Positions 1 to 64,000 of a DNA stretch of 64,000 nt are shown in pieces. A program made the translations under genes and the position numbers. The stretch spans positions 234,682 to 298,681 of the forward strand of contig NZ_GL538208.1 of the NCBI RefSeq assembly GCF_000165735.1, given 5' to 3'. Numbering within the stretch: the stretch's first letter is position 1; each line of letters begins with the position of its first letter. Origin of the DNA: Megasphaera micronuciformis F0359. Lineage in GTDB: Bacteria > Bacillota > Negativicutes > Veillonellales > Megasphaeraceae. Under the pieces are notes generated by a model. That model searched no databases. It was not told the origin of the DNA and worked only from the letters and a program-made list of their open reading frames with translations.

Positions 1-489
1 TTCTTTGCAGCCCAGTTCATGTATGCCTTCGGTGCATCCAACTTGGGGGCTCTCATTGCCATCGCCGGCGCGGAATTCTTGAAATCCTTGGCCTTACCGC
101 CGCAGGTTACGGTCTTCGGAATCATCGTCTTCGTTGCCTTACTGAACCTGCTCATTACATCCGCCTCGGCTAAGTGGTCCATTTTGGCGCCTATCTTCGT
201 GCCCATGCTCATGTCCGTCGGCATTGCCCCTGAACTGACTCAGGCGGCATTTCGTATCAGCGACTCGGCTGTTAACGTATGCACGCCCATGTTTGCCTTC
301 TATCCCTTAATCATCATTTACTGCCAGAAATACTACAAAAAGACCGGTGTCGGTACGCTGAGCAGCCTTATGCTTCCGTATACGATTGCACTTCTCATCG
401 TCCTGACCATTACCTTGTATCTCTTCTGGGCAGCCGGCATTCCTTTGGGCTTCCAGGCAGACTATGTATATCCGCGTCAAATGTTCTAA
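1..489 (+). CDS. AbgT-family transporter, C-terminal part
   Basis: The gene enters the window already open and is read in frame from base 1; about 162 C-terminal residues are present. AbgT-family proteins are inner-membrane carriers for p-aminobenzoyl-glutamate and, in some members, export of sulfonamide-like antimetabolites. Family features visible here are a run of hydrophobic segments, the stretch SASAKWSILAPIFVPM near residue 55, and a helix with RISDSAVNVCTPMFAFYP, both typical of the substrate core. A last transmembrane helix lies about 30 residues from the end. The gene ends 67 bases before peptidase T, and a carrier beside a peptidase fits peptide or folate-catabolite use. The substrate is not determined by sequence. 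Confidence 0.85.
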   Translation, partial: FFAAQFMYAFGASNLGALIAIAGAEFLKSLALPPQVTVFGIIVFVALLNLLITSASAKWSILAPIFVPMLMSVGIAPELTQAAFRISDSAVNVCTPMFAFYPLIIIYCQKYYKKTGVGTLSSLMLPYTIALLIVLTITLYLFWAAGIPLGFQADYVYPRQMF

Positions 490-556
490 CATTATTTCAT
501 AAAGGCACTTCTAACATAGAAAATACTGTACCCGGTGTATGAAAGAAGGAAAGAAT

Positions 557-1816
557 ATGAAAGACTTAACACAAGAACTGACAGAACGATTTTACCGCTA
601 TATCGGCGTACCGTCTCAAAGTGAACCGAACGGCGGCACGCAGGTTCCCAGTACAAAAGGGCAGTGGGACATGGCAAAACTCTTACAAAAAGAATGTGAA
701 GAAATAGGCCTTGTCGATTTACATTTAAGTGAACACTGCGTTCTTACGGGACGTCTTCCGGCACGCCTGGGGCCGAATAAAAAGTCGGCACCGGCCATCG
801 GCTTTTGCGCTCATCTGGACACGGTAGATGTTAACTTGTCGCCCGTCGTTCACGCCCATACGGTAGAAAACTATGACGGCGGCGACATTGTTTTAAATCG
901 AGAAAAAAATTTGGTCATGAAGGCGGCTGAACATCCTGAATTAAAGCCTTATGTAGGGCAGAACCTTATTGTCACCGACGGAACGAGCGTCCTCGGTTCG
1001 GATAATAAGGCGGCTATAGCCAATGTCATGACGGCCTTGCACACCTTGGCAAGCGACTCAAATCTTTACCACGGCGATATTTACGTAGCCTTCGTACCTG
1101 ATGAAGAATGCGGCCTCTACGGGTCGAAAAACATGGATTTTTCCCGTTTTCCCGTAGACTTTGCCTACACCATCGACTCGTGCGAACTGGGTGAAGTTGT
1201 TTATGAAACCTTCAACGCCGGTACGGCCGTCGTGACCATTCACGGCGTCAGTGCTCATCCCATGAGTGCCAAAGGAGTCCTTCTCAATCCGACCCTTTTG
1301 GCTGTAGACTTTATGAATCTCTTCGACAGAACGGAAACGCCGGAATGCACGGAAGGAAAAGAAGGCTATATTTGGTGCCAAGCCGTGAAATCCAACCAGT
1401 CCGTAGCTGAAGTCACCTTGAACATTCGCGATCACGACAAAGCGAAATACGAAGAAAAGAAGGCACGCATTCGTAAGTATGTAGACGACATGGCGAAGAA
1501 ATATCCTCGAGCTCGCTTTGAACTCGACATGAGTGATACGTACGGCAACATTCGCGATGCCTTGACGGATGAAAACGGCAAGGCCATCGACTACATTTAC
1601 GAAGCCATGAAAGAACTGAACATTACGCCCAAAACCATTGCCATGCGCGGCGGTACGGACGGGTCCTTCATCTCCACCAAGGGAATCCTGACGCCCAACT
1701 ACTTTACAGGCGGCATGAACTTCCACTCCCCTTATGAATTCCTGCCCATACCGTCCCTTGTCAAATCATGCGAAACAACATTGACTATTATTAACCTCGT
1801 ATATGAGGGAGCGTAA
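557..1816 (+). CDS. pepT: peptidase T (tripeptide aminopeptidase)
   Basis: Cytoplasmic M20-family metallopeptidase of about 419 residues, removing the N-terminal residue from tripeptides. The di-metal site can be read directly: H86 in AHLDTVD (D88 next), bridging D149 in GSDNKAA, and the catalytic/ligand pair E183-E184 in PDEECGLYGS. A late His lies in the GGMNFHSPYE motif. Length matches the usual 405-420 residues. I chose the ATG at 557 because GAAGGAAAG lies just upstream; an in-frame ATG at 539 has no ribosome binding site. A strong terminator follows, so it is probably transcribed alone or with the upstream transporter. Confidence 0.95.
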   Translation: MKDLTQELTERFYRYIGVPSQSEPNGGTQVPSTKGQWDMAKLLQKECEEIGLVDLHLSEHCVLTGRLPARLGPNKKSAPAIGFCAHLDTVDVNLSPVVHAHTVENYDGGDIVLNREKNLVMKAAEHPELKPYVGQNLIVTDGTSVLGSDNKAAIANVMTALHTLASDSNLYHGDIYVAFVPDEECGLYGSKNMDFSRFPVDFAYTIDSCELGEVVYETFNAGTAVVTIHGVSAHPMSAKGVLLNPTLLAVDFMNLFDRTETPECTEGKEGYIWCQAVKSNQSVAEVTLNIRDHDKAKYEEKKARIRKYVDDMAKKYPRARFELDMSDTYGNIRDALTDENGKAIDYIYEAMKELNITPKTIAMRGGTDGSFISTKGILTPNYFTGGMNFHSPYEFLPIPSLVKSCETTLTIINLVYEGA

Positions 1817-1828
1817 CCTATTAGTATG

Positions 1829-1868
1829 AAAAGGACTTAGATAGAGGAGACTCTGTCTAAGTCCTTTT
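1829..1868 (+). terminator. intrinsic terminator after pepT
   Basis: An 18-bp stem (AAAAGGACTTAG... pairing with ...CTAAGTCCTTTT) closes on a GAGA tetraloop and ends in a short T run. The symmetric A/T flanks could allow bidirectional function. Confidence 0.85.
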
Positions 1869-2035
1869 AATGTATTTGAATATATCATAGTGTGATAATA
1901 AAGATAGATTTATACTCATATATAGATACTAATTAACACGATAAGGTATATAATATTTATACGTATTGTCACAATAAGGAGCTTTTTAATAAAGTCTCGG
2001 ATGAAACATAAGGATAGTTATATTTGGGGGCGTAT

Positions 2036-2668
2036 ATGCAGTACTCGGACGGCTATAAAGAAAATACATACCTTACATGGAAGGGCGAAAAGTATCGTGT
2101 CACACCGGAATTTGAAAGTCTGTCCTTTTATGATGAAAGGGACGGAGATGTGAGTCTCTACTGCATAAGCCTTACGGACGACTGGCATAAAGAGGAACGC
2201 TATCCTTGTTGGGATGCTTTTTGCGGTATTGACGGCCCTTTGTCGGAAAGCTTGGTTGAACAATGGATTTGTGACTATGAAAGTCAGAGCGGCGGCCTTG
2301 GATACGGAGACGGACGCTTCGAACACTACGGCTGGAACTCTCAGGACATTTCCGTACTGGACATACTCATTGAACGCTTGGACGAATTTACGACTACTAT
2401 GCTGAAAGCCCCGGCCTGCACCTTCACGGATCCTCGCTATTACGGTGGACTTCGGGGCAAGGTGGGCGACGTCACCTTCGATATTGATTGGCTTTACAGA
2501 AATCCAAAAGGCTTAAAAGACTTAGTTCTCAGTAACGAAGAATATAAACCCTTTTTCGTAGAAAACATACAAGTCTTTGCCGACTACTTTAAACGCTTCT
2601 CGGCACAACTGAAAGATATGAGACGTGACTACCCCGAGGCACTGTACTTCGTGCTCATCGGGCCGTAG
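2036..2668 (+). CDS. hypothetical protein, soluble, about 210 aa
   Basis: I do not recognise this protein. It is acidic, rich in Tyr, Trp and Asp, and has no signal peptide or membrane segment. The N-terminal half has short beta-like stretches (YRVTPEFESLSFY, VSLYCISLTDD) and the C-terminal half looks helical (ENIQVFADYFKRFSAQLKDM). The start is uncertain: ATG 2036 has a GGGGG run five bases upstream, while TTG 2024 in the same frame has AAGGAT eight bases upstream. It sits at the left edge of the restriction-modification island, preceded by an AT-rich stretch of about 150 bases that probably holds its promoter. Possible roles include an immunity-type or single-domain accessory protein, but nothing here proves one. 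Confidence 0.6.
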   Translation: MQYSDGYKENTYLTWKGEKYRVTPEFESLSFYDERDGDVSLYCISLTDDWHKEERYPCWDAFCGIDGPLSESLVEQWICDYESQSGGLGYGDGRFEHYGWNSQDISVLDILIERLDEFTTTMLKAPACTFTDPRYYGGLRGKVGDVTFDIDWLYRNPKGLKDLVLSNEEYKPFFVENIQVFADYFKRFSAQLKDMRRDYPEALYFVLIGP

Positions 2669-2693
2669 GGGGATTATATAGGAGGGGCCGCAC

Positions 2694-2801
2694 ATGGCAC
2701 AACGAGGTAAGAACGTGAATGTATTTTTAATAGACGGTCGGGCGACGGGGCGTATAAAGTGTACCTTGGCTAACTGGACGGGTGTAGAAGGAAAATGCTA
2801 A
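2694..2801 (+). pseudogene. N-terminal stub of a GIY-YIG-type nuclease-family gene
   Basis: A 35-codon reading frame begins after a strong GGAGG site at about 2681. Its sequence (AQRGKNVNVFLIDGRATGRI, then KCTLANWTG) closely resembles, from memory, the start of GIY-YIG nuclease-family proteins that bind DNA and accompany phage and restriction loci. The normal protein is several times longer; here it stops at TAA after GVEGKC, 33 bases before the next gene. The rest appears to have been lost by deletion, probably when the ATPase gene was inserted or rearranged. It may still be translated as a short peptide. Confidence 0.55.
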
Positions 2802-2834
2802 AAGTAGAAAAATATTGTGATAGGAGCGAAAATA

Positions 2835-5213
2835 GTGATTAAAGATATATTAGGTCTTAAAATAGAGGGCAGAAATTTTGCTGATTCAAAAAACTTAGGT
2901 TTATTCAATAGTGAAAAGGGATATGTTAAAGCAACATTGCTTTATGGCCGTAATGGGGCAGGTAAGAGTACGATTGCAAAAGCTGTGAGGCTCATTACGG
3001 GAAATGCTGATGATAAGGATATAAGTGCTAATTTTTATAATAGAGATAATGAAAAAGTTACATTATCTGGAACAGATAATATTTTTGTGTTTGACGAGAA
3101 GTTTGTAGAAGAGAACGTCCGTATTGAAGGCAATCTTGAATCTATTGCGATCTTAGGAGAACAAGTGAGCTTAACACAGGAGATTGGAGAAGTAAAGAAG
3201 AAGTTAGATGAGGCACGAAAGTTAGTAGAAAGTCGAGATAGAGAATTTCAAGAGTACATAGATAAGAAGAATCCAAAAGCTCCTCAACTTTATCACGATA
3301 GGATATGTGAGATTCTTAGAGGTGATGACGGATGGGCAGGTAGAGACCGGAAGATAAAAAATAACAAGACTAATACCCCAGTGAAAGATGATACATATGA
3401 AAAATTTATTGAACTTGAACCTGAAAAAGAAAAGAAGGACCTAGATGCCGACTTTGAAAGTACGCTGAAAAAATTAGAGGCTGCGAGGGACGGCTGTAAC
3501 AAGATAGCTGAGGAAATTCCGACTGTTCCCGAATCTTATAAACAAGATACGGTTACGCTTGCGAATAAATTAATAAAAGAAAAGATTGAAAAGCCTGAGT
3601 TATCGGATAGAGAAAAGATTCTATTAGATTTGGTGACTGGAGGAAAGTCGGTAGAACTACAAGAAAGGGAAAAGTGTCTGAGTGATAAGAACAATACTTT
3701 TTGCCCGTATTGTTTACAGGATTTAACAGTAGATTATAAGGAGAAATTAGTAAGAAAGATTCAAAAGGTATTGACTGATAAGGTTAAGAATCATCAGGTA
3801 CAATTGAAAAATCTGAAGTACAATAAATTAGAATTCGACCTTTCATTCTTTTCATCTTTAAAATCATACCAACAATGCGATGAATTATTGAAGAAAATCA
3901 ATGATACTATAGATACTAATAATGAGATAATCCAGAAGAAGATAGATAATCCCTATGTACCCCTTAATGATAAAGATATTTCTAATGTGGCAGAGCTAAT
4001 AAAGAAGTTAAATACTAAGCTGGATAATCTTAAAAAAGAAAAAGATATACATAATACCAAAGTAGGAGATATAGAGGGGTATAAAAATACGCTGACGGAT
4101 ATAAATGAACAACTTGCGTATTACGAGATAATTAAAGATTGTGAACAGTTTAAGATACAGAAAATAGAGTATGATAAGGCAAAAAAGTGTCTGGATGAAG
4201 CTAAGAGCTATAAAGATGAGCAAGAAGAAGTCTTAAAGGAGTTGAATGAAAAAAGAAAGAATTTCAAGATTGCTATTGATGTTATTAATAAAGCATTACA
4301 ATATATATTTTTTACTGAAAATAGGTTAGCTATTAAATCTGACGGTGATAGTTATAAAGTTTTATCAAATGGGGAAATGGTATCACCACAGCAGATTTCT
4401 GTCGGGGAACGTAATATATTAGGACTATGTTATTTTTTTGCAAAAATAATGGAAAAAAGAGATGAAAATAGTGTCTATGGTGATGAAAATTTGCTTATAA
4501 TTGACGATCCGATATCCAGTTATGACTTTGAAAATAGGGTTGGGATTTTGTCTTTTTTAAAGTTTGAGCTTGCACAGATTCTCAATGGAAATAAATACAG
4601 CAGGGCTATTGTGATGACGCATGATTTGTCAACTCTTTTTGAAGTAACAGATATTTTCAAAGAATTGGGGGACGAGTGGAAGCAAAAATTTAAAAAAATA
4701 AATCCAGAGTACTGCACTTTAGAACTTAAAGATTGTCGATTAATCTGCATTGATACAAAGGGGAAGAAAGAATATACTGAACTTCTTACACAAGTCTATC
4801 GTTACGGAAGCGATGAATCCCATGATAATGATATCGTTATTGGTAATGTGATGAGGCAAGTACTTGAAGCTTTCTCAACTTTTGAGTATAGACACGGAAT
4901 TGCCAAGGTCTCAACCGACGATAAGATTTTGTCGCAAATACCACCGGTGTATATCGATTACTTTAAGAACTTAATGTATCGATTAGTATTACATGGAGGT
5001 AGTCATAAAGAAGAACAAGTAAAGAAGTTAAATATTAATTTCTTCTCAGTTATTTCACCAGAGGAGAAGAGAAGAACAGCAAAAGACATAATTTGCTTTA
5101 TGTATTTATTAAATAAAGCACATGTCCTTGCTCACTTAAAGGAAATTAATAATGTTGAAGTAATTATTGATAAATGGATTAAAGACTTGGAAAAGAGTGT
5201 GGTAGTCATGTAA
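2835..5213 (+). CDS. RloC/PrrC-like AAA ATPase, candidate anticodon nuclease
   Basis: A 792-residue cytoplasmic protein with ABC/SMC-type ATPase halves split by long coiled coils. Visible motifs are Walker A GRNGAGKST near residues 38-46, a CPYC pair at C290/C293 inside the coiled coil (like a zinc hook), an SVGERN signature, Walker B LLIIDDPISS, and MTHD. The C-terminal part has R674-x3-E678 and later H720/H724, which resembles the Arg-Glu-His set of PrrC/RloC tRNA anticodon nucleases. Size and zinc hook fit RloC better than the 396-residue PrrC. Such proteins guard type I restriction systems and cleave tRNA when restriction is blocked; hsdR lies just downstream. GTG 2835 has GGAG eight bases upstream. 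The gene is markedly AT-rich, suggesting transfer. Alternative: an AAA_13 ATPase without nuclease activity. Confidence 0.7.
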   Translation: MIKDILGLKIEGRNFADSKNLGLFNSEKGYVKATLLYGRNGAGKSTIAKAVRLITGNADDKDISANFYNRDNEKVTLSGTDNIFVFDEKFVEENVRIEGNLESIAILGEQVSLTQEIGEVKKKLDEARKLVESRDREFQEYIDKKNPKAPQLYHDRICEILRGDDGWAGRDRKIKNNKTNTPVKDDTYEKFIELEPEKEKKDLDADFESTLKKLEAARDGCNKIAEEIPTVPESYKQDTVTLANKLIKEKIEKPELSDREKILLDLVTGGKSVELQEREKCLSDKNNTFCPYCLQDLTVDYKEKLVRKIQKVLTDKVKNHQVQLKNLKYNKLEFDLSFFSSLKSYQQCDELLKKINDTIDTNNEIIQKKIDNPYVPLNDKDISNVAELIKKLNTKLDNLKKEKDIHNTKVGDIEGYKNTLTDINEQLAYYEIIKDCEQFKIQKIEYDKAKKCLDEAKSYKDEQEEVLKELNEKRKNFKIAIDVINKALQYIFFTENRLAIKSDGDSYKVLSNGEMVSPQQISVGERNILGLCYFFAKIMEKRDENSVYGDENLLIIDDPISSYDFENRVGILSFLKFELAQILNGNKYSRAIVMTHDLSTLFEVTDIFKELGDEWKQKFKKINPEYCTLELKDCRLICIDTKGKKEYTELLTQVYRYGSDESHDNDIVIGNVMRQVLEAFSTFEYRHGIAKVSTDDKILSQIPPVYIDYFKNLMYRLVLHGGSHKEEQVKKLNINFFSVISPEEKRRTAKDIICFMYLLNKAHVLAHLKEINNVEVIIDKWIKDLEKSVVVM

Positions 5214-5370
5214 GCTTGTAGTTATTGGTTCGTGTGAAAGTATAGAGGCGATATAATTAGAAATTTTACTTCTTTGAACTCTTGGATGAGATCTATTCCG
5301 CAAGGAAATATATGTAATGTGTAATATAAAATATATGTTAAAATAAAAATAGTTTTAAATCATAGATAGT

Positions 5371-5384
5371 TGCCGTAGACGGCA
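5371..5384. promoter_or_regulatory. inverted repeat just upstream of hsdR
   Basis: TGCCGT-AG-ACGGCA lies about 26 bases before the hsdR start, in an AT-rich 197-base gap that holds no gene. It could be an operator or a small RNA hairpin; I see no family match. Confidence 0.35.
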
Positions 5385-5410
5385 TAGATATAGCACTTGG
5401 GAGGCAGGCC

Positions 5411-8400
5411 ATGAGGGAACTTGATTTTGAGGATAAGTTGATTGATTATTTGACGACTGGGACGATTACTCCTGTGCGAGACGGACAGATTGCCGAAGGG
5501 CAGTTAAAATATGGACCGATTAAGACAAAGATATGGAAGTACGAACCGAATATTAAGACTACCGAAGATCTGTGGAATAATTTTCGGTCTATTTTGTATA
5601 CCCTTAATCAGGATAAGTTGGACCGGCCTCTTAGTGATATTGAATTTAATCAAGTAAAGTCAGTTATTAGCAACCTTAAAACTCCGTATGAAGCTGGTCA
5701 ATTTTTGTATGGCCTCAACGGTGTTTCCCAGGTAGAAGTGGACTTAGACGATGGACGGCATGTGTTTCTGACGGTCTTTGATCAAAAGCAAATTGGAGCA
5801 GGCAATACGCAGTACCAAGTAGTGAATCAAATAAGTAGAGAACCGAAGATAACAGGCCGCCCGTCACGCCGCTTTGACACGACTATGCTTATTAATGGCC
5901 TACCGATTATTCAAATTGAAGAAAAGGCGGATACACACGATGTAAACGAAGCCTTAAATCAAATGCATCAATATATTGGTGAGCGACAGTATACGGATAT
6001 TTTCTCGACCTTGCAGATCCTTGTGGCCATTACACCGAATGATGTGAAATACATGGCGAATACGACGGCCGATAAATTCAACAAAGATTTCGCTTTTCGT
6101 TGGCAAGATAGAGATAATAAGCCCGTTCGTAATTGGAAAGAGTTTGCAGACTTAATGCTCAGCATCCCTATGGCTCACCAAATGGCTACAAACTTTATGA
6201 TTCTCGACGGAACGAAAAATAAGCAAATGATTAAGGTCATGCGCCCCTATCAGGTTTATGCAACCCAGGCTGTTTTAGCAAAACTTAAACAAGCTGATTT
6301 TTCCGTGGGAACGAATAAGCTGGGCTACATATGGCATACAACTGGCTCAGGCAAGACCATTACAAGCTTTAAGACGGCATGGCTTGCCAGTCGTATGCCT
6401 CAGGTGGATAAGGTTGTCTTCGTTGTCGACCGTATTGCCTTGACGCGTCAAACTGATGAAAATTATCGGGCTTACGATCCGTCAGCTGATGCAGATGCAG
6501 GCATAAAGGGAAGCGTAGAAAGTACGGAAAGTACGAGGGACTTGGAACGGAAGCTAAAGAGCAAGGACATGTCCATCATCGTCACATCCGTACAAAAGCT
6601 GGGCACCTTGGTTAAGCGAAAGAGATTTGAAGTTCCGGATAAACACTATGTGTTTATTGTCGATGAGGCTCATCGGTCTACAGGTGGAGAAAACTTTGAG
6701 ATGATTCAGAAAAAGTTTAGGCATGCCGCTTGGATTGGCTATACAGGAACGCCCATGTTTGATGATGTAGTGAGCAAGACAGCGCCTCGTACAGAAGATA
6801 TTTTCGGACCTTTATTACATGCTTATACCATTCGTGAAGCCATTGCTGATAGAAACGTTTTGGGCTTTAAGGTCGACTTTGAAACGACCATTAATGAAGA
6901 GCAAATGAAGTCCGAATATCTACCGGCTTTTTATAAGGAGCAATATCCCGATTGGTCGGAAGAAAAAATTCAAAATAAGATAGAAAACATGACAGATGAA
7001 GACATGGACGATATGGTTGAACCGAGTATTTATGATGAAAACATAGACCATGTACGCCTTGTCGTAGAAGATATCTTTAAGAATTGGCGCAATCGTTCGA
7101 ACGAAGGGAAATACAATGCCCTCTTTACGACCCATGTCGGTGGTAACAAGGCGAGTACGCCCATGGCTATGATGTATTTTAATGAGTTCCAACGAGTCAA
7201 TAAAGAACGGGTAGAGCAAGGCTTGTTTACCTTAAAGACAGCCGTGACCTTTAGCCAGTCTACGAATAATGGAGATTACCAAAAAGTAACCAATGACGGA
7301 CTTTGGTCGGCCATGCAAGTATATAACGAACAATTTGGTACGGCTTTTGGGTTAGATGATACGTCAGCTTATACGCAAGATGTGGCCAGCCGTTTGAATC
7401 GAACGGCAATAGACGGAAACTTCTTGGATATTGTTATTGTCGTAGACCAGCTGCTCACAGGGTTTGACGCGCCGCAAATGAATACCCTATATGTGGATCG
7501 CACTTTGAAAAATGCCCTTCTCATACAGGCTTATTCGCGGACTAACCGAGTGGCAGATATGAAAGAAAAGCCGTGGGGGAGAATCGTAAATTACCGCTGG
7601 CCTGCGTACAATGAAAGGCTTATGAACAAGGCACTCGCCATTTATGCAGACAAAACGTCGGCAGAATTAAAAAATAGAATAGACCCTGGCACTACAGATC
7701 CGGATAAACAGAAATTAGTTGAGACAGGAGTATTAGCCAATTCATTTAAAGCTGAATTGGCTAATACTCGGGCCATTGTCAGCGAAATAGCCAGCATAAC
7801 AGAACAGTTTACGGCTGTTCCGGCCAGTGAAGGAATGCAGGAACGAATGGCTGAACTCATGCGTGATTATAGCCGTGCTGTATCCCGCTTGAAACAATAT
7901 AACCATGAAACTGAAAATGGTGAAGAAGGTGGATTTAATTACGATCGGCCCGAACAACTCATAGAAGCACTCGGCATGACCGTTGAAGAAGAGTCCATGC
8001 TTTCCAACTCCTTATATAACGAGCTGAAAGAAAAGATGGCAGAACGAAAACAAATTCCCGTCTATCAGATTGAGTTAGCCATGACTCATGTTAAAGACGT
8101 ACAGGTCAACTATGATTACTTAACAGAACTAGTAGAAAACCTCTTGAACTATGTCCATGATGGCGAAGAAGAAAAAGCTCAAGAAACGAGAGAAAAGATT
8201 TACGACTTTACGAAGTCCATGGATGACAGAGCCTATGCCAAAGAAATCAACAACGCTGCCGATGCCATTGTTAAGGGACATTATCCGGCAGCTGGCACCG
8301 AGTTAACCTATCCCGTAAAGCTGAGTAAAAGTGATGACATTATTAGGGCTGCCAATGAAGTGGTACTTGGAGACCAAATATTCAATTTCCGATTGCAATG

Positions 8401-8635
8401 GGGCATTGTCGATGTTGTGTCCAATGAAGAGTTACAGGCTCTTATTGCCGGGCACACATACGGTAGAAACGATTTAGATTCAGAGGGAAAACTTGGCAAA
8501 ATAAAACGTGCAGGAGCCAAGGAATATGAGGCAAAAGCACAAGACAAGGCCATTAGATCCCTCAAAAAAGTAGAATATAGGAATCAATTGGATTTAGCCA
8601 TTTATAAATTGGCAGATTCCATGGTAGAACCGTAG
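5411..8635 (+). CDS. hsdR: type I restriction enzyme R subunit (HsdR)
   Basis: The motor and nuclease subunit of a type I restriction system, 1074 residues, close to the type IC size. The N-terminal PD-(D/E)xK nuclease is readable as D156 with E170-E-K172 in QIEEKAD. The helicase part has Walker A TGSGKT (residues 311-316), DEAH at 418-421 and later motifs such as YTGTPMF, LLTGFDAP and QAYSRTNR. GGGAGG precedes the ATG. It should pull DNA past the HsdM2S complex and cut it. Only hsdS follows, 35 bases downstream; hsdM is not in this window, so activity would need a methyltransferase encoded elsewhere. Base composition is intermediate between the AT-rich ATPase and the chromosome. Confidence 0.95.
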   Translation: MRELDFEDKLIDYLTTGTITPVRDGQIAEGQLKYGPIKTKIWKYEPNIKTTEDLWNNFRSILYTLNQDKLDRPLSDIEFNQVKSVISNLKTPYEAGQFLYGLNGVSQVEVDLDDGRHVFLTVFDQKQIGAGNTQYQVVNQISREPKITGRPSRRFDTTMLINGLPIIQIEEKADTHDVNEALNQMHQYIGERQYTDIFSTLQILVAITPNDVKYMANTTADKFNKDFAFRWQDRDNKPVRNWKEFADLMLSIPMAHQMATNFMILDGTKNKQMIKVMRPYQVYATQAVLAKLKQADFSVGTNKLGYIWHTTGSGKTITSFKTAWLASRMPQVDKVVFVVDRIALTRQTDENYRAYDPSADADAGIKGSVESTESTRDLERKLKSKDMSIIVTSVQKLGTLVKRKRFEVPDKHYVFIVDEAHRSTGGENFEMIQKKFRHAAWIGYTGTPMFDDVVSKTAPRTEDIFGPLLHAYTIREAIADRNVLGFKVDFETTINEEQMKSEYLPAFYKEQYPDWSEEKIQNKIENMTDEDMDDMVEPSIYDENIDHVRLVVEDIFKNWRNRSNEGKYNALFTTHVGGNKASTPMAMMYFNEFQRVNKERVEQGLFTLKTAVTFSQSTNNGDYQKVTNDGLWSAMQVYNEQFGTAFGLDDTSAYTQDVASRLNRTAIDGNFLDIVIVVDQLLTGFDAPQMNTLYVDRTLKNALLIQAYSRTNRVADMKEKPWGRIVNYRWPAYNERLMNKALAIYADKTSAELKNRIDPGTTDPDKQKLVETGVLANSFKAELANTRAIVSEIASITEQFTAVPASEGMQERMAELMRDYSRAVSRLKQYNHETENGEEGGFNYDRPEQLIEALGMTVEEESMLSNSLYNELKEKMAERKQIPVYQIELAMTHVKDVQVNYDYLTELVENLLNYVHDGEEEKAQETREKIYDFTKSMDDRAYAKEINNAADAIVKGHYPAAGTELTYPVKLSKSDDIIRAANEVVLGDQIFNFRLQWGIVDVVSNEELQALIAGHTYGRNDLDSEGKLGKIKRAGAKEYEAKAQDKAIRSLKKVEYRNQLDLAIYKLADSMVEP

Positions 8636-8670
8636 TGTAAGCATATAAGTAAGAATAATAGGAGGTACAG

Positions 8671-9228
8671 ATGGAAGAGAAAAAATTAGTACCGAAATTA
8701 AGGTTCCCTGGGTTCACTGAACCTTGGGAACAGCGTAAGTTGGGGGAGGTTGCGGATATTATAGGTGGTGGCACACCGAGTACATCTTTTGCGGACTATT
8801 GGGATGGAGACATAGATTGGTATTCACCTGTAGAAATTGGTTCTAACCGCTATGTATCCGATAGTATTCGTAAAATTACTAAGTTAGGATTGGAGAAAAG
8901 TTCGACTAAAATTTTACCAGTAGGAACGGTATTATTTACCTCAAGGGCAGGCATTGGTAATACTGCCATTCTGAGAAAAGAAGGGTGTACAAATCAGGGA
9001 TTTCAGTCCATTATTCCCAGAAAAAATATTTTGGACACCTATTTTTTATATACCTTAACACCTCAATTAAAACGTTATGGTGAACTTATGGGGGCTGGGT
9101 CTACATTTGTTGAAGTATCTGGTAGACAAATGGAAAAAATGCCTTTAAATATTCCATCTTTAGAGGAACAGAAAAAAGTCGGTAAGTTATTCGAAATTTT
9201 AGATGACAGCATCACCCTTCATCAGTAA
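8671..9228 (+). CDS. hsdS: type I specificity subunit HsdS, half-length, expressed copy
   Basis: A 185-residue protein with one target-recognition domain, against about 400 residues and two domains in usual HsdS. The start LVPKLRFPGFTEPWEQRKLG is a classic HsdS N-terminus, and SLEEQKKVGKLFEILDDSIT is the conserved helical spacer. The frame stops at TAA directly after LHQ; the silent copy reads GAA at that position, so this stop looks acquired. Half-size HsdS proteins can act as dimers in known truncated systems. It sits behind hsdR with AGGAGG. Inverted repeats at 8722 and 9211 match the silent copy at 10199-10738, so its recognition domain should be exchangeable by inversion. Confidence 0.85.
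   Translation: MEEKKLVPKLRFPGFTEPWEQRKLGEVADIIGGGTPSTSFADYWDGDIDWYSPVEIGSNRYVSDSIRKITKLGLEKSSTKILPVGTVLFTSRAGIGNTAILRKEGCTNQGFQSIIPRKNILDTYFLYTLTPQLKRYGELMGAGSTFVEVSGRQMEKMPLNIPSLEEQKKVGKLFEILDDSITLHQ
8722..8741 (+). repeat. outer inverted repeat, left copy (hsdS inversion site)
   Basis: CCTTGGGAACAGCGTAAGTT, coding for PWEQRK in HsdS. The exact reverse complement is at 10704-10723. Both copies are read in the same codon phase by their hsdS frames, so recombination keeps the frame open. Confidence 0.9.
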
Positions 9229-9239
9229 AAGTCATTTCC
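9211..9239 (+). repeat. inner inverted repeat, left copy
   Basis: ATCACCCTTCATCAG plus 14 further bases match the reverse complement of 10218-10246 at 26 of 29 positions. One mismatch creates the TAA that ends the expressed hsdS. Confidence 0.8.
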
Positions 9240-9250
9240 ACACATTTTTA

Positions 9251-10171
9251 CTAGGTTAACCCTGATAGGGATCTCATGACTAAATCAATATCTCGGTTTT
9301 CTAGTTCTTGAATGATATGTAAATAGGTCTTTTGGGTCGTTGTCATGCTCGCATGACCCAATCGTCTGGCTACGCTGGCAATGGAAACGCCGGCGAAGAG
9401 TAAGAGGGAGGCATGGGTATGTCTTAGGCCATGAATGGATATAACGGGTATGTTTTGGGCCTTGCAATGGCGAGCTAATATACTGTTTACCGTAGAGTTA
9501 AAGACACGGCCTCGAATAAAAATCGGTTCGTCTTCAGGTAGGCCCTTGATTAGTTCGGAAAATTGGATGATAGTTTGCCAATCAAGTTGTATTTTCCGCA
9601 CAGATGACTTGTTCTTCGTCGGCATGAACCCTCCCTTCCCTTTATAATCCCACGTCCGCTCCACCGACAAGGACTGTCTGGCAAAATCAAAGTCTTTAGG
9701 CGTTAAGGCCAGGGCTTCAGAAAATCGCATACCTGTTTTGGCAATTAATAGAATCAGCCAGTCCCAATTGATTTTCGGCGGTAGTTTCAAGGATGAAAGC
9801 AAGGTGTGAAGCTCGAATTGGTTTAAGTACTTAATCTTCTTCGCCCTAGGTGTCTTCCCTTTTATAATAGCCTTACGAGTCGGATCGCGTTCAATCATGC
9901 CATCGTCAACAGCATCTAAGATGGCAGCTTTTAGCTGATGATGAAAATCCATAGTCGTTTGTCGTTCATGAACAGCTGCATAATCGTTTAATAATTTTTG
10001 ATAGGTTATGCGATTTAAATCACATAATGATAATTGAGGCACCAGTTTTTTCAACCATACTAGTGTAATCTCGTATTTTTTCATGGTTACATCTCGAATG
10101 GCCCCTTCTTTATAAATACGTATCCACCTTTCATAATATTTATAAAAAAGCTCACTTCCCTTTTCATTCAT
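9251..10171 (-). CDS. tyrosine recombinase / integrase, probable hsdS invertase
   Basis: A 306-residue phage-type integrase. An N-terminal SAM-like DNA-binding region (residues about 10-110) precedes the catalytic domain with Arg in KTGMRFSEAL, the HGLRHTH box, the LGHAS segment and the nucleophile Tyr in QKTYLHI. It lies between the two converging hsdS copies and inside the invertible 8742-10703 segment, the arrangement seen for recombinases that shuffle hsdS genes in pneumococci and Bacteroides. The most likely job is inverting DNA between the hsdS repeats rather than mobilising an element. It has its own start on the reverse strand, preceded by AAGGAGA about seven bases upstream. Confidence 0.9.
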   Translation of the reverse strand: MNEKGSELFYKYYERWIRIYKEGAIRDVTMKKYEITLVWLKKLVPQLSLCDLNRITYQKLLNDYAAVHERQTTMDFHHQLKAAILDAVDDGMIERDPTRKAIIKGKTPRAKKIKYLNQFELHTLLSSLKLPPKINWDWLILLIAKTGMRFSEALALTPKDFDFARQSLSVERTWDYKGKGGFMPTKNKSSVRKIQLDWQTIIQFSELIKGLPEDEPIFIRGRVFNSTVNSILARHCKAQNIPVISIHGLRHTHASLLLFAGVSIASVARRLGHASMTTTQKTYLHIIQELENRDIDLVMRSLSGLT

Positions 10172-10217
10172 ATTTATGTTCTCCTTCCTTTAGCAAATTT
10201 ACAGCATATATTTGTGC

Positions 10218-10246
10218 AGAAATGACTCTTCCTGATGAAGGGTGAT
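10218..10246 (-). repeat. inner inverted repeat, right copy
   Basis: Reverse-complement partner of 9211-9239, 26 of 29 positions identical. It encodes ITLHQEESF in the silent cassette. Confidence 0.8.
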
Positions 10247-10703
10247 ATCATCTGTCATGCACTTTAATAAATAACCAATTTTCTGTTGTTCTTGTACTGA
10301 TGGGACGGCTACATACTGATTCAAAAAGTCCTCAACAACTAATTCATTCATCATCGTTCCCTTTTTAGTTGAATATACTAACTTTTTTTGCATAATGGGT
10401 TCATAGTTTATATATTCTTTCCAGAAATTTAATTCCATATCTATTAAGGGGCGTAAAACAGTAAAGCGAGGCGACATAATTCCATTTCCAACATCATTCA
10501 TCACAAATCTACCAAATTTAAAATCCTTGTTTTCGTGACCTTCAAAAGCAATATCTCCGACTCTTAAAACTTTATAGTTATCTAATGATTCAGTACTAGC
10601 ACCATTTCCAGACTCACTATAAATCATTCTTGAAATAGAAATAGTTTTATTGAAAGGGAATTGTCCATCATTACGTTCTAAATTTTTTTGGAATAGAGAT
10701 CTA

Positions 10704-10723
10704 AACTTACGCTGTTCCCAAGG
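10704..10723 (-). repeat. outer inverted repeat, right copy (hsdS inversion site)
   Basis: Exact reverse complement of 8722-8741. Recombination between the two would flip about 2.0 kb including the integrase gene. Confidence 0.9.
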
Positions 10724-10764
10724 ATATGTAGAAAGCAAGAGCTCTATACTTGTTATACAACTGA

Positions 10765-10800
10765 AAAAATTCCGGTCGGATTCAATCTGACCGGAATTTT
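10765..10800 (+). terminator. terminator at the right end of the hsd inversion region
   Basis: AAAATTCCGGTC... pairs with ...GACCGGAATTTT and is followed by TC-rich sequence. It lies outside the invertible segment, so it would end rightward transcription in both orientations. Confidence 0.75.
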
Positions 10801-10885
10801 CTATTGCTCGTTATTTCCTCTTCCTCCCTTAGCAATTTCTACTCACATCATTCATTGTTTTCACGCGACTCAACATCCACCTGTA

Positions 10886-11641
10886 TTAAGCAAAGGGAAG
10901 ACATCGTTTCAGGTGGTCTGCCGGGATTTGCACGTAGCGGTCTTCCTTGTCCAGGACTTCGATCATGCCGTTGTTCCAGAAGGTGGAGAGGCGGAGCTTT
11001 CTGCCGCTTTCCAGGCAGAAGGTAATGTTTTTGATATACGAGGTCAGACCGTAGGGCAAGGTCATGTTACAGGCTCCCGTAAATTCGCAGGCTGCTTCTT
11101 CAAAGGTTTGTTCTTCAATGAGGCAGTCGACGACGGTGTCTCCTTGTAGTCCTGCAAAGAGTTCTTTGGCCAGGTATTCTTGTTCCAGTTCTTCTTCGGA
11201 GGCTCCGTAGTAGTGAGTCGGAATGGAGTCTTTGCCCATGTAGACGGTTGATGATTCGGTGAAGTCGATTTCAAATTTTCCTTTGTCCGTCACAAGGACT
11301 ATGGGACAGAGGTACCAGTTCATAATGAGGTTAACGTGGTCGACTCCGCATAGACAGGCATCGACGTCGATGGAGGTTTTATTTTCCGGATGGCGTTTGT
11401 GCGTGCAAAAATGGGATATGGAGTAACCGTCTATGGGGCCGACGCCGAAGCCCACAGTGGTGATTTCTTCAATAGTTGCGCCCATGAGGCCCAAGTGATG
11501 ACAGTATTTTTTAAAAATGTCGGCCTCTTGAATAACCGGAGCCGCCCACTCATATTTCGAAAATTCCCTGCTCATAAAACCTTGTGCACCTTCTCTCAGT
11601 CGTAGGTTGTGTTCGTTAATAAACCGTTGCATATCGTCCAT
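10886..11641 (-). CDS. hypothetical protein, about 251 aa
   Basis: I do not recognise a family. The protein is soluble and acidic, with eight or nine Cys residues and several His (HFCTHKRHP, CLCGVDH) that could suggest a metal site, though no standard motif appears. The C-terminal third has alternating beta-type segments (ITFCLESGRKLRLSTFW, MIEVLDKEDRYVQI). Codon use resembles the chromosome rather than the AT-rich island, so it may mark the island's right boundary. It is divergent from the malic enzyme gene, sharing a 270-base gap. The predicted start ATGGACGAT follows a weak AAAGGAAG site. Confidence 0.65.
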   Translation of the reverse strand: MDDMQRFINEHNLRLREGAQGFMSREFSKYEWAAPVIQEADIFKKYCHHLGLMGATIEEITTVGFGVGPIDGYSISHFCTHKRHPENKTSIDVDACLCGVDHVNLIMNWYLCPIVLVTDKGKFEIDFTESSTVYMGKDSIPTHYYGASEEELEQEYLAKELFAGLQGDTVVDCLIEEQTFEEAACEFTGACNMTLPYGLTSYIKNITFCLESGRKLRLSTFWNNGMIEVLDKEDRYVQIPADHLKRCLPFA

Positions 11642-11845
11642 GTCGGCACTTCCTTTGTAAAAGTAGTACGTACTAAACGAATTTTTGTAATTTCATCATA
11701 ACATAATAATTTTTAAAGAACAAACAAATTAGCAACTAATGAGTTAAAGTATATTGCATGCAAGGTATTAAAAATCTTAAAGTTGGGGTTTTTATGCTTT
11801 GCATGGGGGCTCTTTGGCATATGCTTGCCTTAGAATTATTCGGGC

Positions 11846-11856
11846 TGTGATATAAT
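11846..11856 (+). promoter_or_regulatory. extended -10 promoter of the malic enzyme gene
   Basis: TGTGATATAAT contains TG-A-TATAAT, an extended -10 element, about 55 bases before the coding start. A TTGCCT upstream is spaced at about 20 bases, longer than ideal. Confidence 0.55.
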
Positions 11857-11912
11857 AGTTACTACATGTCAGATCTGATGGTTGTATGGTGTTTCGGTTA
11901 GGGGGATAAATG

Positions 11913-13541
11913 ATGAAGACAGGCTATGATTTATTAAATGATCCGTTTTTGAATAAGGGCACGGCGTTTACCATTGAAGAACGTATAGAAAACGGGTTGG
12001 TCGGGTTGTTACCGCCTCATGTACAGACTCTTGAAGAGCAGGCCAGGCAAGCGTACGAACATATTTGCCGCAAGGATGCGGGTATTGAAAAGCGGCGTTT
12101 TCTCATGCAGTTGTTTGATACGAATCGCACCTTGTTCTATAAGGTGTTCAGCGAACACGTAGTCGAATTCATGCCTATTGTGTACGATCCGGTTATTGCC
12201 GAAAATATTGAAGAATACAGTGAACTTTTTGTAAATCCGCAAAATGCTGTCTTTTTGTCTGTCGACGAACCGTCGCAAATTGAAGAGTCCTTGAGAAGCG
12301 GAGCAGAGGGCAAAGATATTCGTCTCATTGTCGTATCCGATGCGGAAGAAATCCTCGGTATCGGTGACTGGGGTACGAACGGTGTCGACATTTCCGTCGG
12401 TAAGCTTATGGTGTACACGGCTGCCGCCGGCATTAATCCCGAACAGGTTTTGCCGGTTATCCTCGATTGCGGTACCAATCGTCAGTCCCTTTTAGATAAT
12501 CCGCTGTATCTGGGAAATCATCAAAAGCGTGTAACAGGGCATGATTACGATGTATTTTTAAATACTTTTGTGGAAACGGCGGAACGACTCTTTCCGAAAT
12601 TGTACTTACATTTTGAAGACTTCGGCAGAGACCATGCGGCGGCTTTATTACAAAAATATAATAAGACCTATCCCGTATTTAACGATGATATTCAAGGGAC
12701 GGGGATTATTACGCTCGCCGGTATTTTGGGAGGTCTCGATATTTCTCAAGAAAAGCTAACGGACCAGGTGTACATGTGTTTCGGTGCCGGTACAGCCGGT
12801 TGCGGTATTGCTCACCGCGTCTATGCAGAAATGGTAGAACAGGGTCTTTCCCCGGAAGAGGCAAAAAAACGTTTTTATCTTGTCGATAAGCAGGGCCTTC
12901 TTTTTGACGATACGCCGAATCTTACGCCGGAACAACGAGAGTTTACTCGTAAGCGCGATGAGTTTTCTAATGCCCATGAATTGACGAATTTGGAAGCTGC
13001 AGTTAAGGCGGTGAACCCGACGATTCTTGTGGGTACGTCGACAGTTCCCGGGGCCTTTACGGAAGGTGTTGTTCGCCATATGGCAAAAACGACGAAACGT
13101 CCTTTCATCTTCCCGTTGAGCAACCCGACAAAGCTGGCAGAAGCCAAGGCGGCAGATCTCATTGAATGGACAGAAGGTCGCGGCCTTATTGCTACGGGTA
13201 TTCCTGCCGAACCGGTTATGTATAAGGGGATTATGTATTATATCGGACAAGCTAATAACGCCCTCATTTATCCCGGCTTGGGTTTGGGTGTCATGGCAGC
13301 AGAGGCCAAGCTGTTGACGGATGAAATGATTTCCGCAGCCGCTCATGCATTGGGAGGAATCATAGATGTAACGCAACCCGGGGCAGCCACCTTGCCGCCG
13401 GTAGATAAACTCACGGAGTTTTCCCATACTGTGGCCGTAGCGGTAGCAAAAGAAGCCGTACGGACAGGGCAGAGTGATTTGAGCGAAGAAGAGGCTTTGC
13501 AAAACGTGGATGCTTTGAAATGGGTCCCTGAATACAAATAA
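11913..13541 (+). CDS. NAD-dependent malic enzyme or malolactic enzyme
   Basis: About 542 residues, cytoplasmic. The sequence shows the N-terminal malic domain with MPIVYDP (catalytic Tyr region), the metal-binding stretch FEDFGRDHA and FNDDIQGTG, then the Rossmann motif [17 protein letters not shown], and the late SNPT motif. Malic enzymes oxidatively decarboxylate L-malate to pyruvate and CO2; the close malolactic enzymes give L-lactate, and motif reading does not separate them. The opening [16 protein letters not shown] resembles both groups. ATG 11913 is preferred over ATG 11910 because its spacing from GGGGG is seven bases rather than four. With fumarase at 56.3 kb it fits C4-acid or lactate-linked metabolism. 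A shared terminator separates it from the convergent gene. Confidence 0.88.
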
Positions 13542-13553
13542 AAGCACGTAAGT

Positions 13554-13584
13554 AAAAGAGGCATCTCATTGAGATGCCTCTTTT
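13554..13584. terminator. bidirectional terminator between convergent genes
   Basis: AAAAGAGGCATCTCA and its near-perfect complement around a TT centre, with A and T runs on the two sides. It can serve the malic enzyme gene and the reverse-strand membrane protein gene. Confidence 0.9.
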
Positions 13585-13596
13585 ATGTGAAGATTC

Positions 13597-15135
13597 TTAT
13601 TTGTAGAATATGTCAAAGCTCAGACTCGTCGACGTAGTGTCGTTATGGTATTGGGTAATGACGATCAGGTAGTCGTCGGTATTCAAGGTAACGGCTGTAT
13701 TTTCATCGCCCGCCGAAATTTGTTCTTCTATGATTTCCGGTATGTTGTATGTCCGCAATTGCCCGTCAGGCAAGGTAACCGTCAGGTTCTTGCCCGATTC
13801 GTCCAAGGCCAGTGTGTAGTCGCCGAAGGTACGAGAAGCTTTGCGAGTCTGCTTGTTGAAGAAAAAGACGTTGTTTAAATTTGCCTCCGCATACGACGCA
13901 ATATGATAGGAAATAGCGGATTCTCGTCGCGGCGTCAGGTTGGTTACCTTGCCTTTTTTGTCACCGGTCGGAGTATGACCGGCGGTATAAGATTCGTCTT
14001 CCGATTCGCTCTGAGTCGATTCGGCATCCTTATCGAACTGGCTGCTTATGGAGAAATGAGGGATATAGGTATCTTCTTCGTGAGTGTAGGTGACGAAACG
14101 GATGAAAGAGGTGTAACCTACGAGGGGCATGAACATAATGAGCCCCATGATAAGGGCAAGGAGTTTCGTGTGTGCCCCCGGCCCTGTTTTACGAATGAGA
14201 AGGTAAAGGTTGTGAATCAGAAAGGCACCGTTAAAGAGGATAATGTAAACGGCCCCCAGGATAAGAGATGAATCGACATAGACTCGCTTAACGGTAAGGA
14301 TAAGGCAAAGGGCCGTAAGGGCCGAGAAGAGGATGAGTATGAGGGGATGTTCGGGAATGGTTGCTTTAATGCGAAAGCCGGCTAAAAAGAATAGATAGTA
14401 TAAGGTAACGTAAGGATAGTAGGTATACAAAAAGCGAGCATCAGGTCGCACGTCGATAAGGATTAAAAACAGATAAATGACGGCTAGGGTTCCCGAAAAG
14501 ACGGTGAACTTAGGCACGACGGTCTTAAAAATAAAGGTGTAGAGTTTGCCCGGTTCGGAGGGTACTGATTCATACGAAAAGAGGACGATGAAGAAGACCA
14601 GGGTCCACAAGGTGGGGGTGAGATGACCGGTAATGAAGGTAATAGGGAGGCTTTCGGGAAAAATGAGGGCGACAAATAAAAGGATGACGGATAGCAGAGT
14701 GTTGATGAGTATGGCTACGGCACCTGCTTTGATGAATTGCAGAAAGCGTCCGTAAAAAGCCGAAGTCGGGTTATTCGTAGCATCCAGGGTCAAGTATCGC
14801 AAGACGGTGACAAAGAGCCAGAGAGCCGCTAAGTTCAGGCATAAGGCGGAAACGCCCGTATTATCCAGAGCTACAGCTGCAGCGTAGGCGATGGCCGAAA
14901 TAACGGCGGCAAGTACCGTGGCAATAGTTCTGAAACGGTTATTGCGTAGAACATAGGTCTGTATAAGAAGGGCGGGACCGCATAAGAGAATGAGTGCTGA
15001 ACGAACGTAGGGTTCCGTCGTAGGGATGTTGGAAATGAATCCTGAAAATAAAAGGATCAGTATATACAGCAAAGGGTCCTGTTTAAACAGTTGATACAGG
15101 TGAGAACCCGCTTTTTGAAGTTTAGCTTTTAACAT
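13597..15135 (-). CDS. multi-pass membrane protein, DUF4153-like
   Basis: A 512-residue integral membrane protein. About 12 hydrophobic segments span residues 25-375, in a pattern that reminds me of DUF4153 proteins, although I cannot confirm the family. After the last helix there is a hydrophilic Ser/Glu/Asp-rich linker (residues about 385-410) and a C-terminal soluble domain of about 110 residues with beta-type strands (RKASRTFGDYTLALDESG). The soluble part is probably extracytoplasmic. No function is known. It converges on malic enzyme and is divergent from the exported-protein gene at 15285. Confidence 0.65.
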   Translation of the reverse strand: MLKAKLQKAGSHLYQLFKQDPLLYILILLFSGFISNIPTTEPYVRSALILLCGPALLIQTYVLRNNRFRTIATVLAAVISAIAYAAAVALDNTGVSALCLNLAALWLFVTVLRYLTLDATNNPTSAFYGRFLQFIKAGAVAILINTLLSVILLFVALIFPESLPITFITGHLTPTLWTLVFFIVLFSYESVPSEPGKLYTFIFKTVVPKFTVFSGTLAVIYLFLILIDVRPDARFLYTYYPYVTLYYLFFLAGFRIKATIPEHPLILILFSALTALCLILTVKRVYVDSSLILGAVYIILFNGAFLIHNLYLLIRKTGPGAHTKLLALIMGLIMFMPLVGYTSFIRFVTYTHEEDTYIPHFSISSQFDKDAESTQSESEDESYTAGHTPTGDKKGKVTNLTPRRESAISYHIASYAEANLNNVFFFNKQTRKASRTFGDYTLALDESGKNLTVTLPDGQLRTYNIPEIIEEQISAGDENTAVTLNTDDYLIVITQYHNDTTSTSLSFDIFYK

Positions 15136-15225
15136 ACGTACCTCCGCAATATATTGGTGATGTTATTATATACTATATCCTGCAGGCAAGGGAATCGGGC
15201 AGATTCGGTCGTTATATCTATAAGG

Positions 15226-15254
15226 GTTTCACAGACTACCGTGTCTTGATATAA
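15226..15254 (+). promoter_or_regulatory. promoter of the exported-protein operon
   Basis: TTCACA and TATAAT separated by 16 bases, about 30 bases before the 15285 start. Confidence 0.6.
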
Positions 15255-15284
15255 TAGAATCATAAGATGCATAGGAGGTATAAG

Positions 15285-15719
15285 ATGAAAAAGAAACTTA
15301 TTGCGGCTATGTTGGCCGTTTCTATCGGTACGGCCTCTTTCGGTGCCGTTCTTCCCGTAGAAGCCATCGGCTTGGGCGGTATGATTAAAGGTGGAGCTAT
15401 CGGCCTTGTCATCGATAAATACGGCAGCTCCATTAACAGCTTTTTGAATAAATTATTGAATCAGAAAAATCTCGGCACTACGTATGCGACGAAGGTGGTT
15501 CCCATTGTCAGTATCGGTAACGGCAGTCGTGTCGGTGCCGCTCAGGTTACGGGACCGACGGCGGAAGTGGATCAGGTAAAGGCCGTAGCCCAGGTAGAGG
15601 GTAGCTTTAATAACATAGCGCGTGTTAAGGGGCTTGTTCCCGTAAACAGTGCCAATCCCGTCGGGGCATCGCGTATTCAGGGCGTAGGCGTTTCGGCGAT
15701 TATCGATTTAAAAATCTAA
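15285..15719 (+). CDS. exported hypothetical protein with signal peptide
   Basis: About 144 residues. The start ATG has an AGGAGG site seven bases upstream and encodes a clear Sec signal peptide (MKKKLIAAMLAVSIGTASFG, then a likely cleavage near VEA). The mature protein opens with a Gly-rich segment GLGGMIKGGAIG and then has Val/Gly-rich alternating strands, ending in SAIIDLKI. There is no lipobox or C-terminal anchor, so a free periplasmic or loosely membrane-bound protein is likely. I do not recognise the family. It is followed 27 bases later by a phosphoribosyltransferase gene. Confidence 0.7.
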   Translation: MKKKLIAAMLAVSIGTASFGAVLPVEAIGLGGMIKGGAIGLVIDKYGSSINSFLNKLLNQKNLGTTYATKVVPIVSIGNGSRVGAAQVTGPTAEVDQVKAVAQVEGSFNNIARVKGLVPVNSANPVGASRIQGVGVSAIIDLKI

Positions 15720-15746
15720 TTTCCTGCGGGAAAAACGAGGTGTATC

Positions 15747-16298
15747 GTGGCTAAAGAATATTATGAACTTCACGTGGCAGGCTGTACGCGACAGTTACCG
15801 ATTTTAAATGTTACGGACAGTCTGGCTATTGCAGGCTTTGTCATTCTCGGTGACACGGAGCTGACCGTCAATACGGCTAAGGAGCTGGCGGCTAAGCTTC
15901 CGGCCGAAGCGGATATGATTATGACAGCCGAAACGAAGGGGATTCCCTTGGCAGCCGAAATGGCCCGGATTCTCGGCATGCCTCACTATATTGTGGCACG
16001 CAAGAGCATTAAGGCTTATATGGAAAATCCCCTTATTGTAGACGATGAATCGATTACGACGAAGGGAAAACAGATCCTCTGCCTTTCCGATGCGGATGTA
16101 GAGCTTATCAAGAATAAGAAAATTGTCATTGTAGATGACGTTATTTCTACGGGCGGTTCTTTGAAGGCTCTGGAAGAGTTGGCTGAAAAGGCCGGTGCCG
16201 AAGTCATCGGCAAGGCGGCTATTTTGGCTGAAGGGGATGCGGGCAAGCGGACGGACATTATTTTTCTGGAAAAGTTGCCCCTTTTTGAAGCCCGTTAG
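15747..16298 (+). CDS. adenine phosphoribosyltransferase-like protein
   Basis: A 183-residue type I phosphoribosyltransferase. The PRPP-binding loop is explicit in KIVIVDDVISTGGSLKAL, with preceding ETKGIPLAAEMA and the flexible-loop region KSIKAYMENPL. The closest family I can name is adenine phosphoribosyltransferase, which makes AMP from adenine and PRPP, but the N-terminus differs from textbook Apt and the base specificity is not proven. A GTG start follows GAGGTG. It lies in a run of five same-strand genes from 15.3 to 18.2 kb with short gaps, likely co-transcribed. Confidence 0.75.
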   Translation: MAKEYYELHVAGCTRQLPILNVTDSLAIAGFVILGDTELTVNTAKELAAKLPAEADMIMTAETKGIPLAAEMARILGMPHYIVARKSIKAYMENPLIVDDESITTKGKQILCLSDADVELIKNKKIVIVDDVISTGGSLKALEELAEKAGAEVIGKAAILAEGDAGKRTDIIFLEKLPLFEAR

Positions 16299-16320
16299 GG
16301 CTTAAGCGGGAAGTGGTACC

Positions 16321-17025
16321 ATGAAAACGCTGACACTTGAAGATATGCGTCAATTAAGCACGATGACGAGGGCTGAACGCCAGGCTCATTCGTGCCGTGA
16401 ATCGCAGCTGGACGGATTGAATCTCGACGGCTTGGATTTATCGGGCCTGGATTTTTCGTGGTCCGACTTTCGCCATGTATCTTTCATCGGGGCTTGTTTG
16501 CAAGATACTGATCTTTCCGATACGCTGTTTACCGATTGCTCTTTGGCCGTCGCCGACTTGTCCGGTGCCGACTTGCACGGAGCGGCCTTGCGAGGTTGCG
16601 ACTTGAATCATGCAGTCATTAAAGGGGCCAACTTATACCGGGCCAACCTGGAAGGTGCTCGATTGGACGCTATTGTAGACGATGAGAAGACTCGGTTTTT
16701 TCGTCTTTATTGTCCCCAAAAGGGACCTTTTTTGGCGTACAAGAAGTGTTTTAACGACCTTCTTGTCACCTTGTTGGTACCTGCCGACGCCAAGCGTACC
16801 TCCGCTACAGGTAAGACCTGTCGCTGTAATAAGGCCAAGGTCCTAAGTATTAAGAGTTTTGACGGAAAGACGTCGTATAAAGAGGCCATGTCCTTGGTGG
16901 ACCCCAAGTTTATTTATCGCGTCGGACAATGGATGGAAGTAAAGAATTTTAATGAAGACCGTTGGTACGATTCGACGACGGGCATTCATTTTTGGTTGAC
17001 GCCGGAAGAGGCGAAGGCTTATTAA
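16321..17025 (+). CDS. pentapeptide-repeat protein
   Basis: A 234-residue protein. Residues about 30-120 are successive A(D/N)LxG-type pentapeptides (LNLDGLDLSGLDF, ADLSGADLHGAALRGCDL, ANLYRANLEGARL), which fold as a right-handed quadrilateral helix. The C-terminal domain (CPQKGPFLAYKKC onwards) has conserved-looking Cys and Trp residues and resembles the DUF5758 tail found on pentapeptide proteins in Firmicutes. No signal peptide. Biochemical function is unknown; some pentapeptide proteins protect gyrase, but nothing points to that here. The next gene starts eight bases downstream. Confidence 0.8.
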   Translation: MKTLTLEDMRQLSTMTRAERQAHSCRESQLDGLNLDGLDLSGLDFSWSDFRHVSFIGACLQDTDLSDTLFTDCSLAVADLSGADLHGAALRGCDLNHAVIKGANLYRANLEGARLDAIVDDEKTRFFRLYCPQKGPFLAYKKCFNDLLVTLLVPADAKRTSATGKTCRCNKAKVLSIKSFDGKTSYKEAMSLVDPKFIYRVGQWMEVKNFNEDRWYDSTTGIHFWLTPEEAKAY

Positions 17026-17033
17026 GGAGAAAT

Positions 17034-17438
17034 ATGCATATTATTGCGGCAGTAGATGACAGTATGGGACTCTTGTTCAACAACAGGCGACAGAGTAAAG
17101 ACAGCGAAGTGATCAGGCGTATCATAAAAGAATACGGGACGAATTTGTACATTCACCCCTTTTCTGCCGATTTATTTGAAGGTTCGGAAGCGGTTCTTAC
17201 GTGCGACGAGAATTTTCTTGAAAAGGCCGGCGAAGATGCGTATTGTTTTGTTGAAAATGTATCTGTAAAGTCTTTTGTCGATTCGGTTCAATCTGTTGTT
17301 TTATATAAGTGGAACCGTGCTTACCCGGGTGACTTTTTCTTTGATTTGCCCTTAGAAGGGGTATTTACCGTAACGAAGCAAACGGATTTTATCGGCACGT
17401 CTCACGATGATATTACGCAAGAGGTATATACGAGATGA
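17034..17438 (+). CDS. conserved hypothetical protein, DHFR-like start
   Basis: About 134 residues, starting MHIIAAVDDSMGLLFNNRRQ after GGAG. The opening resembles the first strand of dihydrofolate reductase-like folds, and similar small proteins in Firmicutes have been labelled ribonuclease Z without support. Later parts (CDENFLEKAGEDAYCFVEN) look like a conserved core, but catalytic residues for either activity are not visible. The stop overlaps the next start (ATGA), so it is translationally coupled to the nuclease lipoprotein. Confidence 0.65.
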   Translation: MHIIAAVDDSMGLLFNNRRQSKDSEVIRRIIKEYGTNLYIHPFSADLFEGSEAVLTCDENFLEKAGEDAYCFVENVSVKSFVDSVQSVVLYKWNRAYPGDFFFDLPLEGVFTVTKQTDFIGTSHDDITQEVYTR

Positions 17439-18178
17439 TAAAGAAAAAACTTACGGCCTTATTGGCGACCCTACTGGTAATGGTATCATTAGCCGGGTGC
17501 GGCTCTAATCCGGTCGAACCGAAGGCGGAAAAGGCGGTACCTGCAGCCGCTGTTTCGGCACAAAACGAGTCGGGGCGCAATGTTGTCGACCTGTCGACCT
17601 TGCCGCCTTTTAGCGGGAAGCCCTATGTGGTCATTAACAACAATGAGCCGTCTTTTTCCCAAGAGGATATGAAGACGACATCTGTCGAGCGATACAGTGA
17701 TCTCGATCCGTTGGGGCGGTGCGGTCCGGCCTTTGCCGATATCGGCGAAGATTTGATGCCTACGCAAAAACGCGGTCCTATCGGTTCCGTCAAACCCAGC
17801 GGTTGGCAAACGGTTAAATATGATAACGTAGACGGAAAATACTTATATAACCGCTGTCACCTTATCGGTTATCAGTTGACGGCGGAAAATGCAAACCCGA
17901 AGAATCTCATTACAGGTACGCGCTATTTGAACGTGCAAGGCATGCTTCCTTTTGAAAATATGGTTCATGACTATATTAAGGAAACGCACAATCACGTGCT
18001 TTATCGGGTAACGCCCGTCTTTGAAGGAAAGAATTTGGTGGCAAGGGGAGTGCAAATGGAAGCACTCTCTGTAGAAGATAACGGAAAGGGAATCAAATTT
18101 AACGTTTTTGTTTATAATAATCAGCCCGGTATCGAAATCGATTATGCCACGGGCAAAAGTCATCGAATATCAGTATAG
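17435..18178 (+). CDS. DNA/RNA non-specific endonuclease, lipoprotein
   Basis: A 247-residue EndA/NucA-type nuclease. The N-terminus is a lipoprotein signal with lipobox LAGC (Cys 22), so the enzyme should be anchored in the envelope. The catalytic region is NRCHLIGYQLTAENANPKN, a DRGH-type variant found in Firmicutes DNA-entry nucleases, followed by TGTRYLN. Such nucleases degrade extracellular DNA and in some species process DNA during uptake. No competence genes are nearby, so the role stays open. It overlaps the preceding gene by four bases. Confidence 0.85.
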   Translation: MIKKKLTALLATLLVMVSLAGCGSNPVEPKAEKAVPAAAVSAQNESGRNVVDLSTLPPFSGKPYVVINNNEPSFSQEDMKTTSVERYSDLDPLGRCGPAFADIGEDLMPTQKRGPIGSVKPSGWQTVKYDNVDGKYLYNRCHLIGYQLTAENANPKNLITGTRYLNVQGMLPFENMVHDYIKETHNHVLYRVTPVFEGKNLVARGVQMEALSVEDNGKGIKFNVFVYNNQPGIEIDYATGKSHRISV

Positions 18179-18186
18179 CAGCGGCT

Positions 18187-18215
18187 TTGCAAGGCATTCT
18201 TATTCTCTGTATAAT
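18187..18215 (+). promoter_or_regulatory. promoter upstream of the 18283 gene
   Basis: TTGCAA and TATAAT separated by exactly 17 bases, about 70 bases before the coding start. Confidence 0.65.
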
Positions 18216-18282
18216 GAAATTAAAGAAACTATGTTCGTATCTTCGGATTCGGTCTGTGTTGTTCGGAACGGAGTGATGACAG

Positions 18283-18714
18283 ATGAATAAGAAAGCCGAG
18301 GCCTTCCGAAAATATTTAAAGAAATCGGGAATCAAGTCGTTTATGATGGATGATATGCATGACCGCCAGTTGAACACGGTCATTTTCAGGACATTCATTG
18401 AAGCTCAGGGAACGGAATTACCGCTTGTGTTGGTTCTTGACGATACGCTGTATTCGACAATTCGTGTTCTCATAGCCCCGAAGGTTCTGAAAAACGGCAA
18501 CGAAACGGCTGTATATAATCTCATCAATGAGTACAATCGTACGTACAAGTCTTTCAAGTACTGTGTTGACGAAGAAGGGGCACTGATCCTGGACGTTTGC
18601 TACATTAGCGATGATGTAGCTGACGGAGAAATTATATCGGTTTTGTTCAGCCTCATTATCGAGCACTTGGAAGAATCGTACGGACAAATTATGCGAGCCG
18701 TCTGGGCCGCTTAA
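18283..18714 (+). CDS. hypothetical protein, YbjN-like
   Basis: A 143-residue soluble protein starting after GGAGTG. The order of strands and helices (FRTFIEAQGTELPLVLVLDD, then a beta segment VDEEGALILDVCY and a C-terminal helix) resembles YbjN/type-III-chaperone-like folds, but this is a pattern impression only. It has its own promoter and terminator, so it is probably monocistronic. Confidence 0.6.
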   Translation: MNKKAEAFRKYLKKSGIKSFMMDDMHDRQLNTVIFRTFIEAQGTELPLVLVLDDTLYSTIRVLIAPKVLKNGNETAVYNLINEYNRTYKSFKYCVDEEGALILDVCYISDDVADGEIISVLFSLIIEHLEESYGQIMRAVWAA

Positions 18715-18719
18715 AAGGG

Positions 18720-18749
18720 AAAGAGTCGTCGGTAAGACGGCTCTTTTTT
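18720..18749 (+). terminator. terminator after the YbjN-like gene
   Basis: AAGAGTCGTC and GACGGCTCTT around a GGTAA loop, one G-U pair, then a six-T run. Confidence 0.9.
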
Positions 18750-18811
18750 GTTGCCGTAACGGAAAATCCGAAAGAGTAAATATAACGATAAATTTGCATA
18801 TTTTCATAAGA

Positions 18812-18840
18812 TTGACAGTCATAGACGGGTGTGATAATCT
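18812..18840 (+). promoter_or_regulatory. promoter of the zinc-binding lipoprotein gene
   Basis: TTGACA and TAATCT separated by 17 bases. The next 50 bases before the gene hold no clear palindrome, so no Zur box is claimed. Confidence 0.7.
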
Positions 18841-18893
18841 TTCTTGTATGTTAATGCAGATGATTCGCATTTGCCAAAAAGGAGATGGTAGGG

Positions 18894-19796
18894 TTGAGGA
18901 AATGGATAGCTTGCATACTTACGGTCCTTTTGGCCGTATCCGTTTTGGCCGGTTGCGGTAAGACGGAAGAGGCGGCGAAGAAGGATAAGGTGAAGGTGGC
19001 TGTCAGCTTTGATGCCATGGGAGAATTCGTCAAGGCCGTAGGCAAGGACAAAGTGGAAGTGCATACCGTTATCCCGGCAGGGACGGAACCGCACGGTTTC
19101 GAACCTTCGACGGAAACAATGAAAGCTCTTTCAGGGGCAGACGTATTCGTGTATAACGGGTTGGGTATGGAACCGTGGCAGGAAAAGGTTGTCGAAGCGG
19201 CTCATAACGACAAGCTCGTTAAAATTGAGGCTTCTAAGGGAATTGACGCCATTAAGAATACTGATCCGGAAGAAGTGGAAGAACACGGTGAATTCGATCC
19301 CCATGCATGGCTCAGTCTGACTTGTGCCGCACAAGAGGTTCAAAATATTGCCGACGGACTGGCTCAAGCCGACCCGGCTAATAAGGATTTCTACGAAAAG
19401 AACGCTAAAGAATACATTGCCCAGCTTGAAAGCCTGCGCAAGGATTATGAAGGCAAGTTTAAAGACGTTCAGCGTCGCGACTTCGTAACGGGTCACGCAG
19501 CTTTCGGCTATTTGTGCCGCGATTTCGCGTTAACGCAAAAGAGCGTAGAAGACGTTTTTGCAGAAGGTGAGCCGAGCCCGAAGGAATTGGCCGAACTGAC
19601 CGAATATTGCAAGACGAATCAAGTGAAGACGATTTTTGCCGAAGAAGCGGCAAGCCCTGCAGTTTCTAAAACCTTGGCCGCCGAAGTAGGTGCCAAGGTG
19701 GAAGTCCTCGATACGATAGAAAGCAATCCTGAAGGAGAGTCATATCTCGATCGTATGAAGACCAACTTGGAACGCATTTATGAAAGCATGAAATAA
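18894..19796 (+). CDS. metal ABC transporter substrate-binding lipoprotein (ZnuA-like)
   Basis: About 300 residues with lipobox LAGC, so lipid-anchored. It belongs to the cluster A-I metal receptors: ligand His residues sit in GTEPHGFEP, FDPHAWLS and TGHAAFGY, and the acidic ligand in FAEEAASP. Zinc or manganese is the expected cargo; the short acidic segment EEVEEHGEFD replaces the long His-rich loop of ZnuA. TTG 18894 is chosen because GGAG is nine bases upstream, whereas ATG 18885 touches it. No permease or ATPase gene is adjacent and a strong terminator follows, so it is an orphan receptor in this window. Confidence 0.88.
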   Translation: MRKWIACILTVLLAVSVLAGCGKTEEAAKKDKVKVAVSFDAMGEFVKAVGKDKVEVHTVIPAGTEPHGFEPSTETMKALSGADVFVYNGLGMEPWQEKVVEAAHNDKLVKIEASKGIDAIKNTDPEEVEEHGEFDPHAWLSLTCAAQEVQNIADGLAQADPANKDFYEKNAKEYIAQLESLRKDYEGKFKDVQRRDFVTGHAAFGYLCRDFALTQKSVEDVFAEGEPSPKELAELTEYCKTNQVKTIFAEEAASPAVSKTLAAEVGAKVEVLDTIESNPEGESYLDRMKTNLERIYESMK

Positions 19797-19812
19797 ATCC
19801 TCTTTTAGATAG

Positions 19813-19887
19813 AAAAAAGGACAGGAAGAAAGGTATTGCGCTCAGACTGAAAAGGAGCGGTATCTTTTGGATTCTGTCCTTTTTTTC
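19813..19887 (+). terminator. long terminator hairpin before murA
   Basis: Outer arms AAAAAAGGACAG and CTGTCCTTTTTTT enclose an inner hairpin (AAGGTATTGCGCTC with GAGCGGTATCTTT). The two-part stem is unusually long. Confidence 0.85.
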
Positions 19888-20044
19888 TTGCTGAAAATCC
19901 TTTTATCTCCCTTCTTCGGGGTATTTCAGATTTCGCTTTTCTGTGTTACAATATCTGTTAGCAATTATGACCGGAAGGTAAATTGTTTAGAGTAAAAACT
20001 ATGTATATAAAGGTATATTGAAGATATATTGGGAGGCATCGGAG

Positions 20045-21316
20045 TTGGAAAAACTGATTGTTCACGGAGGTAATCCGCTTAACGGTACGGTTCGGGTCAG
20101 CGGTGCTAAAAATGCCGTTTTGCCCATTATCGTTGCGTCCATGTTGGGAGTAGGCAAGTCGACATTGACGGAAATTCCGGAATTGGCCGATGTCCACACG
20201 GTTAGCGAGGTTATTAAATCCTTAGGCGTAGCAGTGGAATCGCCCGAAAAGGGGACACTCGTTCTGGACGGTACGAATATTACGTCTACCGTGGCTCCGT
20301 ACGATTTGGTACGTCGCATGCGTGCGTCTTTCCTCGTTATGGGTCCCTTGCTTGCACGGAAACGGCATGCTAAAATCTCTCTTCCCGGCGGGTGTTCCAT
20401 CGGGGCCAGACCCATTGATTTGCACCTAAAGGCCTTTGAAGCCATGGGTGCGGTTATTGACTTGGCCGACGGCGATATTGAAGCATCCGTTCCTGACGGT
20501 TTGAAGGGTGCGAGAATCTACTTGGACTTTCCCAGCGTAGGAGCTACGGAAAATATTCTTATGGCCGCCTCTTTGGCTGAAGGCAAGACGGTCCTTGAAA
20601 ATGCGGCGGAAGAACCGGAAATCGTTGATTTGGCAACGTATCTTAACAGCATGGGTGCCAATATTCGCGGTGCCGGGACGAATACCATTCGTATTGAAGG
20701 CGTTAAGGAATTACGCGGCGCCGCTCATGCCGTCATTCCCGATCGCATCGAAGCGGGGACCTTTATGGTCGGTGCGGCTATGACACAGGGGAATGTGTAT
20801 GTAGAAAACGCTTTGTCCGAACACTTGAAACCCCTCATTGCCAAGCTCAAGGAAGTGGGCGCACGGGTTGAAGAAGACATTGACGGTATTCGCGTCATCG
20901 GTACGAGACCGCTGAAAGCCGTTGAAATAAAGACCCTGCCTTATCCGGGTTTTCCTACGGATATGCAGGCGCAGTTCATGGCCTTGGCAACTATTTGCGA
21001 AGGTAACAGCATTGTCACGGAAACAGTTTTTGAAAACCGTTTTATGCATGTTGAAGAATTTAAACGAATGGGTGCGAAAATCCGTATTGAAGGTCGCAGT
21101 GCCTTTATTGAAGGGGTGCAACACTTGGCTGGCGGTCGCGTCAATGCGACGGACCTGCGTGCCGGCGCGGCACTTGTCCTGGCCGGTCTCGTGGCTGAAG
21201 GCCGTACGGAAATCGGCTCGTTACATCACATAGACAGAGGCTATGACGATCTGGTAGCCAAGTTACAAAGGTTGGGTGCAGACATTGTCCGAGTCCGAGT
21301 TGAAGACGAAGAATAA
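20045..21316 (+). CDS. murA: UDP-N-acetylglucosamine 1-carboxyvinyltransferase
   Basis: The first committed step of peptidoglycan synthesis: transfer of enolpyruvate from PEP to UDP-GlcNAc. The 423-residue length is standard. Diagnostic sites are GAKNAVLP near the start (Lys 22 region), [16 protein letters not shown], and the active-site loop GGCSIGARP with Cys at residue 117, the fosfomycin target. I place the start at TTG 20045, with GGGAGG at 20031 nine bases upstream, rather than TTG 20018. It overlaps the following mreB-like gene, as in the murA-mbl region of Bacilli, and opens the envelope cluster. Confidence 0.95.
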
Positions 21317-22364
21317 TCGAAAAACTCTGTCTCCGTTGCGGTATTTGTCACCGTCCCGTTGGTTCGGTACGGACATTGCCGTTGATTTGGGGACATCCAA
21401 TATTGTCGTATATGTTAAAAACCGCGGTGTCGTTATTAATGAACCGGCCGTTATTGCCGTCGACGAGCGACTTAACCGTGTTGTCGCCGTCGGTAAGGAA
21501 GCCAAGGCTATGTTGGGGCGGTCGCCTCGCAATGTGAGGACCTATCATCCTGTGAGCTACGGTGTCATTGCCGATTACGATGCGACGGAGTATCTTTTGC
21601 GTCATTATCTGCGCAAGGTGACGGGTAATTACATGCTCAGTAAGCCGCGCGTCATCGTATCCGTTCCTTCGGGTGTGACGAACGTAGAACGACGGGCCGT
21701 TATGGAAGCGGTATTGCAGGCCGGAGCCCGTAAGATTGTCGTCATGGAAGAACCCTTGGCGGCAGCCATCGGGGCAGGTCTTGATATTGCCGATTCGAAC
21801 GGGTCCATGGTTGTCGACCTGGGCGGCGGTACGACCAATGTGGCTATTTTAAGCCTCAGCGGTGTCGTTATCAGCGAATCCTTGCGTATCGGCAGTCATA
21901 CCTTCGATGAAGCGATTATTCGCTATTTGGAAAAAAATAAATCCGTAACCGTCGGGTATCGTACAGCCGAAGAGTTAAAAATGCTCATCGGCACGGCCAT
22001 TGCGGACGGTCGCAACTTTATGGCCGACGTGCGCGGTCGCAGTACGGAAACGGGACTTCCTGTAGAGGCCGATGTGGACTCGCAGGAAATAAGAACGGCT
22101 CTGGAAGAGCCGTTGGACAGTATTGTCCATGCCGTCGTATCTATATTGGAAAAGACGCCGCCCGAATTGGCGGCCGACATTGCCGACCACGGCATTGTCC
22201 TCACCGGCGGCGGGGCTCTTTTGGACGGTTTTGATCGTCTCATTGCAAGAGCCACGGGGATGGCCGCTTATTTATGCGACACGCCCCTTCTTTCCGTAGC
22301 AAACGGAGCCGGCAAGGCTTTGGCGGAAATGGACAGATTAAAAGACAGTTATTACGAATCATAG
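21276..22364 (+). CDS. MreB/Mbl-family actin-like protein
   Basis: A 362-residue bacterial actin that would form membrane-associated filaments organising cell-wall synthesis. Phosphate-binding loops are clear: [16 protein letters not shown] near the N-terminus and [14 protein letters not shown] in the middle, with a late [13 protein letters not shown]. The N-terminus is about 25 residues longer than in typical MreB. The GTG start overlaps murA by 41 bases, with only a weak AAAGG; TTG 21300 is a possible shorter start. Which MreB paralogue this is cannot be decided here. Confidence 0.88.
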
Positions 22365-22375
22365 AGGTGGATAAT

Positions 22376-22666
22376 ATGAAAAAGTTAAAAAAGATGATAG
22401 TAGCACTGGGCTTGGCCGCTATGGCCGTGATGCCCGTCAGCGCTGCAGAAGTAGCATATACTTCCGTGTTGAGCGGTACGGTAACGACCGTATCGGCTGT
22501 AGGTACGGTTGTTCGTGAAGGCGATGTACTGCTTACGGTCAACACCTTGACAGGCCCTATGGCTGCAGCTCGAGCTCAGTCGGCCGGTGTAGTTAAATCC
22601 GTTGCCGTCGGAGCGGGCAGCACAGTTAATGCCGGCGAAACGGTAGTTGTGGTGGAAGCGGAATAA
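22376..22666 (+). CDS. exported biotinyl/lipoyl-like domain protein, no modifiable lysine
   Basis: A 96-residue protein with a good signal peptide (cleavage near VSA-AE) and a mature part that is a single biotinyl/lipoyl-type beta hammerhead: SGTVTTVSAVGTVVREGDVL, then SAGVVKSVAVGAGSTVNAGE. At the tip of the hairpin, where carrier proteins have the target Lys (for example AMKM), this reads NTLTGPM, so it should not be biotinylated or lipoylated. Such domains also occur in periplasmic adaptor proteins. GAGGTGG precedes the ATG, and the gene lies 11 bases after mreB-like and three before the S55 peptidase, so it is co-transcribed. Function unknown. Confidence 0.75.
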   Translation: MKKLKKMIVALGLAAMAVMPVSAAEVAYTSVLSGTVTTVSAVGTVVREGDVLLTVNTLTGPMAAARAQSAGVVKSVAVGAGSTVNAGETVVVVEAE

Positions 22667-22669
22667 GAG

Positions 22670-24685
22670 ATGAATATACTACGGAAATTCCGCCGTGTTG
22701 CAGCAGCAATGACGGCGGCTTTCTGTTGTCTTACCGCTTTTTCGGTTCAGGCCGAAACCTTTATGTCCGTTAAGGATGTTCAACCGGGCATGACAGGGTA
22801 TGCCAAGACGGTAGCTCACGGCAGAAAGATAGAAACCTTCCCGGTAGAAGTCCTGGGAATTATGAAAAATGCAGGCCCGTCGGGGGACTTGATTTTGGCC
22901 AAGTTCTCGGGACCCCTCATAGAAGAATCGGGCGGTATTGCGCAGGGCATGTCGGGAAGTCCCGTATATATTAACGGGAAACTTGTCGGTGCCGTTGCTT
23001 ACGGGTGGTCCTTTACCAAATCCCGTATGGGTATGATTACACCCATTGAAGACATGGTAAAGCTCTGGAACGATCCGGCAAAGGAAGAGATCCCCGAATT
23101 TAACGCCAGAGAAACGCAATTGGTACCTATTGCCACGCCCTTAATGGCTTCGGGATTCGATTCTCTTTCCATGCAGTGGATGAAGGACAAGTTGAAGTCC
23201 TACAACTTCCAACCTGTCGACACGGCCTCGGCAGGGGATGATAACGTGGCCTATCCTTTGGAAGCGGGCAGCTCCGTTGCCGCAGCCTTCGTAGACGGCG
23301 ACATGCGCTTAGGTGCCATCGGTACCGTTACGTATGTGGACGACAAGCATATCGTCGCCTTCGGGCATCCTTTCTTAAAACGCGGCAGTATTGATTATTT
23401 TATGCACAATGCTTATATTTTTACGATTGTAAACAACTATGACAGCTCATTTAAACTCGGCTCCGTAGGTGCGGAAGTCGGTAAAATCGATCAGGACCGC
23501 GGCTCGGGTATTGCCGGTGAATACGGTGCCGTCGCACCGGGTATTCCCGTAACTATTCATGTATCCGACAGGGATACGCTGGCAGCTAAAACGAAGCATG
23601 TAAAAATTATTGAAGACAGCGAGTTGACTCCCGTTCTGGCGTCGACGACGGTCTATAACACGGTAAACCAGACTATAGACCGTAAGGGCGGCGGTACAGC
23701 GACCATTGCTTACACTATTCGTTCGGCTGACGGTGACGATAAGAGCATTACTCGTCACAATATGTATTATTCGGAAGATAATATTAACGAAAAATCCATT
23801 GACGAATTGTATAATGTCCTCGATATTTTGAAGCACAACGAATTTATTAAATATCCTATTTTATCCATAGAATCGGATATATCTCTTACGCAGGCTAAAC
23901 AGTCGGCTCGGATTGTCGATGCTACGGCGGCTCCCGTTGTCGTCAGCCCCGGCGATACGATTTACTTTAAAGTGAAGATTCACCCCTATCGGGGCGAGGA
24001 CGAAATTAAAGATATGTCCTTCGTCGTACCGGAAGATCAGCCTCTGGGCGACATGGTTCTGGAAGTACGCGGCGGCGGTGTCGTACCTTTGCCGTACCTC
24101 ATTCAGAAACAGCAGTATAATTTGACGGATGAAATCCTTGAACGCCTGAGAACATACAAGGACTTCGCCGACTTGAAAAAGAAAATCGAAGAAGAAGATT
24201 CAAACAACCAAATCGTCATCGAAATCCTTGAACAGAATGTAAGCATGGTCAACGATGAAAAGTCGACAACGGCGAAGTTGAAGATTCAAGGGAAGGAACC
24301 TGTCGAAACGGACAAATCCCTGGTGAAGCCGAAAAAGAAACTTCTCAGCGAACATGACGATGACGACGAAGCCAAATCGGTTGTCGATACGCCGTATATT
24401 ATTCACGGCGACGGGCAGATTACCATTAAGGTTATGACACCGGCCAAACGGGATGCTGAGATGGCTAAGCGCAAAAAGTCTCATAGCGGACAAGTCAGTC
24501 TCGTTGAATCGATGGACGGTGAAGACAGTGACGTAACGGGGAAGAAGGATGATGTGAAAGCCCGTAAAACGGCGATAAAAATGCGTCGTCTCATAAAGAT
24601 AAGACGGCCTCGGACGCTCAAAAGAATCATGGCGACAAGGATGCCGACCCGACTACGGACGAAAAGGATGAATAAGTTTTCATGA
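22670..24685 (+). CDS. SpoIVB-type S55 serine peptidase, exported, C-terminal frameshift
   Basis: Signal peptide to about residue 28, then an S55 domain with catalytic Ser 95 in GMSGSPVYINGK, LGAIGTVTYV, and a GHPFLKRG motif; residues 260-500 continue as beta-rich domains. In spore formers SpoIVB cleaves a membrane regulator; here, with no sporulation genes nearby, an envelope role is likely. The last 36 codons read as a very basic tail. Shifting at the A runs at 24566 or 24577 gives an acidic tail ending DADPTTDEKDE and a stop at 24675, which fits the protein much better, so one base seems missing. Confidence 0.82.
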   Translation: MNILRKFRRVAAAMTAAFCCLTAFSVQAETFMSVKDVQPGMTGYAKTVAHGRKIETFPVEVLGIMKNAGPSGDLILAKFSGPLIEESGGIAQGMSGSPVYINGKLVGAVAYGWSFTKSRMGMITPIEDMVKLWNDPAKEEIPEFNARETQLVPIATPLMASGFDSLSMQWMKDKLKSYNFQPVDTASAGDDNVAYPLEAGSSVAAAFVDGDMRLGAIGTVTYVDDKHIVAFGHPFLKRGSIDYFMHNAYIFTIVNNYDSSFKLGSVGAEVGKIDQDRGSGIAGEYGAVAPGIPVTIHVSDRDTLAAKTKHVKIIEDSELTPVLASTTVYNTVNQTIDRKGGGTATIAYTIRSADGDDKSITRHNMYYSEDNINEKSIDELYNVLDILKHNEFIKYPILSIESDISLTQAKQSARIVDATAAPVVVSPGDTIYFKVKIHPYRGEDEIKDMSFVVPEDQPLGDMVLEVRGGGVVPLPYLIQKQQYNLTDEILERLRTYKDFADLKKKIEEEDSNNQIVIEILEQNVSMVNDEKSTTAKLKIQGKEPVETDKSLVKPKKKLLSEHDDDDEAKSVVDTPYIIHGDGQITIKVMTPAKRDAEMAKRKKSHSGQVSLVESMDGEDSDVTGKKDDVKARKTAIKMRRLIKIRRPRTLKRIMATRMPTRLRTKRMNKFS

Positions 24686-24690
24686 GAGCG

Positions 24691-24724
24691 AAAAAGGAGC
24701 GGATATTATCCGTTCCTTTTTTTC
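24691..24724 (+). terminator. terminator after the S55 peptidase gene
   Basis: AAAAAGGAGCGGAT pairs with ATCCGTTCCTTTTT around a short ATT loop, followed by a T run. Confidence 0.85.
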
Positions 24725-24765
24725 GTAAAAAACTGCTCAAAACGGCGATTCAATGCGAAAAACAT

Positions 24766-24794
24766 TTGAAAAATACTCTTGTTCATGATATGAT
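24766..24794 (+). promoter_or_regulatory. promoter of the mla-tolC operon
   Basis: TTGAAA and TATGAT at 17-base spacing, about 70 bases before mlaE, just downstream of a terminator. Confidence 0.65.
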
Positions 24795-24866
24795 TAACCT
24801 TATGAAAACTGGAGAATTATCGATAGTTTTCCATATATGGTTACAGAGTGTCTGAAGGAGGCAGTT

Positions 24867-25631
24867 TTGCAACACCTATTGGAGCGTATCGGACGCTTTA
24901 CTCTGCACATTTTCGAGGAAGTCGGAGTTATTTCCGTTCTCTTCGGACAAACTATAAAACAAATGCCCCGTATTCGTCGGGATTTGACCATAAATCAAAT
25001 GGCACACCTCGGTGTCGATTCATTTCCCATTGTCGCTCTGACTATGCTCTTTGCCGGCATGGTTATGACCCTGCAAATCGTGGATATTCTCATGCGATAC
25101 GGAGCGCAGTCGACGTTGGGCGGCATTATGTCTGTCGCCATGGGACGTGAATTGGGACCCATTCTGACGGGTGTTGTCGTAGCCGGCCGCGTCGGTGCGG
25201 CTATGACGGCCGAAATCGGGACGATGAAGGTGACGGAGCAAATTGACGCACTGCGTTGTATGGCTACGGACCCGGTAGCCTATCTGGTCGTGCCGCGCTT
25301 TGTTGCCTGCGTGTTTATGGTTCCGTTATTGACCTTTTTCGGCTATCTCATCGGTACGGGCGGCGGCTATTGTGTAGCCGTTTTCAGTGCGGGACTTACG
25401 GATTATACGTACATGCATTCCATCGAGTTCTTTACGGAAATCAGTGATGTCCTTTTCGGTCTTATCAAGGCCGGTGTCTTCGGCGGTATTATTGCCCTTG
25501 TAGCTTGTTTTGAAGGGATGCACGCCAAGAGTGGGGCCGAAGGGGTAGGACAGGCAACGACGAAATCCGTCGTTACGTCTATTATCTTTATTTTTATAAC
25601 GAATTATATTTTGTCCGTCATTTTATACTAG
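24867..25631 (+). CDS. mlaE: Mla ABC transporter permease
   Basis: A 254-residue inner-membrane permease of the MlaE family, which moves phospholipids together with the MlaF ATPase and MlaD. Conserved stretches are ALTMLFAGMVMTLQ, the cytoplasmic coupling region GRELGPILTGVVVAGRVGAAMTAEIGTMKVTEQIDAL (read as two halves), and VPRFVACVFMVPLL. TTG 24867 is preferred to ATG 24837 because AAGGAGG sits five bases before it. mlaF starts nine bases after it. Confidence 0.92.
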   Translation: MQHLLERIGRFTLHIFEEVGVISVLFGQTIKQMPRIRRDLTINQMAHLGVDSFPIVALTMLFAGMVMTLQIVDILMRYGAQSTLGGIMSVAMGRELGPILTGVVVAGRVGAAMTAEIGTMKVTEQIDALRCMATDPVAYLVVPRFVACVFMVPLLTFFGYLIGTGGGYCVAVFSAGLTDYTYMHSIEFFTEISDVLFGLIKAGVFGGIIALVACFEGMHAKSGAEGVGQATTKSVVTSIIFIFITNYILSVILY

Positions 25632-25640
25632 GAGCGACCT

Positions 25641-26390
25641 ATGATACGTTTAGAAGATATAACCGTCGCTTATGACGACAGAATTATTTTGAACCATGTC
25701 AATTTGGATATTCACGACGGCGAAACTCTGGCCGTTATCGGTGCCAGCGGCTCCGGCAAAAGTACGACCTTACGACTTATTATGGGGTTGCAAAAGCCGA
25801 CGAGCGGCAGGGTATACATTGACGGCGAAGATATTACGGACTATTCGGAAGAAAAGATGGATGAAGTTCGACGCCATATGGGTATGGTCTTTCAGTATTC
25901 AGCTCTCTTCGACTCTATGACAGTCGGTGAAAACGTGGCCTTCGGTTTGAGGCAGCATACAAAGACGAAAGAAGAAGAGATTCATAAGATAGTTGCCGAA
26001 AAGCTTCACGCCGTCGGGCTGGACGGAATTGAAGAGATGATGCCCAACGACTTGTCGGGGGGCATGAAAAAACGTGTCAGTCTGGCACGGGCCGTGGCCT
26101 TAAATCCGAAGATTATTTTATACGATGAACCGACAGCGGGTCTTGATCCGGTGCGCAGCAACGACATCAGTCGTCTGATAAAGGCTATGCAGGAAAGTAT
26201 GCATCCTTTATCGGTCGTCGTTACACACGATATGGAGTCGGCTTTTTCAGTAGCTGACAGAATGGTGTATTTGGAAAACGGAAGATTTGAAATGATAGGA
26301 ACAACGGAAGAATTTAAAAATACGACGAATGAAAAAGTTCGCTATTTCATTACAGGCGGTAAAGAAGGACGAGAAGGGGGCGAGAGATAA
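25641..26390 (+). CDS. mlaF: Mla ABC transporter ATP-binding protein
   Basis: A 249-residue ABC ATPase. Walker A GASGSGKST (about 34-42), Q-loop in VFQYSALFDSMTV, signature LSGGMKKR, Walker B IILYDEPTAGLDP and the VVTHD switch are all present. The SGGMKKR signature and SALFDSMTV are characteristic of MlaF. It should energise phospholipid transport across the envelope with MlaE and MlaD. The stop overlaps the next start (26390). Confidence 0.93.
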   Translation: MIRLEDITVAYDDRIILNHVNLDIHDGETLAVIGASGSGKSTTLRLIMGLQKPTSGRVYIDGEDITDYSEEKMDEVRRHMGMVFQYSALFDSMTVGENVAFGLRQHTKTKEEEIHKIVAEKLHAVGLDGIEEMMPNDLSGGMKKRVSLARAVALNPKIILYDEPTAGLDPVRSNDISRLIKAMQESMHPLSVVVTHDMESAFSVADRMVYLENGRFEMIGTTEEFKNTTNEKVRYFITGGKEGREGGER

Positions 26391-27625
26391 TGAAGAATAT
26401 GACGGCGGAAGTCAAGGTCGGAATTATGACCGTTGTCGGCGTACTCTTATTATTCTTTGTAGTCGTTGGCTTGTCCCATGCAGATTTGTTTCGTTCGTCG
26501 GGACTTACGGTACACGTAGCTTTCAGTGATGCCAACGGGTTACAGGCCGGTAATACCGTGCGCTACGTAGGCGTCAACGTCGGCAAGGTAGAATCCGTAA
26601 CGGCCGGTAAAGACGGAGTAGAAGTGACTTTGAAACTGAAAAAAGGCACGGAAATTCCGAAGGACTCCAAGGCCGTCATTACGACGGACGGTCTTATGGG
26701 TGAAAAACTGGTGTCTATTACGCCCGGACAGGATACGCAACATTTAGTGACAGACGGCGGTACCTTACAGGGTGATAAGGTCAAGTCGGTTGACGATGTT
26801 ATGGATAATGCCAATAAGTTGCTGAACAACGTAAACGACATGATGAAAAACGTCAACTCCGTTATCGGTGACGAAAAGACACAGGGGGCTATGCGCGGCT
26901 CCATTCAAAATATTGCCGGAATTACGGGCAATGTAAACGATATGTTGGCGGCCAATGCCGGTAATGTACAGCAGATGACGGCCAATATGGCGGCTATTAC
27001 GGGACAATTGAATGAATCGGTACAACGCATGGACGGCGACGGAAAGATGAGCGCCGATATGCGCAGTTCCCTGGAAAATATCAAGGTTATTACGGACCGG
27101 TTTACGGTCATTGCGGGGGAGATGGAAAATATCGCCACGGACCCGCAGAGCAGTGCGGACATTCGGAAAACCTTGCATAATACGGCACAGATTTCCGAAA
27201 AGGTAAACGGCCTGCTCGGAGGTGGCGGTATGAACATGGAAGGCGAAGCCGGCATGTTGTATAATGATACGAGAAACGAGGTCAGCGGTCGCGCAAATTT
27301 TAAGTTATACCGTCGCGACTCTTTCGCACTTGTCGGTGCGGAAGACGTGGGAGACGGTACGCAGCTTAATTTGCAATACGGCAGAGCTTATAAAGACTAT
27401 GCCGCAAGGGCCGGGTTGATACACGGTAAGTTCGGTATAGGGGCCGATTTCTTTACACACAGCAAGTTTCGCTTTTCTCTTGAAGGGTATGACCCCAACG
27501 ACTGGCGTTATCGTTTGACGGCCCAATATCAGATTCATCCGCACATCTTCCTTATGGGGCAATTTACTCGCCCCATGTCGAGATCCGACGGCGGTAATTA
27601 TTACGGGATTAACTATGTCTTCTAA
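26390..27625 (+). CDS. mlaD: MlaD-type MCE protein with predicted C-terminal outer-membrane barrel
   Basis: A 411-residue protein. One N-terminal membrane helix (about 14-32) is followed by an MCE domain (SGLTVHVAFSDANGLQAGNT to about residue 120). Residues about 125-280 are a helical region with spaced N/M heptads. From about residue 281 the protein changes to alternating strands (GRANFKLYRRDSFALVGAED, FGIGADFFTHSKFRFSLEGY) and ends in aromatic NYYGINYVF, like an outer-membrane barrel. E. coli MlaD ends after the MCE domain. A helix-plus-barrel MlaD bridging both membranes has been described for Veillonella parvula, and this fits that design. Confidence 0.88.
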   Translation: MKNMTAEVKVGIMTVVGVLLLFFVVVGLSHADLFRSSGLTVHVAFSDANGLQAGNTVRYVGVNVGKVESVTAGKDGVEVTLKLKKGTEIPKDSKAVITTDGLMGEKLVSITPGQDTQHLVTDGGTLQGDKVKSVDDVMDNANKLLNNVNDMMKNVNSVIGDEKTQGAMRGSIQNIAGITGNVNDMLAANAGNVQQMTANMAAITGQLNESVQRMDGDGKMSADMRSSLENIKVITDRFTVIAGEMENIATDPQSSADIRKTLHNTAQISEKVNGLLGGGGMNMEGEAGMLYNDTRNEVSGRANFKLYRRDSFALVGAEDVGDGTQLNLQYGRAYKDYAARAGLIHGKFGIGADFFTHSKFRFSLEGYDPNDWRYRLTAQYQIHPHIFLMGQFTRPMSRSDGGNYYGINYVF

Positions 27626-27656
27626 TACGACCGAATACGGTTACGGAGGTTTTGCA

Positions 27657-29180
27657 ATGAATAAAAAAATTTCCAAGCAGATTTTAGTAGCAATCATGCT
27701 TACATCTATCAGTGCCGCTGCGGGCGCAGCCGACACGACGGAACATTTAGATGCGACGGACATCGTTAAACATGCGGCTTCGGCAGAGCTTTCAGACAGC
27801 CGTAAATCTGATGTATCGCCTGAGTTACGTGAAAAATTGTCGCAACAAATTCATGCGGATATGGCAAAACGAGCTGAAAAAGCGGCTAAAAAGAAAGAGG
27901 CCGATCCGGTTATCGTCGTCGGTCGCGTGCCTCGCAATGAAGCGGTACAGCTTACATTGCCCCGTACAGTAGGCATGGCCTTGGATTACAATCGGGACAT
28001 TAAAATGGCTCACTATGACTTGAAGTCGGCTGAATATGCCATTAACGAAGCACGGGCCGGCAAGATGCCGAATGTAAATTATAGTTTTGCCGCTACTCGC
28101 AGCTCGTCGCAAACGGGTGTTGCCGGGGTCTCGACAATCGGTAACCGTTTTACAAACGGGCTCAGTGTGTCCATTCCTTTGTATACGGGCGGTAAGGTAG
28201 AAGGCATGACGGAAATTGCCAAGTTGGGTAAGACGACGGCACAAGAAGAAGTGCTGCGCGTTGAACAGCAGACGAAACTCAATGCCATTAAGGGATATTA
28301 CGCTCTCTTGGCGTATAAACAGTTGAAAGACGTATATGATACATCGGTGACGAATTTGGAAGGACACGTTCGTAATGTAACGGCACAGTACAACGTCGGC
28401 ACCGTTGCCAAACTTGATGTACTGACATCGGATGTATCCTTGGCCAACTCGAAGACCGATGCCGTAACGGCAGCTAATAATGTGGCCAATGCGGAAGCGT
28501 CTTTAGATAATATTTTGGGACTTCCTATTAATACACGGTTGGAGTTGGCGGACCACAGTTTGCCGTTTAATGAATACAACATGTCTTTGGAAGACGCTCT
28601 CGACTACGCTATGAAATATCGTCCCGAAGTATTACAGGCGGCTTTAGCTGTAGAAAAAGCGGATGAAAATATCGGTGTAGCTCAGTCGGGGTATCGCCCG
28701 ACCGTAGCTGTCGGTGCAGGCCGTAACTGGTTCGACACGGACTTCCCGGGCACTAAGAATAAAGGCTGGCAGCTCCAGGGTACCGTATCCCTGCCCATTT
28801 GGGACGGCGGTGCCACCAGGGCTAAGACAAAAGAAGCTAAGGAAGCCTTCACGAAGGCTCGTGAAAATGAACAGAAGATTCGTGAAGCCGTACAACTCGA
28901 AGTAAAACAGGCATATCTTGCTATTCGCAGTGCAGCACAGCGTGTACAAGCTACCCAGACCGTAGTAAACCAGGCTACGGAAAGCTTCAAAATCGCTACG
29001 GTTCGTTATCAGGCCGGTGTGGGCATTAACTTGGATGTTCTCGATGCTCAGCTTAACTTGGATAAGGCTCGCACGAACAACATTCAGGCTCTCTATGACT
29101 ACAATGTAGGCATTGCAACTCTTGAAAAAGCAATGGGCATGGACGTTCGTACGGGTGCGGTTATTCCGACGAATGCATAA
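27657..29180 (+). CDS. tolC: TolC-family outer membrane protein
   Basis: A 507-residue trimeric outer-membrane channel subunit. It has a signal peptide (MNKKISKQILVAIMLTSISA), then the internal repeat of TolC: two copies of paired long helices and strands, e.g. ALDYNRDIKMAHYDLKSAEY and ALDYAMKYRPEVLQAALAVE, each with a conserved Ala/Asn-rich stretch (INEARAGKMPNVNYS; VAQSGYRPTVAVGAG). The start ATG has GGAGG eight bases upstream. It follows mlaD in the same operon, suggesting either co-regulation or joint function in export. A hairpin follows the stop. Confidence 0.93.
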   Translation: MNKKISKQILVAIMLTSISAAAGAADTTEHLDATDIVKHAASAELSDSRKSDVSPELREKLSQQIHADMAKRAEKAAKKKEADPVIVVGRVPRNEAVQLTLPRTVGMALDYNRDIKMAHYDLKSAEYAINEARAGKMPNVNYSFAATRSSSQTGVAGVSTIGNRFTNGLSVSIPLYTGGKVEGMTEIAKLGKTTAQEEVLRVEQQTKLNAIKGYYALLAYKQLKDVYDTSVTNLEGHVRNVTAQYNVGTVAKLDVLTSDVSLANSKTDAVTAANNVANAEASLDNILGLPINTRLELADHSLPFNEYNMSLEDALDYAMKYRPEVLQAALAVEKADENIGVAQSGYRPTVAVGAGRNWFDTDFPGTKNKGWQLQGTVSLPIWDGGATRAKTKEAKEAFTKARENEQKIREAVQLEVKQAYLAIRSAAQRVQATQTVVNQATESFKIATVRYQAGVGINLDVLDAQLNLDKARTNNIQALYDYNVGIATLEKAMGMDVRTGAVIPTNA

Positions 29181-29193
29181 GTTATAAATACAT

Positions 29194-29228
29194 AAGAGAG
29201 AGAATTGTTTGCTACAATTCTCTCTTTG
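29194..29228 (+). terminator. terminator between tolC and tamB
   Basis: AGAGAGAATTGT pairs perfectly with ACAATTCTCTCT; the T tract is short, so some readthrough into tamB is likely. Confidence 0.7.
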
Positions 29229-29258
29229 TCTATAGATGAAATACGGGAGTTACCATTC

Positions 29259-32200
29259 ATGAAGAGACACCGCTTGTTTACAAGTGTCGTTATCATCTTT
29301 TTGGTGGTTTTCGGCGTCGCCTTTATTTGGATGCGCACGGCTCTATGGCCCCGATTACCGCAGATGATTACGTCCTTGGCCGATGAAAAGATAAACGGCA
29401 CCCTGACATTTAGTGATATGCATATATCCCTTACGGGGAAAGTCGTCTTTACAGACGTCGCCGTTTCGGATGCGCAGGGAAGACGCGTGCTGGACAGTGA
29501 GGAAGTTGACGTTACGATCAATCCTTTCAAGGCGGTCGTGTCATCTCTTTCGTCAGGCCATACGGCAGGGGCTGTCGATTTGGTGGATGTAAAGACTCCC
29601 GTTCTTCATGTATGGCAAAATCCGACGGATAAGTCCTGGAATGTAACGAAATTATTCAAAAAGCAGTCGCCCGATCAACCGATGGCTCTGCGCTCGAATA
29701 TTCTCATACATGACGGGACTTTTCGTGTTGCTCCGGCACAGGGGAAAACGGCCGTCGTTGAAAAGGTGAACGGTTCCGTATCCTTAGCGGATTATCCTTC
29801 TGTACGCGGAGATGCAACGGCCTCCGTTGACGGGCAGGATGTGTCCCTTTCGGTACACTACCTGTCGGCGCGTGATTATGATATTAAAGTGAAGGGGAGC
29901 GGTCTTTCGGCAAACTTTGCCGCTTCTTACGTGCCGGTCGATACGGGTGTGAGTCTGACAGAAGGCGGTGTCGGTGAATATTTTCTTCATATCAGGGAAT
30001 CTCATGACGGCCTGTTTGCCGAAGGTCAGGCCGACTTGAATCATCTGGGATTTGTATACGGTGACTATCGTGTTTCCGATGTAACCGGTCAAATCCGTTT
30101 ATTCGATACGGATTTGCACTTAAATGATGTGCACGCTAAGGTAAACGATCAGGCCGTCGCCGTTTCCGGTCTTGTTAAGATTAACGGTAACGTGCCCGTT
30201 TTTGACCTGAAAGTCGATGCGGATCGGGTAGATATGGGAGCCCTGACTGTAGGGCGAGATGTGGATGTAAGCGGGACGGCCGGCTATCACGGTCGCCTTT
30301 GGGGGACTCCCTCCGACTTGGGTCTTGAAGGAAAGGTGATTCTGAATAATGTAACGTACAGCGGCTTTACTGTCGATTCGGCTAAGGCTGATGTGTCTTA
30401 CATTCATCATGTGGCTACCCTTCAATCCCTTGAGGCGAACTTATACGGCGGCACTTTGCAGGCCGACGGTCGTTGGAATAGTGAATCCGGCGATATAGGA
30501 GCTACGCTACACGCCGACTCCGTCTCCGTAGGTGATATGCCCGGCGTTCCGGTCGGTTTGGGAGCTATTATAAGCGGTGATTTCATTGTCGGCGGTAATA
30601 CGAATGATTTGAATAAGGTGGTTGTTCAGGGCAAGGCACAGGGGAACGGTCTTTCTTACGACGGCATAGCCTTGGACGGCCTTTCGACCGATGTTCATTA
30701 CGGTAACGGGATCTTGCAACTTACGAGGATTCACGGTTTCGTAGGTAGCGGTACGCTCCGTGGCGATTTCGCTTACAGCTTTTCAGACAAACAGACGGAC
30801 GGGAACCTTATCATTACGGGAGCTCCCCTGGATATGTTCTCCGGCTTGGCAGGAGCGGACTTACGCGGGACTGTATCGGCTGTTGTTCACGTAAGCGGTA
30901 CGGAGCCGATCTGGAGTATGGATTTAAATGCTGCAGACGGAGCTGTTAACGGCATGGGTTTCGACAATATTTACGGCAACTTGCACGGTACGGGACGACA
31001 GATTGTTATTGATGATTTGACGTACCGTTATAAAGACGGTTCACATCGCGCATTCGGCAGCATAAATCTCGATAGCGGCATTTTGGACTTGCAGATTGAT
31101 ACGCAACATGCACGTCTGGAACAAGTGCTACAGGCTACGGGTAAAGACCTGACCGGATTTACAGGTTGGGTTAACAATACGGTCCATATAAGCGGTACGA
31201 CGGATAATCCGTCCGTTGAAGGTAAGGTCATTCTTTCTTACGGTTCCGTCAAAGGCTATCTTTATGACTACGTACAGGCTGATTACCGCATGGACAACGG
31301 TGTGTGGGAATTGACGAACGGGAGTGTATCCGCTTATGACGCGACGGTACACTTCTCCGGCACTGTAGGAGATCGGTTAAACCTCGACGTAGACGGGGCG
31401 AATTTGGAAACGGATCGGCTTATTCATCGTAAAGACGTATCTTTGAAGGGAGCCCTCAACTTACAGGCCCATGTAGGCGGCACCTTGGATAATCCGTCTG
31501 TAGGCGGTTCCGTAAAAGGCGCATCTTTGGTTGTTAACGACTTGCCGCTGGATAATATTTCAGGGAACTTCACGTACGGTGACGGTATTTTACGACTTCA
31601 TCGTTTCGGATTTACCCAAGGCGACGGCAAGTATGAAGCCGAATTGATGCATAACGGCAAAAACGGTCGTATTATTGCCCGTGCGTCCGTAGACGGCGGC
31701 AGTCTGGAAAATATCGTTAAGATAACCAAGGCTCCGCTTACCAAGATTACGGGACGTCTGGACGGGAATATTTCCGTTGACGGCACGACGGATAATCCCA
31801 ATGCTCATATTCAAGGACAGATTACGCAAGGCGTAATGGACGGATACGACATTGATCCGTCGGATATTGATGTAACCTTTGAAGCAGGGATCTTACAGGT
31901 CAACAAACTGTCTCTTCACGTAGACGGCGGCCTTTTGGCGGCACAGGGAAGCTATGCCGTACACGGTCCGGTTAATATTCAAATTGCGGCTAAGAATTTT
32001 TCGACGGCCATTTTGCAAGATGTAACAGGCTCGAATTCCGTACCTGTCGATTCACGAATCGACTTTGCTTTAAATATGAGCGGTACGAGTGATAACCCCG
32101 TGGCCGAAGGATCCGTTCAGCTTACGGGCGGTACCTTGAACGGTGTCCCCTTTACGGATGCCTTTGCCCTCTTTAACGTCAAAAACGGCGTTATTTCACT

Positions 32201-33551
32201 GAATCAGGCGTCCTTGACCCGTTCACCTTACAAGGCGACGGCCTCAGGGACCATTCCTCTGGCTGCCTTGAGAGATGATGTTTCGGACGGACCCATTCAA
32301 GTAGAATTACGTCTTGATAATGCAGGCCTTGACGGCTTGGCTTTCCTGACACCTTGGGTGGAAGAAGCCAAAGGCGCCATGACGGGGCGTATCGTCGTAG
32401 GCGGTACGGTACAGAATCCTCAACTTAACGGCTCCGTGACGGTACGAAACGGATATGCCAAATTGAAGGGCATCTCCAATCCTTTGGACAGTGTAAACGG
32501 TGACCTCATCTTTAACGGCAATTCGGCTACCTTGGAAAGTCACGGCACGATGGATAAGAAAGGCAAGGGCGACAAAGGCCATTATGATGTTAAGGGTAAA
32601 GCGGTATGGGAAGGTACGACGCCTACCGATTACAGTCTTACCGTGGGGGCCCACGGCTTGGCTCTTGACTGTGACTACTACAAAGGACCTGTCGACGGAG
32701 AACTGACCGTGTCGAAAGACGGGGATTTACCTCTCATAAGCGGGAATATGGATGTACACGATGCGACTATCAATATCCCCCTGGCACTGGTTATGTCCGA
32801 TTCGGATATGAATGCGGCCCTTGATATAACCGTCAAGGCCGGTGACAAGGTTCGTTTCTATAATTCGGGCCTGTACGATGTGTGGGTAACCGGCGATGCG
32901 ACCTTTAAGGGCACCGTAAAATCCCCTTATGCCACGGGTCACTTCGACGTAACACGCGGCAGTGTCCGTTATTTGGATACGCGTTTCCAACTCATTCAAG
33001 GTCGGGCGGAATTTAAGGGTACCTCTTTCATTCCTTACATAAACCTGTCGGCCAATACGCGTGTCGGTCAATATGCGGTATTCTTGAATCTCACGGGACC
33101 GGCGGATGATATGGACATGAACTTCCAATCGGATCCGCCCTTGTCACGGACACAAATTATTTCGCTCATTACGTTGCGCAATGCAGATAAGCATGACAGC
33201 TCTTTAAATAGCGATGATATGAATTCCCTACTCGGTAGCGGTATTCGCTTTACCCTGAACAGTTTGGGCGTTACGCAGAAATTGGAAGATGCCTTGTCTC
33301 TTGATATGTTGACCGTTACGACGGGAAATCTCGATCTTTCGGCCCATGATTCGGGGGATGATAAAAACTACTATAATATTGAAATGGGTAAATATTTATT
33401 TAATAATTTCATGTTAACTGCCGCCTTCGGGCTTAATCACAATGACAACCGTGTCGGCATGCAGTATAATTTGGGAAGCAGATTCAGTGTGGATGCATGG
33501 CGTTCTCCTAAGAATGCATATGTAGGCGGCAGCTGGAGATACAGTTTTTAG
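29259..33551 (+). CDS. tamB: TamB / AsmA-like translocation and assembly protein
   Basis: About 1430 residues. One N-terminal signal-anchor helix (FTSVVIIFLVVFGVAFIWM) is followed by a very long run of short beta segments with recurring GTxDNPxxxG motifs (for example SGTTDNPSVEGKV, GGTLDNPSVGGSV, DGTTDNPNAHIQG), the hallmark of the repeating-groove lipid-transport proteins. The C-terminal TamB (DUF490) domain includes PYATGHFDVTRGSVRYLDTRF and ends with strands finishing in WRYSF. It would span the periplasm and carry phospholipids to the outer membrane, working alongside BamA/TamA-type barrels. GGGAG precedes the ATG. Confidence 0.93.
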   Translation: MKRHRLFTSVVIIFLVVFGVAFIWMRTALWPRLPQMITSLADEKINGTLTFSDMHISLTGKVVFTDVAVSDAQGRRVLDSEEVDVTINPFKAVVSSLSSGHTAGAVDLVDVKTPVLHVWQNPTDKSWNVTKLFKKQSPDQPMALRSNILIHDGTFRVAPAQGKTAVVEKVNGSVSLADYPSVRGDATASVDGQDVSLSVHYLSARDYDIKVKGSGLSANFAASYVPVDTGVSLTEGGVGEYFLHIRESHDGLFAEGQADLNHLGFVYGDYRVSDVTGQIRLFDTDLHLNDVHAKVNDQAVAVSGLVKINGNVPVFDLKVDADRVDMGALTVGRDVDVSGTAGYHGRLWGTPSDLGLEGKVILNNVTYSGFTVDSAKADVSYIHHVATLQSLEANLYGGTLQADGRWNSESGDIGATLHADSVSVGDMPGVPVGLGAIISGDFIVGGNTNDLNKVVVQGKAQGNGLSYDGIALDGLSTDVHYGNGILQLTRIHGFVGSGTLRGDFAYSFSDKQTDGNLIITGAPLDMFSGLAGADLRGTVSAVVHVSGTEPIWSMDLNAADGAVNGMGFDNIYGNLHGTGRQIVIDDLTYRYKDGSHRAFGSINLDSGILDLQIDTQHARLEQVLQATGKDLTGFTGWVNNTVHISGTTDNPSVEGKVILSYGSVKGYLYDYVQADYRMDNGVWELTNGSVSAYDATVHFSGTVGDRLNLDVDGANLETDRLIHRKDVSLKGALNLQAHVGGTLDNPSVGGSVKGASLVVNDLPLDNISGNFTYGDGILRLHRFGFTQGDGKYEAELMHNGKNGRIIARASVDGGSLENIVKITKAPLTKITGRLDGNISVDGTTDNPNAHIQGQITQGVMDGYDIDPSDIDVTFEAGILQVNKLSLHVDGGLLAAQGSYAVHGPVNIQIAAKNFSTAILQDVTGSNSVPVDSRIDFALNMSGTSDNPVAEGSVQLTGGTLNGVPFTDAFALFNVKNGVISLNQASLTRSPYKATASGTIPLAALRDDVSDGPIQVELRLDNAGLDGLAFLTPWVEEAKGAMTGRIVVGGTVQNPQLNGSVTVRNGYAKLKGISNPLDSVNGDLIFNGNSATLESHGTMDKKGKGDKGHYDVKGKAVWEGTTPTDYSLTVGAHGLALDCDYYKGPVDGELTVSKDGDLPLISGNMDVHDATINIPLALVMSDSDMNAALDITVKAGDKVRFYNSGLYDVWVTGDATFKGTVKSPYATGHFDVTRGSVRYLDTRFQLIQGRAEFKGTSFIPYINLSANTRVGQYAVFLNLTGPADDMDMNFQSDPPLSRTQIISLITLRNADKHDSSLNSDDMNSLLGSGIRFTLNSLGVTQKLEDALSLDMLTVTTGNLDLSAHDSGDDKNYYNIEMGKYLFNNFMLTAAFGLNHNDNRVGMQYNLGSRFSVDAWRSPKNAYVGGSWRYSF

Positions 33552-33581
33552 ATAGTGCCGCTCATATAAGGAGGAGTTATA

Positions 33582-34214
33582 TTGCTCCGTTCGTATTTGG
33601 AAGAATTACAAAAAATTACATTATTAAAACCTGATGAAGAAAAGCGGCTTTGGATGGCGTATAAGGATGAAGGCTGCATGGACAGTCGGGGCCGACTTAT
33701 CGAGCAATATCAGCCCTTGGTCTTTCGGGAGGCTCTGCGTTGGCATGTAGGCGAAGAACACATGGCCGATGTTTTGCAAGAAGGGAATCTGGGACTCATT
33801 GAAGCCGTTGAACGGTATGACTATAAGTTGGGCGTAGCCTTTTCAATCTATGCCGTTCACCGTATTCGCGGGGAAATTGTCGATTGGTTGAAAAAAGAAG
33901 GCAAGTCAGCCAATGTGTCTATGGATGAACCGGATGAAAACGGATTGACCCTGGGTGATATGCTGTCTGATAACAGTGAAGATTTAGGCGATCGTACGAA
34001 TAGACAGTTGCTTTTAGAACAAGTAGGTGCTTTTATGGCACGTCTTCCCGAAAAGGAACAGTTCATTATGGAAGCCGTTTACTTGAAGGACAGGCAACCC
34101 AAGACGGTGGCTGCCGATTTGGATGTGAGTCTTCCTTATGTATATCGTTTACAAAAGCGAGGCGTGCGGCGTATTCGAGGCATGTTCGGCCGCTTGATGA
34201 AGAAAAATAAATAA
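33582..34214 (+). CDS. small sigma-70-family RNA polymerase sigma factor
   Basis: A 210-residue sigma factor. Region 2 is readable (EQYQPLVFREALRWHV, DVLQEGNLGLIEAVERYDY, FSIYAVHRIRGEIVDWL) and region 4 ends in a helix-turn-helix (KTVAADLDVSLPYVYRLQK). Region 1.1 is absent and the segment between is short. The TTG start has GGAGGAG nine bases upstream and the gene lies 30 bases after tamB. Finding it inside an outer-membrane gene cluster suggests control of envelope genes, which is inference. Compare with the membrane protein encoded next. Confidence 0.88.
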   Translation: MLRSYLEELQKITLLKPDEEKRLWMAYKDEGCMDSRGRLIEQYQPLVFREALRWHVGEEHMADVLQEGNLGLIEAVERYDYKLGVAFSIYAVHRIRGEIVDWLKKEGKSANVSMDEPDENGLTLGDMLSDNSEDLGDRTNRQLLLEQVGAFMARLPEKEQFIMEAVYLKDRQPKTVAADLDVSLPYVYRLQKRGVRRIRGMFGRLMKKNK

Positions 34215-34283
34215 TTTCGGGTAAATAAGGGTAAAAAACATAGAAATACACAGAAAAATAGTGATATTTCCTCTGTTTTACGG

Positions 34284-34289
34284 TATAAT
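34284..34289 (+). promoter_or_regulatory. possible -10 element before the 34351 gene
   Basis: TATAAT about 60 bases before the coding start, without a convincing -35 hexamer. An embedded sigma factor of unknown specificity could read a different -35. Confidence 0.35.
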
Positions 34290-34350
34290 CGGAGTAATAC
34301 TTTGACCCTTTATGACGGATTCTATATGCATCCGAAAGGGGGGATGTCGT

Positions 34351-34899
34351 ATGAAGCAAACCGACCGGGACAAGGCGGAGCGGGTTCGCTCGGCCAAGGT
34401 CTGGTTAGACAAGGCGGAAGAATCGTTTCGCAGCAGTTCGGATGTACAAGGGGAACTAAGTCTTCTTTTGGCTGAAGCGGAAATGAAAAATTTGCGTAAA
34501 AACCACGGCGCAGGAAAGAATCTCATGCGTTACGGAGCCGTGGCGACGGCCATTGCTATCGCTTTGCTTTGGTTGGCCTTGGGGCAAGCCGCACGACACG
34601 GGGAGATTCGGGCTACCTATACGGCACCGCCCTCGGAAGTAGGTACGGAGTGGGTGAAAGCCGAACCGCTCCGCTACGAAGCACCGCCTCGGCAAGAAGG
34701 GGCGGTACAGGTGCCGGCACAGACCGGCGAAGCCGTACAGACATACACTGAAGGGGATACACAAGTAAGTGTACATACGACTCAGCCGGAACAGGTGAGT
34801 GCCCCGGCCGCAAGTCAGGTCATGACTTCGGCACAGGTTCAAGAGACCGTACAAGCAGCACGACACAGTCTGCGAAGTACTGAATCAATACAAAAATAA
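34351..34899 (+). CDS. single-pass membrane protein, possible anti-sigma factor
   Basis: A 182-residue protein. Residues 1-58 are charged and probably cytoplasmic with helical character (SAKVWLDKAEESFRSSSDV; LSLLLAEAEMKNLRKN). One membrane helix lies at about 64-81 (GAVATAIAIALLWLALG), and the rest is a Pro/Gln/Glu/Thr-rich extracytoplasmic tail with no fold visible. This layout, directly after a sigma gene, is that of membrane-bound anti-sigma factors, but no RsgI, ZAS or FecR motif is evident. Alternatively it is an assembly partner of BamA, whose gene starts 13 bases after it. Confidence 0.6.
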   Translation: MKQTDRDKAERVRSAKVWLDKAEESFRSSSDVQGELSLLLAEAEMKNLRKNHGAGKNLMRYGAVATAIAIALLWLALGQAARHGEIRATYTAPPSEVGTEWVKAEPLRYEAPPRQEGAVQVPAQTGEAVQTYTEGDTQVSVHTTQPEQVSAPAASQVMTSAQVQETVQAARHSLRSTESIQK

Positions 34900-34912
34900 C
34901 GGAGGATTTTGC

Positions 34913-37135
34913 ATGAAGACGCAGAACAAGAAACTTTTGGCTATTATGGCAGTGAGTGCCATTATGACCTGCCCTGTATGGGCAGCCGATACGACAGTAG
35001 GCACTACGGGCGTAACGACATCGGGTACTACGGGCTTGACCGGTTACGAATCGGCAGAGGAACTGGCCGCTATTCAACGTGGTGAACAACCGGTTACCTT
35101 GCATTCGACTCAAGCCGAACCGACGGCGACCGAAGCAACTTCTACAACTGCGACGGCATCGACGACGACGGCTTCGAGCGGTGCTACGGGTTATGAACCT
35201 GCTGAAGAACCGCAAGCGACGGATCAGGCGGCTCCCGCTCCTGTTGCAGCGCCGGCAGAACCGGAACGACAGGCGGCTCCCGTGCCTGCCGATGTGGTAG
35301 AAAGCGGTAGCATTCCTTATGTAGGCGGTCTTGGCGATGTGCAGGTGGATACCTCGATTCCGGGTTATCCCATTGCCACCGTTTCGCAAGATGAAGAAGC
35401 CGCTTTGCCGTATTCTCACGCCTTGACGGATGACCAGGCTCAGGCTGTTGCCGGCAAAGTTGTTACGACTGTTACCATAGGTCCCTTGCCTGAACCGGCA
35501 TTGGCTCAAAAGTTCCTGCCCCGTCTTGCCATGCGCTCCGGTGATGCTATAGAAGCAAACTACGTACGCCACGATTTGAACGTATTGGGATCGTCGGGAC
35601 TCTTTGCTTCCGTAAAACCCGTATTTACTCCTGTACCTGAAGGGGTAGCTCTTAATTACGAAGTGGAAATGAATCCCGTTTTAAAGGGCATTGAATTTAC
35701 GGGCAACGACTCCATTAAGTCCGAAGATCTCGAAAAGATGCTCCATATCCAACCGGGTACGGTTCTTAATTCGACGATTGTGAGCAAGGATATTTTCGAA
35801 CTGAACCGCTACTATGCAAACCAGGGTTATATCCTCAGCCACGTTACGGCCGTCAACATGGATGAAAACGGTATCTTACATATCGGTATCAGCGAAGGCC
35901 ATGTGGAACGCATTGATATTAAGGGCAACAAGAAGACGAAAGATCGCGTTATTCGCCGTGAACTTCGTTTTAAACAGGGCGATGTATTTAATCGTAATCT
36001 GGCCAGCCGCAGTATTGAACGAATTTACAATACAGGCTACTTCGAAGACGTCAATGTCCGTCTCTTCCAGGGTGAAAAGAATGCTAACGACGTTATTATG
36101 GAAATTGACGTGGCCGAACAAAAGACCGGTTCCGTTACGGTCGGTGCCGGCTATTCTCAGTCCGACGGCTTGGTAGGGATTTTGGGCTTAAGCGAAACGA
36201 ACCTCCGCGGTACGGGCGACAAGGTGGCTCTGAACTGGGAATTCGGCGGTAAAACTCATTCCAATAAAAACTATACCTTCTCGTATACACATCCTTGGCT
36301 CAATAGCCACGGTGACTCTATCGGCATGAGTATTTACGACAGAGAAGCGGAATATGACGATTATGACGGTAAGGGCAACACCGTATCGGAATATCGCAAG
36401 AAAACGACGGGCGGCAATGTGACGTACGGTCGTGTTCGCAGTGAATATGTAAGCGATTATGTAACCTTGGAAACGAAGAAGACCAAGTATTTAAGCCATG
36501 AAGGCGGTCCCAACAACTACGATTCCTGGAGACATAATCCTGCTTCCTTGCCCGTATTCCGTGACTATATTGACAACAACTTCGGTACGACGAACAGCGT
36601 AACGTGGTCCCATGTTTTCGATAACCGTGACAATATTTACGATCCCATGCACGGCAAACGCTTGTCCTTTACAGGCACTTGGGCCGGTCACGGTTTGGGC
36701 GGCGACTTCGATTACTACAAGTTTATTATCGAAAACAGACTGTATTATAAAGTCGGCGTAAAACACGTCATTGCCGTTCGACTCATGGGCGGTATCGCTA
36801 CAGGCGACATGCCGTACAATGACCTCTTTACCTTGGGCGGTGCCGATACGCTTCGCGGTTATGAAGATGATGAATTCCGCGGCAACAAGATGTATGCGGC
36901 TACGGTTGAATATCGGTTCCCCATTGCCAAGAAGGTACAGGGCGTGCTCTTTACCGATATGGGTGCAGCCTGGGGCGGCACCGGTAAGATTCCCTGGTAC
37001 CAGGAAAGCAGAGGCCTTCATTATTCCGTCGGTGCGGGCTTGCGCGTAACGACTCCTATCGGACCTATTCGTCTTGACTACGGTGTAGGTAAGGACGGCG
37101 GCAAGTTCCACTTCAGCTTCGGCGGTAAATTCTAG
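34913..37135 (+). CDS. bamA: outer membrane protein assembly factor BamA
   Basis: A 740-residue Omp85 protein that inserts beta barrels into the outer membrane. Signal peptide to VWA-AD, then about 100 residues of low-complexity Thr/Ala/Pro/Glu sequence containing a repeated TGYExAEE unit. Three POTRA domains follow from about residue 175 (including FTGNDSIKSEDLEKML and IKGNKKTKDRVIRRELRFKQ), then a 16-strand barrel. The conserved loop motif is TLRGYEDDEFRG, and the last strand ends GGKF with terminal Phe. E. coli BamA has five POTRAs and no linker. GGAGG precedes the ATG. Confidence 0.95.
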   Translation: MKTQNKKLLAIMAVSAIMTCPVWAADTTVGTTGVTTSGTTGLTGYESAEELAAIQRGEQPVTLHSTQAEPTATEATSTTATASTTTASSGATGYEPAEEPQATDQAAPAPVAAPAEPERQAAPVPADVVESGSIPYVGGLGDVQVDTSIPGYPIATVSQDEEAALPYSHALTDDQAQAVAGKVVTTVTIGPLPEPALAQKFLPRLAMRSGDAIEANYVRHDLNVLGSSGLFASVKPVFTPVPEGVALNYEVEMNPVLKGIEFTGNDSIKSEDLEKMLHIQPGTVLNSTIVSKDIFELNRYYANQGYILSHVTAVNMDENGILHIGISEGHVERIDIKGNKKTKDRVIRRELRFKQGDVFNRNLASRSIERIYNTGYFEDVNVRLFQGEKNANDVIMEIDVAEQKTGSVTVGAGYSQSDGLVGILGLSETNLRGTGDKVALNWEFGGKTHSNKNYTFSYTHPWLNSHGDSIGMSIYDREAEYDDYDGKGNTVSEYRKKTTGGNVTYGRVRSEYVSDYVTLETKKTKYLSHEGGPNNYDSWRHNPASLPVFRDYIDNNFGTTNSVTWSHVFDNRDNIYDPMHGKRLSFTGTWAGHGLGGDFDYYKFIIENRLYYKVGVKHVIAVRLMGGIATGDMPYNDLFTLGGADTLRGYEDDEFRGNKMYAATVEYRFPIAKKVQGVLFTDMGAAWGGTGKIPWYQESRGLHYSVGAGLRVTTPIGPIRLDYGVGKDGGKFHFSFGGKF

Positions 37136-37155
37136 TCAACCCGCGGGGGAGACAG

Positions 37156-38444
37156 ATGAGAAAAAAATACTCGCAGGAGTCGTCGTATCGGCCCTATGTT
37201 GGTCCGGTGCGGCGGCTGCCTCGATTCACGATGTAGACGTACGTCTTGCGTCTTCCGGTGCACCTGTACCGCCTTTGGCGGCTAAGCGAATTTCCGCCAG
37301 CATCGAAACGGTAGGCCGCAGAGTTTTACTGGATAGAGATGACGGTGAAGTCGGTCGGAATGCGGATACGTACAATCGTATGATGAATGACATTATGGAT
37401 CGCGTCCTCATCGGCTATACGGTAGAGAACCTGACCCTTCGGCCGGGTGAACGAACGGAGGTAGACGTTGTCGTACGACCTTGGGGAAATACGATAGAAA
37501 CCGTTTCATTGAATCTCGACTTCGGAGCCTTGTCGCCTTTGGCTGAAAACATGGCTAAAGAGGATGTGCAGGGAGCTCAAAATTTGGTGGAAAATGTTCT
37601 CGTCGGACTTCCGGAAGATGCCCTCGATTGGGCCGGCGGAGCCGTAAAGGACGTGCTTGAAAGCGAATTGGAGCGGCAGATTCCCGAGTTTTATCCCCAC
37701 GTGATTATTACGCCCGGAAAGACGGCGAAGGTAGACGTATACTTTTTGCCGAAACTTCCCGTTGTGCGTAATGTAAACGTAAAGGTAGAGACGGAAAACA
37801 TTCCGCGAGTCGTTTTTTACGATACACGAAAGCATATGGAAACGCGCTACGCAGGCCTTCAAGGCCTGCCTGTTGCGTTTATTCGGCGTCATGAAAAAGA
37901 CATACAGGAAGATGTGAGCCGCACCGTTTCCGATCAATGGGTTGTAGAAAAGTACAAGTTGCGAGTAGAGCCGCAATTAACAGTAGGCGAGAATTTGGAT
38001 ATTCGCTTGAAATCGCTTACCGATTTTTACGATATTCAGGCTTCGGCGTACATCGATATGCGTCGTGACGGCGACAAGCGTCGCGGTAAGAAGGACGAAG
38101 ATACGGTTGCAAAAGTTCACATCGGCAGAAAGTTCGGCTCAGGACATGAGCTTTTCGGCGAAGTCGAATTCAAACCGTCAACGTTGAAATGGAATCTGAT
38201 TCCCGGCTATTTCTATCGCTTTTCGGACAAGACATCCCTGGGTTATCAGTTTGAGACTGAAGATAAGAGTCACCACCTGTGGCTGAAGCAAAAGCTGGCA
38301 GGTCGGTGGAGTTTGCGCTTTGATTGGGATATATCGAATCATGATGAAGAATTGGGAATTAACTATAGACTACACGACTATGTAGGCTTAGAATATATTG
38401 TGTCGGAACACGACCAGTGGCTCCGAGTTATAGGTTATTTGTAA
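37156..38444 (+). CDS. candidate outer-membrane barrel protein with frameshifted signal peptide
   Basis: I do not recognise this family. From 37275 the frame is open for 389 residues: an N-terminal region of alternating segments, then strands resembling a barrel (HIGRKFGSGHELFGEVEFK, WNLIPGYFYRFSDKTSLGY), ending in VIGYL. Upstream, ATG 37156 after GGGGGAG starts ATGAG followed by seven A bases and leads to a stop. With eight A bases the frame becomes MRKKILAGVVVSALCWSG and joins the open frame through a normal signal cleavage site. As written, only TTG 37275 could start translation and the export signal would be lost. It sits between bamA and ompH genes. Confidence 0.6.
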
Positions 38445-38459
38445 AGGAGTAATTTGACT

Positions 38460-38936
38460 ATGATGGCAGAAATGGGTAAGAAAAAGAATGTAAAGATTTT
38501 CTCGGCTGCAGTAGCCGTAATTTTTGTCCTCTCCGTAGCGGCTATGGCTGTTATGCAGACGGGCAACCCGGTCAGTGCCGCACCGTCCAGCAATATCGGT
38601 GTTGTCGACACGAGCAAGGTATTTGCACCGGATAATGAAGCAATTGTAAACGCACAGAAAGAATTACAAACGGCTTCCCAGGATATGCAGAAGCAGTTTG
38701 AAGAACAGTCCGCCAATATGTCGGACGAAGAAAAAGCTCAACTCTTCCAAAAGATGCAGGGCGAAATGTCCGATAAGCAGGAAGCTATTCAAAAGGGCTT
38801 AAAAGACAAATTGGAAACAGCTGTAGGCAGCGTTGCTTCGACTAAGGGCTTGAGCCTTGTTGTTGATAAGAGCGTAGTCCTCTACGGCGGTCAAGACATT
38901 ACGGACCAGGTAGCTAAACAATTATCGTCCAAGTAA
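38460..38936 (+). CDS. OmpH/Skp-family periplasmic chaperone, first copy
   Basis: About 158 residues. An N-terminal hydrophobic segment (IFSAAVAVIFVLSVAAMAVM) is followed by the OmpH core: strand IGVVDTSKVF, a long coiled coil (AQKELQTASQDMQKQFEEQS), and the closing strand LSLVVDKSVVLYGGQDIT. Skp trimers hold unfolded outer-membrane proteins. AAAGGAG lies 10 bases before ATG 38460; TTG 38454 and ATG 38463 are also in frame. The stop overlaps the next start (TAATG). Confidence 0.88.
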   Translation: MMAEMGKKKNVKIFSAAVAVIFVLSVAAMAVMQTGNPVSAAPSSNIGVVDTSKVFAPDNEAIVNAQKELQTASQDMQKQFEEQSANMSDEEKAQLFQKMQGEMSDKQEAIQKGLKDKLETAVGSVASTKGLSLVVDKSVVLYGGQDITDQVAKQLSSK

Positions 38937-39880
38937 TGTCGATGGATAAAAATAAACGCAACGTGGCGGCAGGCGGAGCCATCGTCCTTTTAGTGTTGTG
39001 CCTTTTGGCGGGTATCTATGCTTGGAAACACAAGGCACCTGATGAATCGGCGACACAGGGACCGGTATATGCCTATGCCGATACGGAGCATATTATGATG
39101 AGCCATCCCGATTACGCCGTCTATCACCGGTTGGAGCTGGAGTATAATGCTATGGTAGCACAGTACCAGTTCGAACAGTGGCATTACACGCAGCAAGCCG
39201 GAAAAGACGGACAAGTTCTGCAAAAAGCTCAGTCTATGAGCCTCATGGGTGCGGCCGCGGCGGAAGAAGAACTGAAGGCCAAGGCGGCGTTGAAAGAGGC
39301 GGACTTAAACAGTGCATTGCAGCAAAAGTACGAGTCCTTGTTAAAGGAAAAAGAGCAGCGCCTTCCGTCTCTAAATGATGCGGATCGACTGAAGGCTGTC
39401 AATTTACAGCTTCAACTAAATACACTGGCCATGACGAAGGAACAGAGAGAAACGGCCAGAAATGAGTTGATTGCCCTGCTCCGTAAAAACGGCGGTACCG
39501 ATTCGGCACGGGCCGTTGCGGAAGCGGAAGCCGAAATGGCTCCTTATAAAGAAAAGGCTAAAAAAGAGTTACAAGACTATGTAGAAGCCCAACGGGCAGA
39601 GTTGCAAAGTCGCCAGGATACGAACGATAACTTGTTAAAGACTCAATTGGCAGGACTTCAAAATACACCGGACCCGGCGATTTGGAATGATGAATGGAAG
39701 TCCAAGCTTGATGCGAAAAAGCAGGAAATGGATGACGAAAAGGCAAAGATTATGGATGATATTCGCCATTGCGCCGCACGGGTGGCACAAGAGCAGGGAA
39801 TTGACATGATTTTCAGCGATTATGTAGGCATCGGTACGGCAGAAGACGTGACTGATGATATTATTGCCAAGCTGGCATAA
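38936..39880 (+). CDS. OmpH-like protein, long membrane-anchored copy
   Basis: A 314-residue paralogue. It has an N-terminal membrane helix (GGAIVLLVLCLLAGIYAW) without a cleavage site, then VYAYADTEHIMMSHPDY as the first strand, about 200 residues of Ala/Glu/Gln/Lys-rich coiled coil, and a final GIDMIFSDYVGIGTAEDVTD that matches the OmpH ending. The coiled arm is roughly twice that of normal Skp. It starts on the stop codon of the first copy, indicating translational coupling. It is probably an inner-membrane-anchored chaperone; its exact role is unknown. Confidence 0.78.
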   Translation: MSMDKNKRNVAAGGAIVLLVLCLLAGIYAWKHKAPDESATQGPVYAYADTEHIMMSHPDYAVYHRLELEYNAMVAQYQFEQWHYTQQAGKDGQVLQKAQSMSLMGAAAAEEELKAKAALKEADLNSALQQKYESLLKEKEQRLPSLNDADRLKAVNLQLQLNTLAMTKEQRETARNELIALLRKNGGTDSARAVAEAEAEMAPYKEKAKKELQDYVEAQRAELQSRQDTNDNLLKTQLAGLQNTPDPAIWNDEWKSKLDAKKQEMDDEKAKIMDDIRHCAARVAQEQGIDMIFSDYVGIGTAEDVTDDIIAKLA

Positions 39881-39896
39881 CAGGGAGGCCCGAAGA

Positions 39897-40316
39897 ATGA
39901 AAGGTGCAAAGAAAAAACTTACGGCCCTGATTCTTACCGTTTTGACGGCAGGAATCTTGGCAGGTTGCGGCAGTGCCGACAAAGTCGGTGTTGTCGATAC
40001 ACAGAGAGTGCAAAAAGAAGCACCCCTGGCTAAGCAGTATGTAGAAAAACACGAACAGAAGGTTCAGGAAATCAATAAAAAGTTGGCAGAAGAAAAACTG
40101 TCCATGAGTGATGAAGACTTCCAAAAGGAACAGCAGAAACAAAAGCAGGAGCTGGATATTTACAGTGCCGGCCTGCAACGTCAATTTAAGTCCGATTTGG
40201 ATCAGAAGTTGGCGGAAATTGCTAAAGATAAGGAAGTCGGCATTATTGTTGATAAAAGAGCCGTACCTAACGGCGGTATCGACGTGACGGACGAAGTAAT
40301 TGCGAAATTACAATAA
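39897..40316 (+). CDS. OmpH-like lipoprotein, third copy
   Basis: A 139-residue paralogue with lipobox LAGC (Cys about 25), so it is lipid-anchored. Its core follows OmpH: VGVVDTQRVQ, coiled coil (YVEKHEQKVQEINKKLAEEK), and VGIIVDKRAVPNGGIDVTD at the end. The gene has GGGAGG upstream and is 16 bases after the second copy. Three tandem OmpH-like genes with three different anchors lie directly before lpxD. Confidence 0.85.
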   Translation: MKGAKKKLTALILTVLTAGILAGCGSADKVGVVDTQRVQKEAPLAKQYVEKHEQKVQEINKKLAEEKLSMSDEDFQKEQQKQKQELDIYSAGLQRQFKSDLDQKLAEIAKDKEVGIIVDKRAVPNGGIDVTDEVIAKLQ

Positions 40317-40330
40317 AGAGGTGTGTTAGT

Positions 40331-41353
40331 GTGAAAAAGACGGTAAAAGAGTTGGCACAATTTTTAGGCGGCACGGTTATAGGCGATGAAAATCGGGAGA
40401 TTTCCGATTTCAAAGGATTGGCCGAAGCCGGGAGCGACGACATTTCTTTTGCCGTCGAACCGTATACGGAATACTTACCTCAGGTTCATGCCGGGGCTGT
40501 TATTACGGAGAAAGAATATCCGGCAGGAGATAACACCCTTGTTCTTGTGGAAAATCCCCGTCTGGCTTTTTCCAAATTGTTGGAACTCTTTCATCCCAGA
40601 CAGAGTGTGAAACAGGGCATTCATCCCACGGCGGTTGTCGATGAGAGTGCAACCATCGGCGAAAATACGGCCGTTATGGCTTATGCGGTTATCGGTAAAA
40701 ACGTACGTATCGGCGCAGGCAGTGTTATTTATCCCTATGTGTTTATCGGTGATAATGTGACCATCGGTGCCAATGCGGCTATTTATCCCGGTGCCGTGAT
40801 TATGGAAAATACGGTTATGGGAGATAATGCGGTTATTCGGGCCCATGCGGTTATCGGCGGTGAAGGTTTCGGCTTTGCTACCAAAGACGGCAAGCACACG
40901 CGCATTCCCCAAATCGGCAATGTTACTATCGGTGATGACGTGGAAATCGGTGCCTGCACGACTATTGATAACGGCACCTTAGGCAGCACGAAGGTCGGTC
41001 GAGGTACGAAAATAGACAACCTCGTCCATTTGGGACACAATGTGGAAATCGGTGAAGACTGCTTCGTCATTGCGCAGACAGGCATTGCCGGCAGTACAAA
41101 GGTGGGAAATCACGTTATCTTTGCCGGCCAGACCGGTTGTACGGGACATATTACCATTGGGGATAACGTTACCTTTGCCGGTAAGTCCGGCATTGTAGGC
41201 AATGTGGCCAGCAATACGGTAAATGCCGGCTTCCCGGCACGTCCTCACATTGAATGGAGCCGCACACAGGTATATATTAAAAAACTCCCCGATTTGGCAA
41301 AGACCGTCAAAGCTTTGGAAAAACGGATTGCCGAACTGGAAGAAAAAAAGTAA
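40331..41353 (+). CDS. lpxD: UDP-3-O-(3-hydroxyacyl)glucosamine N-acyltransferase
   Basis: Third step of lipid A synthesis, adding the second 3-hydroxyacyl chain to the glucosamine. The 340-residue protein has the LpxD N-terminal uridine-binding domain (VKELAQFLGGTVIGDE, DISFAVEPYTEY), then a left-handed beta helix of hexapeptide repeats (IGENTAVMAYAVIG, IGDNVTIGANAAIYPGAV), the catalytic His region HAVIGGEGFGFA, and a C-terminal helix. It starts with GTG after GAGGTG. Its presence means the organism makes lipopolysaccharide. Confidence 0.95.
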   Translation: MKKTVKELAQFLGGTVIGDENREISDFKGLAEAGSDDISFAVEPYTEYLPQVHAGAVITEKEYPAGDNTLVLVENPRLAFSKLLELFHPRQSVKQGIHPTAVVDESATIGENTAVMAYAVIGKNVRIGAGSVIYPYVFIGDNVTIGANAAIYPGAVIMENTVMGDNAVIRAHAVIGGEGFGFATKDGKHTRIPQIGNVTIGDDVEIGACTTIDNGTLGSTKVGRGTKIDNLVHLGHNVEIGEDCFVIAQTGIAGSTKVGNHVIFAGQTGCTGHITIGDNVTFAGKSGIVGNVASNTVNAGFPARPHIEWSRTQVYIKKLPDLAKTVKALEKRIAELEEKK

Positions 41354-41362
41354 GAGGTTTGT

Positions 41363-42271
41363 ATGTACCGATTCATGAAAATCCTCAGCTTCCTCATCTG
41401 TCATCTGCCCGTCAGTTGGCAACAGGCTTTAGGACGAGGAATGGGTGTCTTTTTTTGGACCTTTGTGCCCAAGCGACGCAAGGTATTGGCACAAAAACAA
41501 ATATTGGATTGTAAACTCACCGATTCACCGGCAGAGGCCATGGCTATTGCCAAGGCGAGCAGCCTGCGATTCGGGCCTATGATTGTCGAAGTCTTGACCT
41601 ATCCGAATTTGGTGAAAAAAGGGTTTTTTGAAAAATTTACCGTTACGGGCAAAGAATATTTGGACCGATTGAAAGAAAGCGGTGAAGGTGCCGTGCTCAT
41701 GGCATCTCATGCAGGCAATTGGGAACTTCTAGGTGCCTGGTTGGCTATGAGTGACTATCCGGTCATTTCCGTAGCTCAGCAGCAAAGTAGCGGATCCGAT
41801 GAATTTATTAACGAATATCGGACGATGATGAAGCAGCACGTAACCTATAAAACGGGCATTCGGGACATGCTTCGCTTTCTGGGGGAAGGTAAATATATCG
41901 GCCTTCTCATGGACCAGGACCCGGGCTATACGGGACTTAATGTAAAACTCTTCGGCAGAGACACGTTGACGGCCGACGGACCGGCCAAGATGGCGGCCAT
42001 GAAGAACTACGGCATTTATCCCGTATTCATTCACGAAGACCGCCCTTACCACCATCACATTGAAATACAGGCTCCCCTTTACGTCTTTGCAGAAGGAGAG
42101 ACCCTTTCAAAAGAAGAAAAGAAACAGCGTATTTATGAAGTAACACAGAAACTCAACGATATTTTAGAAGCTCATATTCGTAAATATCCGAGTGACTGGT
42201 TCTGGTTACACAACCGCTGGAAGTGGACGAACCGCCTGGCGGAAAAAGAAAAGGCGGAAGGAAACAAATAG
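41363..42271 (+). CDS. lipid A late acyltransferase (LpxL/HtrB family)
   Basis: A 302-residue inner-membrane acyltransferase. Catalytic HX4E is H116-AGNW-E121, followed by the DQDPG segment of the family. A hydrophobic N-terminus (FLICHLPVSWQQALG) anchors it. It should add a secondary acyl chain to lipid A; LpxL and LpxM cannot be told apart by eye. It starts nine bases after lpxD and ends the envelope cluster at a strong terminator. Other lpx genes are not in the window. Confidence 0.9.
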   Translation: MYRFMKILSFLICHLPVSWQQALGRGMGVFFWTFVPKRRKVLAQKQILDCKLTDSPAEAMAIAKASSLRFGPMIVEVLTYPNLVKKGFFEKFTVTGKEYLDRLKESGEGAVLMASHAGNWELLGAWLAMSDYPVISVAQQQSSGSDEFINEYRTMMKQHVTYKTGIRDMLRFLGEGKYIGLLMDQDPGYTGLNVKLFGRDTLTADGPAKMAAMKNYGIYPVFIHEDRPYHHHIEIQAPLYVFAEGETLSKEEKKQRIYEVTQKLNDILEAHIRKYPSDWFWLHNRWKWTNRLAEKEKAEGNK

Positions 42272-42323
42272 AAAAGAAAAAGGCACCGAGAGGCGAAAAG
42301 ATCCTCTGCGGTGCCTTTCTTTT
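42272..42323 (+). terminator. terminator ending the envelope cluster
   Basis: GGCACCGAGAGG with CCTCTGCGGTGCC, flanked by A- and T-rich runs. Confidence 0.9.
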
Positions 42324-42336
42324 GTCACAATGCATG

Positions 42337-42371
42337 CAAAAACGGAGTCTCTCACAAGAGAGACTCCGTTT
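42337..42371 (-). terminator. terminator of the thiolase gene
   Basis: AACGGAGTCTCTC and GAGAGACTCCGTT around ACAA; the T tract is on the reverse strand, matching thiolase transcription. Confidence 0.85.
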
Positions 42372-42382
42372 ATCGGTGTAAA

Positions 42383-43567
42383 TTACTGGTTGTTTTCTAC
42401 GATGCAAGCCGTGCCTTGGCCGCCGCCGATGCACAGTGTTGCCAAGCCGTATTTTGCCTTCTTTTCTTTGAGGCCGTAGAGCAAGGTAACGAGGATACGA
42501 GCACCCGATGCTCCGATAGGATGACCGAGGGCAATAGCACCGCCGTGGATATTGACCTTCGACATATCGAAGCCCAATTCCTTGCAGCAGTATGCAGCTT
42601 GTGCAGCAAATGCTTCGTTTGCTTCAACGAGGTCCATGTCTGCGCCTGTGAGGCCTGCTTTTTCCAGAGCTTTACGAGACGAGGGAACGGGGCCTGTACC
42701 CATGATAGCGGGATCAACGCCTGCAGATGCATAGCTCTTAATCGTAGCGAGCGGTTTGATACCCAATTCTTTAGCTTTGTCAGCGGACATAACAACAAAT
42801 GCTGCCGCACCGTCGTTAATACCCGAAGCATTGCCGGCCGTAACCGTGCCGCCGTCGCGTTTGAAAGCGGGTTTTAATTTGCCCAAGCCTTCAGCCGTAA
42901 CGCCTTCACGCGGGAATTCATCCGTATCGACAACGATGTCGCCCTTTTTGCCGTGAATAACGACAGGAACGATTTGATCTTTGAATGCACCGGCTTTAAT
43001 AGCTTCAACAGCTTTAGCCTGAGAAGATGCAGCCAATTCGTCCTGAACTTCGCGAGTAACGCCGAATTTTTCAGCAACGTTTTCAGCCGTAATACCCATA
43101 TGGTAGTTGTTGAATGCGTCCCACAAGCCGTCTTTGATCATTTCATCAACGAGCTTGCCGTCGCCCATACGATAGCCCCAACGAGCTTTTTGTACGAGAT
43201 AGGGTGCCTGAGACATGTTTTCCATGCCGCCTGCAACGATAACGTCGGCATCGCCGGCTTTAATAATCTGTGCTGCCAAAGATACGCAACGCAGACCGGA
43301 ACCGCAGACTTTGTTGATTGTCATAGCCGGAGTTTCAACAGGCATGCCTGCTTTAATCATAGCCTGACGAGCAGGATTCTGGCCGAGGCCGGATTGTAAT
43401 ACGTTACCCATTACGACTTCGTCTACTGCGTCCTTAGCAATGCCGGCACGTTTGATTGCTTCTTCAATAACTACGGCGCCCAAGTCTACAGCCGGAACGT
43501 CTTTGAATGCACCGCCGTATTTACCGATAGCCGTACGGCAAGCACTTACGATTACTACATCTTTCAT
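42383..43567 (-). CDS. thlA: acetyl-CoA C-acetyltransferase (thiolase)
   Basis: A 394-residue biosynthetic thiolase condensing two acetyl-CoA to acetoacetyl-CoA. The nucleophile Cys is in NKVCGSGLR, with NEAFAAQ, the base His in [14 protein letters not shown] and the second Cys in LCIGGGQG. Such enzymes start butyrate or caproate synthesis in anaerobes of this group. The ATG at 43567 follows AAAGGGTGG; an in-frame GTG at 43576 lies within that site and is unlikely. No other butyrate-pathway genes are adjacent, and the gene has its own promoter and terminator. Confidence 0.93.
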
Positions 43568-43611
43568 GAATACCACCCTTTCTCAACTCGTTTATAGTGA
43601 ATGTAAAAATC

Positions 43612-43664
43612 ATTATAACCGCGAAGACGGAAAGCATGCACGATATACTCGTAAAATATATCGT
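43612..43664 (-). promoter_or_regulatory. thiolase promoter with upstream inverted repeat
   Basis: On the reverse strand a TATAAT (43617-43612) lies 45 bases before the start. Just upstream, ACGATATA-N9-TATATCGT (43640-43664) is a perfect inverted repeat placed where an operator would act. Whether it binds a redox or acyl-CoA regulator is unknown. Confidence 0.5.
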
Positions 43665-43856
43665 TACTGTTTTCACAATCTCCATGTCTATATAGTATAT
43701 TTTTTTACTCATAAATACAAGGGGTAAAAGGAAAAAAGTTATACTTTCTAGCTATTGAGAGTGAAGGAACAGTAACTATAGGGTATACATGAGGAACAAT
43801 AAAGCGGTTAACGGTTATGAACACAGCAGATTGTCAGGACTTGAGCAGAGCATATA

Positions 43857-43894
43857 AAAAAAGAGACATTCCTTTTAAAGGAATGCCTCTTTTA
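43857..43894 (-). terminator. terminator of the small membrane peptide gene
   Basis: AAGAGACATTCC pairs with GGAATGCCTCTT; the long run of seven T bases is on the reverse strand, ending transcription of the 43911-43994 gene. Confidence 0.8.
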
Positions 43895-43910
43895 CGTGTT
43901 ACTGTTTTAA

Positions 43911-43994
43911 TTAGAACAGGTTCGAAATGAAACCGAAGCTGAAAAGTACGGCAACAGAAACCATCAGTTTCATATTTTCGTTCATCGAAGTCAT
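43911..43994 (-). CDS. 27-residue membrane peptide
   Basis: A very short gene with unusually good signals: AAAAGGAGGCGGG before the ATG, and an intrinsic terminator 16 bases after the stop. The peptide begins MTSMNENMKLM and then forms one hydrophobic helix (VSVAVLFSFGFISNL), so it should insert in the membrane. No toxin or leader family is recognised. The peptide could be a small regulator, a phage-holin-like or stress peptide, or part of a larger transporter. Nothing else in the flanking 330-base and 475-base gaps is coding. Confidence 0.6.
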   Translation of the reverse strand: MTSMNENMKLMVSVAVLFSFGFISNLF

Positions 43995-44410
43995 ATCGCC
44001 CGCCTCCTTTTATTTATGAAATACAGGGGTAATTAATGTAATAAGGTAAAGATTGAAATACTGTAAAAGTATGTTCTTATCTGAACTTTCTTTTCTTGTC
44101 TTAATAATACTCTCTTAAAAAAATAATGCAATAGCCTAAAAAGTTATGGATACTAGTTATATATGATGAATACTCATGGTTTATGACTGATGATAAAAAA
44201 TATGGAGAAAATCGGACTTAAAAATAGAGATAGAAGAAGAAAAAAGGTAGATATACTTAAATATTTAAATATAAAAATAAAAGAAAAAACTTTAAAAATT
44301 TCATTTACATCTTTAAATATCAAAGATAAGGTAAAATCATAAGACCTGAAAGGCCACAACAAGACTCGTAAATATACGGGAAAGAGGCGATTGAGTCTAT
44401 AGGGAGACTT
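43995..44410. other. AT-rich intergenic stretch
   Basis: About 415 bases with no credible gene, tRNA or repeat array. The right half is strongly A-rich on the given strand. Promoter signals for the flanking genes may lie at both ends. Confidence 0.5.
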
Positions 44411-44413
44411 ATC

Positions 44414-44442
44414 TCGACAGTATCTGCAGATACACGTATAAT
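44414..44442 (+). promoter_or_regulatory. promoter with palindrome in the spacer
   Basis: TCGACA and TATAAT at 17-base spacing before the 44470 gene. The spacer begins with GTATCTGCAGATAC (44420-44433), a perfect 14-base palindrome, placed to act as an operator. Confidence 0.6.
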
Positions 44443-44469
44443 ATGAAACATAAAAAGAGGAGGTAGGTC

Positions 44470-45075
44470 ATGTCTTTTATAAATAAGTTCATCGGTACGA
44501 CGAGTCTTCAGCCCGTAGATACCAAAATATATGACGAGGCTTTAGTCTTATTTAATAATGCAAAGGCTCAGAATGAATTATTGGACGGGCATTTAAAATC
44601 TACCGTAGTTCAAGGTTCCGACGTGGATGTTTTGCCTGAAGCAGTCGGTCGTTTCGGTTTCGATAAGACTTCCCCCGTTCCGGTAAACGGTCTTTTCGGG
44701 GCTTGGTCCTATTTATCCCGATTACGCTCACTGACGACAGGTGGGCCCGTTTATTTTCATCTTGATGAAATAAAAGACGGGGCGGCGTGCTTTGAAGTTA
44801 TTAACAGAAGCGGCAGACAGGCCTTTTACCTCTGGTTCGACTTGTATCATCCTCGTCAGTCTCGTGAAGTTCCGGAAGGCTATATTCTGGAGAGGGAAGC
44901 CGTTTTCCCGCGAGGAATTACATATCATGACGACGACTTTCCTAAGAATCTGTATAAAAAAATTCGCAAGGAAGCCAAAAAAAGATTGAATCTTGAGGTA
45001 TTCGACAAGGAAGCCAAATATATCGATACGGAAGAAGCCTCTCGCAGTTTAGAGGCTTTACGGGAAAAGAGGTAA
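44470..45075 (+). CDS. hypothetical protein, about 201 aa, linked to dgt
   Basis: I do not recognise a family. The protein is soluble, opens MSFINKFIGTTSLQPVD, and contains a beta-rich middle (GPVYFHLDEIKDGAACFEVI, QAFYLWFDLYHP) and a basic helical C-terminus (KNLYKKIRKEAKKRLNLEVF). GAGGAGG precedes the ATG. It is three bases from dgt, so the two are co-translated and may work together. Confidence 0.65.
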   Translation: MSFINKFIGTTSLQPVDTKIYDEALVLFNNAKAQNELLDGHLKSTVVQGSDVDVLPEAVGRFGFDKTSPVPVNGLFGAWSYLSRLRSLTTGGPVYFHLDEIKDGAACFEVINRSGRQAFYLWFDLYHPRQSREVPEGYILEREAVFPRGITYHDDDFPKNLYKKIRKEAKKRLNLEVFDKEAKYIDTEEASRSLEALREKR

Positions 45076-45078
45076 CTT

Positions 45079-46311
45079 ATGAAAGGAGCTTTTGCGTCCG
45101 TTCGCATGGATGAAAATCATCCGCACTGGCAATATGCTTCGGCCCGTGCCGGCAAACTGTACAGTCGCAGCGGCGATTTTCGTACGGAATTCGGTCGCGA
45201 CTATACGCGTATTATCCATTCTCTGGCTTACAGCCGTTTAAAACATAAGACTCAAGTGTTTTTTACGACGAAGAACGATCATATATCGACGCGTATCGAC
45301 CATGTCAATCAGGTCAATTCCGTGAGTAATACCATCGGCGTTTATTTGGGGTTAAATACGGAGCTTATCAGTGCCATTGCTTTGGGTCATGATTTGGGTC
45401 ATTCACCCTTTGGGCACTTGGGCGAGCGGATCTTGCAGAAAATCAGTCATGACGAGGCGGGGCAGCGCTTTTGGCATGAACAGCAGGGCCTGCATGTAGT
45501 AGACTCCATTGAAACTCTGTTGGATCCGACGGGAAAGACACAAAATCTCATGCTTACCTATGCGGTCAGAGACGGTATTATCAGTCATTGCGGTGAAGTG
45601 CGGTCGACGGTGATAAGACCCCGTGAAGAAGCCATGGACTTAAACGACATTGAGCGCCCCAGTCAGTATGCTCCCTACACGTGGGAAGGATGTGTCGTAA
45701 AAATTGCCGATAAAATCGCATACTTGGGTAGAGATATTGAAGATGCCGTACGCCTCGGTATTTTGAAAGAAGACGGCAAGCCCTTACAGGACTTGTTAAA
45801 AGAACTGAACAGTTACAGCAAGGAGCCTATTCAGTCGGTGACGAATACGTCCATTATGTATCCTCTTATTACGGATATTTGCCGCGAAAGTTCTCCCGAA
45901 GCGGGTTTGGTTCTGTCGCAGTCGCATATTAATATGATGGATGCGGTCATGCGATTCAATTACGCACACATTTATAAGAATAAGAGGCTGGAAGTGTATC
46001 ATGCTTATGCGCGCCTTATTCTTGAATCGGTGTATAAGCTTTTGCGCGAGTGTTATGACGGCACGGAAACGATGAACAATATCCGAATTCTTGCCAAAGA
46101 TTATCCTACCTTGGGGCGGCATTTTGAAAAGCGTATGAAAAAGTTCTCCGACTTAGGTCGTCTCGAAGCGGATCCCGACGAATACGGCAACAAGGTGATT
46201 TACCGAATCTCGGATAGCGAAGCTGATTATAAGAAGGCGTGCATCGACTATATTGCCGGTATGACGGATACTTATGCTGAAAAGATTTTCGGTGAAATGA
46301 CGACCTTTTAA
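45079..46311 (+). CDS. dgt: dGTP triphosphohydrolase-like HD protein
   Basis: A 410-residue HD-domain phosphohydrolase that would split dGTP (or other dNTPs) to deoxynucleoside and triphosphate. Family landmarks are FRTEFGRDYTRIIHS and SRLKHKTQVF, the first metal His in STRIDHVNQV, the HD pair H104-D105 in LGHDLGHSPFGHLGE, and the later KIADKIAYLGRDIED. It is downstream of an unknown gene with the same operon. A short CCGGAATATTTCCGG repeat (about 46318) follows the stop but is weak as a terminator. Confidence 0.88.
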   Translation: MKGAFASVRMDENHPHWQYASARAGKLYSRSGDFRTEFGRDYTRIIHSLAYSRLKHKTQVFFTTKNDHISTRIDHVNQVNSVSNTIGVYLGLNTELISAIALGHDLGHSPFGHLGERILQKISHDEAGQRFWHEQQGLHVVDSIETLLDPTGKTQNLMLTYAVRDGIISHCGEVRSTVIRPREEAMDLNDIERPSQYAPYTWEGCVVKIADKIAYLGRDIEDAVRLGILKEDGKPLQDLLKELNSYSKEPIQSVTNTSIMYPLITDICRESSPEAGLVLSQSHINMMDAVMRFNYAHIYKNKRLEVYHAYARLILESVYKLLRECYDGTETMNNIRILAKDYPTLGRHFEKRMKKFSDLGRLEADPDEYGNKVIYRISDSEADYKKACIDYIAGMTDTYAEKIFGEMTTF

Positions 46312-46348
46312 CCGTTCCGGAATATTTCCGGTCATGGCGGTTTGGGCC

Positions 46349-46377
46349 TTGACAGGGATCGGAGCTGTGAGTATAAT
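46349..46377 (+). promoter_or_regulatory. consensus promoter of infC operon
   Basis: TTGACA and TATAAT with 17 bases between, a perfect primary-sigma promoter. Confidence 0.9.
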
Positions 46378-46383
46378 ATGTTG

Positions 46384-46500
46384 TGTTACAGATTAAGCAG
46401 AAGCCGTCCGCTTCTCACCTTACAAGACGCACAGTTACTAAGGTTATATGTCGGTCATATATGAGCGGGCAGCTATGCTGTTCGCTCTTTTTTTGCGGAG
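46384..46500 (+). ncRNA. infC-rpmI-rplT leader RNA (L20-leader type) with attenuator
   Basis: About 115 transcribed bases lie before infC. They contain the recognisable CCGCTTCTCACC segment seen in Firmicutes infC leaders and end in an intrinsic terminator (GAGCGGGCAGC pairing with GCTGTTCGCTC, then seven T bases, 46463-46494). In Bacillus, ribosomal protein L20 binds such a leader and promotes early termination. The structure upstream of the terminator is not resolved here by eye. Confidence 0.75.
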
Positions 46501-46507
46501 GTGAAAG

Positions 46508-47026
46508 ATTATTAGTAAAGAATTGCGTATCAACGATCAAATCAGAGCTAAGGAAGTACGTTTGGTAAGCGATACGAATGAACAGCTCGGTGTTATGTCT
46601 TTGCGCTCTGCACGTCAGATTGCGGAAGAACGGCACTTGGACCTGGTTGAAATTGCAGCCAATGCCAAACCGCCCGTTTGCCGTATTATGAACTACGGGA
46701 AGTACCGGTATGAACAACAGAAACGGGAAAAGGAAGCAAAGAAAAAACAAAAGGTCCTGACGTTGAAGGAAGTAAAATTACGTCCCAACATTGAAGACCA
46801 TGACTTTTACGTCAAAATGAAAGCGGCACAACGTTTTCTCGATGAAGGCAGCAAGGTCAAGGTTACGATTATGTTCAGAGGCCGCGAAATGAGCCATCCC
46901 GAATTGGGTGAAAAGTTGCTTATTCGCTTTGCCGATGAGTTGAAAGAAGTCGCTCATGTTGAAAAGGCACCTAAGATAGAAGGCAGAAACATGACTATGG
47001 TCATAGCTGTCAATAAGGCGAAGTAA
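46508..47026 (+). CDS. infC: translation initiation factor IF-3
   Basis: A 172-residue factor that keeps ribosomal subunits apart and checks initiator tRNA pairing. The sequence from [18 protein letters not shown] matches IF-3, with [17 protein letters not shown] and the C-terminal domain [11 protein letters not shown]. The true start is an ATT codon: ATT ATT AGT AAA GAA directly follows GGAGGTG (46497-46503). Either 46508 or 46511 is possible; the first gives the same N-terminus as B. subtilis. ATG-only or TTG-based calling would start at 46523 and lose five residues. ATT starts let IF-3 repress its own synthesis. Confidence 0.93.
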
Positions 47027-47043
47027 GAGGAGGAAATTATATC

Positions 47044-47241
47044 ATGGGTAAATTAAAAACCCGCAGCGCTGCGGCAAAAAGATTCAGTGTAACAGGTTCG
47101 GGCAAGTTTAAAAGAGCAAAAGCTTATAAGAGCCATATTTTGGAAAAGAAATCTCCGAAACGTAAACGTAATCTGCGTAAAGCCGCTCTCGTTGCTAAGA
47201 GCTATTCGGATGCGGTTCGCAAGATGTGCCCCTTCATTTAA
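47044..47241 (+). CDS. rpmI: 50S ribosomal protein L35
   Basis: A 65-residue basic ribosomal protein with the usual start [20 protein letters not shown], 17 bases after infC with GAGGAGG upstream. It ends MCPFI where many relatives end MLPY. Confidence 0.97.
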
Positions 47242-47279
47242 TACGTTATTACACTTAAGAGATTGGGAGGAATTATATA

Positions 47280-47630
47280 ATGGCTAGAATTAAAGTCGGT
47301 GTTACAGCACACGCTCGTCATAAAAAAATCATTAAAATGGCAAAAGGCTATCGCGGTACGCGTAGCCGTCTCTTCAAAAAGGCTAACGAAAGCGTAATGA
47401 AGGCTCTCTTCTACGCTCGTCGTGACCGTCGTCAGAAGAAACGTGAATTCCGTAAATTATGGATTGCCCGCATCAATGCGGCAACTCGTGCAAACGGCAT
47501 GAGCTACAGCCGTTTCATCAACGGCTTGACGAAAGCAGGCGTTGAAGTAAACCGCAAAATGTTGGCAGACTTGGCTGTTAACGATGCAGCCGCTTTTGCT
47601 AAGTTGGTTGAAGTAGCGAAAGCTCAGTAA
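47280..47630 (+). CDS. rplT: 50S ribosomal protein L20
   Basis: A 116-residue protein of the large subunit and the presumed autoregulator of this operon through the leader. Typical sequences include [20 protein letters not shown] and the [12 protein letters not shown] segment. It follows rpmI with a GGGAGG site and ends at a strong terminator. Confidence 0.97.
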
Positions 47631-47637
47631 GATAAGG

Positions 47638-47668
47638 AAAAGCCGCTCATATATGAGCGGCTTTTTTG
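47638..47668 (+). terminator. terminator after rplT
   Basis: AGCCGCTCATATATGAGCGGCT is a perfect palindrome followed by six T bases. Its right arm shares TCATATATGAGCGG with the infC attenuator region (46455-46468). Confidence 0.92.
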
Positions 47669-47669
47669 T

Positions 47670-48536
47670 TTAGGATTTATCGTAAAGAAAGAAGTCTTCC
47701 CAATCGGGCGGAAGGGGACGGTCGCGTCGCATAATGCAGTACGAGTCGATTTTAGGCGGTGCAAAATCGAGAAGGGGAATAATGCGAATGCCTGTGGAGA
47801 CCGCCGGGTCCTGTAAGAGACTTGCAGGCAAAAAGGTATAGCCCAGACCCTTGCGAATATAGGCGGGAAGCTTAGTGCTGTTGTCGATTTCCAGGCGGAA
47901 GCGATGGTGTTTGGGGAAGAGATCGCGAATGTATAGACCCAACCCCTGAAGGGCAAAGTTGGAGAAGAGGTAGTCGATTTCGGGAAGATTTTCTTTGGAA
48001 ATTCCGTCGGCCCAGGTCGTGTCATCGGCAGTACAGACGAGGCAGAGATCTTCACTGTAATAAGGACGGCACCAGTAACCGTCTCCGTAAAAGGAAACGA
48101 AGGAAAAGACCATATCCAGGTTCCCTTTTTTTAAAGACTCGATCATCTCCGTCGTATGACCGATGTTCAATATAATCGTGCTTAGAGGCTTGGCTTTCAT
48201 CCACTTTCGCAGAGCGTGTTGCAGGCGGCATTCGTAAATAGTGTTGGTCGTACCGATGCGCAGGCGTTCGTCGGACGAAAGGGAAGAGCGGACCGTTTGT
48301 AAGGCCGTTGTTTCCAAATCGACGAGCTGTTTCGCATAGTCTAAAAACTGCAACCCCGCCTCGGTCAGCTCAATCTGCTTATGTTTGCGTGTAAAAAGGG
48401 GTTTGCCGATTTCACTTTCCAAGTCGACAATTCGGTTTGTTACCGTTGATTGGGCAATGAAAAGGTGTTCCGCCGTTTTGGTAAAGTTTTTAATTTGGGC
48501 GGCGGCAATAAAGGTACGCAGCGTTTCCGTATTCAT
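47670..48536 (-). CDS. LysR-type transcriptional regulator, divergent from lysA
   Basis: A 288-residue regulator. The N-terminal winged helix-turn-helix is clear (TLRTFIAAAQIKNFTKTAEH, then LFIAQSTVTNRIVDLE), and the rest is a substrate-binding-like sensor domain. ATG 48536 has GGAG seven bases upstream; an in-frame upstream start at 48563 lacks one. The gene is divergent from lysA across about 155 bases, matching the classical lysR-lysA arrangement in which the regulator senses diaminopimelate or lysine. That parallel is inference from position. Confidence 0.88.
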   Translation of the reverse strand: MNTETLRTFIAAAQIKNFTKTAEHLFIAQSTVTNRIVDLESEIGKPLFTRKHKQIELTEAGLQFLDYAKQLVDLETTALQTVRSSLSSDERLRIGTTNTIYECRLQHALRKWMKAKPLSTIILNIGHTTEMIESLKKGNLDMVFSFVSFYGDGYWCRPYYSEDLCLVCTADDTTWADGISKENLPEIDYLFSNFALQGLGLYIRDLFPKHHRFRLEIDNSTKLPAYIRKGLGYTFLPASLLQDPAVSTGIRIIPLLDFAPPKIDSYCIMRRDRPLPPDWEDFFLYDKS

Positions 48537-48611
48537 AAATTTCTCCAAGTATCTGAAAAACAAATCGATTCAATCGAATTCATCTATTTTACAAATTATT
48601 TTTTCTTATTA

Positions 48612-48617
48612 TATAAT
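48612..48617 (+). promoter_or_regulatory. -10 element in the lysR-lysA gap
   Basis: TATAAT on the forward strand, 75 bases before lysA; no strong -35, as expected for an activator-dependent promoter. Confidence 0.4.
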
Positions 48618-48691
48618 AAGGCGGTAAAAGAGACAATTATCGTACAGTAAGTTCAGTACTGCCCGTCAGTACGGAAAACGGAGTGACAGTG

Positions 48692-49945
48692 ATGAATGAG
48701 AAAAAAGTGCCTTTTACAGAAGGCGAAATTCGTGAAATTATTAAAACCTATCCGACACCCTTTCATATTTACGATGAAGAAGCCATAAGAGCCAACGTTC
48801 GCAAGCTTATCAAGGCTTTTGACTGGGCGAAGGATTTTAAAGAATATTTTGCTGTAAAGGCAACGCCCAATCCGTATATTATGAAAATCCTTAAAGCCGA
48901 AGGCGTCGGTGCCGATTGCAGCTCTTTACCGGAACTGTTGTTGTGCGAAAAAGTCGGTATTTCGGGCGACGACATTATCTTTTCGTCCAACGATACGCCC
49001 TATCAAGAATTTGCCAAGGCCATGGAATTAGGGGCCATTATTAATATTGACGACATTACGATGATCGACTTCCTTGAAGCGAACGGTCCCATTCCCGACC
49101 GCATCTGCATGCGTTATAATCCCGGCCCCTTATTAAAAGACGGCAATGATATTATCGGAACGCCGGAAGAATCGAAGTACGGGCTTACGCGCGATCAGAT
49201 TTTTGAAGCCATGGCTATTTTAAAGCAAAAGGGTGTAAAACGCTTCGGTCTTCATACCATGGTCGTATCTAATGAACTCAACGCCAACGGCTTGATTAAT
49301 ACGGCGAAGATGATGTTTGAATTGGCTGTAGAGGTTAAAGAACGCCTCGGCATTTATATTGATTTTATCGATTTCGGCGGCGGTATCGGCTTACCCTATC
49401 GCCCGGAAGAAAGTTTTGTCGACTATGATGTATTGAGTGCCGGCATTAAGGATCAGTTTGAAAAGATTATGGTTCCTAACGGATTGGATGATATTCGCCT
49501 CTCCTTTGAATGCGGACGTGCCATTACGGGCCCTTACGGCTATTTGGTAACGACGGCTATTCACCATAAGGATATTTGGAAACATTACATCGGTACGGAT
49601 GCTTCCATGGCCAACCTCATGCGTCCCGGCATGTACGGAGCCTATCACCACCTGACCGTTCTGGGAAAAGAAGAGGCACCGGCCGATCACGTATATGACG
49701 TAACGGGATCTCTTTGCGAAAACTGCGATAAATTCGCTGTCGATCGCCCCTTGCCTGAAATTAAGGACGGCGATATTCTCGTCATTCATGACACGGGTGC
49801 TCATGGTCATTCTATGGGTTTTAATTACAACGGAAAACTTCGTTCGGCGGAATTGCTCATGCATAAGGACCATAGTGTCACGCAAATTCGTCGTGCCGAA
49901 ACGGTTGACGACCTCTTTGCAACCTTGGATTTTTCCGATTTATAA
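48692..49945 (+). CDS. lysA: diaminopimelate decarboxylase
   Basis: A 417-residue PLP enzyme making lysine from meso-diaminopimelate. The PLP Lys is in EYFAVKATPNP, the phosphate loop is FGGGIGLPYRP, and the partner-subunit catalytic Cys is in GSLCENCDKFAV. FECGRAITGP is another family mark. ATG 48692 has GGAG eight bases upstream; GTG 48683 overlaps it. A strong terminator follows. The sequence is of the broader type III decarboxylase group, so a related amino-acid decarboxylase is a remote alternative. Confidence 0.9.
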   Translation: MNEKKVPFTEGEIREIIKTYPTPFHIYDEEAIRANVRKLIKAFDWAKDFKEYFAVKATPNPYIMKILKAEGVGADCSSLPELLLCEKVGISGDDIIFSSNDTPYQEFAKAMELGAIINIDDITMIDFLEANGPIPDRICMRYNPGPLLKDGNDIIGTPEESKYGLTRDQIFEAMAILKQKGVKRFGLHTMVVSNELNANGLINTAKMMFELAVEVKERLGIYIDFIDFGGGIGLPYRPEESFVDYDVLSAGIKDQFEKIMVPNGLDDIRLSFECGRAITGPYGYLVTTAIHHKDIWKHYIGTDASMANLMRPGMYGAYHHLTVLGKEEAPADHVYDVTGSLCENCDKFAVDRPLPEIKDGDILVIHDTGAHGHSMGFNYNGKLRSAELLMHKDHSVTQIRRAETVDDLFATLDFSDL

Positions 49946-49963
49946 GAACTGCATTATTACTCG

Positions 49964-49994
49964 AAGGCGTTCCTGCAGGAACGCCTTTTTTGTT
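49964..49994 (+). terminator. terminator after lysA
   Basis: AAGGCGTTCC-TGCA-GGAACGCCTT, a perfect 10-bp stem with six T bases. Confidence 0.92.
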
Positions 49995-50043
49995 TGGCTT
50001 GGACCTTCCCTTCATGGTAGTATGTAAGAAAGGAGAGATGAGT

Positions 50044-50511
50044 ATGTTCCATGCCTTTGAAGCGGTTACGACCTTTCATTTGTTTGCTCTCGTCGTCATC
50101 GGTGCCGGCGGAGCTTATGCATGCCGAAAGGGAAGCGTGTCGGTGCGGGCCGTCGTTTTACACAATTTAATCTGTCTTTTGTGGTGCCTCAGTGTGACCT
50201 TATATGCCTCGGAAGGGCTCGGTCTTTGGGCGGGACTGTTTGTGGCAAGCCTTTTTGTGACCCATGCCGTCTTCGGCAAAAAGGGCGGTTACGGGCAGTT
50301 ACAGCGGAGGGTTCCGGTTACGAGAAGAGTTTTTCGACCATATGTGGCGACGGCCTTTGTCCTGTCTTTTTTGCAACTGGCTTTGTACTTTGTACCGACC
50401 TTAAGATACTTATGGGTTACGTCTCTTGTCAGCCCCGTCGTGGGCGGGATGTTGGCAGGTGTCGTTTTTTCGTACTCGGACCGGATCGTCAAGAGCGAAA
50501 AGAAGGACTGA
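50044..50511 (+). CDS. small membrane protein, four predicted helices
   Basis: About 155 residues with hydrophobic segments near 10-26, 38-55, 60-78, and 100-145. No signal peptide cleavage or known motif. ATG 50044 has GGAG eight bases upstream; ATG 50038 is too close to it. It follows the lysA terminator and precedes the purine leader, so it is probably transcribed alone. I do not recognise a family. Confidence 0.6.
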   Translation: MFHAFEAVTTFHLFALVVIGAGGAYACRKGSVSVRAVVLHNLICLLWCLSVTLYASEGLGLWAGLFVASLFVTHAVFGKKGGYGQLQRRVPVTRRVFRPYVATAFVLSFLQLALYFVPTLRYLWVTSLVSPVVGGMLAGVVFSYSDRIVKSEKKD

Positions 50512-50560
50512 GAACTCTTGCTCGTATGCCGTAAAAACGCCTGTGTGACGGCCTTTGTCA

Positions 50561-50590
50561 TTGACAGAAGCCCCTGATTATTGGTACAAT
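50561..50590 (+). promoter_or_regulatory. promoter of the purine operon
   Basis: TTGACA and TACAAT with 18 bases between. The leader peptide gene starts about 44 bases after the -10 element. Confidence 0.8.
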
Positions 50591-50633
50591 ACAACATGTA
50601 TTTTCTATCATTCATACTGCGAGGAGATGCGAC

Positions 50634-50699
50634 ATGAGAATGAGATTTCGAAAGATAAATTTACATACCTTCTATTGTCGTGCCTGCAGTGTATCTTAG
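50634..50699 (+). CDS. 21-residue leader peptide upstream of purE
   Basis: A short gene with GAGGAG seven bases before its ATG. The peptide starts MRMRFRKINLHTFYCRACS and ends at TAG, seven bases before an intrinsic terminator. The position, between a consensus promoter and a terminator ahead of a biosynthetic operon, is that of a transcription-attenuation leader. It lacks runs of one amino acid; it contains two Cys, three basic residues early and HTFYCR late, so if it regulates it may act by ribosome arrest rather than by codon supply. No known family is recognised. Confidence 0.6.
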   Translation: MRMRFRKINLHTFYCRACSVS

Positions 50700-50705
50700 T
50701 GCTAT

Positions 50706-50750
50706 AATCCCGCCGAAGGCGTATGCCTTCTGCCGGGATTTATTTATTTT
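50706..50750 (+). terminator. attenuator-type terminator before purE
   Basis: AATCCCG and CGGGATT enclose an inner GAAGGC-GTAT-GCCTTC stem, followed by a T-rich tract, 16 bases before purE. Readthrough must be controlled for the operon to be expressed. Confidence 0.85.
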
Positions 50751-50765
50751 CTACAGGAGGAAGTT

Positions 50766-51263
50766 ATGAAAAAAATTGGCTTGTTGATGGGTAGCGATTC
50801 GGATTTACCCGTTATGCAAAAAGCATTGGATATTTTTAAGGAATTCGGCGTTCCTTATGAAGCCGTATTGGCTTCGGCACATCGTACGCCCGCAGCTGTT
50901 AAAGAATTTGCCGAAACGGCGGAAGAACGCGGCATAGGGTGCCTCATTGCCGGTGCGGGAATGGCGGCTCATTTAGCCGGTGTTGTTGCGTCCTTTACGA
51001 CGTTGCCCGTCATCGGAGTTCCTCTTGAAGGCGGCAGCATGCGCGGTATGGATGCCCTTTTGTCGACAGTACAAATGCCGTCGGGTATGCCCGTGGCGAC
51101 AGTAGCCGTAAACGGAGCGAAGAATGCGGCTCTCTTGGCTATTCAAATTCTGGCGGTAGGTGATGCTCAACTGGCCGGTAAATACAAGGCCTATCGTGCA
51201 GATATGACGGCTCAGGTAGAAGCGAAGAACGTAAATTTACAAAAGCAACTCAATCAGGCGTAG
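50766..51263 (+). CDS. purE: N5-carboxyaminoimidazole ribonucleotide mutase
   Basis: A 165-residue class I PurE. The opening KIGLLMGSDSDLPVMQKAL, the SAHRTPAA loop (catalytic His) and IAGAGMAAHLAGV are standard. It moves the carboxyl group of N5-CAIR to give CAIR in purine synthesis. Class I PurE needs PurK, whose gene is not adjacent. AGGAGG precedes the ATG; purF starts 18 bases later. Confidence 0.95.
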   Translation: MKKIGLLMGSDSDLPVMQKALDIFKEFGVPYEAVLASAHRTPAAVKEFAETAEERGIGCLIAGAGMAAHLAGVVASFTTLPVIGVPLEGGSMRGMDALLSTVQMPSGMPVATVAVNGAKNAALLAIQILAVGDAQLAGKYKAYRADMTAQVEAKNVNLQKQLNQA

Positions 51264-51281
51264 AATCAATCAGGAGGAACT

Positions 51282-52709
51282 ATGCAATACGATTCGGTAT
51301 GGGATAAACTTCATGAAGAATGCGGTGTCTTCGGCATTTACGATAAAGAAGCGGACATTCCCCGTTATGTATACTGGGGGCTTTTTGCCTTACAGCATCG
51401 CGGACAGGAAAGCGGCGGTATTGCTCTGACGGACGGCACGGATATTCACAATCATCGCGGCATGGGCCTAATCAGTTCGGTCTTTGAAAAGGAACTGCCT
51501 GCCAATGAAGGCGGTCCCATCGGCATCGGTCACGTGCGCTATTCGACAACGGGCTCCAACAATCCCCGTAACATTCAACCCTTGGCCGTGTACACGTCTA
51601 TGGGGGAAATCGCATTGGCACACAATGGCAATTTGACCAATGCCCGGGAACTGCGTACGCGCCTTGAAGATGACGGGGCGACGTTTCAGACGACGATGGA
51701 CAGCGAAGTTATCGTCAACCTCATCAGCCGTAGCAGAAAACCGACTATTGAAGAACGAATTATTGACAGCATGACTCAAATTAAGGGTGCATTCTCCCTT
51801 GTCTTAATGACCAACAAAAAGCTTTACGGGGCACGTGATCCCTTGGGATTTCGTCCTTTGTGTATCGGCCGTACGGAAACGAGCGGCTATGTCATCGCTT
51901 CGGAAACGTGTGCTCTCGATGCTATCGGAGCTACTTTTGTGCGTGATGTCAAGCCCGGTGAATTTATCGAAATCGGAGCGGACGGCTTGAAGTCTACCAT
52001 GTATGCGGAAGCGGAACGTAAACAAGTCTGTTCGTTCGAATACATTTATTTTGCCCGTCCCGACAGCATCATGGACGGACAGGATGTGTACCAGGCCCGT
52101 TTGGCTATGGGGCGGGAAATGTGGAATGAAACGCATTACGATGCGGACCTCGTCATTTCCGTTCCCGACAGCGGTACGACGGCGGCTCTCGGCTATTCCA
52201 TGGCCTCGGGCATTCCCTTTAACTTCGGCCTCATTAAGAATCGCTATATGGGCCGTACCTTTATTAAACCGGATCAGAAGCAACGTGAACTGGCCGTTCG
52301 TATGAAGCTGAACGTCGTCAAGTCCGTTGTTAAGGGCAAGCGAATCGTCATGGTTGACGACTCCATCGTCCGCGGCACGACGAGCGGTATTATTTGCAGA
52401 CTTTTGCGTGAAGCCGGTGCTAAAGAAGTGTACATGTGCGTATCGGCACCGCCTGTTAAATACTCCTGTTTCTACGGCATCGATACGTCGGTTCGCAAGG
52501 AACTCATTGCTTCCGACTTGTCCGTTGAAGAGATCCGCAAGTATATAGGCGTCGACAAGTTACACTTCATTTCCTTTGACGGATTGGCCAAGGCTATGCC
52601 CGAAATTCCAAAGGAAAATATGTGTCTGGCTTGCTTTAATAACGATTATCCCACGGAAATTCCCGCCAATGAGGAAGGAGAAAAATATGCACTCGAAGGA
52701 AAATGCTAA
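51282..52709 (+). CDS. purF: amidophosphoribosyltransferase
   Basis: A 475-residue glutamine amidotransferase and the committed step of purine synthesis. The glutaminase nucleophile is expected at Cys 14 in HEECGVFGIYD after propeptide removal. The phosphoribosyl part has IVMVDDSIVRGTTSG (PRPP loop) and Cys residues late in the protein (MCVSAPP, CLACFNNDYP) that fit the Fe-S type found in Bacillus. It follows an AGGAGG site and overlaps purM by 23 bases. Confidence 0.96.
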   Translation: MQYDSVWDKLHEECGVFGIYDKEADIPRYVYWGLFALQHRGQESGGIALTDGTDIHNHRGMGLISSVFEKELPANEGGPIGIGHVRYSTTGSNNPRNIQPLAVYTSMGEIALAHNGNLTNARELRTRLEDDGATFQTTMDSEVIVNLISRSRKPTIEERIIDSMTQIKGAFSLVLMTNKKLYGARDPLGFRPLCIGRTETSGYVIASETCALDAIGATFVRDVKPGEFIEIGADGLKSTMYAEAERKQVCSFEYIYFARPDSIMDGQDVYQARLAMGREMWNETHYDADLVISVPDSGTTAALGYSMASGIPFNFGLIKNRYMGRTFIKPDQKQRELAVRMKLNVVKSVVKGKRIVMVDDSIVRGTTSGIICRLLREAGAKEVYMCVSAPPVKYSCFYGIDTSVRKELIASDLSVEEIRKYIGVDKLHFISFDGLAKAMPEIPKENMCLACFNNDYPTEIPANEEGEKYALEGKC

Positions 52710-53760
52710 GGAAAGTTTGACCTATGCCGCAGCCGGGGTAGACATCGATGCCGGTAACAAAGCGGTTGAATTGATGAAGGATTCGGTCAAGGCCACATAC
52801 AGACCGGAAGTGCTGGGTGATTTAGGCGGTTTCGGCGGCCTTTTCTCCTTAATGAACAGTTCCGTAAAAAATCCCGTTCTCGTCAGCGGTACGGACGGAG
52901 TAGGTACGAAACTGCGCCTGGCCATTATGATGGATAAGCACGATACGGTCGGTCAGGACTGTGTAGCCATGTCCATTAACGACATTCTCGTCCAGGGTGC
53001 GGAACCTCTCTTTTTCCTCGATTATATTGCCGTAGGTAAGCTCAATCCCGAACAGGTAGCATCCATCGTCAAAGGCGTGGCTCAGGCATGCAGCGAATCG
53101 GGATGCGCTCTCTTAGGCGGTGAAACGGCTGAAATGGCCGGTTTTTACGGTGACGGCGATTACGACTTGGCCGGTTTCGGTGTCGGCTTGGCAGACCGTG
53201 AAAAGCTGATTACGGGAGAAACCATTAAAGAGGGCGATGTTCTCATCGGCTTGCCGTCGACAGGCGTTCATTCCAACGGTTTTTCCTTAGTTCGTAAAAT
53301 AGTTTTTGATCGTATGAAGATGAAGCTTACGGACTATGTAGGAGAATTGGGTATGTCCATCGGCGAATGCCTTCTGACACCGACACGCCTTTATCCGCGT
53401 CCGTGTTTGCCCGTTATTCGGGAATTTGATGTAAAAGGCATGGTACATATTACAGGCGGCGGTTTCTACGAAAATATTCCTCGTGTTCTGCCTAAAGGCA
53501 TCGGGGTGGAAGTAGATGTTACGACATGGCCGCAGCTGCCCGTCTTCGGTTTATTGCAGAAGTGGGGTAACGTAGACTGGCCGGAAATGTACAGAACTTT
53601 CAACATGGGTATCGGCATGATTATGATTGTCGACAAGGACGACGCACCGGCGGTTATGAAGAATCTGGAAGATCGTCATGAACAGGCCTATGTTATCGGT
53701 AAGACTGTCAAGACCGACGGTGACCGTGTCGTCTTAAAGGGAGGCGTTTTCAATGACTGA
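52687..53760 (+). CDS. purM: phosphoribosylformylglycinamidine cyclo-ligase
   Basis: A 357-residue ATP-grasp-unrelated PurM-superfamily enzyme closing the imidazole ring to AIR. Motifs include SLTYAAAGVDIDAGN, SGTDGVGTKLRLA, GGETAEMAGFY and FNMGIGMI. ATG 52687 inside the end of purF has GAAGGAG upstream. The frame is open further upstream, but that region codes for purF. It overlaps purN by eight bases. Confidence 0.95.
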   Translation: MHSKENAKESLTYAAAGVDIDAGNKAVELMKDSVKATYRPEVLGDLGGFGGLFSLMNSSVKNPVLVSGTDGVGTKLRLAIMMDKHDTVGQDCVAMSINDILVQGAEPLFFLDYIAVGKLNPEQVASIVKGVAQACSESGCALLGGETAEMAGFYGDGDYDLAGFGVGLADREKLITGETIKEGDVLIGLPSTGVHSNGFSLVRKIVFDRMKMKLTDYVGELGMSIGECLLTPTRLYPRPCLPVIREFDVKGMVHITGGGFYENIPRVLPKGIGVEVDVTTWPQLPVFGLLQKWGNVDWPEMYRTFNMGIGMIMIVDKDDAPAVMKNLEDRHEQAYVIGKTVKTDGDRVVLKGGVFND

Positions 53761-54364
53761 GAAGCGAATCATCGTTTTCGCTTCCGGCAGAGGTTCCAAT
53801 GCAGAAGCTCTGCATGACGCCATGGAAAAGGGTGAAATCAACGGTCGTTTTGTAGCGGCCGTTTGCGACAACCCTCAGGCACCGTTCATTGAAAAGGCGC
53901 GTTCGTGGGGATTGCCCGTTATCATAGCGGACAGAAAGTCCTTTGCGAGCCAAGGCGAGTTTGAGCACTATATATCGGAAGAAATCGCTCCGTATCAAGC
54001 GGACCTTATTTGTCTTGCCGGATTTATGCGAATTTTGAGCGGAGACTTTATCGCTCCTTATGAATATAAAATTATTAACATTCATCCCGCCTTGCTTCCG
54101 TCCTTTAAGGGCTTACACGGACAGCGACAGGCGTGGGAAGCAGGCGTCAAGGTTGCCGGTTGTACGGTGCATTTCGTCGTCCCCGACATGGATGCGGGCC
54201 CCATTATCATTCAGGAAACGGTTCCTGTAAAAGACGACGACACGGCCGATACCCTGGCGGCACGTATTCTGACAAAGGAACACCCGTCGTACGTGCGAGC
54301 CGTCGCCCTGTTTTGTGATGACAAGTTGGAAATTTCAGGTAATCGCGTACGTATTAAGGAATAA
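53753..54364 (+). CDS. purN: phosphoribosylglycinamide formyltransferase
   Basis: A 203-residue folate-dependent formyltransferase (GAR to FGAR). Motifs are [12 protein letters not shown], the catalytic [14 protein letters not shown], and [20 protein letters not shown] lies before the ATG within the end of purM. The next gene starts 14 bases later. Confidence 0.96.
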
Positions 54365-54378
54365 GAGGAGTGGCAGTC

Positions 54379-54984
54379 GTGAAAATAAAAAGAGCCTTAT
54401 TGAGTGTATCCGATAAAAGAGGCATTGTAGAGTTCGGTAAAGAATTGGCCGCTATGGGTGTAGACATTATTTCTACAGGCGGTACGATGAAGGCTTTGCG
54501 CGATGCAGGCGTTCCCGTTACGGCTGTACAGGATGTGACGGGCTTTCCCGAAATGATGGACGGCCGTGTAAAGACCTTGCACCCGAAAATTCACGGGGCT
54601 ATTTTAGCCATGCGTGATCATGAAAGCCATGTACAGGCCATGAAAGACCACGGCATTACCCCCATCGATTTGGTAGTCGTAAACTTATATCCTTTTAGAG
54701 AAACGATTGCCAAACCGGACGTAACCTTGGCAGATGCCATTGAAAATATCGATATCGGCGGTCCCTGCATGGTACGCGCCGCCGCAAAGAATAATAAATT
54801 TGTCGCCATCGTAACCAATCCTGATATGTACGGCGAGATTACGGAACTTTTGAAAAAAGACGGCGAATTAAGCGATGCCTATCGCTTGAATTTAGCTCGC
54901 TTGGCCTTTACTCATACGGCTGAATACGATGCGGCCATTGCCGCATATTTGACGGAAGAAGTAAGAAAGGGGGATAAGGCGTAA
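54379..54984 (+). CDS. purH: IMP cyclohydrolase, stand-alone N-terminal half of PurH
   Basis: About 201 residues covering only the MGS-like IMP cyclohydrolase domain: [46 protein letters not shown], and NLYPF. Normal PurH is about 510 residues with an AICAR transformylase domain at the C-terminus, and that domain is absent; the gene stops cleanly and overlaps purD (TAATG). The transformylase must be encoded elsewhere. GTG 54379 has GAGGAG eight bases upstream, while GTG 54370 overlaps it. Confidence 0.9.
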
Positions 54985-56261
54985 TGAAGGTGGCAGTAGT
55001 CGGCGGCGGCGGTCGTGAACACGCCCTGGTGCGTAAATTACACGAAAGCCCGTCCGTAGAAAGCCTTTATGCCTTTCCGGGAAGTGAAGCCATGTCCGAC
55101 TTGGCCCGGTGCGTCCCCCTATCTGTAACGGATTTGACCGGTATTACGGACTTTGCCGTAAAAGAAGGCATCGATTTACTCGTCGTCGGTCCCGAAGTAC
55201 CTTTGACACAAGGGCTGGCAGATGCGGCTGAAGCCAAAGGCATTGCCGTTTTCGGCCCCGTTAAGGCGGCAGCTCGCCTTGAAGGATCGAAGGGCTTTGC
55301 CAAGAACTTAATGAAAAAATACGGCGTACCTACGGCGGCTTACGAAATCTTTACGGACAAAGAAGCGGCCAAGGCGTATATCGAAAAACAGGGTGCTCCT
55401 ATTGTTATCAAAGCCGACGGTCTGGCAGCCGGTAAGGGTGTAGTCGTGGCACAGACGGTAAAGGATGCGACGGATGCCGTAGACGCCATGATGAAAGATC
55501 GCATTTTCGGCGAATCGGGCGGACAAATCGTCGTAGAAGAGTGTATGGTCGGTGAAGAAGCAAGCCTACTTGCTTTCGTAGATGGTAAAACCATCGTTCC
55601 CATGGTGGCGGCTCAAGACCACAAGCGGATTTTTGACGGCGACAAGGGGCCCAATACGGGTGGTATGGGTGCTTATGCTCCCGCTCCCGTTCTTACGGAC
55701 CGATGGCGTCAAGTGGTAGAAGAAAAGATTTTACGTCCTGTCGTTGACGGCTTGGCTAAGGAAGGCATTCCTTATAAGGGGTGCTTATATGCAGGACTCA
55801 TGCTGACGGATAAGGGACCGAAGGTGGTTGAATTTAACTGCCGTTTCGGAGATCCGGAAACGCAGGTCGTCTTGCCCTTATTGGACGGTGACTTGGCGCA
55901 AATCATGTATGACTGTGCTACCGGTCGATTGAATCCCAAAGACGTACATTGGCATAAGGGAGCGGCGTGTTGCGTCATTATGGCTTCGGCCGGCTATCCC
56001 GAATCATCACACAAGGGGGATGTCATTGACGGATTGGATGACGTAGAAAAGGATGGTAGTGTCTATGTATTTCATTCAGGCACTAAGAAAGAGGACGGAA
56101 AATTCGTCACTGCCGGCGGCCGCGTTTTGGGTGTAACGGCTTTGGGCGACTCTCTTCAGGATGCCATCAGTAAGGCCTATGCTCAGGTAGAACGGATTCA
56201 TTTTGACGGCCAACAAGTTCGTCGCGATATCGGTCAAAAAGGCTTGAAACACTTGTCTTAA
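54984..56261 (+). CDS. purD: phosphoribosylamine-glycine ligase
   Basis: A 425-residue ATP-grasp ligase making GAR. Typical motifs are VVGGGGREHALV, LVVGPEVPL, VIKADGLAAGKGV, the GPNTGGMGAYAP loop, and EFNCRFGDPETQ. It closes the purE-F-M-N-H-D run; purC, purB and purL are not here. A terminator follows. Confidence 0.96.
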   Translation: MKVAVVGGGGREHALVRKLHESPSVESLYAFPGSEAMSDLARCVPLSVTDLTGITDFAVKEGIDLLVVGPEVPLTQGLADAAEAKGIAVFGPVKAAARLEGSKGFAKNLMKKYGVPTAAYEIFTDKEAAKAYIEKQGAPIVIKADGLAAGKGVVVAQTVKDATDAVDAMMKDRIFGESGGQIVVEECMVGEEASLLAFVDGKTIVPMVAAQDHKRIFDGDKGPNTGGMGAYAPAPVLTDRWRQVVEEKILRPVVDGLAKEGIPYKGCLYAGLMLTDKGPKVVEFNCRFGDPETQVVLPLLDGDLAQIMYDCATGRLNPKDVHWHKGAACCVIMASAGYPESSHKGDVIDGLDDVEKDGSVYVFHSGTKKEDGKFVTAGGRVLGVTALGDSLQDAISKAYAQVERIHFDGQQVRRDIGQKGLKHLS

Positions 56262-56269
56262 AAATATAT

Positions 56270-56306
56270 AAAGCGGACTTCTTGTATATGCAGGCAGTCC
56301 GCTTTT
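56270..56306 (+). terminator. terminator of the purine operon
   Basis: AAAGCGGACT and AGTCCGCTTT around a 16-base loop, ending in T bases. Confidence 0.85.
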
Positions 56307-56327
56307 ATTACGAGAGGGCGATATGTC

Positions 56328-57713
56328 ATGAATTACAGGACGGAAAAAGATTCATTAGGAGAAATACAGGTTCCTGCTGACAAACTTTGGGGAGCACAGA
56401 CGCAGAGAAGTCTGGAAAACTTCCAAATCGGCACGGAAAAAATTCCCCAAGAGCTGGTCACGGTCTTTGCTTATTTGAAAAAAGCGGCAGCCGAAACGAA
56501 TAATAAGCTGGGTAACTTGGATGATGTGCGGACTCGTGCCATTGAAGCGGCTTGCGATGAAATCCTGGCGGGTCATTTGGAAGGAAACTTTCCCCTGGCC
56601 GTGTGGATGACCGGTAGCGGTACGCAATTTAATATGAATATGAATGAAGTGATTGCTAAAAAGGCTGTCCAAATAGCTGTCGCTGGGGGAGAAAGTATAA
56701 CCGTTCATCCTAATGACCATGTAAATCGGTCGCAGAGCTCGAACGACGTCTTTCCGACGGCCATGCATGCGGCGACGTTGTGCTTAATTGAAGACCGCCT
56801 TTTTCCCGCTATGGATCGCTTACAGTCTCTGCTGGAAAAGAAGGCGGAAGAATATAAAGACATTGTAAAAATCGGCAGAACGCATTTACAGGATGCTACG
56901 CCCTTGACGTTAGGGCAGGAAATCAGCGGTTGGGCCCGCATGATTGAACGAAATCGGGAGATGCTCGTGCAAGGATGCGAGTTCTTGCGTGATTTGGCTG
57001 CCGGTGGAACGGCTGTGGGTACGGGCATCAATTGCCCGAATGAATTCGGGCCTCTCTTTGCCGAAGAATTGAGTCGTCTGACGGGTAAGGTATTCAGAAC
57101 GGCAAAAAATAAGTTTCACTCCCTGACAAGTAAGGATGAACTAGTTGTAGCTCACGGTATGTTGAAAGCCTTGGCCTGTGATTTGATGAAGATTGCCAAC
57201 GATGTACGTTGGTTGGCATCGGGACCGCGTTGCGGCATTGGCGAACTCATTATTCCCGCTAACGAACCTGGCAGTTCTATTATGCCGTCTAAGGTCAATC
57301 CCACTCAGGCTGAAGCGGTGACCATGGTAGCGGCACAAGTTATGGGAAATGATGCGACGGTCGGTTTTGCAGCCAGTCAGGGAAACTTCGAACTCAACGT
57401 GTTCATGCCCGTTATGGCCTACAACATGATTCAATCGATTCGCCTTTTGACGGATGTTATGGATTCGTTCGGTAAGCACTGCATAGCAGGGCTTGAACCG
57501 AACAGGGAACGAATTGAAGAAAACCTGCATCGATCCTTAATCTTAGTTACGGGCCTTGTACCTCTCGTAGGGTATGATAAGGCCTGCAGCATTGCCAAAA
57601 CAGCCGCCTCCCAAGGTTTGACCTTGAAGGAAGCGGCGGTAGAGAGCGGCCTTATTACAGCTGAAGAATATGATGCACGCATGGACGTGCGTAAACTGGC
57701 CGGCTTGGAATAG
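56328..57713 (+). CDS. fumC: class II fumarate hydratase
   Basis: A 461-residue tetrameric lyase interconverting fumarate and L-malate. The signature GSSIMPSKVNPTQAEAVTM is present, plus TGSGTQFNMNMNEV, the HPNDHVNRSQSSND site and KIGRTHLQDATPLTLGQE. FumC and aspartase are close; the segment ASQGNFELNVFMPVMAYN supports FumC. It stands alone, ending at a terminator shared with the convergent thioesterase gene. Confidence 0.92.
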   Translation: MNYRTEKDSLGEIQVPADKLWGAQTQRSLENFQIGTEKIPQELVTVFAYLKKAAAETNNKLGNLDDVRTRAIEAACDEILAGHLEGNFPLAVWMTGSGTQFNMNMNEVIAKKAVQIAVAGGESITVHPNDHVNRSQSSNDVFPTAMHAATLCLIEDRLFPAMDRLQSLLEKKAEEYKDIVKIGRTHLQDATPLTLGQEISGWARMIERNREMLVQGCEFLRDLAAGGTAVGTGINCPNEFGPLFAEELSRLTGKVFRTAKNKFHSLTSKDELVVAHGMLKALACDLMKIANDVRWLASGPRCGIGELIIPANEPGSSIMPSKVNPTQAEAVTMVAAQVMGNDATVGFAASQGNFELNVFMPVMAYNMIQSIRLLTDVMDSFGKHCIAGLEPNRERIEENLHRSLILVTGLVPLVGYDKACSIAKTAASQGLTLKEAAVESGLITAEEYDARMDVRKLAGLE

Positions 57714-57717
57714 ACAT

Positions 57718-57751
57718 AAAAAAGGAGACTTCGTGAGAAGTCTCCTTTTTT
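57718..57751. terminator. bidirectional terminator between fumC and thioesterase
   Basis: AAAAAAGGAGACTTC and GAAGTCTCCTTTTTT around GTGA, with A and T runs on both sides. Confidence 0.9.
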
Positions 57752-57752
57752 G

Positions 57753-58148
57753 CTATTTCAATTTGCTGTTAGCCTTTTCCGTGAAGGGAGCCGCTTCGAT
57801 AATAAAGCGCTCATGAATGCCTTCACCGACGGGGCCGGCCGCATCGCAGGCCGTAATCTTAAAGGTCAGTTTACGGCGATCCTGTTCCGTAAGGACGGCC
57901 TTGGCCGTTACGTCCATGCCTACGGGGGTAGCGGATGTGTGCTTAATATTCATAGAAATACCGACAGTGGCAAAACCTTCGGGTAATTGCGAGTCGACAG
58001 CCTTTACGGCTGCGTGTTCCATCAGGCCTACAAGTGCCGGTGTGGCGTACACGGGAGCTGTACCGCTGGCATAGGCAATGGCCGTATTTTTTTCAGTAAC
58101 CCTTTCCGTAAGTTCGGCAGAAGATTGTTCTTTTAATGTAAAGTCCAT
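57753..58148 (-). CDS. FlK-like hot-dog thioesterase
   Basis: A 131-residue thioesterase of the fluoroacetyl-CoA thioesterase-like group. VYATPALVGLMEHAAVKAV is the typical helix with the active-site Glu/His region, followed by GISMNIKHTSATPVGMDVTA. It would hydrolyse a small acyl-CoA; the natural substrate is unknown. ATG 58148 is favoured over 58151 by its six-base spacing from AGGAGG. Confidence 0.85.
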   Translation of the reverse strand: MDFTLKEQSSAELTERVTEKNTAIAYASGTAPVYATPALVGLMEHAAVKAVDSQLPEGFATVGISMNIKHTSATPVGMDVTAKAVLTEQDRRKLTFKITACDAAGPVGEGIHERFIIEAAPFTEKANSKLK

Positions 58149-58235
58149 CATAAGCCTCCTAAGTCGTATAAGATATTTTTACTATAGCACAGAGGAGAAT
58201 AAATAAAAACCTTTCGAGAAAAAATAGAGATTTGG

Positions 58236-58241
58236 TATAAT
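58236..58241 (+). promoter_or_regulatory. -10 element of the PgeF-like gene
   Basis: TATAAT directly overlaps an in-frame ATG at 58240, which is why that ATG cannot be the translated start. Confidence 0.6.
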
Positions 58242-58287
58242 GAAACAGACGGTAATGCATACGGAATATGTAACAGGCGGTGACGAC

Positions 58288-59106
58288 ATGAGCGATATTA
58301 TAGAAAAAGAGGGAGTATCTTTTGTATCCTTCCGGCTATTTACCCCTTATAAGGGCTTGACGGCAGCCGTATCGACACGGCTCGGCGGTGTCAGTACGGG
58401 GGATTTTAAAAGTTTGAACATGAGTTTTTCTACGGGCGATGATAAAGAGGCCGTTAAGGAAAACAGACGACGGTATTTTAACGCCTTGGGTATATCGATA
58501 AAAGACCTGGTGGGGTGCAATCAGGTACACGGCGTGCATATTGAGCAGGTTACTAAAAAAGACTGCGGTCGCGGCGTAGAAGGCAAGGAAGACGCACTGC
58601 CCGGTTGCGACGGTTTGATTACGAATGAACCCGGCGTGGCGTTGACCATGAATTTTGCAGACTGCACGCCTTTGTTGTTTTTTGACCCTGTTCGCAAGGC
58701 TATCGGCTTGGCTCACGGCGGTTGGCGAGGGACGGCCGGTAATATTGCGGGCCTTACGGTAGAAAAAATGAAAGAAGCCTTCGGATCCGAAGCTAAAGAC
58801 ATTTTGGCGGCTATCGGCCCGGCCATGGGTCCTGATCGCTTTGAAGTGGGAGACGATGTTATACAGGCCTTTACAAACCTTTTCGGAAAAACGGAGGTTC
58901 TAGACCTTTATAAGCCGACGAAAGAAGGCAAGTATTTATTTAACATGTGGGAGGCCAACAGACGACTTTTGTTGCGTGCAGGCCTTCAAAAGGATCATAT
59001 CGAATGTGCCGACATATGTACTCATACCCATACGGACCTCTTTTTTTCGTATAGAAAGGAAAAGGGCAAGACGGGACGACATATGGCGGTTATGGAATTA
59101 CATTAA
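58288..59106 (+). CDS. pgeF: PgeF/YfiH-family protein (laccase-domain, purine nucleoside or peptidoglycan-editing enzyme)
   Basis: A 272-residue cytoplasmic protein. Family marks are STRLGGVSTGDF, CNQVHGVHIEQV (metal His), NFADCTPLLFFDP (Cys ligand), AHGGWRGTAGNI and the late CADICTHTHTDLFFSYR. Related enzymes act on purine nucleosides, and E. coli PgeF removes mis-incorporated L-Ser from UDP-MurNAc. I start it at ATG 58288 with an AGGCGG site; earlier in-frame ATGs overlap the promoter. It ends at a terminator. Confidence 0.85.
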   Translation: MSDIIEKEGVSFVSFRLFTPYKGLTAAVSTRLGGVSTGDFKSLNMSFSTGDDKEAVKENRRRYFNALGISIKDLVGCNQVHGVHIEQVTKKDCGRGVEGKEDALPGCDGLITNEPGVALTMNFADCTPLLFFDPVRKAIGLAHGGWRGTAGNIAGLTVEKMKEAFGSEAKDILAAIGPAMGPDRFEVGDDVIQAFTNLFGKTEVLDLYKPTKEGKYLFNMWEANRRLLLRAGLQKDHIECADICTHTHTDLFFSYRKEKGKTGRHMAVMELH

Positions 59107-59117
59107 CTCTTGGAAAT

Positions 59118-59155
59118 ACGGTCATAACAATCTGTGATTATGGCCGTACTTTTTG
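59118..59155 (+). terminator. terminator after pgeF
   Basis: TACGGTCATAA pairs with TTATGGCCGTA, then five T bases. Confidence 0.8.
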
Positions 59156-59167
59156 TGTAAAAAACTC

Positions 59168-59196
59168 TTGACAACCAAAGCAAAATTTAATAAAAT
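59168..59196 (+). promoter_or_regulatory. promoter of the metal-efflux operon
   Basis: TTGACA and TAAAAT at 17-base spacing. Confidence 0.8.
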
Positions 59197-59211
59197 ACAG
59201 TAGAAATACAA

Positions 59212-59227
59212 ATGAATAGATATTCAT
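59212..59227. promoter_or_regulatory. ArsR/SmtB-type operator
   Basis: ATGAATA-GA-TATTCAT is a perfect inverted repeat 16 bases after the -10 element, resembling the ATGAA...TTCAT half-sites of CadC/CzrA/SmtB metal sensors. No such regulator gene is in the window. Confidence 0.65.
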
Positions 59228-59252
59228 ACATAAAAATGAGGGGGATTTAAAA

Positions 59253-59470
59253 ATGAAGAAGTCTTATAAAATTGAAGTCGACTGCCCGAACTGTGCAGCC
59301 AAAATGGAAATGGCGGCCAATAAGACGGAAGGTGTCAAGGAAGCCAATGTCAATTTCATGCTTTTAAAGATGAAGGTGGAATTTGAAGACGGTGCCGATC
59401 CGCAAGCCGTGATGGAAGCAGACAACATAACTGTAAAAAAGCAACGTCTGACGGCGAAATTTTCTTGTAA
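59253..59470 (+). CDS. heavy-metal-associated (HMA) domain protein, frameshifted near its end
   Basis: A small metallochaperone-like protein: KSYKIEVDCPNCAAKMEMAA has the CxxC metal site, followed by the usual strand-helix order. After DPQAVMEAD the given frame loses resemblance and runs on to 59633 over the start of the next gene. A shift of one base near 59430 brings in HNCKKATSDGEIFL and a stop at 59470, which matches the normal HMA ending before cadA-type ATPases. So one base seems missing. It would be the separate metal-binding partner of the adjacent ATPase, which itself has no HMA domain. Confidence 0.7.
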
Positions 59471-59493
59471 GAATTTACATCGGGGGGACATGT

Positions 59494-61422
59494 ATGCTAA
59501 GTGCCAGACAGAAGAAGGATTTAATTCGCATCTCCGTTGCCGCTGTCATTGTGATCGGTACCTCCTTTCTCGACGTGCCGAAAGCGGCTCATATTGCTTT
59601 GTACGCCGTAGCTTATCTGGTTGTAGGCTATGACATTTTACTGGAAGCTTGGGAAGGGCTTAGACACGGCAACGGCCTTGATGAATGCGTACTTATAGTT
59701 GTGGCGACCTTAGGGGCCTGGGCCATTGCTTTTTATGACGGCGAAGGTTATACGGAAGCCGTTGCGGTTATGCTCTTTTACCAAGTGGGTGAATGGTTCC
59801 AGAGATATGCCGTCAATAAGAGTCGCCGCAATATTGCAAGTCTCATGGATATTAACGCCGAATACGCCAATGTGGAACAAGTGGACGGCTCCTTGGTACA
59901 AGTAGATCCGGATGAAGTGGAAGTCGGTACGACTATTATCGTCAAGGCCGGCGAAAAAATTCCTATTGACGGAGTTATCCTTTCGGGTAACAGTAATCTC
60001 GATACGGCAGCCCTTACGGGGGAAAGTATGCCTCGTGAAGTAAAGCCCGGCGATACGGTTTTAAGCGGCTGCATCAATATTAACGGTGTCTTGCGTATTC
60101 AAACGGCTAAGGCTTTTGAAGATTCGACGGCTGCTAAAATCATGGAACTTATTGAAGAAGCAAGTTCCAAAAAATCCCGATCCGAACAGTTTATTACCCG
60201 ATTTGCCCGTGTTTATACACCGACGGTTGTCGGTCTGGCAGCGGCCTTGGCACTATTACCGCCCTTGTTCGGACTCCTTACGACGGGGGAAGGTAATTGG
60301 CATATCTGGATATACCGTGCCTTGACCTTTCTTGTTATCAGTTGCCCCTGTGCGCTGGTTATCAGTGTGCCTTTGTCCTTCTTTGCCTCCATCGGCAGTG
60401 CCGGCAGGGCGGGTATTCTCATTAAGGGTTCAAATTACGTAGAACGACTGGCGGATGTAAAGACGGTTGTTTTCGATAAGACCGGTACGTTGACGCGCGG
60501 CATCTTCGGTGTTACGGCCGTTCATCCGGCTAAAGAATTTTTTGCCGAAGCGATGCGTGAAGGGAAGTCGCCCGAAGAAGAGCTCCTTCATTTGGCGGCC
60601 CACGTTGAAGCCATTTCGACTCACCCCATTGCCGAATCAGTGCGTCGTGCCTATAAGGCTGACGGTGACGGCTGTAAGGTGGAAGGAGGGGAAGAAGTTC
60701 CCGGCAAGGGAATTCGTGCATCAGTCAACGGGAAAATTGTCTGTGTCGGTAACAGCCTCTTTATGGAATCCGTAGGGGCCGTCGTTCCCGACTGCCGGTG
60801 TGACGGCACGATTATTCATGTAGCCGTAGACGGAGTATACGCCGGTCACGTAGCCGTTTCCGACGCCTTGAAACCGCACTCGAAAGAGGCTGTGAAGGCA
60901 TTACGTAATGAAGGTGTGAAGAAACTGGTTATGCTGACGGGCGACAGCCAGACGACGGGCGACAAGGTCGGCAAGTCGTTAGAACTTGATGCCGTATACG
61001 GTAATCTCTTGCCTGCCGATAAGGTGGCACGAGCTGAAGCGTTGTTGCAAGAAACGAATGCCGCCGGCGGCTTTCTGGCCTTTGTCGGAGACGGTTTGAA
61101 CGACGCACCCGTCCTGGCCCGTGCCGACGTAGGTATCGCCATGGGTGCCATGGGTTCCGACGCGGCTGTAGAGGCGGCGGACGTAGTCCTCATGGATGAC
61201 GACCCCTTAAAGATTTCCGTGGCCGTTAAAATTGCTCACAAGTGCATGGCCATTGTTAAGGAAAATATTTGTATAGCCATCGGCATTAAGGTCCTCTTCC
61301 TTATCTTGGGAGCCGTCGGTATTGCCAATATGTGGTTTGCCATCTTTGCCGACGTAGGCGTTATGGTCTTAGCCGTATTAAATTCCATGCGTACTCTTTT
61401 GATGAGAAAAGTACAGGCATAA
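59494..61422 (+). CDS. cadA: P1B-type heavy-metal (Cd/Zn/Pb) exporting ATPase
   Basis: A 642-residue inner-membrane pump. Metal-site CPC is C284-P-C286 in the sixth helix, phosphorylated Asp is D328 in DKTGTLT, with TGES, HPIAESV and GDGLNDAPVL in order. The CPC type plus the late AIGIKVLFLILG helix suggests Zn/Cd/Pb rather than copper. It lacks the usual N-terminal HMA domain, which is encoded by the preceding small gene. Expression is probably induced by metal through the operator at 59212. Confidence 0.92.
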   Translation: MLSARQKKDLIRISVAAVIVIGTSFLDVPKAAHIALYAVAYLVVGYDILLEAWEGLRHGNGLDECVLIVVATLGAWAIAFYDGEGYTEAVAVMLFYQVGEWFQRYAVNKSRRNIASLMDINAEYANVEQVDGSLVQVDPDEVEVGTTIIVKAGEKIPIDGVILSGNSNLDTAALTGESMPREVKPGDTVLSGCININGVLRIQTAKAFEDSTAAKIMELIEEASSKKSRSEQFITRFARVYTPTVVGLAAALALLPPLFGLLTTGEGNWHIWIYRALTFLVISCPCALVISVPLSFFASIGSAGRAGILIKGSNYVERLADVKTVVFDKTGTLTRGIFGVTAVHPAKEFFAEAMREGKSPEEELLHLAAHVEAISTHPIAESVRRAYKADGDGCKVEGGEEVPGKGIRASVNGKIVCVGNSLFMESVGAVVPDCRCDGTIIHVAVDGVYAGHVAVSDALKPHSKEAVKALRNEGVKKLVMLTGDSQTTGDKVGKSLELDAVYGNLLPADKVARAEALLQETNAAGGFLAFVGDGLNDAPVLARADVGIAMGAMGSDAAVEAADVVLMDDDPLKISVAVKIAHKCMAIVKENICIAIGIKVLFLILGAVGIANMWFAIFADVGVMVLAVLNSMRTLLMRKVQA

Positions 61423-61429
61423 GAAAATA

Positions 61430-61470
61430 CAAACAGCGGTTTGCCTCATACGGGGCGGCCGTTGTTTTCT
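61430..61470 (+). terminator. terminator after cadA
   Basis: AACAGCGG pairs with CCGTTGTT (one G-U) followed by TTTTC. Confidence 0.6.
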
Positions 61471-61486
61471 TATATGCCTTATGCCG

Positions 61487-61515
61487 TTGACAAACGGGGC
61501 TTCAAGACATACAAT
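61487..61515 (+). promoter_or_regulatory. promoter of the queuosine operon
   Basis: TTGACA and TACAAT at 17-base spacing, about 130 bases before queD. Confidence 0.85.
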
Positions 61516-61534
61516 GAAACGGCATACTCTATGC

Positions 61535-61635
61535 GGACAGTTCGTTTGCACCATCCTGTCCTTAAACAAAACCAGGGCTGTTTTTGTTTGCGTTTTTACG
61601 TTGACCAGAAGCCCTGCTCAGAGCAGGGCTTTTTT
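61535..61635 (+). ncRNA. candidate preQ1-type riboswitch with terminator
   Basis: The leader has GGACAG (61535-61540) pairing with CTGTCC (61556-61561) around a loop ending in GCACCATC, then an A-rich tail AAACAAAACC, the layout of preQ1-I aptamers. The tail continues as CAGGGCTG (61573-61580), which can pair with AGCCCTG of the terminator stem (AGCCCTGCTC/GAGCAGGGCT, 61610-61630, six T bases). Ligand binding that hides the tail would allow the terminator to form. The loop differs from the textbook consensus, so the aptamer class is uncertain; the terminator is firm. Confidence 0.65.
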
Positions 61636-61646
61636 ATGAGGTAACT

Positions 61647-62066
61647 ATGTATTATATAAGCAGTGAAGCGACCTTTGACGGCGCTCATTTTTTAAAAAAC
61701 TATGAAGGCAAGTGTCATAACCTGCACGGACACCGCTGGCTCGTACGGGCTCACGCCAAGGCGGAAGCCTTGAAAGAAACACGTCAGGAAAAGGGCATGC
61801 TGACGGACTTCGGAAACTTGAAAAAATCCTTGAAAGAAGCCTGCGACTTTTTCGACCACGCCTTAATTTATGAAAAGGGATCGTTGAAGGATACAACCTT
61901 GGCATGCCTTGAAGAAGAAAATTTTCTCTTGCGTGAAGTATCTTTTCGTCCGACGGCGGAAAATCTGTCCAAGTATTTTTACGATCTTTTAAAGAACGAT
62001 TGCCCTGAACTTTGTCGCGTAGAAGTATATGAAACGCCGACCAATAAGGCGGCATACGAGGAATAA
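61647..62066 (+). CDS. queD: 6-carboxytetrahydropterin synthase
   Basis: A 139-residue zinc enzyme making the pterin precursor of queuosine from dihydroneopterin triphosphate. Zinc ligands are H14, H27 and H29, with active-site C23 in KCHNLHGHRW. GAGGT precedes the ATG, right after the riboswitch terminator. It is first in queD-queE-folE-queC. Confidence 0.93.
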   Translation: MYYISSEATFDGAHFLKNYEGKCHNLHGHRWLVRAHAKAEALKETRQEKGMLTDFGNLKKSLKEACDFFDHALIYEKGSLKDTTLACLEEENFLLREVSFRPTAENLSKYFYDLLKNDCPELCRVEVYETPTNKAAYEE

Positions 62067-62068
62067 TC

Positions 62069-62722
62069 ATGCGAGTTGTCGAAAAATTTGTGAGCATTAA
62101 CGGCGAAGGACAACGTGCCGGCGAATTGGCTCTCTTCATTCGCTTTCAAGGCTGTAATCTGAGCTGTACCTATTGCGATACGGCTTGGGCCAATGAAGCG
62201 GACTGTCCTTACGAGGAAGAATCGCCGCAGGAAATTGTCGACTATGCCTGTCGTGAAGGAGTGACGGACATTACCCTTACGGGCGGAGAACCGCTCTTAC
62301 AAGAGGGGATAGATGAACTGATAGATCTCTTGTCTAAGCATGGCTTTCACGTAGAAATCGAAACAAACGGGGCCGTATCCCTTCTTCCGTTTTGCCAAAA
62401 GCGACGACCGTCCTTTACGATGGACTATAAGTTGCCGGGCAGCGGTTGTGAAAAAGCTATGATGACGGGAAACTTCGCCATTCTTACCGAGAAGGATACG
62501 GTAAAGTTCGTCGTTTCAAGTACAGAAGACTTACAAAAAGCGGAAGAAATCGCAACACGCTACGATCTTGTCAATCATTGCGCCGTATATATCAGCCCCG
62601 TCTTCGGCTCCATCGACCCGGCGCAGATGGTAGACTTTATGAAACAGAGGCGACTCAACGGGTGGAGGCTGCAGCTTCAGCTCCATAAGTTTATTTGGGA
62701 CCCTGAGAAAAGAGGAGTATAA
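62069..62722 (+). CDS. queE: 7-carboxy-7-deazaguanine synthase
   Basis: A 217-residue radical-SAM enzyme. The cluster Cys are C29, C33 and C36 (Cx3Cx2C in GCNLSCTYCDTAW), followed by TLTGGEPLLQ and VEIETNG. It contracts the pterin ring to CDG, the second step to preQ0. It is two bases after queD and abuts folE. Confidence 0.95.
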   Translation: MRVVEKFVSINGEGQRAGELALFIRFQGCNLSCTYCDTAWANEADCPYEEESPQEIVDYACREGVTDITLTGGEPLLQEGIDELIDLLSKHGFHVEIETNGAVSLLPFCQKRRPSFTMDYKLPGSGCEKAMMTGNFAILTEKDTVKFVVSSTEDLQKAEEIATRYDLVNHCAVYISPVFGSIDPAQMVDFMKQRRLNGWRLQLQLHKFIWDPEKRGV

Positions 62723-63292
62723 ATGATAGACAAAAAAGCCATAGAAGAACATATTCGCGGCATCCTCGTCGCCTTGGGAGAAGACCCGGAAAGAGAAGGG
62801 CTGAAGGAAACGCCCAAGCGTGTGGCGGACATGTATGAAGAAGTCTTCGCAAGTATCGGTGAGTCGAATGACGATATTGCGGTCCGCCTGGCCAAGACCT
62901 TTGAAGACGAAGAGCAGACTGAAGATAAGGACCGTGTCGTCGTCATGAAGGATATCGATATGTTTTCTTTTTGTGAGCACCACATGGCACTTATGTACGA
63001 TATGAAGGCGACAGTAGCCTATATCCCCAAAGGGCGAGTCATCGGCCTGTCCAAGATTGCCAGAATTTGTGATGCCGTAGGAAAAAGGCTTCAGCTCCAG
63101 GAACGAATCGGCAGAGACATTGCGGATATTATGGCCAAGGCGACGGGAAGTGACGACGTGGCCGTTATTTTGACGGCATCCCACGCCTGCGTGACGACGC
63201 GCGGCATTAAGAACCGTAGTACGCGGACAAAGACGGTGGAACTAAGGGGACGTTTTAAGACGGATGCAACCCTTCAAGTTTATTTACAATAA
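62723..63292 (+). CDS. folE: GTP cyclohydrolase I
   Basis: A 189-residue zinc enzyme forming dihydroneopterin triphosphate, the precursor of both folate and queuosine. Zinc ligands are C84 and H87 in FCEHHM plus the Cys of [21 protein letters not shown] and [11 protein letters not shown]-like segments are typical. Its place in the que operon suggests a copy devoted to queuosine supply. GAGGAG precedes it. Confidence 0.95.
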
Positions 63293-63303
63293 AGGACGAT
63301 TAT

Positions 63304-63993
63304 ATGAAAACAGCAGTATTACTGAGCGGCGGTATCGACTCGACGACAGCTCTGGCACAGGCCGTAGACACGTACGGAGCTGAAAATGTCATAGCCCTTT
63401 CCGTACTCTACGGACAAAAACATAAAAAAGAACTGAATTGTGCTGAAAAAATTGCGAACTATTACGGCGTACGGCGAATCTCCTTTGATGTGAGCCCCTT
63501 ATTTTCATACAGTCACAACAGCTTGATGGAAAATTCGGATAAGGCCGTGCCGCAAACGAGCTATGCCGAACAAATTGAAGAAACAAAGGGGCAGTCGCCC
63601 GTAAGTACTTATGTACCCTTCAGAAACGGCATCTTCCTTTCCGCCGCCGCCGGCGTGGCTCTCAGCCTCGATTGCGAACGCGTCGTCTACGGCGCCCATG
63701 CGGATGATGCGGCGGGAGCGGCCTATCCCGATTGCTCGCCGGCCTTCTTCGACGCCATGAAAACGGCTGTTTACGAGGGTACGGGCGGTGGGATTACTCT
63801 GGAAGCTCCGTTCATTCACATGAATAAAGCGGACATTGTGGCTGAAGGCCTGCGCCTTCATGTACCGTACGAGCTGACCTGGTCGTGCTATGAAGGGGGA
63901 GACAAGCCCTGCGGCCTCTGCGGTACCTGTAGAGACAGAGAAGCGGCCTTTTCTGCCAACGGCACGATCGATCCCTTACTGAAAGGAAAATAA
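63304..63993 (+). CDS. queC: 7-cyano-7-deazaguanine synthase
   Basis: A 229-residue ATP-dependent enzyme converting CDG to preQ0. The PP-loop is SGGIDSTTAL at residues 8-17, and the zinc Cys cluster is near the C-terminus in CYEGGDKPCGLCGTC. The gene is complete, ending 7 bases before the window end. queF or downstream queuosine genes may follow outside. Confidence 0.95.
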   Translation: MKTAVLLSGGIDSTTALAQAVDTYGAENVIALSVLYGQKHKKELNCAEKIANYYGVRRISFDVSPLFSYSHNSLMENSDKAVPQTSYAEQIEETKGQSPVSTYVPFRNGIFLSAAAGVALSLDCERVVYGAHADDAAGAAYPDCSPAFFDAMKTAVYEGTGGGITLEAPFIHMNKADIVAEGLRLHVPYELTWSCYEGGDKPCGLCGTCRDREAAFSANGTIDPLLKGK

Positions 63994-64000
63994 GATGGAA

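Follow-up and report, generated by a model that had tools for sequence, protein, structure and literature searches.

Two pneumococcal type I restriction-modification (R-M) systems are the closest described counterparts of the locus analysed here. At the cod locus (SpnIII, also called ivr), type I hsdS genes are shuffled through inverted repeats with the recombinase PsrA, and the psrA gene is flanked by hsdSB, which has a single domain, and hsdSC, as set out in an excerpt of PMC4948785. That paper also describes excision forms of cod that encode shortened hsdS alleles, for which allele-specific methylation was not detectable. The tvr locus (SpnIV) undergoes excision through direct repeats, a process that depends on TvrR and may use shorter repeats; the resulting circle bears tvrATR together with recognition domains (excerpt of PMC6265443).

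We examined a locus of this general kind in Megasphaera micronuciformis F0359 (contig NZ_GL538208.1). The stretch of DNA that was analysed, 64 kb in length, is referred to as the window, and coordinates are positions within it unless a related locus is named. The locus resembles cod in that a recombinase gene stands between hsdS copies flanked by inverted repeats. Cod differs in retaining hsdM, and its excisions apparently fall within the hsdS region according to passages of PMC4948785, whereas the window would have lost hsdM and both of the original recognition domains. The likeness to tvr lies in direct-repeat excision at a type I locus. In contrast to the tvr circle, however, the piece lost from the window would bear hsdM, and the recombinase stays behind. 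Kinship places the window recombinase with recombinases found beside hsdS genes (among the best 80 of 491 relatives), and its likeness to PsrA and TvrR is one of layout. With a probability of roughly 0.84, we consider the locus to be an excision derivative of the known invertible type I R-M kind, one that is probably unable to methylate or restrict DNA.

Layout and inverted repeats of the locus

The HsdR subunit expected of a functional type I R-M system is encoded at 5411–8635 (+ strand). Its 1074-aa frame is open throughout, and the protein matches the Pfam domains HSDR_N, SWI2_SNF2, T1R_D3-like, and EcoR124_C as well as the NCBIfam hsdR model TIGR00348 (328.6 bits, cutoff 284.55). Downstream lies a truncated, expressed hsdS half of 185 aa (8671–9228, +; Pfam Methylase_S, 107.4 bits), before whose start AGGAGG can be read by eye. 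Comparison with the related loci L004, L031, L051, L140, and L141 delimits a variable target-recognition domain presently in the expressed position (8742–9210, +). A tyrosine recombinase of 306 aa follows on the opposite strand (9251–10171, −; Pfam Phage_integrase, 72.1 bits), and then a second hsdS half of 179 aa with one target-recognition domain (10199–10738, −; Methylase_S, 24.2 bits), which terminates in the recombinase-side cassette end LHQEESFLHKYML. The original prediction, made from the sequence letters, was of two half-length specificity genes facing each other across an integrase. That layout is real, but the second half looks like a silent cassette rather than a gene on a par with the first, because it starts with TTG and shows no ribosome-binding site by eye, compared with the AGGAGG that precedes 8671.

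Both of the repeat pairs that had been predicted to bracket a tyrosine recombinase were recovered. The outer arms, 8722–8741 (+) and 10704–10723 (−), each code for PWEQRK and are exact inverted partners over 20 of 20 bases. No inverted repeat of that length arose in 500 dinucleotide shuffles of 8670–10740 with arms at least 200 apart, where the longest exact repeat was 16. The inner pair had been described as 26 matches in 29 bases, which our own count of the 29-nt core reproduces, and it extends to 34 nt at 88% identity (9211–9244, +; 10213–10246, −). Its left arm comprises the codons for ITLHQ, the stop codon, and non-coding bases, and a similar end occurs in the related locus of Veillonella caviae (L004).

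Each outer arm begins at a codon boundary of its own ORF, giving the two a common phase, and flipping the segment at these arms in silico yields an open product of 191 aa. This bears out the proposal of an in-frame exchange of the recognition domain by inversion. An alignment of 27 sequences shows W19, E20, Q21, I181, H184, and Q185 of the window protein to be invariant. Invertible hsdS loci have been recognised by inverted repeats of at least 20 bp and 100% identity between hsdS copies (excerpt of PMC7394358); the window has such repeats, together with a locus-borne tyrosine recombinase predicted from sequence. The recombinase has an open frame and may therefore still exchange the two remaining cassettes. 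In L004 and L140, an extra WEQRKL-like DNA site was observed between the silent cassette and the recombinase start, at positions 7959 and 9543 of those loci, respectively.

Some features lie outside the repeats. A perfect 17-base hairpin with an 8-base loop is found in the interior of hsdR (7728–7769). Upstream of hsdR, a 798-aa AAA_13 ATPase is encoded at 2817–5213 (+; PF13166, 193 bits) and is a PADLOC candidate (PDC-S06). As anticodon nucleases of the PrrC/RloC type fall within the AAA_13 family, the gene may provide a linked second line of defence. Where the window has this gene, 10 of the 20 loci with a related HsdR have an S-like domain directly upstream of hsdR (L004, L011, L026, L028, L031, L036, L051, L056, L061, and L071, the last being part of a two-domain copy).

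Related loci and the parent arrangement

Relatives of the window recombinase are encoded in 491 candidate stretches, with identities of up to 84% among the best 80. On these 80 we mapped S, M, R, and recombinase profiles built for this study. The HsdR relatives form a near group, and whether M is present was assessed in the 20 loci with a related HsdR (identity at least 46%, the window's own copies excluded); many of the contigs are short. S and then M stand downstream of R in 18 of the 20, and the parent order in relatives is hsdR, two-domain hsdS, hsdM, cassettes, and recombinase. One of the two exceptions, L051, has the layout of the window. In the other, L056, hsdR is open (1023 aa), hsdS is divided into two ORFs, and no M is found in the stretch examined. 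Its genome encodes an HsdM of 67% identity on another contig, near the contig start, so the absence of M at a locus is by itself no proof of loss.

Beyond these 20, L140 and L141, two loci that belong to the same order as the window, show the complete form, which reads R, S, S, M, S, recombinase, reversed S. Together with L004, whose host is of that order but apparently of another family, they share with the window an hsdR followed by hsdS, inward-facing cassettes, and a recombinase of 82–84% identity, and L004 additionally has the same type of inner repeat. Unlike the window, all three keep a two-domain hsdS and hsdM. Inward-facing cassettes flank the recombinase on either side in 11 of the 80 loci (best 80 of 491), and by this comparison a recombinase within such a segment is ordinary. 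The original prediction had taken this placement for a compact variant, a view that gives way before these relatives and the psrA precedent (excerpt of PMC4948785). Our literature search returned no work on hsdS inversion in Veillonella. In the Pasteurellaceae loci, hsdS and hsdM are separated by an extra ORF of about 186 aa (L063, 11210–11770, −; L031, 5157–5720, +), which has a Fic-type look by eye.

Absence of hsdM from the window and the assembly

Type I enzymes require HsdM, whose lack at this locus the original prediction passed over. No hsdM was found in the 64-kb window by tblastn with the HsdM proteins of two relatives (best E 0.03), a result that rules out a gene concealed there or in another frame. 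The assembly is a draft of 1.76 Mb in 37 contigs with 98.33% completeness. Searched with PF02384, the N6-methyltransferase family, it yielded a single protein, on contig C12. The HsdM N-terminal family PF12161 had no match in the assembly, although the same search was positive in 9 of 14 control genomes, and a Veillonella HsdM query retrieved the C12 protein alone even at E values up to 10. Over residues 313–527, this protein shares 51% identity with Veillonella HsdM. It spans positions 174–531 of the 532-position HsdM profile, has no N-terminal HsdM region, and scores 173.5 bits against the NCBIfam hsdM model TIGR00497, under the cutoff of 242.75. What the assembly holds of an HsdM subunit is this partial relative. 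The C12 gene (L001, 860–2601, −) has an HsdS-like helix motif, KLQDLKKYMLAEMFV, at its end. The ORF that comes after it, of 124 aa, has no NCBIfam match and may be a miniature specificity subunit. An adjoining gene appears terminase-like by eye.

An unassembled hsdM is possible, since the assembly is a 37-contig draft. Many cells of the population might then carry a full locus with hsdM, with the draft displaying the deleted arrangement alone. Such loci do recombine within cultures and form excised circles, as an excerpt of PMC6265443 describes for tvr, and the close HsdM of the L056 genome likewise sits on a contig apart from its locus. However, a common segment containing hsdM and two recognition domains, roughly 3 kb judging by L004 and L031, should have formed a contig of its own, and the assembly has no HsdM_N match at all. 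The locus is also internal to an 887-kb contig, away from its edges. We therefore regard a mixed population or assembly effect as unlikely. The loss of hsdM and of both original recognition domains is inferred from comparison across species.

A Rodentibacter twin and the proposed deletion

The layout of the window recurs in Rodentibacter sp. Ppn85 (L051), where R and S are followed by a reversed recombinase and a reversed S, without hsdM. A complete locus is available for comparison in Rodentibacter mrazii (L031). The two are 88% identical on the hsdR side and 89% in the right flank, and a piece of 92% identity passes through the first WEQRKL site. The recombinase modules are 90% identical and lie in opposite orientations, and the variable cassette domains do not align. 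Absent from L051 is the part of L031 from about 4045 to 7436, which comprises both recognition domains, an extra ORF, and hsdM. The L051 genome has no HsdM close to that of L031; the best of its seven PF02384 matches reaches 37% and is interrupted by a stop. L051 differs from the window in its distant host, in an extra 325-aa ORF between hsdR and half-S, and in a half-S of 192 aa ending in ITIHQRK, against 185 aa ending in ITLHQ in the window.

Applied to a locus such as L140 or L004, the change that separates L051 from L031 would produce the layout of the window. When L004 was edited in silico by a module flip and the deletion, the product was a 184-aa ORF ending in LHQ, to be compared with the 185 aa of the window, whereas without the flip, fusion of the L004 hsdS start to cassette A gave a 207-aa ORF with a different end. 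In the hsdS of L140, the first WEQRKL site matches the cassette site of like orientation over 18 exact bases and the inverted cassette site over 19. The corresponding exact match between the first hsdS site of L004 and its like-oriented cassette A site is 10 bases.

We conclude that the parent probably consisted of hsdR, a two-domain hsdS, hsdM, and a module made up of a silent cassette, the recombinase, and a second silent cassette facing back. Crossing over of the first hsdS repeat (WEQRKL) with a WEQRKL repeat of like orientation that borders the cassette module would have removed hsdM and both hsdS domains at what is now the left outer repeat. Inversion of the module, before or after the deletion, would have produced the present orientation. 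The agent of the deletion was probably the window's own recombinase. Plain inversion of a complete locus was considered and rejected: it would put an inverted hsdM past 10723, where a terminator-like hairpin (10766–10800) and then a 251-aa ORF without a Pfam match are found.

Excision of hsdM and the expressed domains might also be a regular, perhaps reversible, switch to a state without methylation or restriction, with the window and L051 as snapshots of it, which we think improbable. In the more specific version of this idea, a programmed OFF switch, the excised hsdM-bearing circle could reinsert at the WEQRKL site in the manner of tvr circles, for which excision and reintegration are known (excerpt of PMC6265443), and the occurrence of one arrangement in two distant bacteria is in keeping with it. 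Set against this are the absence of hsdM from the assembly and of a close HsdM from the L051 genome, the recombinase remaining on the chromosome, and the retention of M at the locus in 18 of 20 relatives, which together make the programmed form improbable.

The end of the expressed half-gene

The deletion proposed above is also reflected in how the expressed half-gene ends. It combines the N-terminus of a normal hsdS, as far as WEQRKL, with a recombinase-side cassette that terminates at ITLHQ, and it has the end CAG TAAAAG.CATTTC in common with the reverse cassette of L004. S domains of expressed hsdS genes typically run on into a helix such as RKLEHLQLQKKALLQQMF (among the matches listed). 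Scored by a regular expression on loci from the best 80 of 491 relatives, this helix tail followed 0 of 63 recombinase-adjacent cassettes, both window halves counted, versus 73 of 96 other S domains; many of the 23 scored as tail-less appear to be further silent cassettes, and L048 is an evident miss of the expression. The tail is also absent from L060, whose contig begins just before the gene.

Aligned to 1YF2, the window protein ends two residues beyond the point matching residue 397 of 425. An AlphaFold model of the half-S has a mean pLDDT of 89.4 and a terminal helix at residues 164–184 whose tip is of low confidence, and Foldseek matches the model to 1YF2 and to the EcoR124I S subunit. 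Foldseek also finds the half-S fold in Esub1 (PDB 8vsq and 8vsr), with chains of 184–196 residues co-crystallised with Prx, which we take to be the phage protein paratox. No literature treating both Esub1 and paratox was found among the matches listed.

The original prediction saw in this locus a working two-state enzyme: two copies of a single-domain HsdS would pair and recognise a symmetrical target, which would change when the segment flips. Half-length S subunits can indeed function. Residues 1–215 of EcoR124I S, consisting of a recognition domain and the central conserved region, dimerise and read a palindrome (excerpt of PMC2877798), and a half-S is active in modification (excerpt of PMC6158711). 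The NgoAV HsdS differs in specificity between its full-length and truncated forms in an excerpt of PMC7394358, and homodimeric S subunits are reviewed in PMC3874165, as far as its excerpt goes. The window segment flips in frame, its half-S has one recognition domain as in the homodimeric subunits of EcoR124I NT and EcoDXXI, and single-domain S genes with a full helix tail stand beside an M gene in the relatives L038 and L072.

Yet the constructs described in the excerpts of PMC2877798 and PMC6158711 retain the central conserved region, and EcoR124I NT works with HsdM, while the window half-S has neither. The locus encodes no HsdS with two recognition domains and two pairing helices, no half-S with such a helix, and no homodimeric half-S of the EcoR124I NT type, with its recognition domain and conserved central region. 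The S products of the arrangement as found, after the outer flip, and after the inner flip all end in LHQ-stop or LHQEESFLHKYML, none with a tail. The locus lacks hsdM, a search of the assembly turned up no full-length cognate, and the layout agrees with deletion from an ordinary two-domain locus. The pneumococcal excision alleles, without detectable methylation in the excerpt of PMC4948785, also weigh against activity. A compact working system of this kind is accordingly very improbable in the window. That the C12 methyltransferase acts in trans with the window half-S can be practically dismissed, for although it is the sole PF02384 protein found and shares 51% identity with Veillonella HsdM across residues 313–527, it has no N-terminal HsdM region, falls under the TIGR00497 cutoff (173.5 against 242.75 bits), and has a downstream 124-aa ORF of its own.

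The idea of a symmetrical single-domain enzyme would be better tested in L038 and L072 than in the window. Their single-domain hsdS genes (L038, 1963–2550, 195 aa; L072, 3740–4387, 215 aa) have a complete helix tail and directly follow an M gene, and both loci carry the same recombinase; by their gene arrangement they are the better candidates for a natural symmetrical half-S enzyme. A different arrangement was noted in L042 (8989–9528, −) and L079 (5440–6222, −), where the gene after M is a half hsdS whose cassette-type end faces the recombinase. The hsdR of L042 is split over two ORFs, and the pair is possibly another rearranged state of the M-S-R type. As support for the tail-less form these four single-domain S genes were set aside, since none shows that the window's form works.

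Consequences of the proposed loss

As an excision derivative, the remnant in the window would produce HsdR and a single recognition domain that has neither a pairing-helix tail nor an HsdM to work with. Such a product would probably be inactive in both methylation and restriction. The recombinase could still flip the two cassettes, and the module may indeed still invert, with no enzymatic effect. In type I enzymes, HsdR by itself is inert. Joint loss of M and the expressed S should therefore be harmless, and the loss would be tolerated because HsdR without HsdM is expected to do nothing. The frames of hsdR, half-S, and recombinase are all open, which suggests that the event is recent or that the products keep some use.

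These observations suggest how shuffling loci may silence themselves permanently: where hsdM lies between like-oriented hsdS repeats, it can be lost by one crossover. That the arrangement is found in two bacteria so distant suggests that this path of decay recurs. Surveys that score inverted repeats in hsdS as phase-variable systems should verify that hsdM is present.
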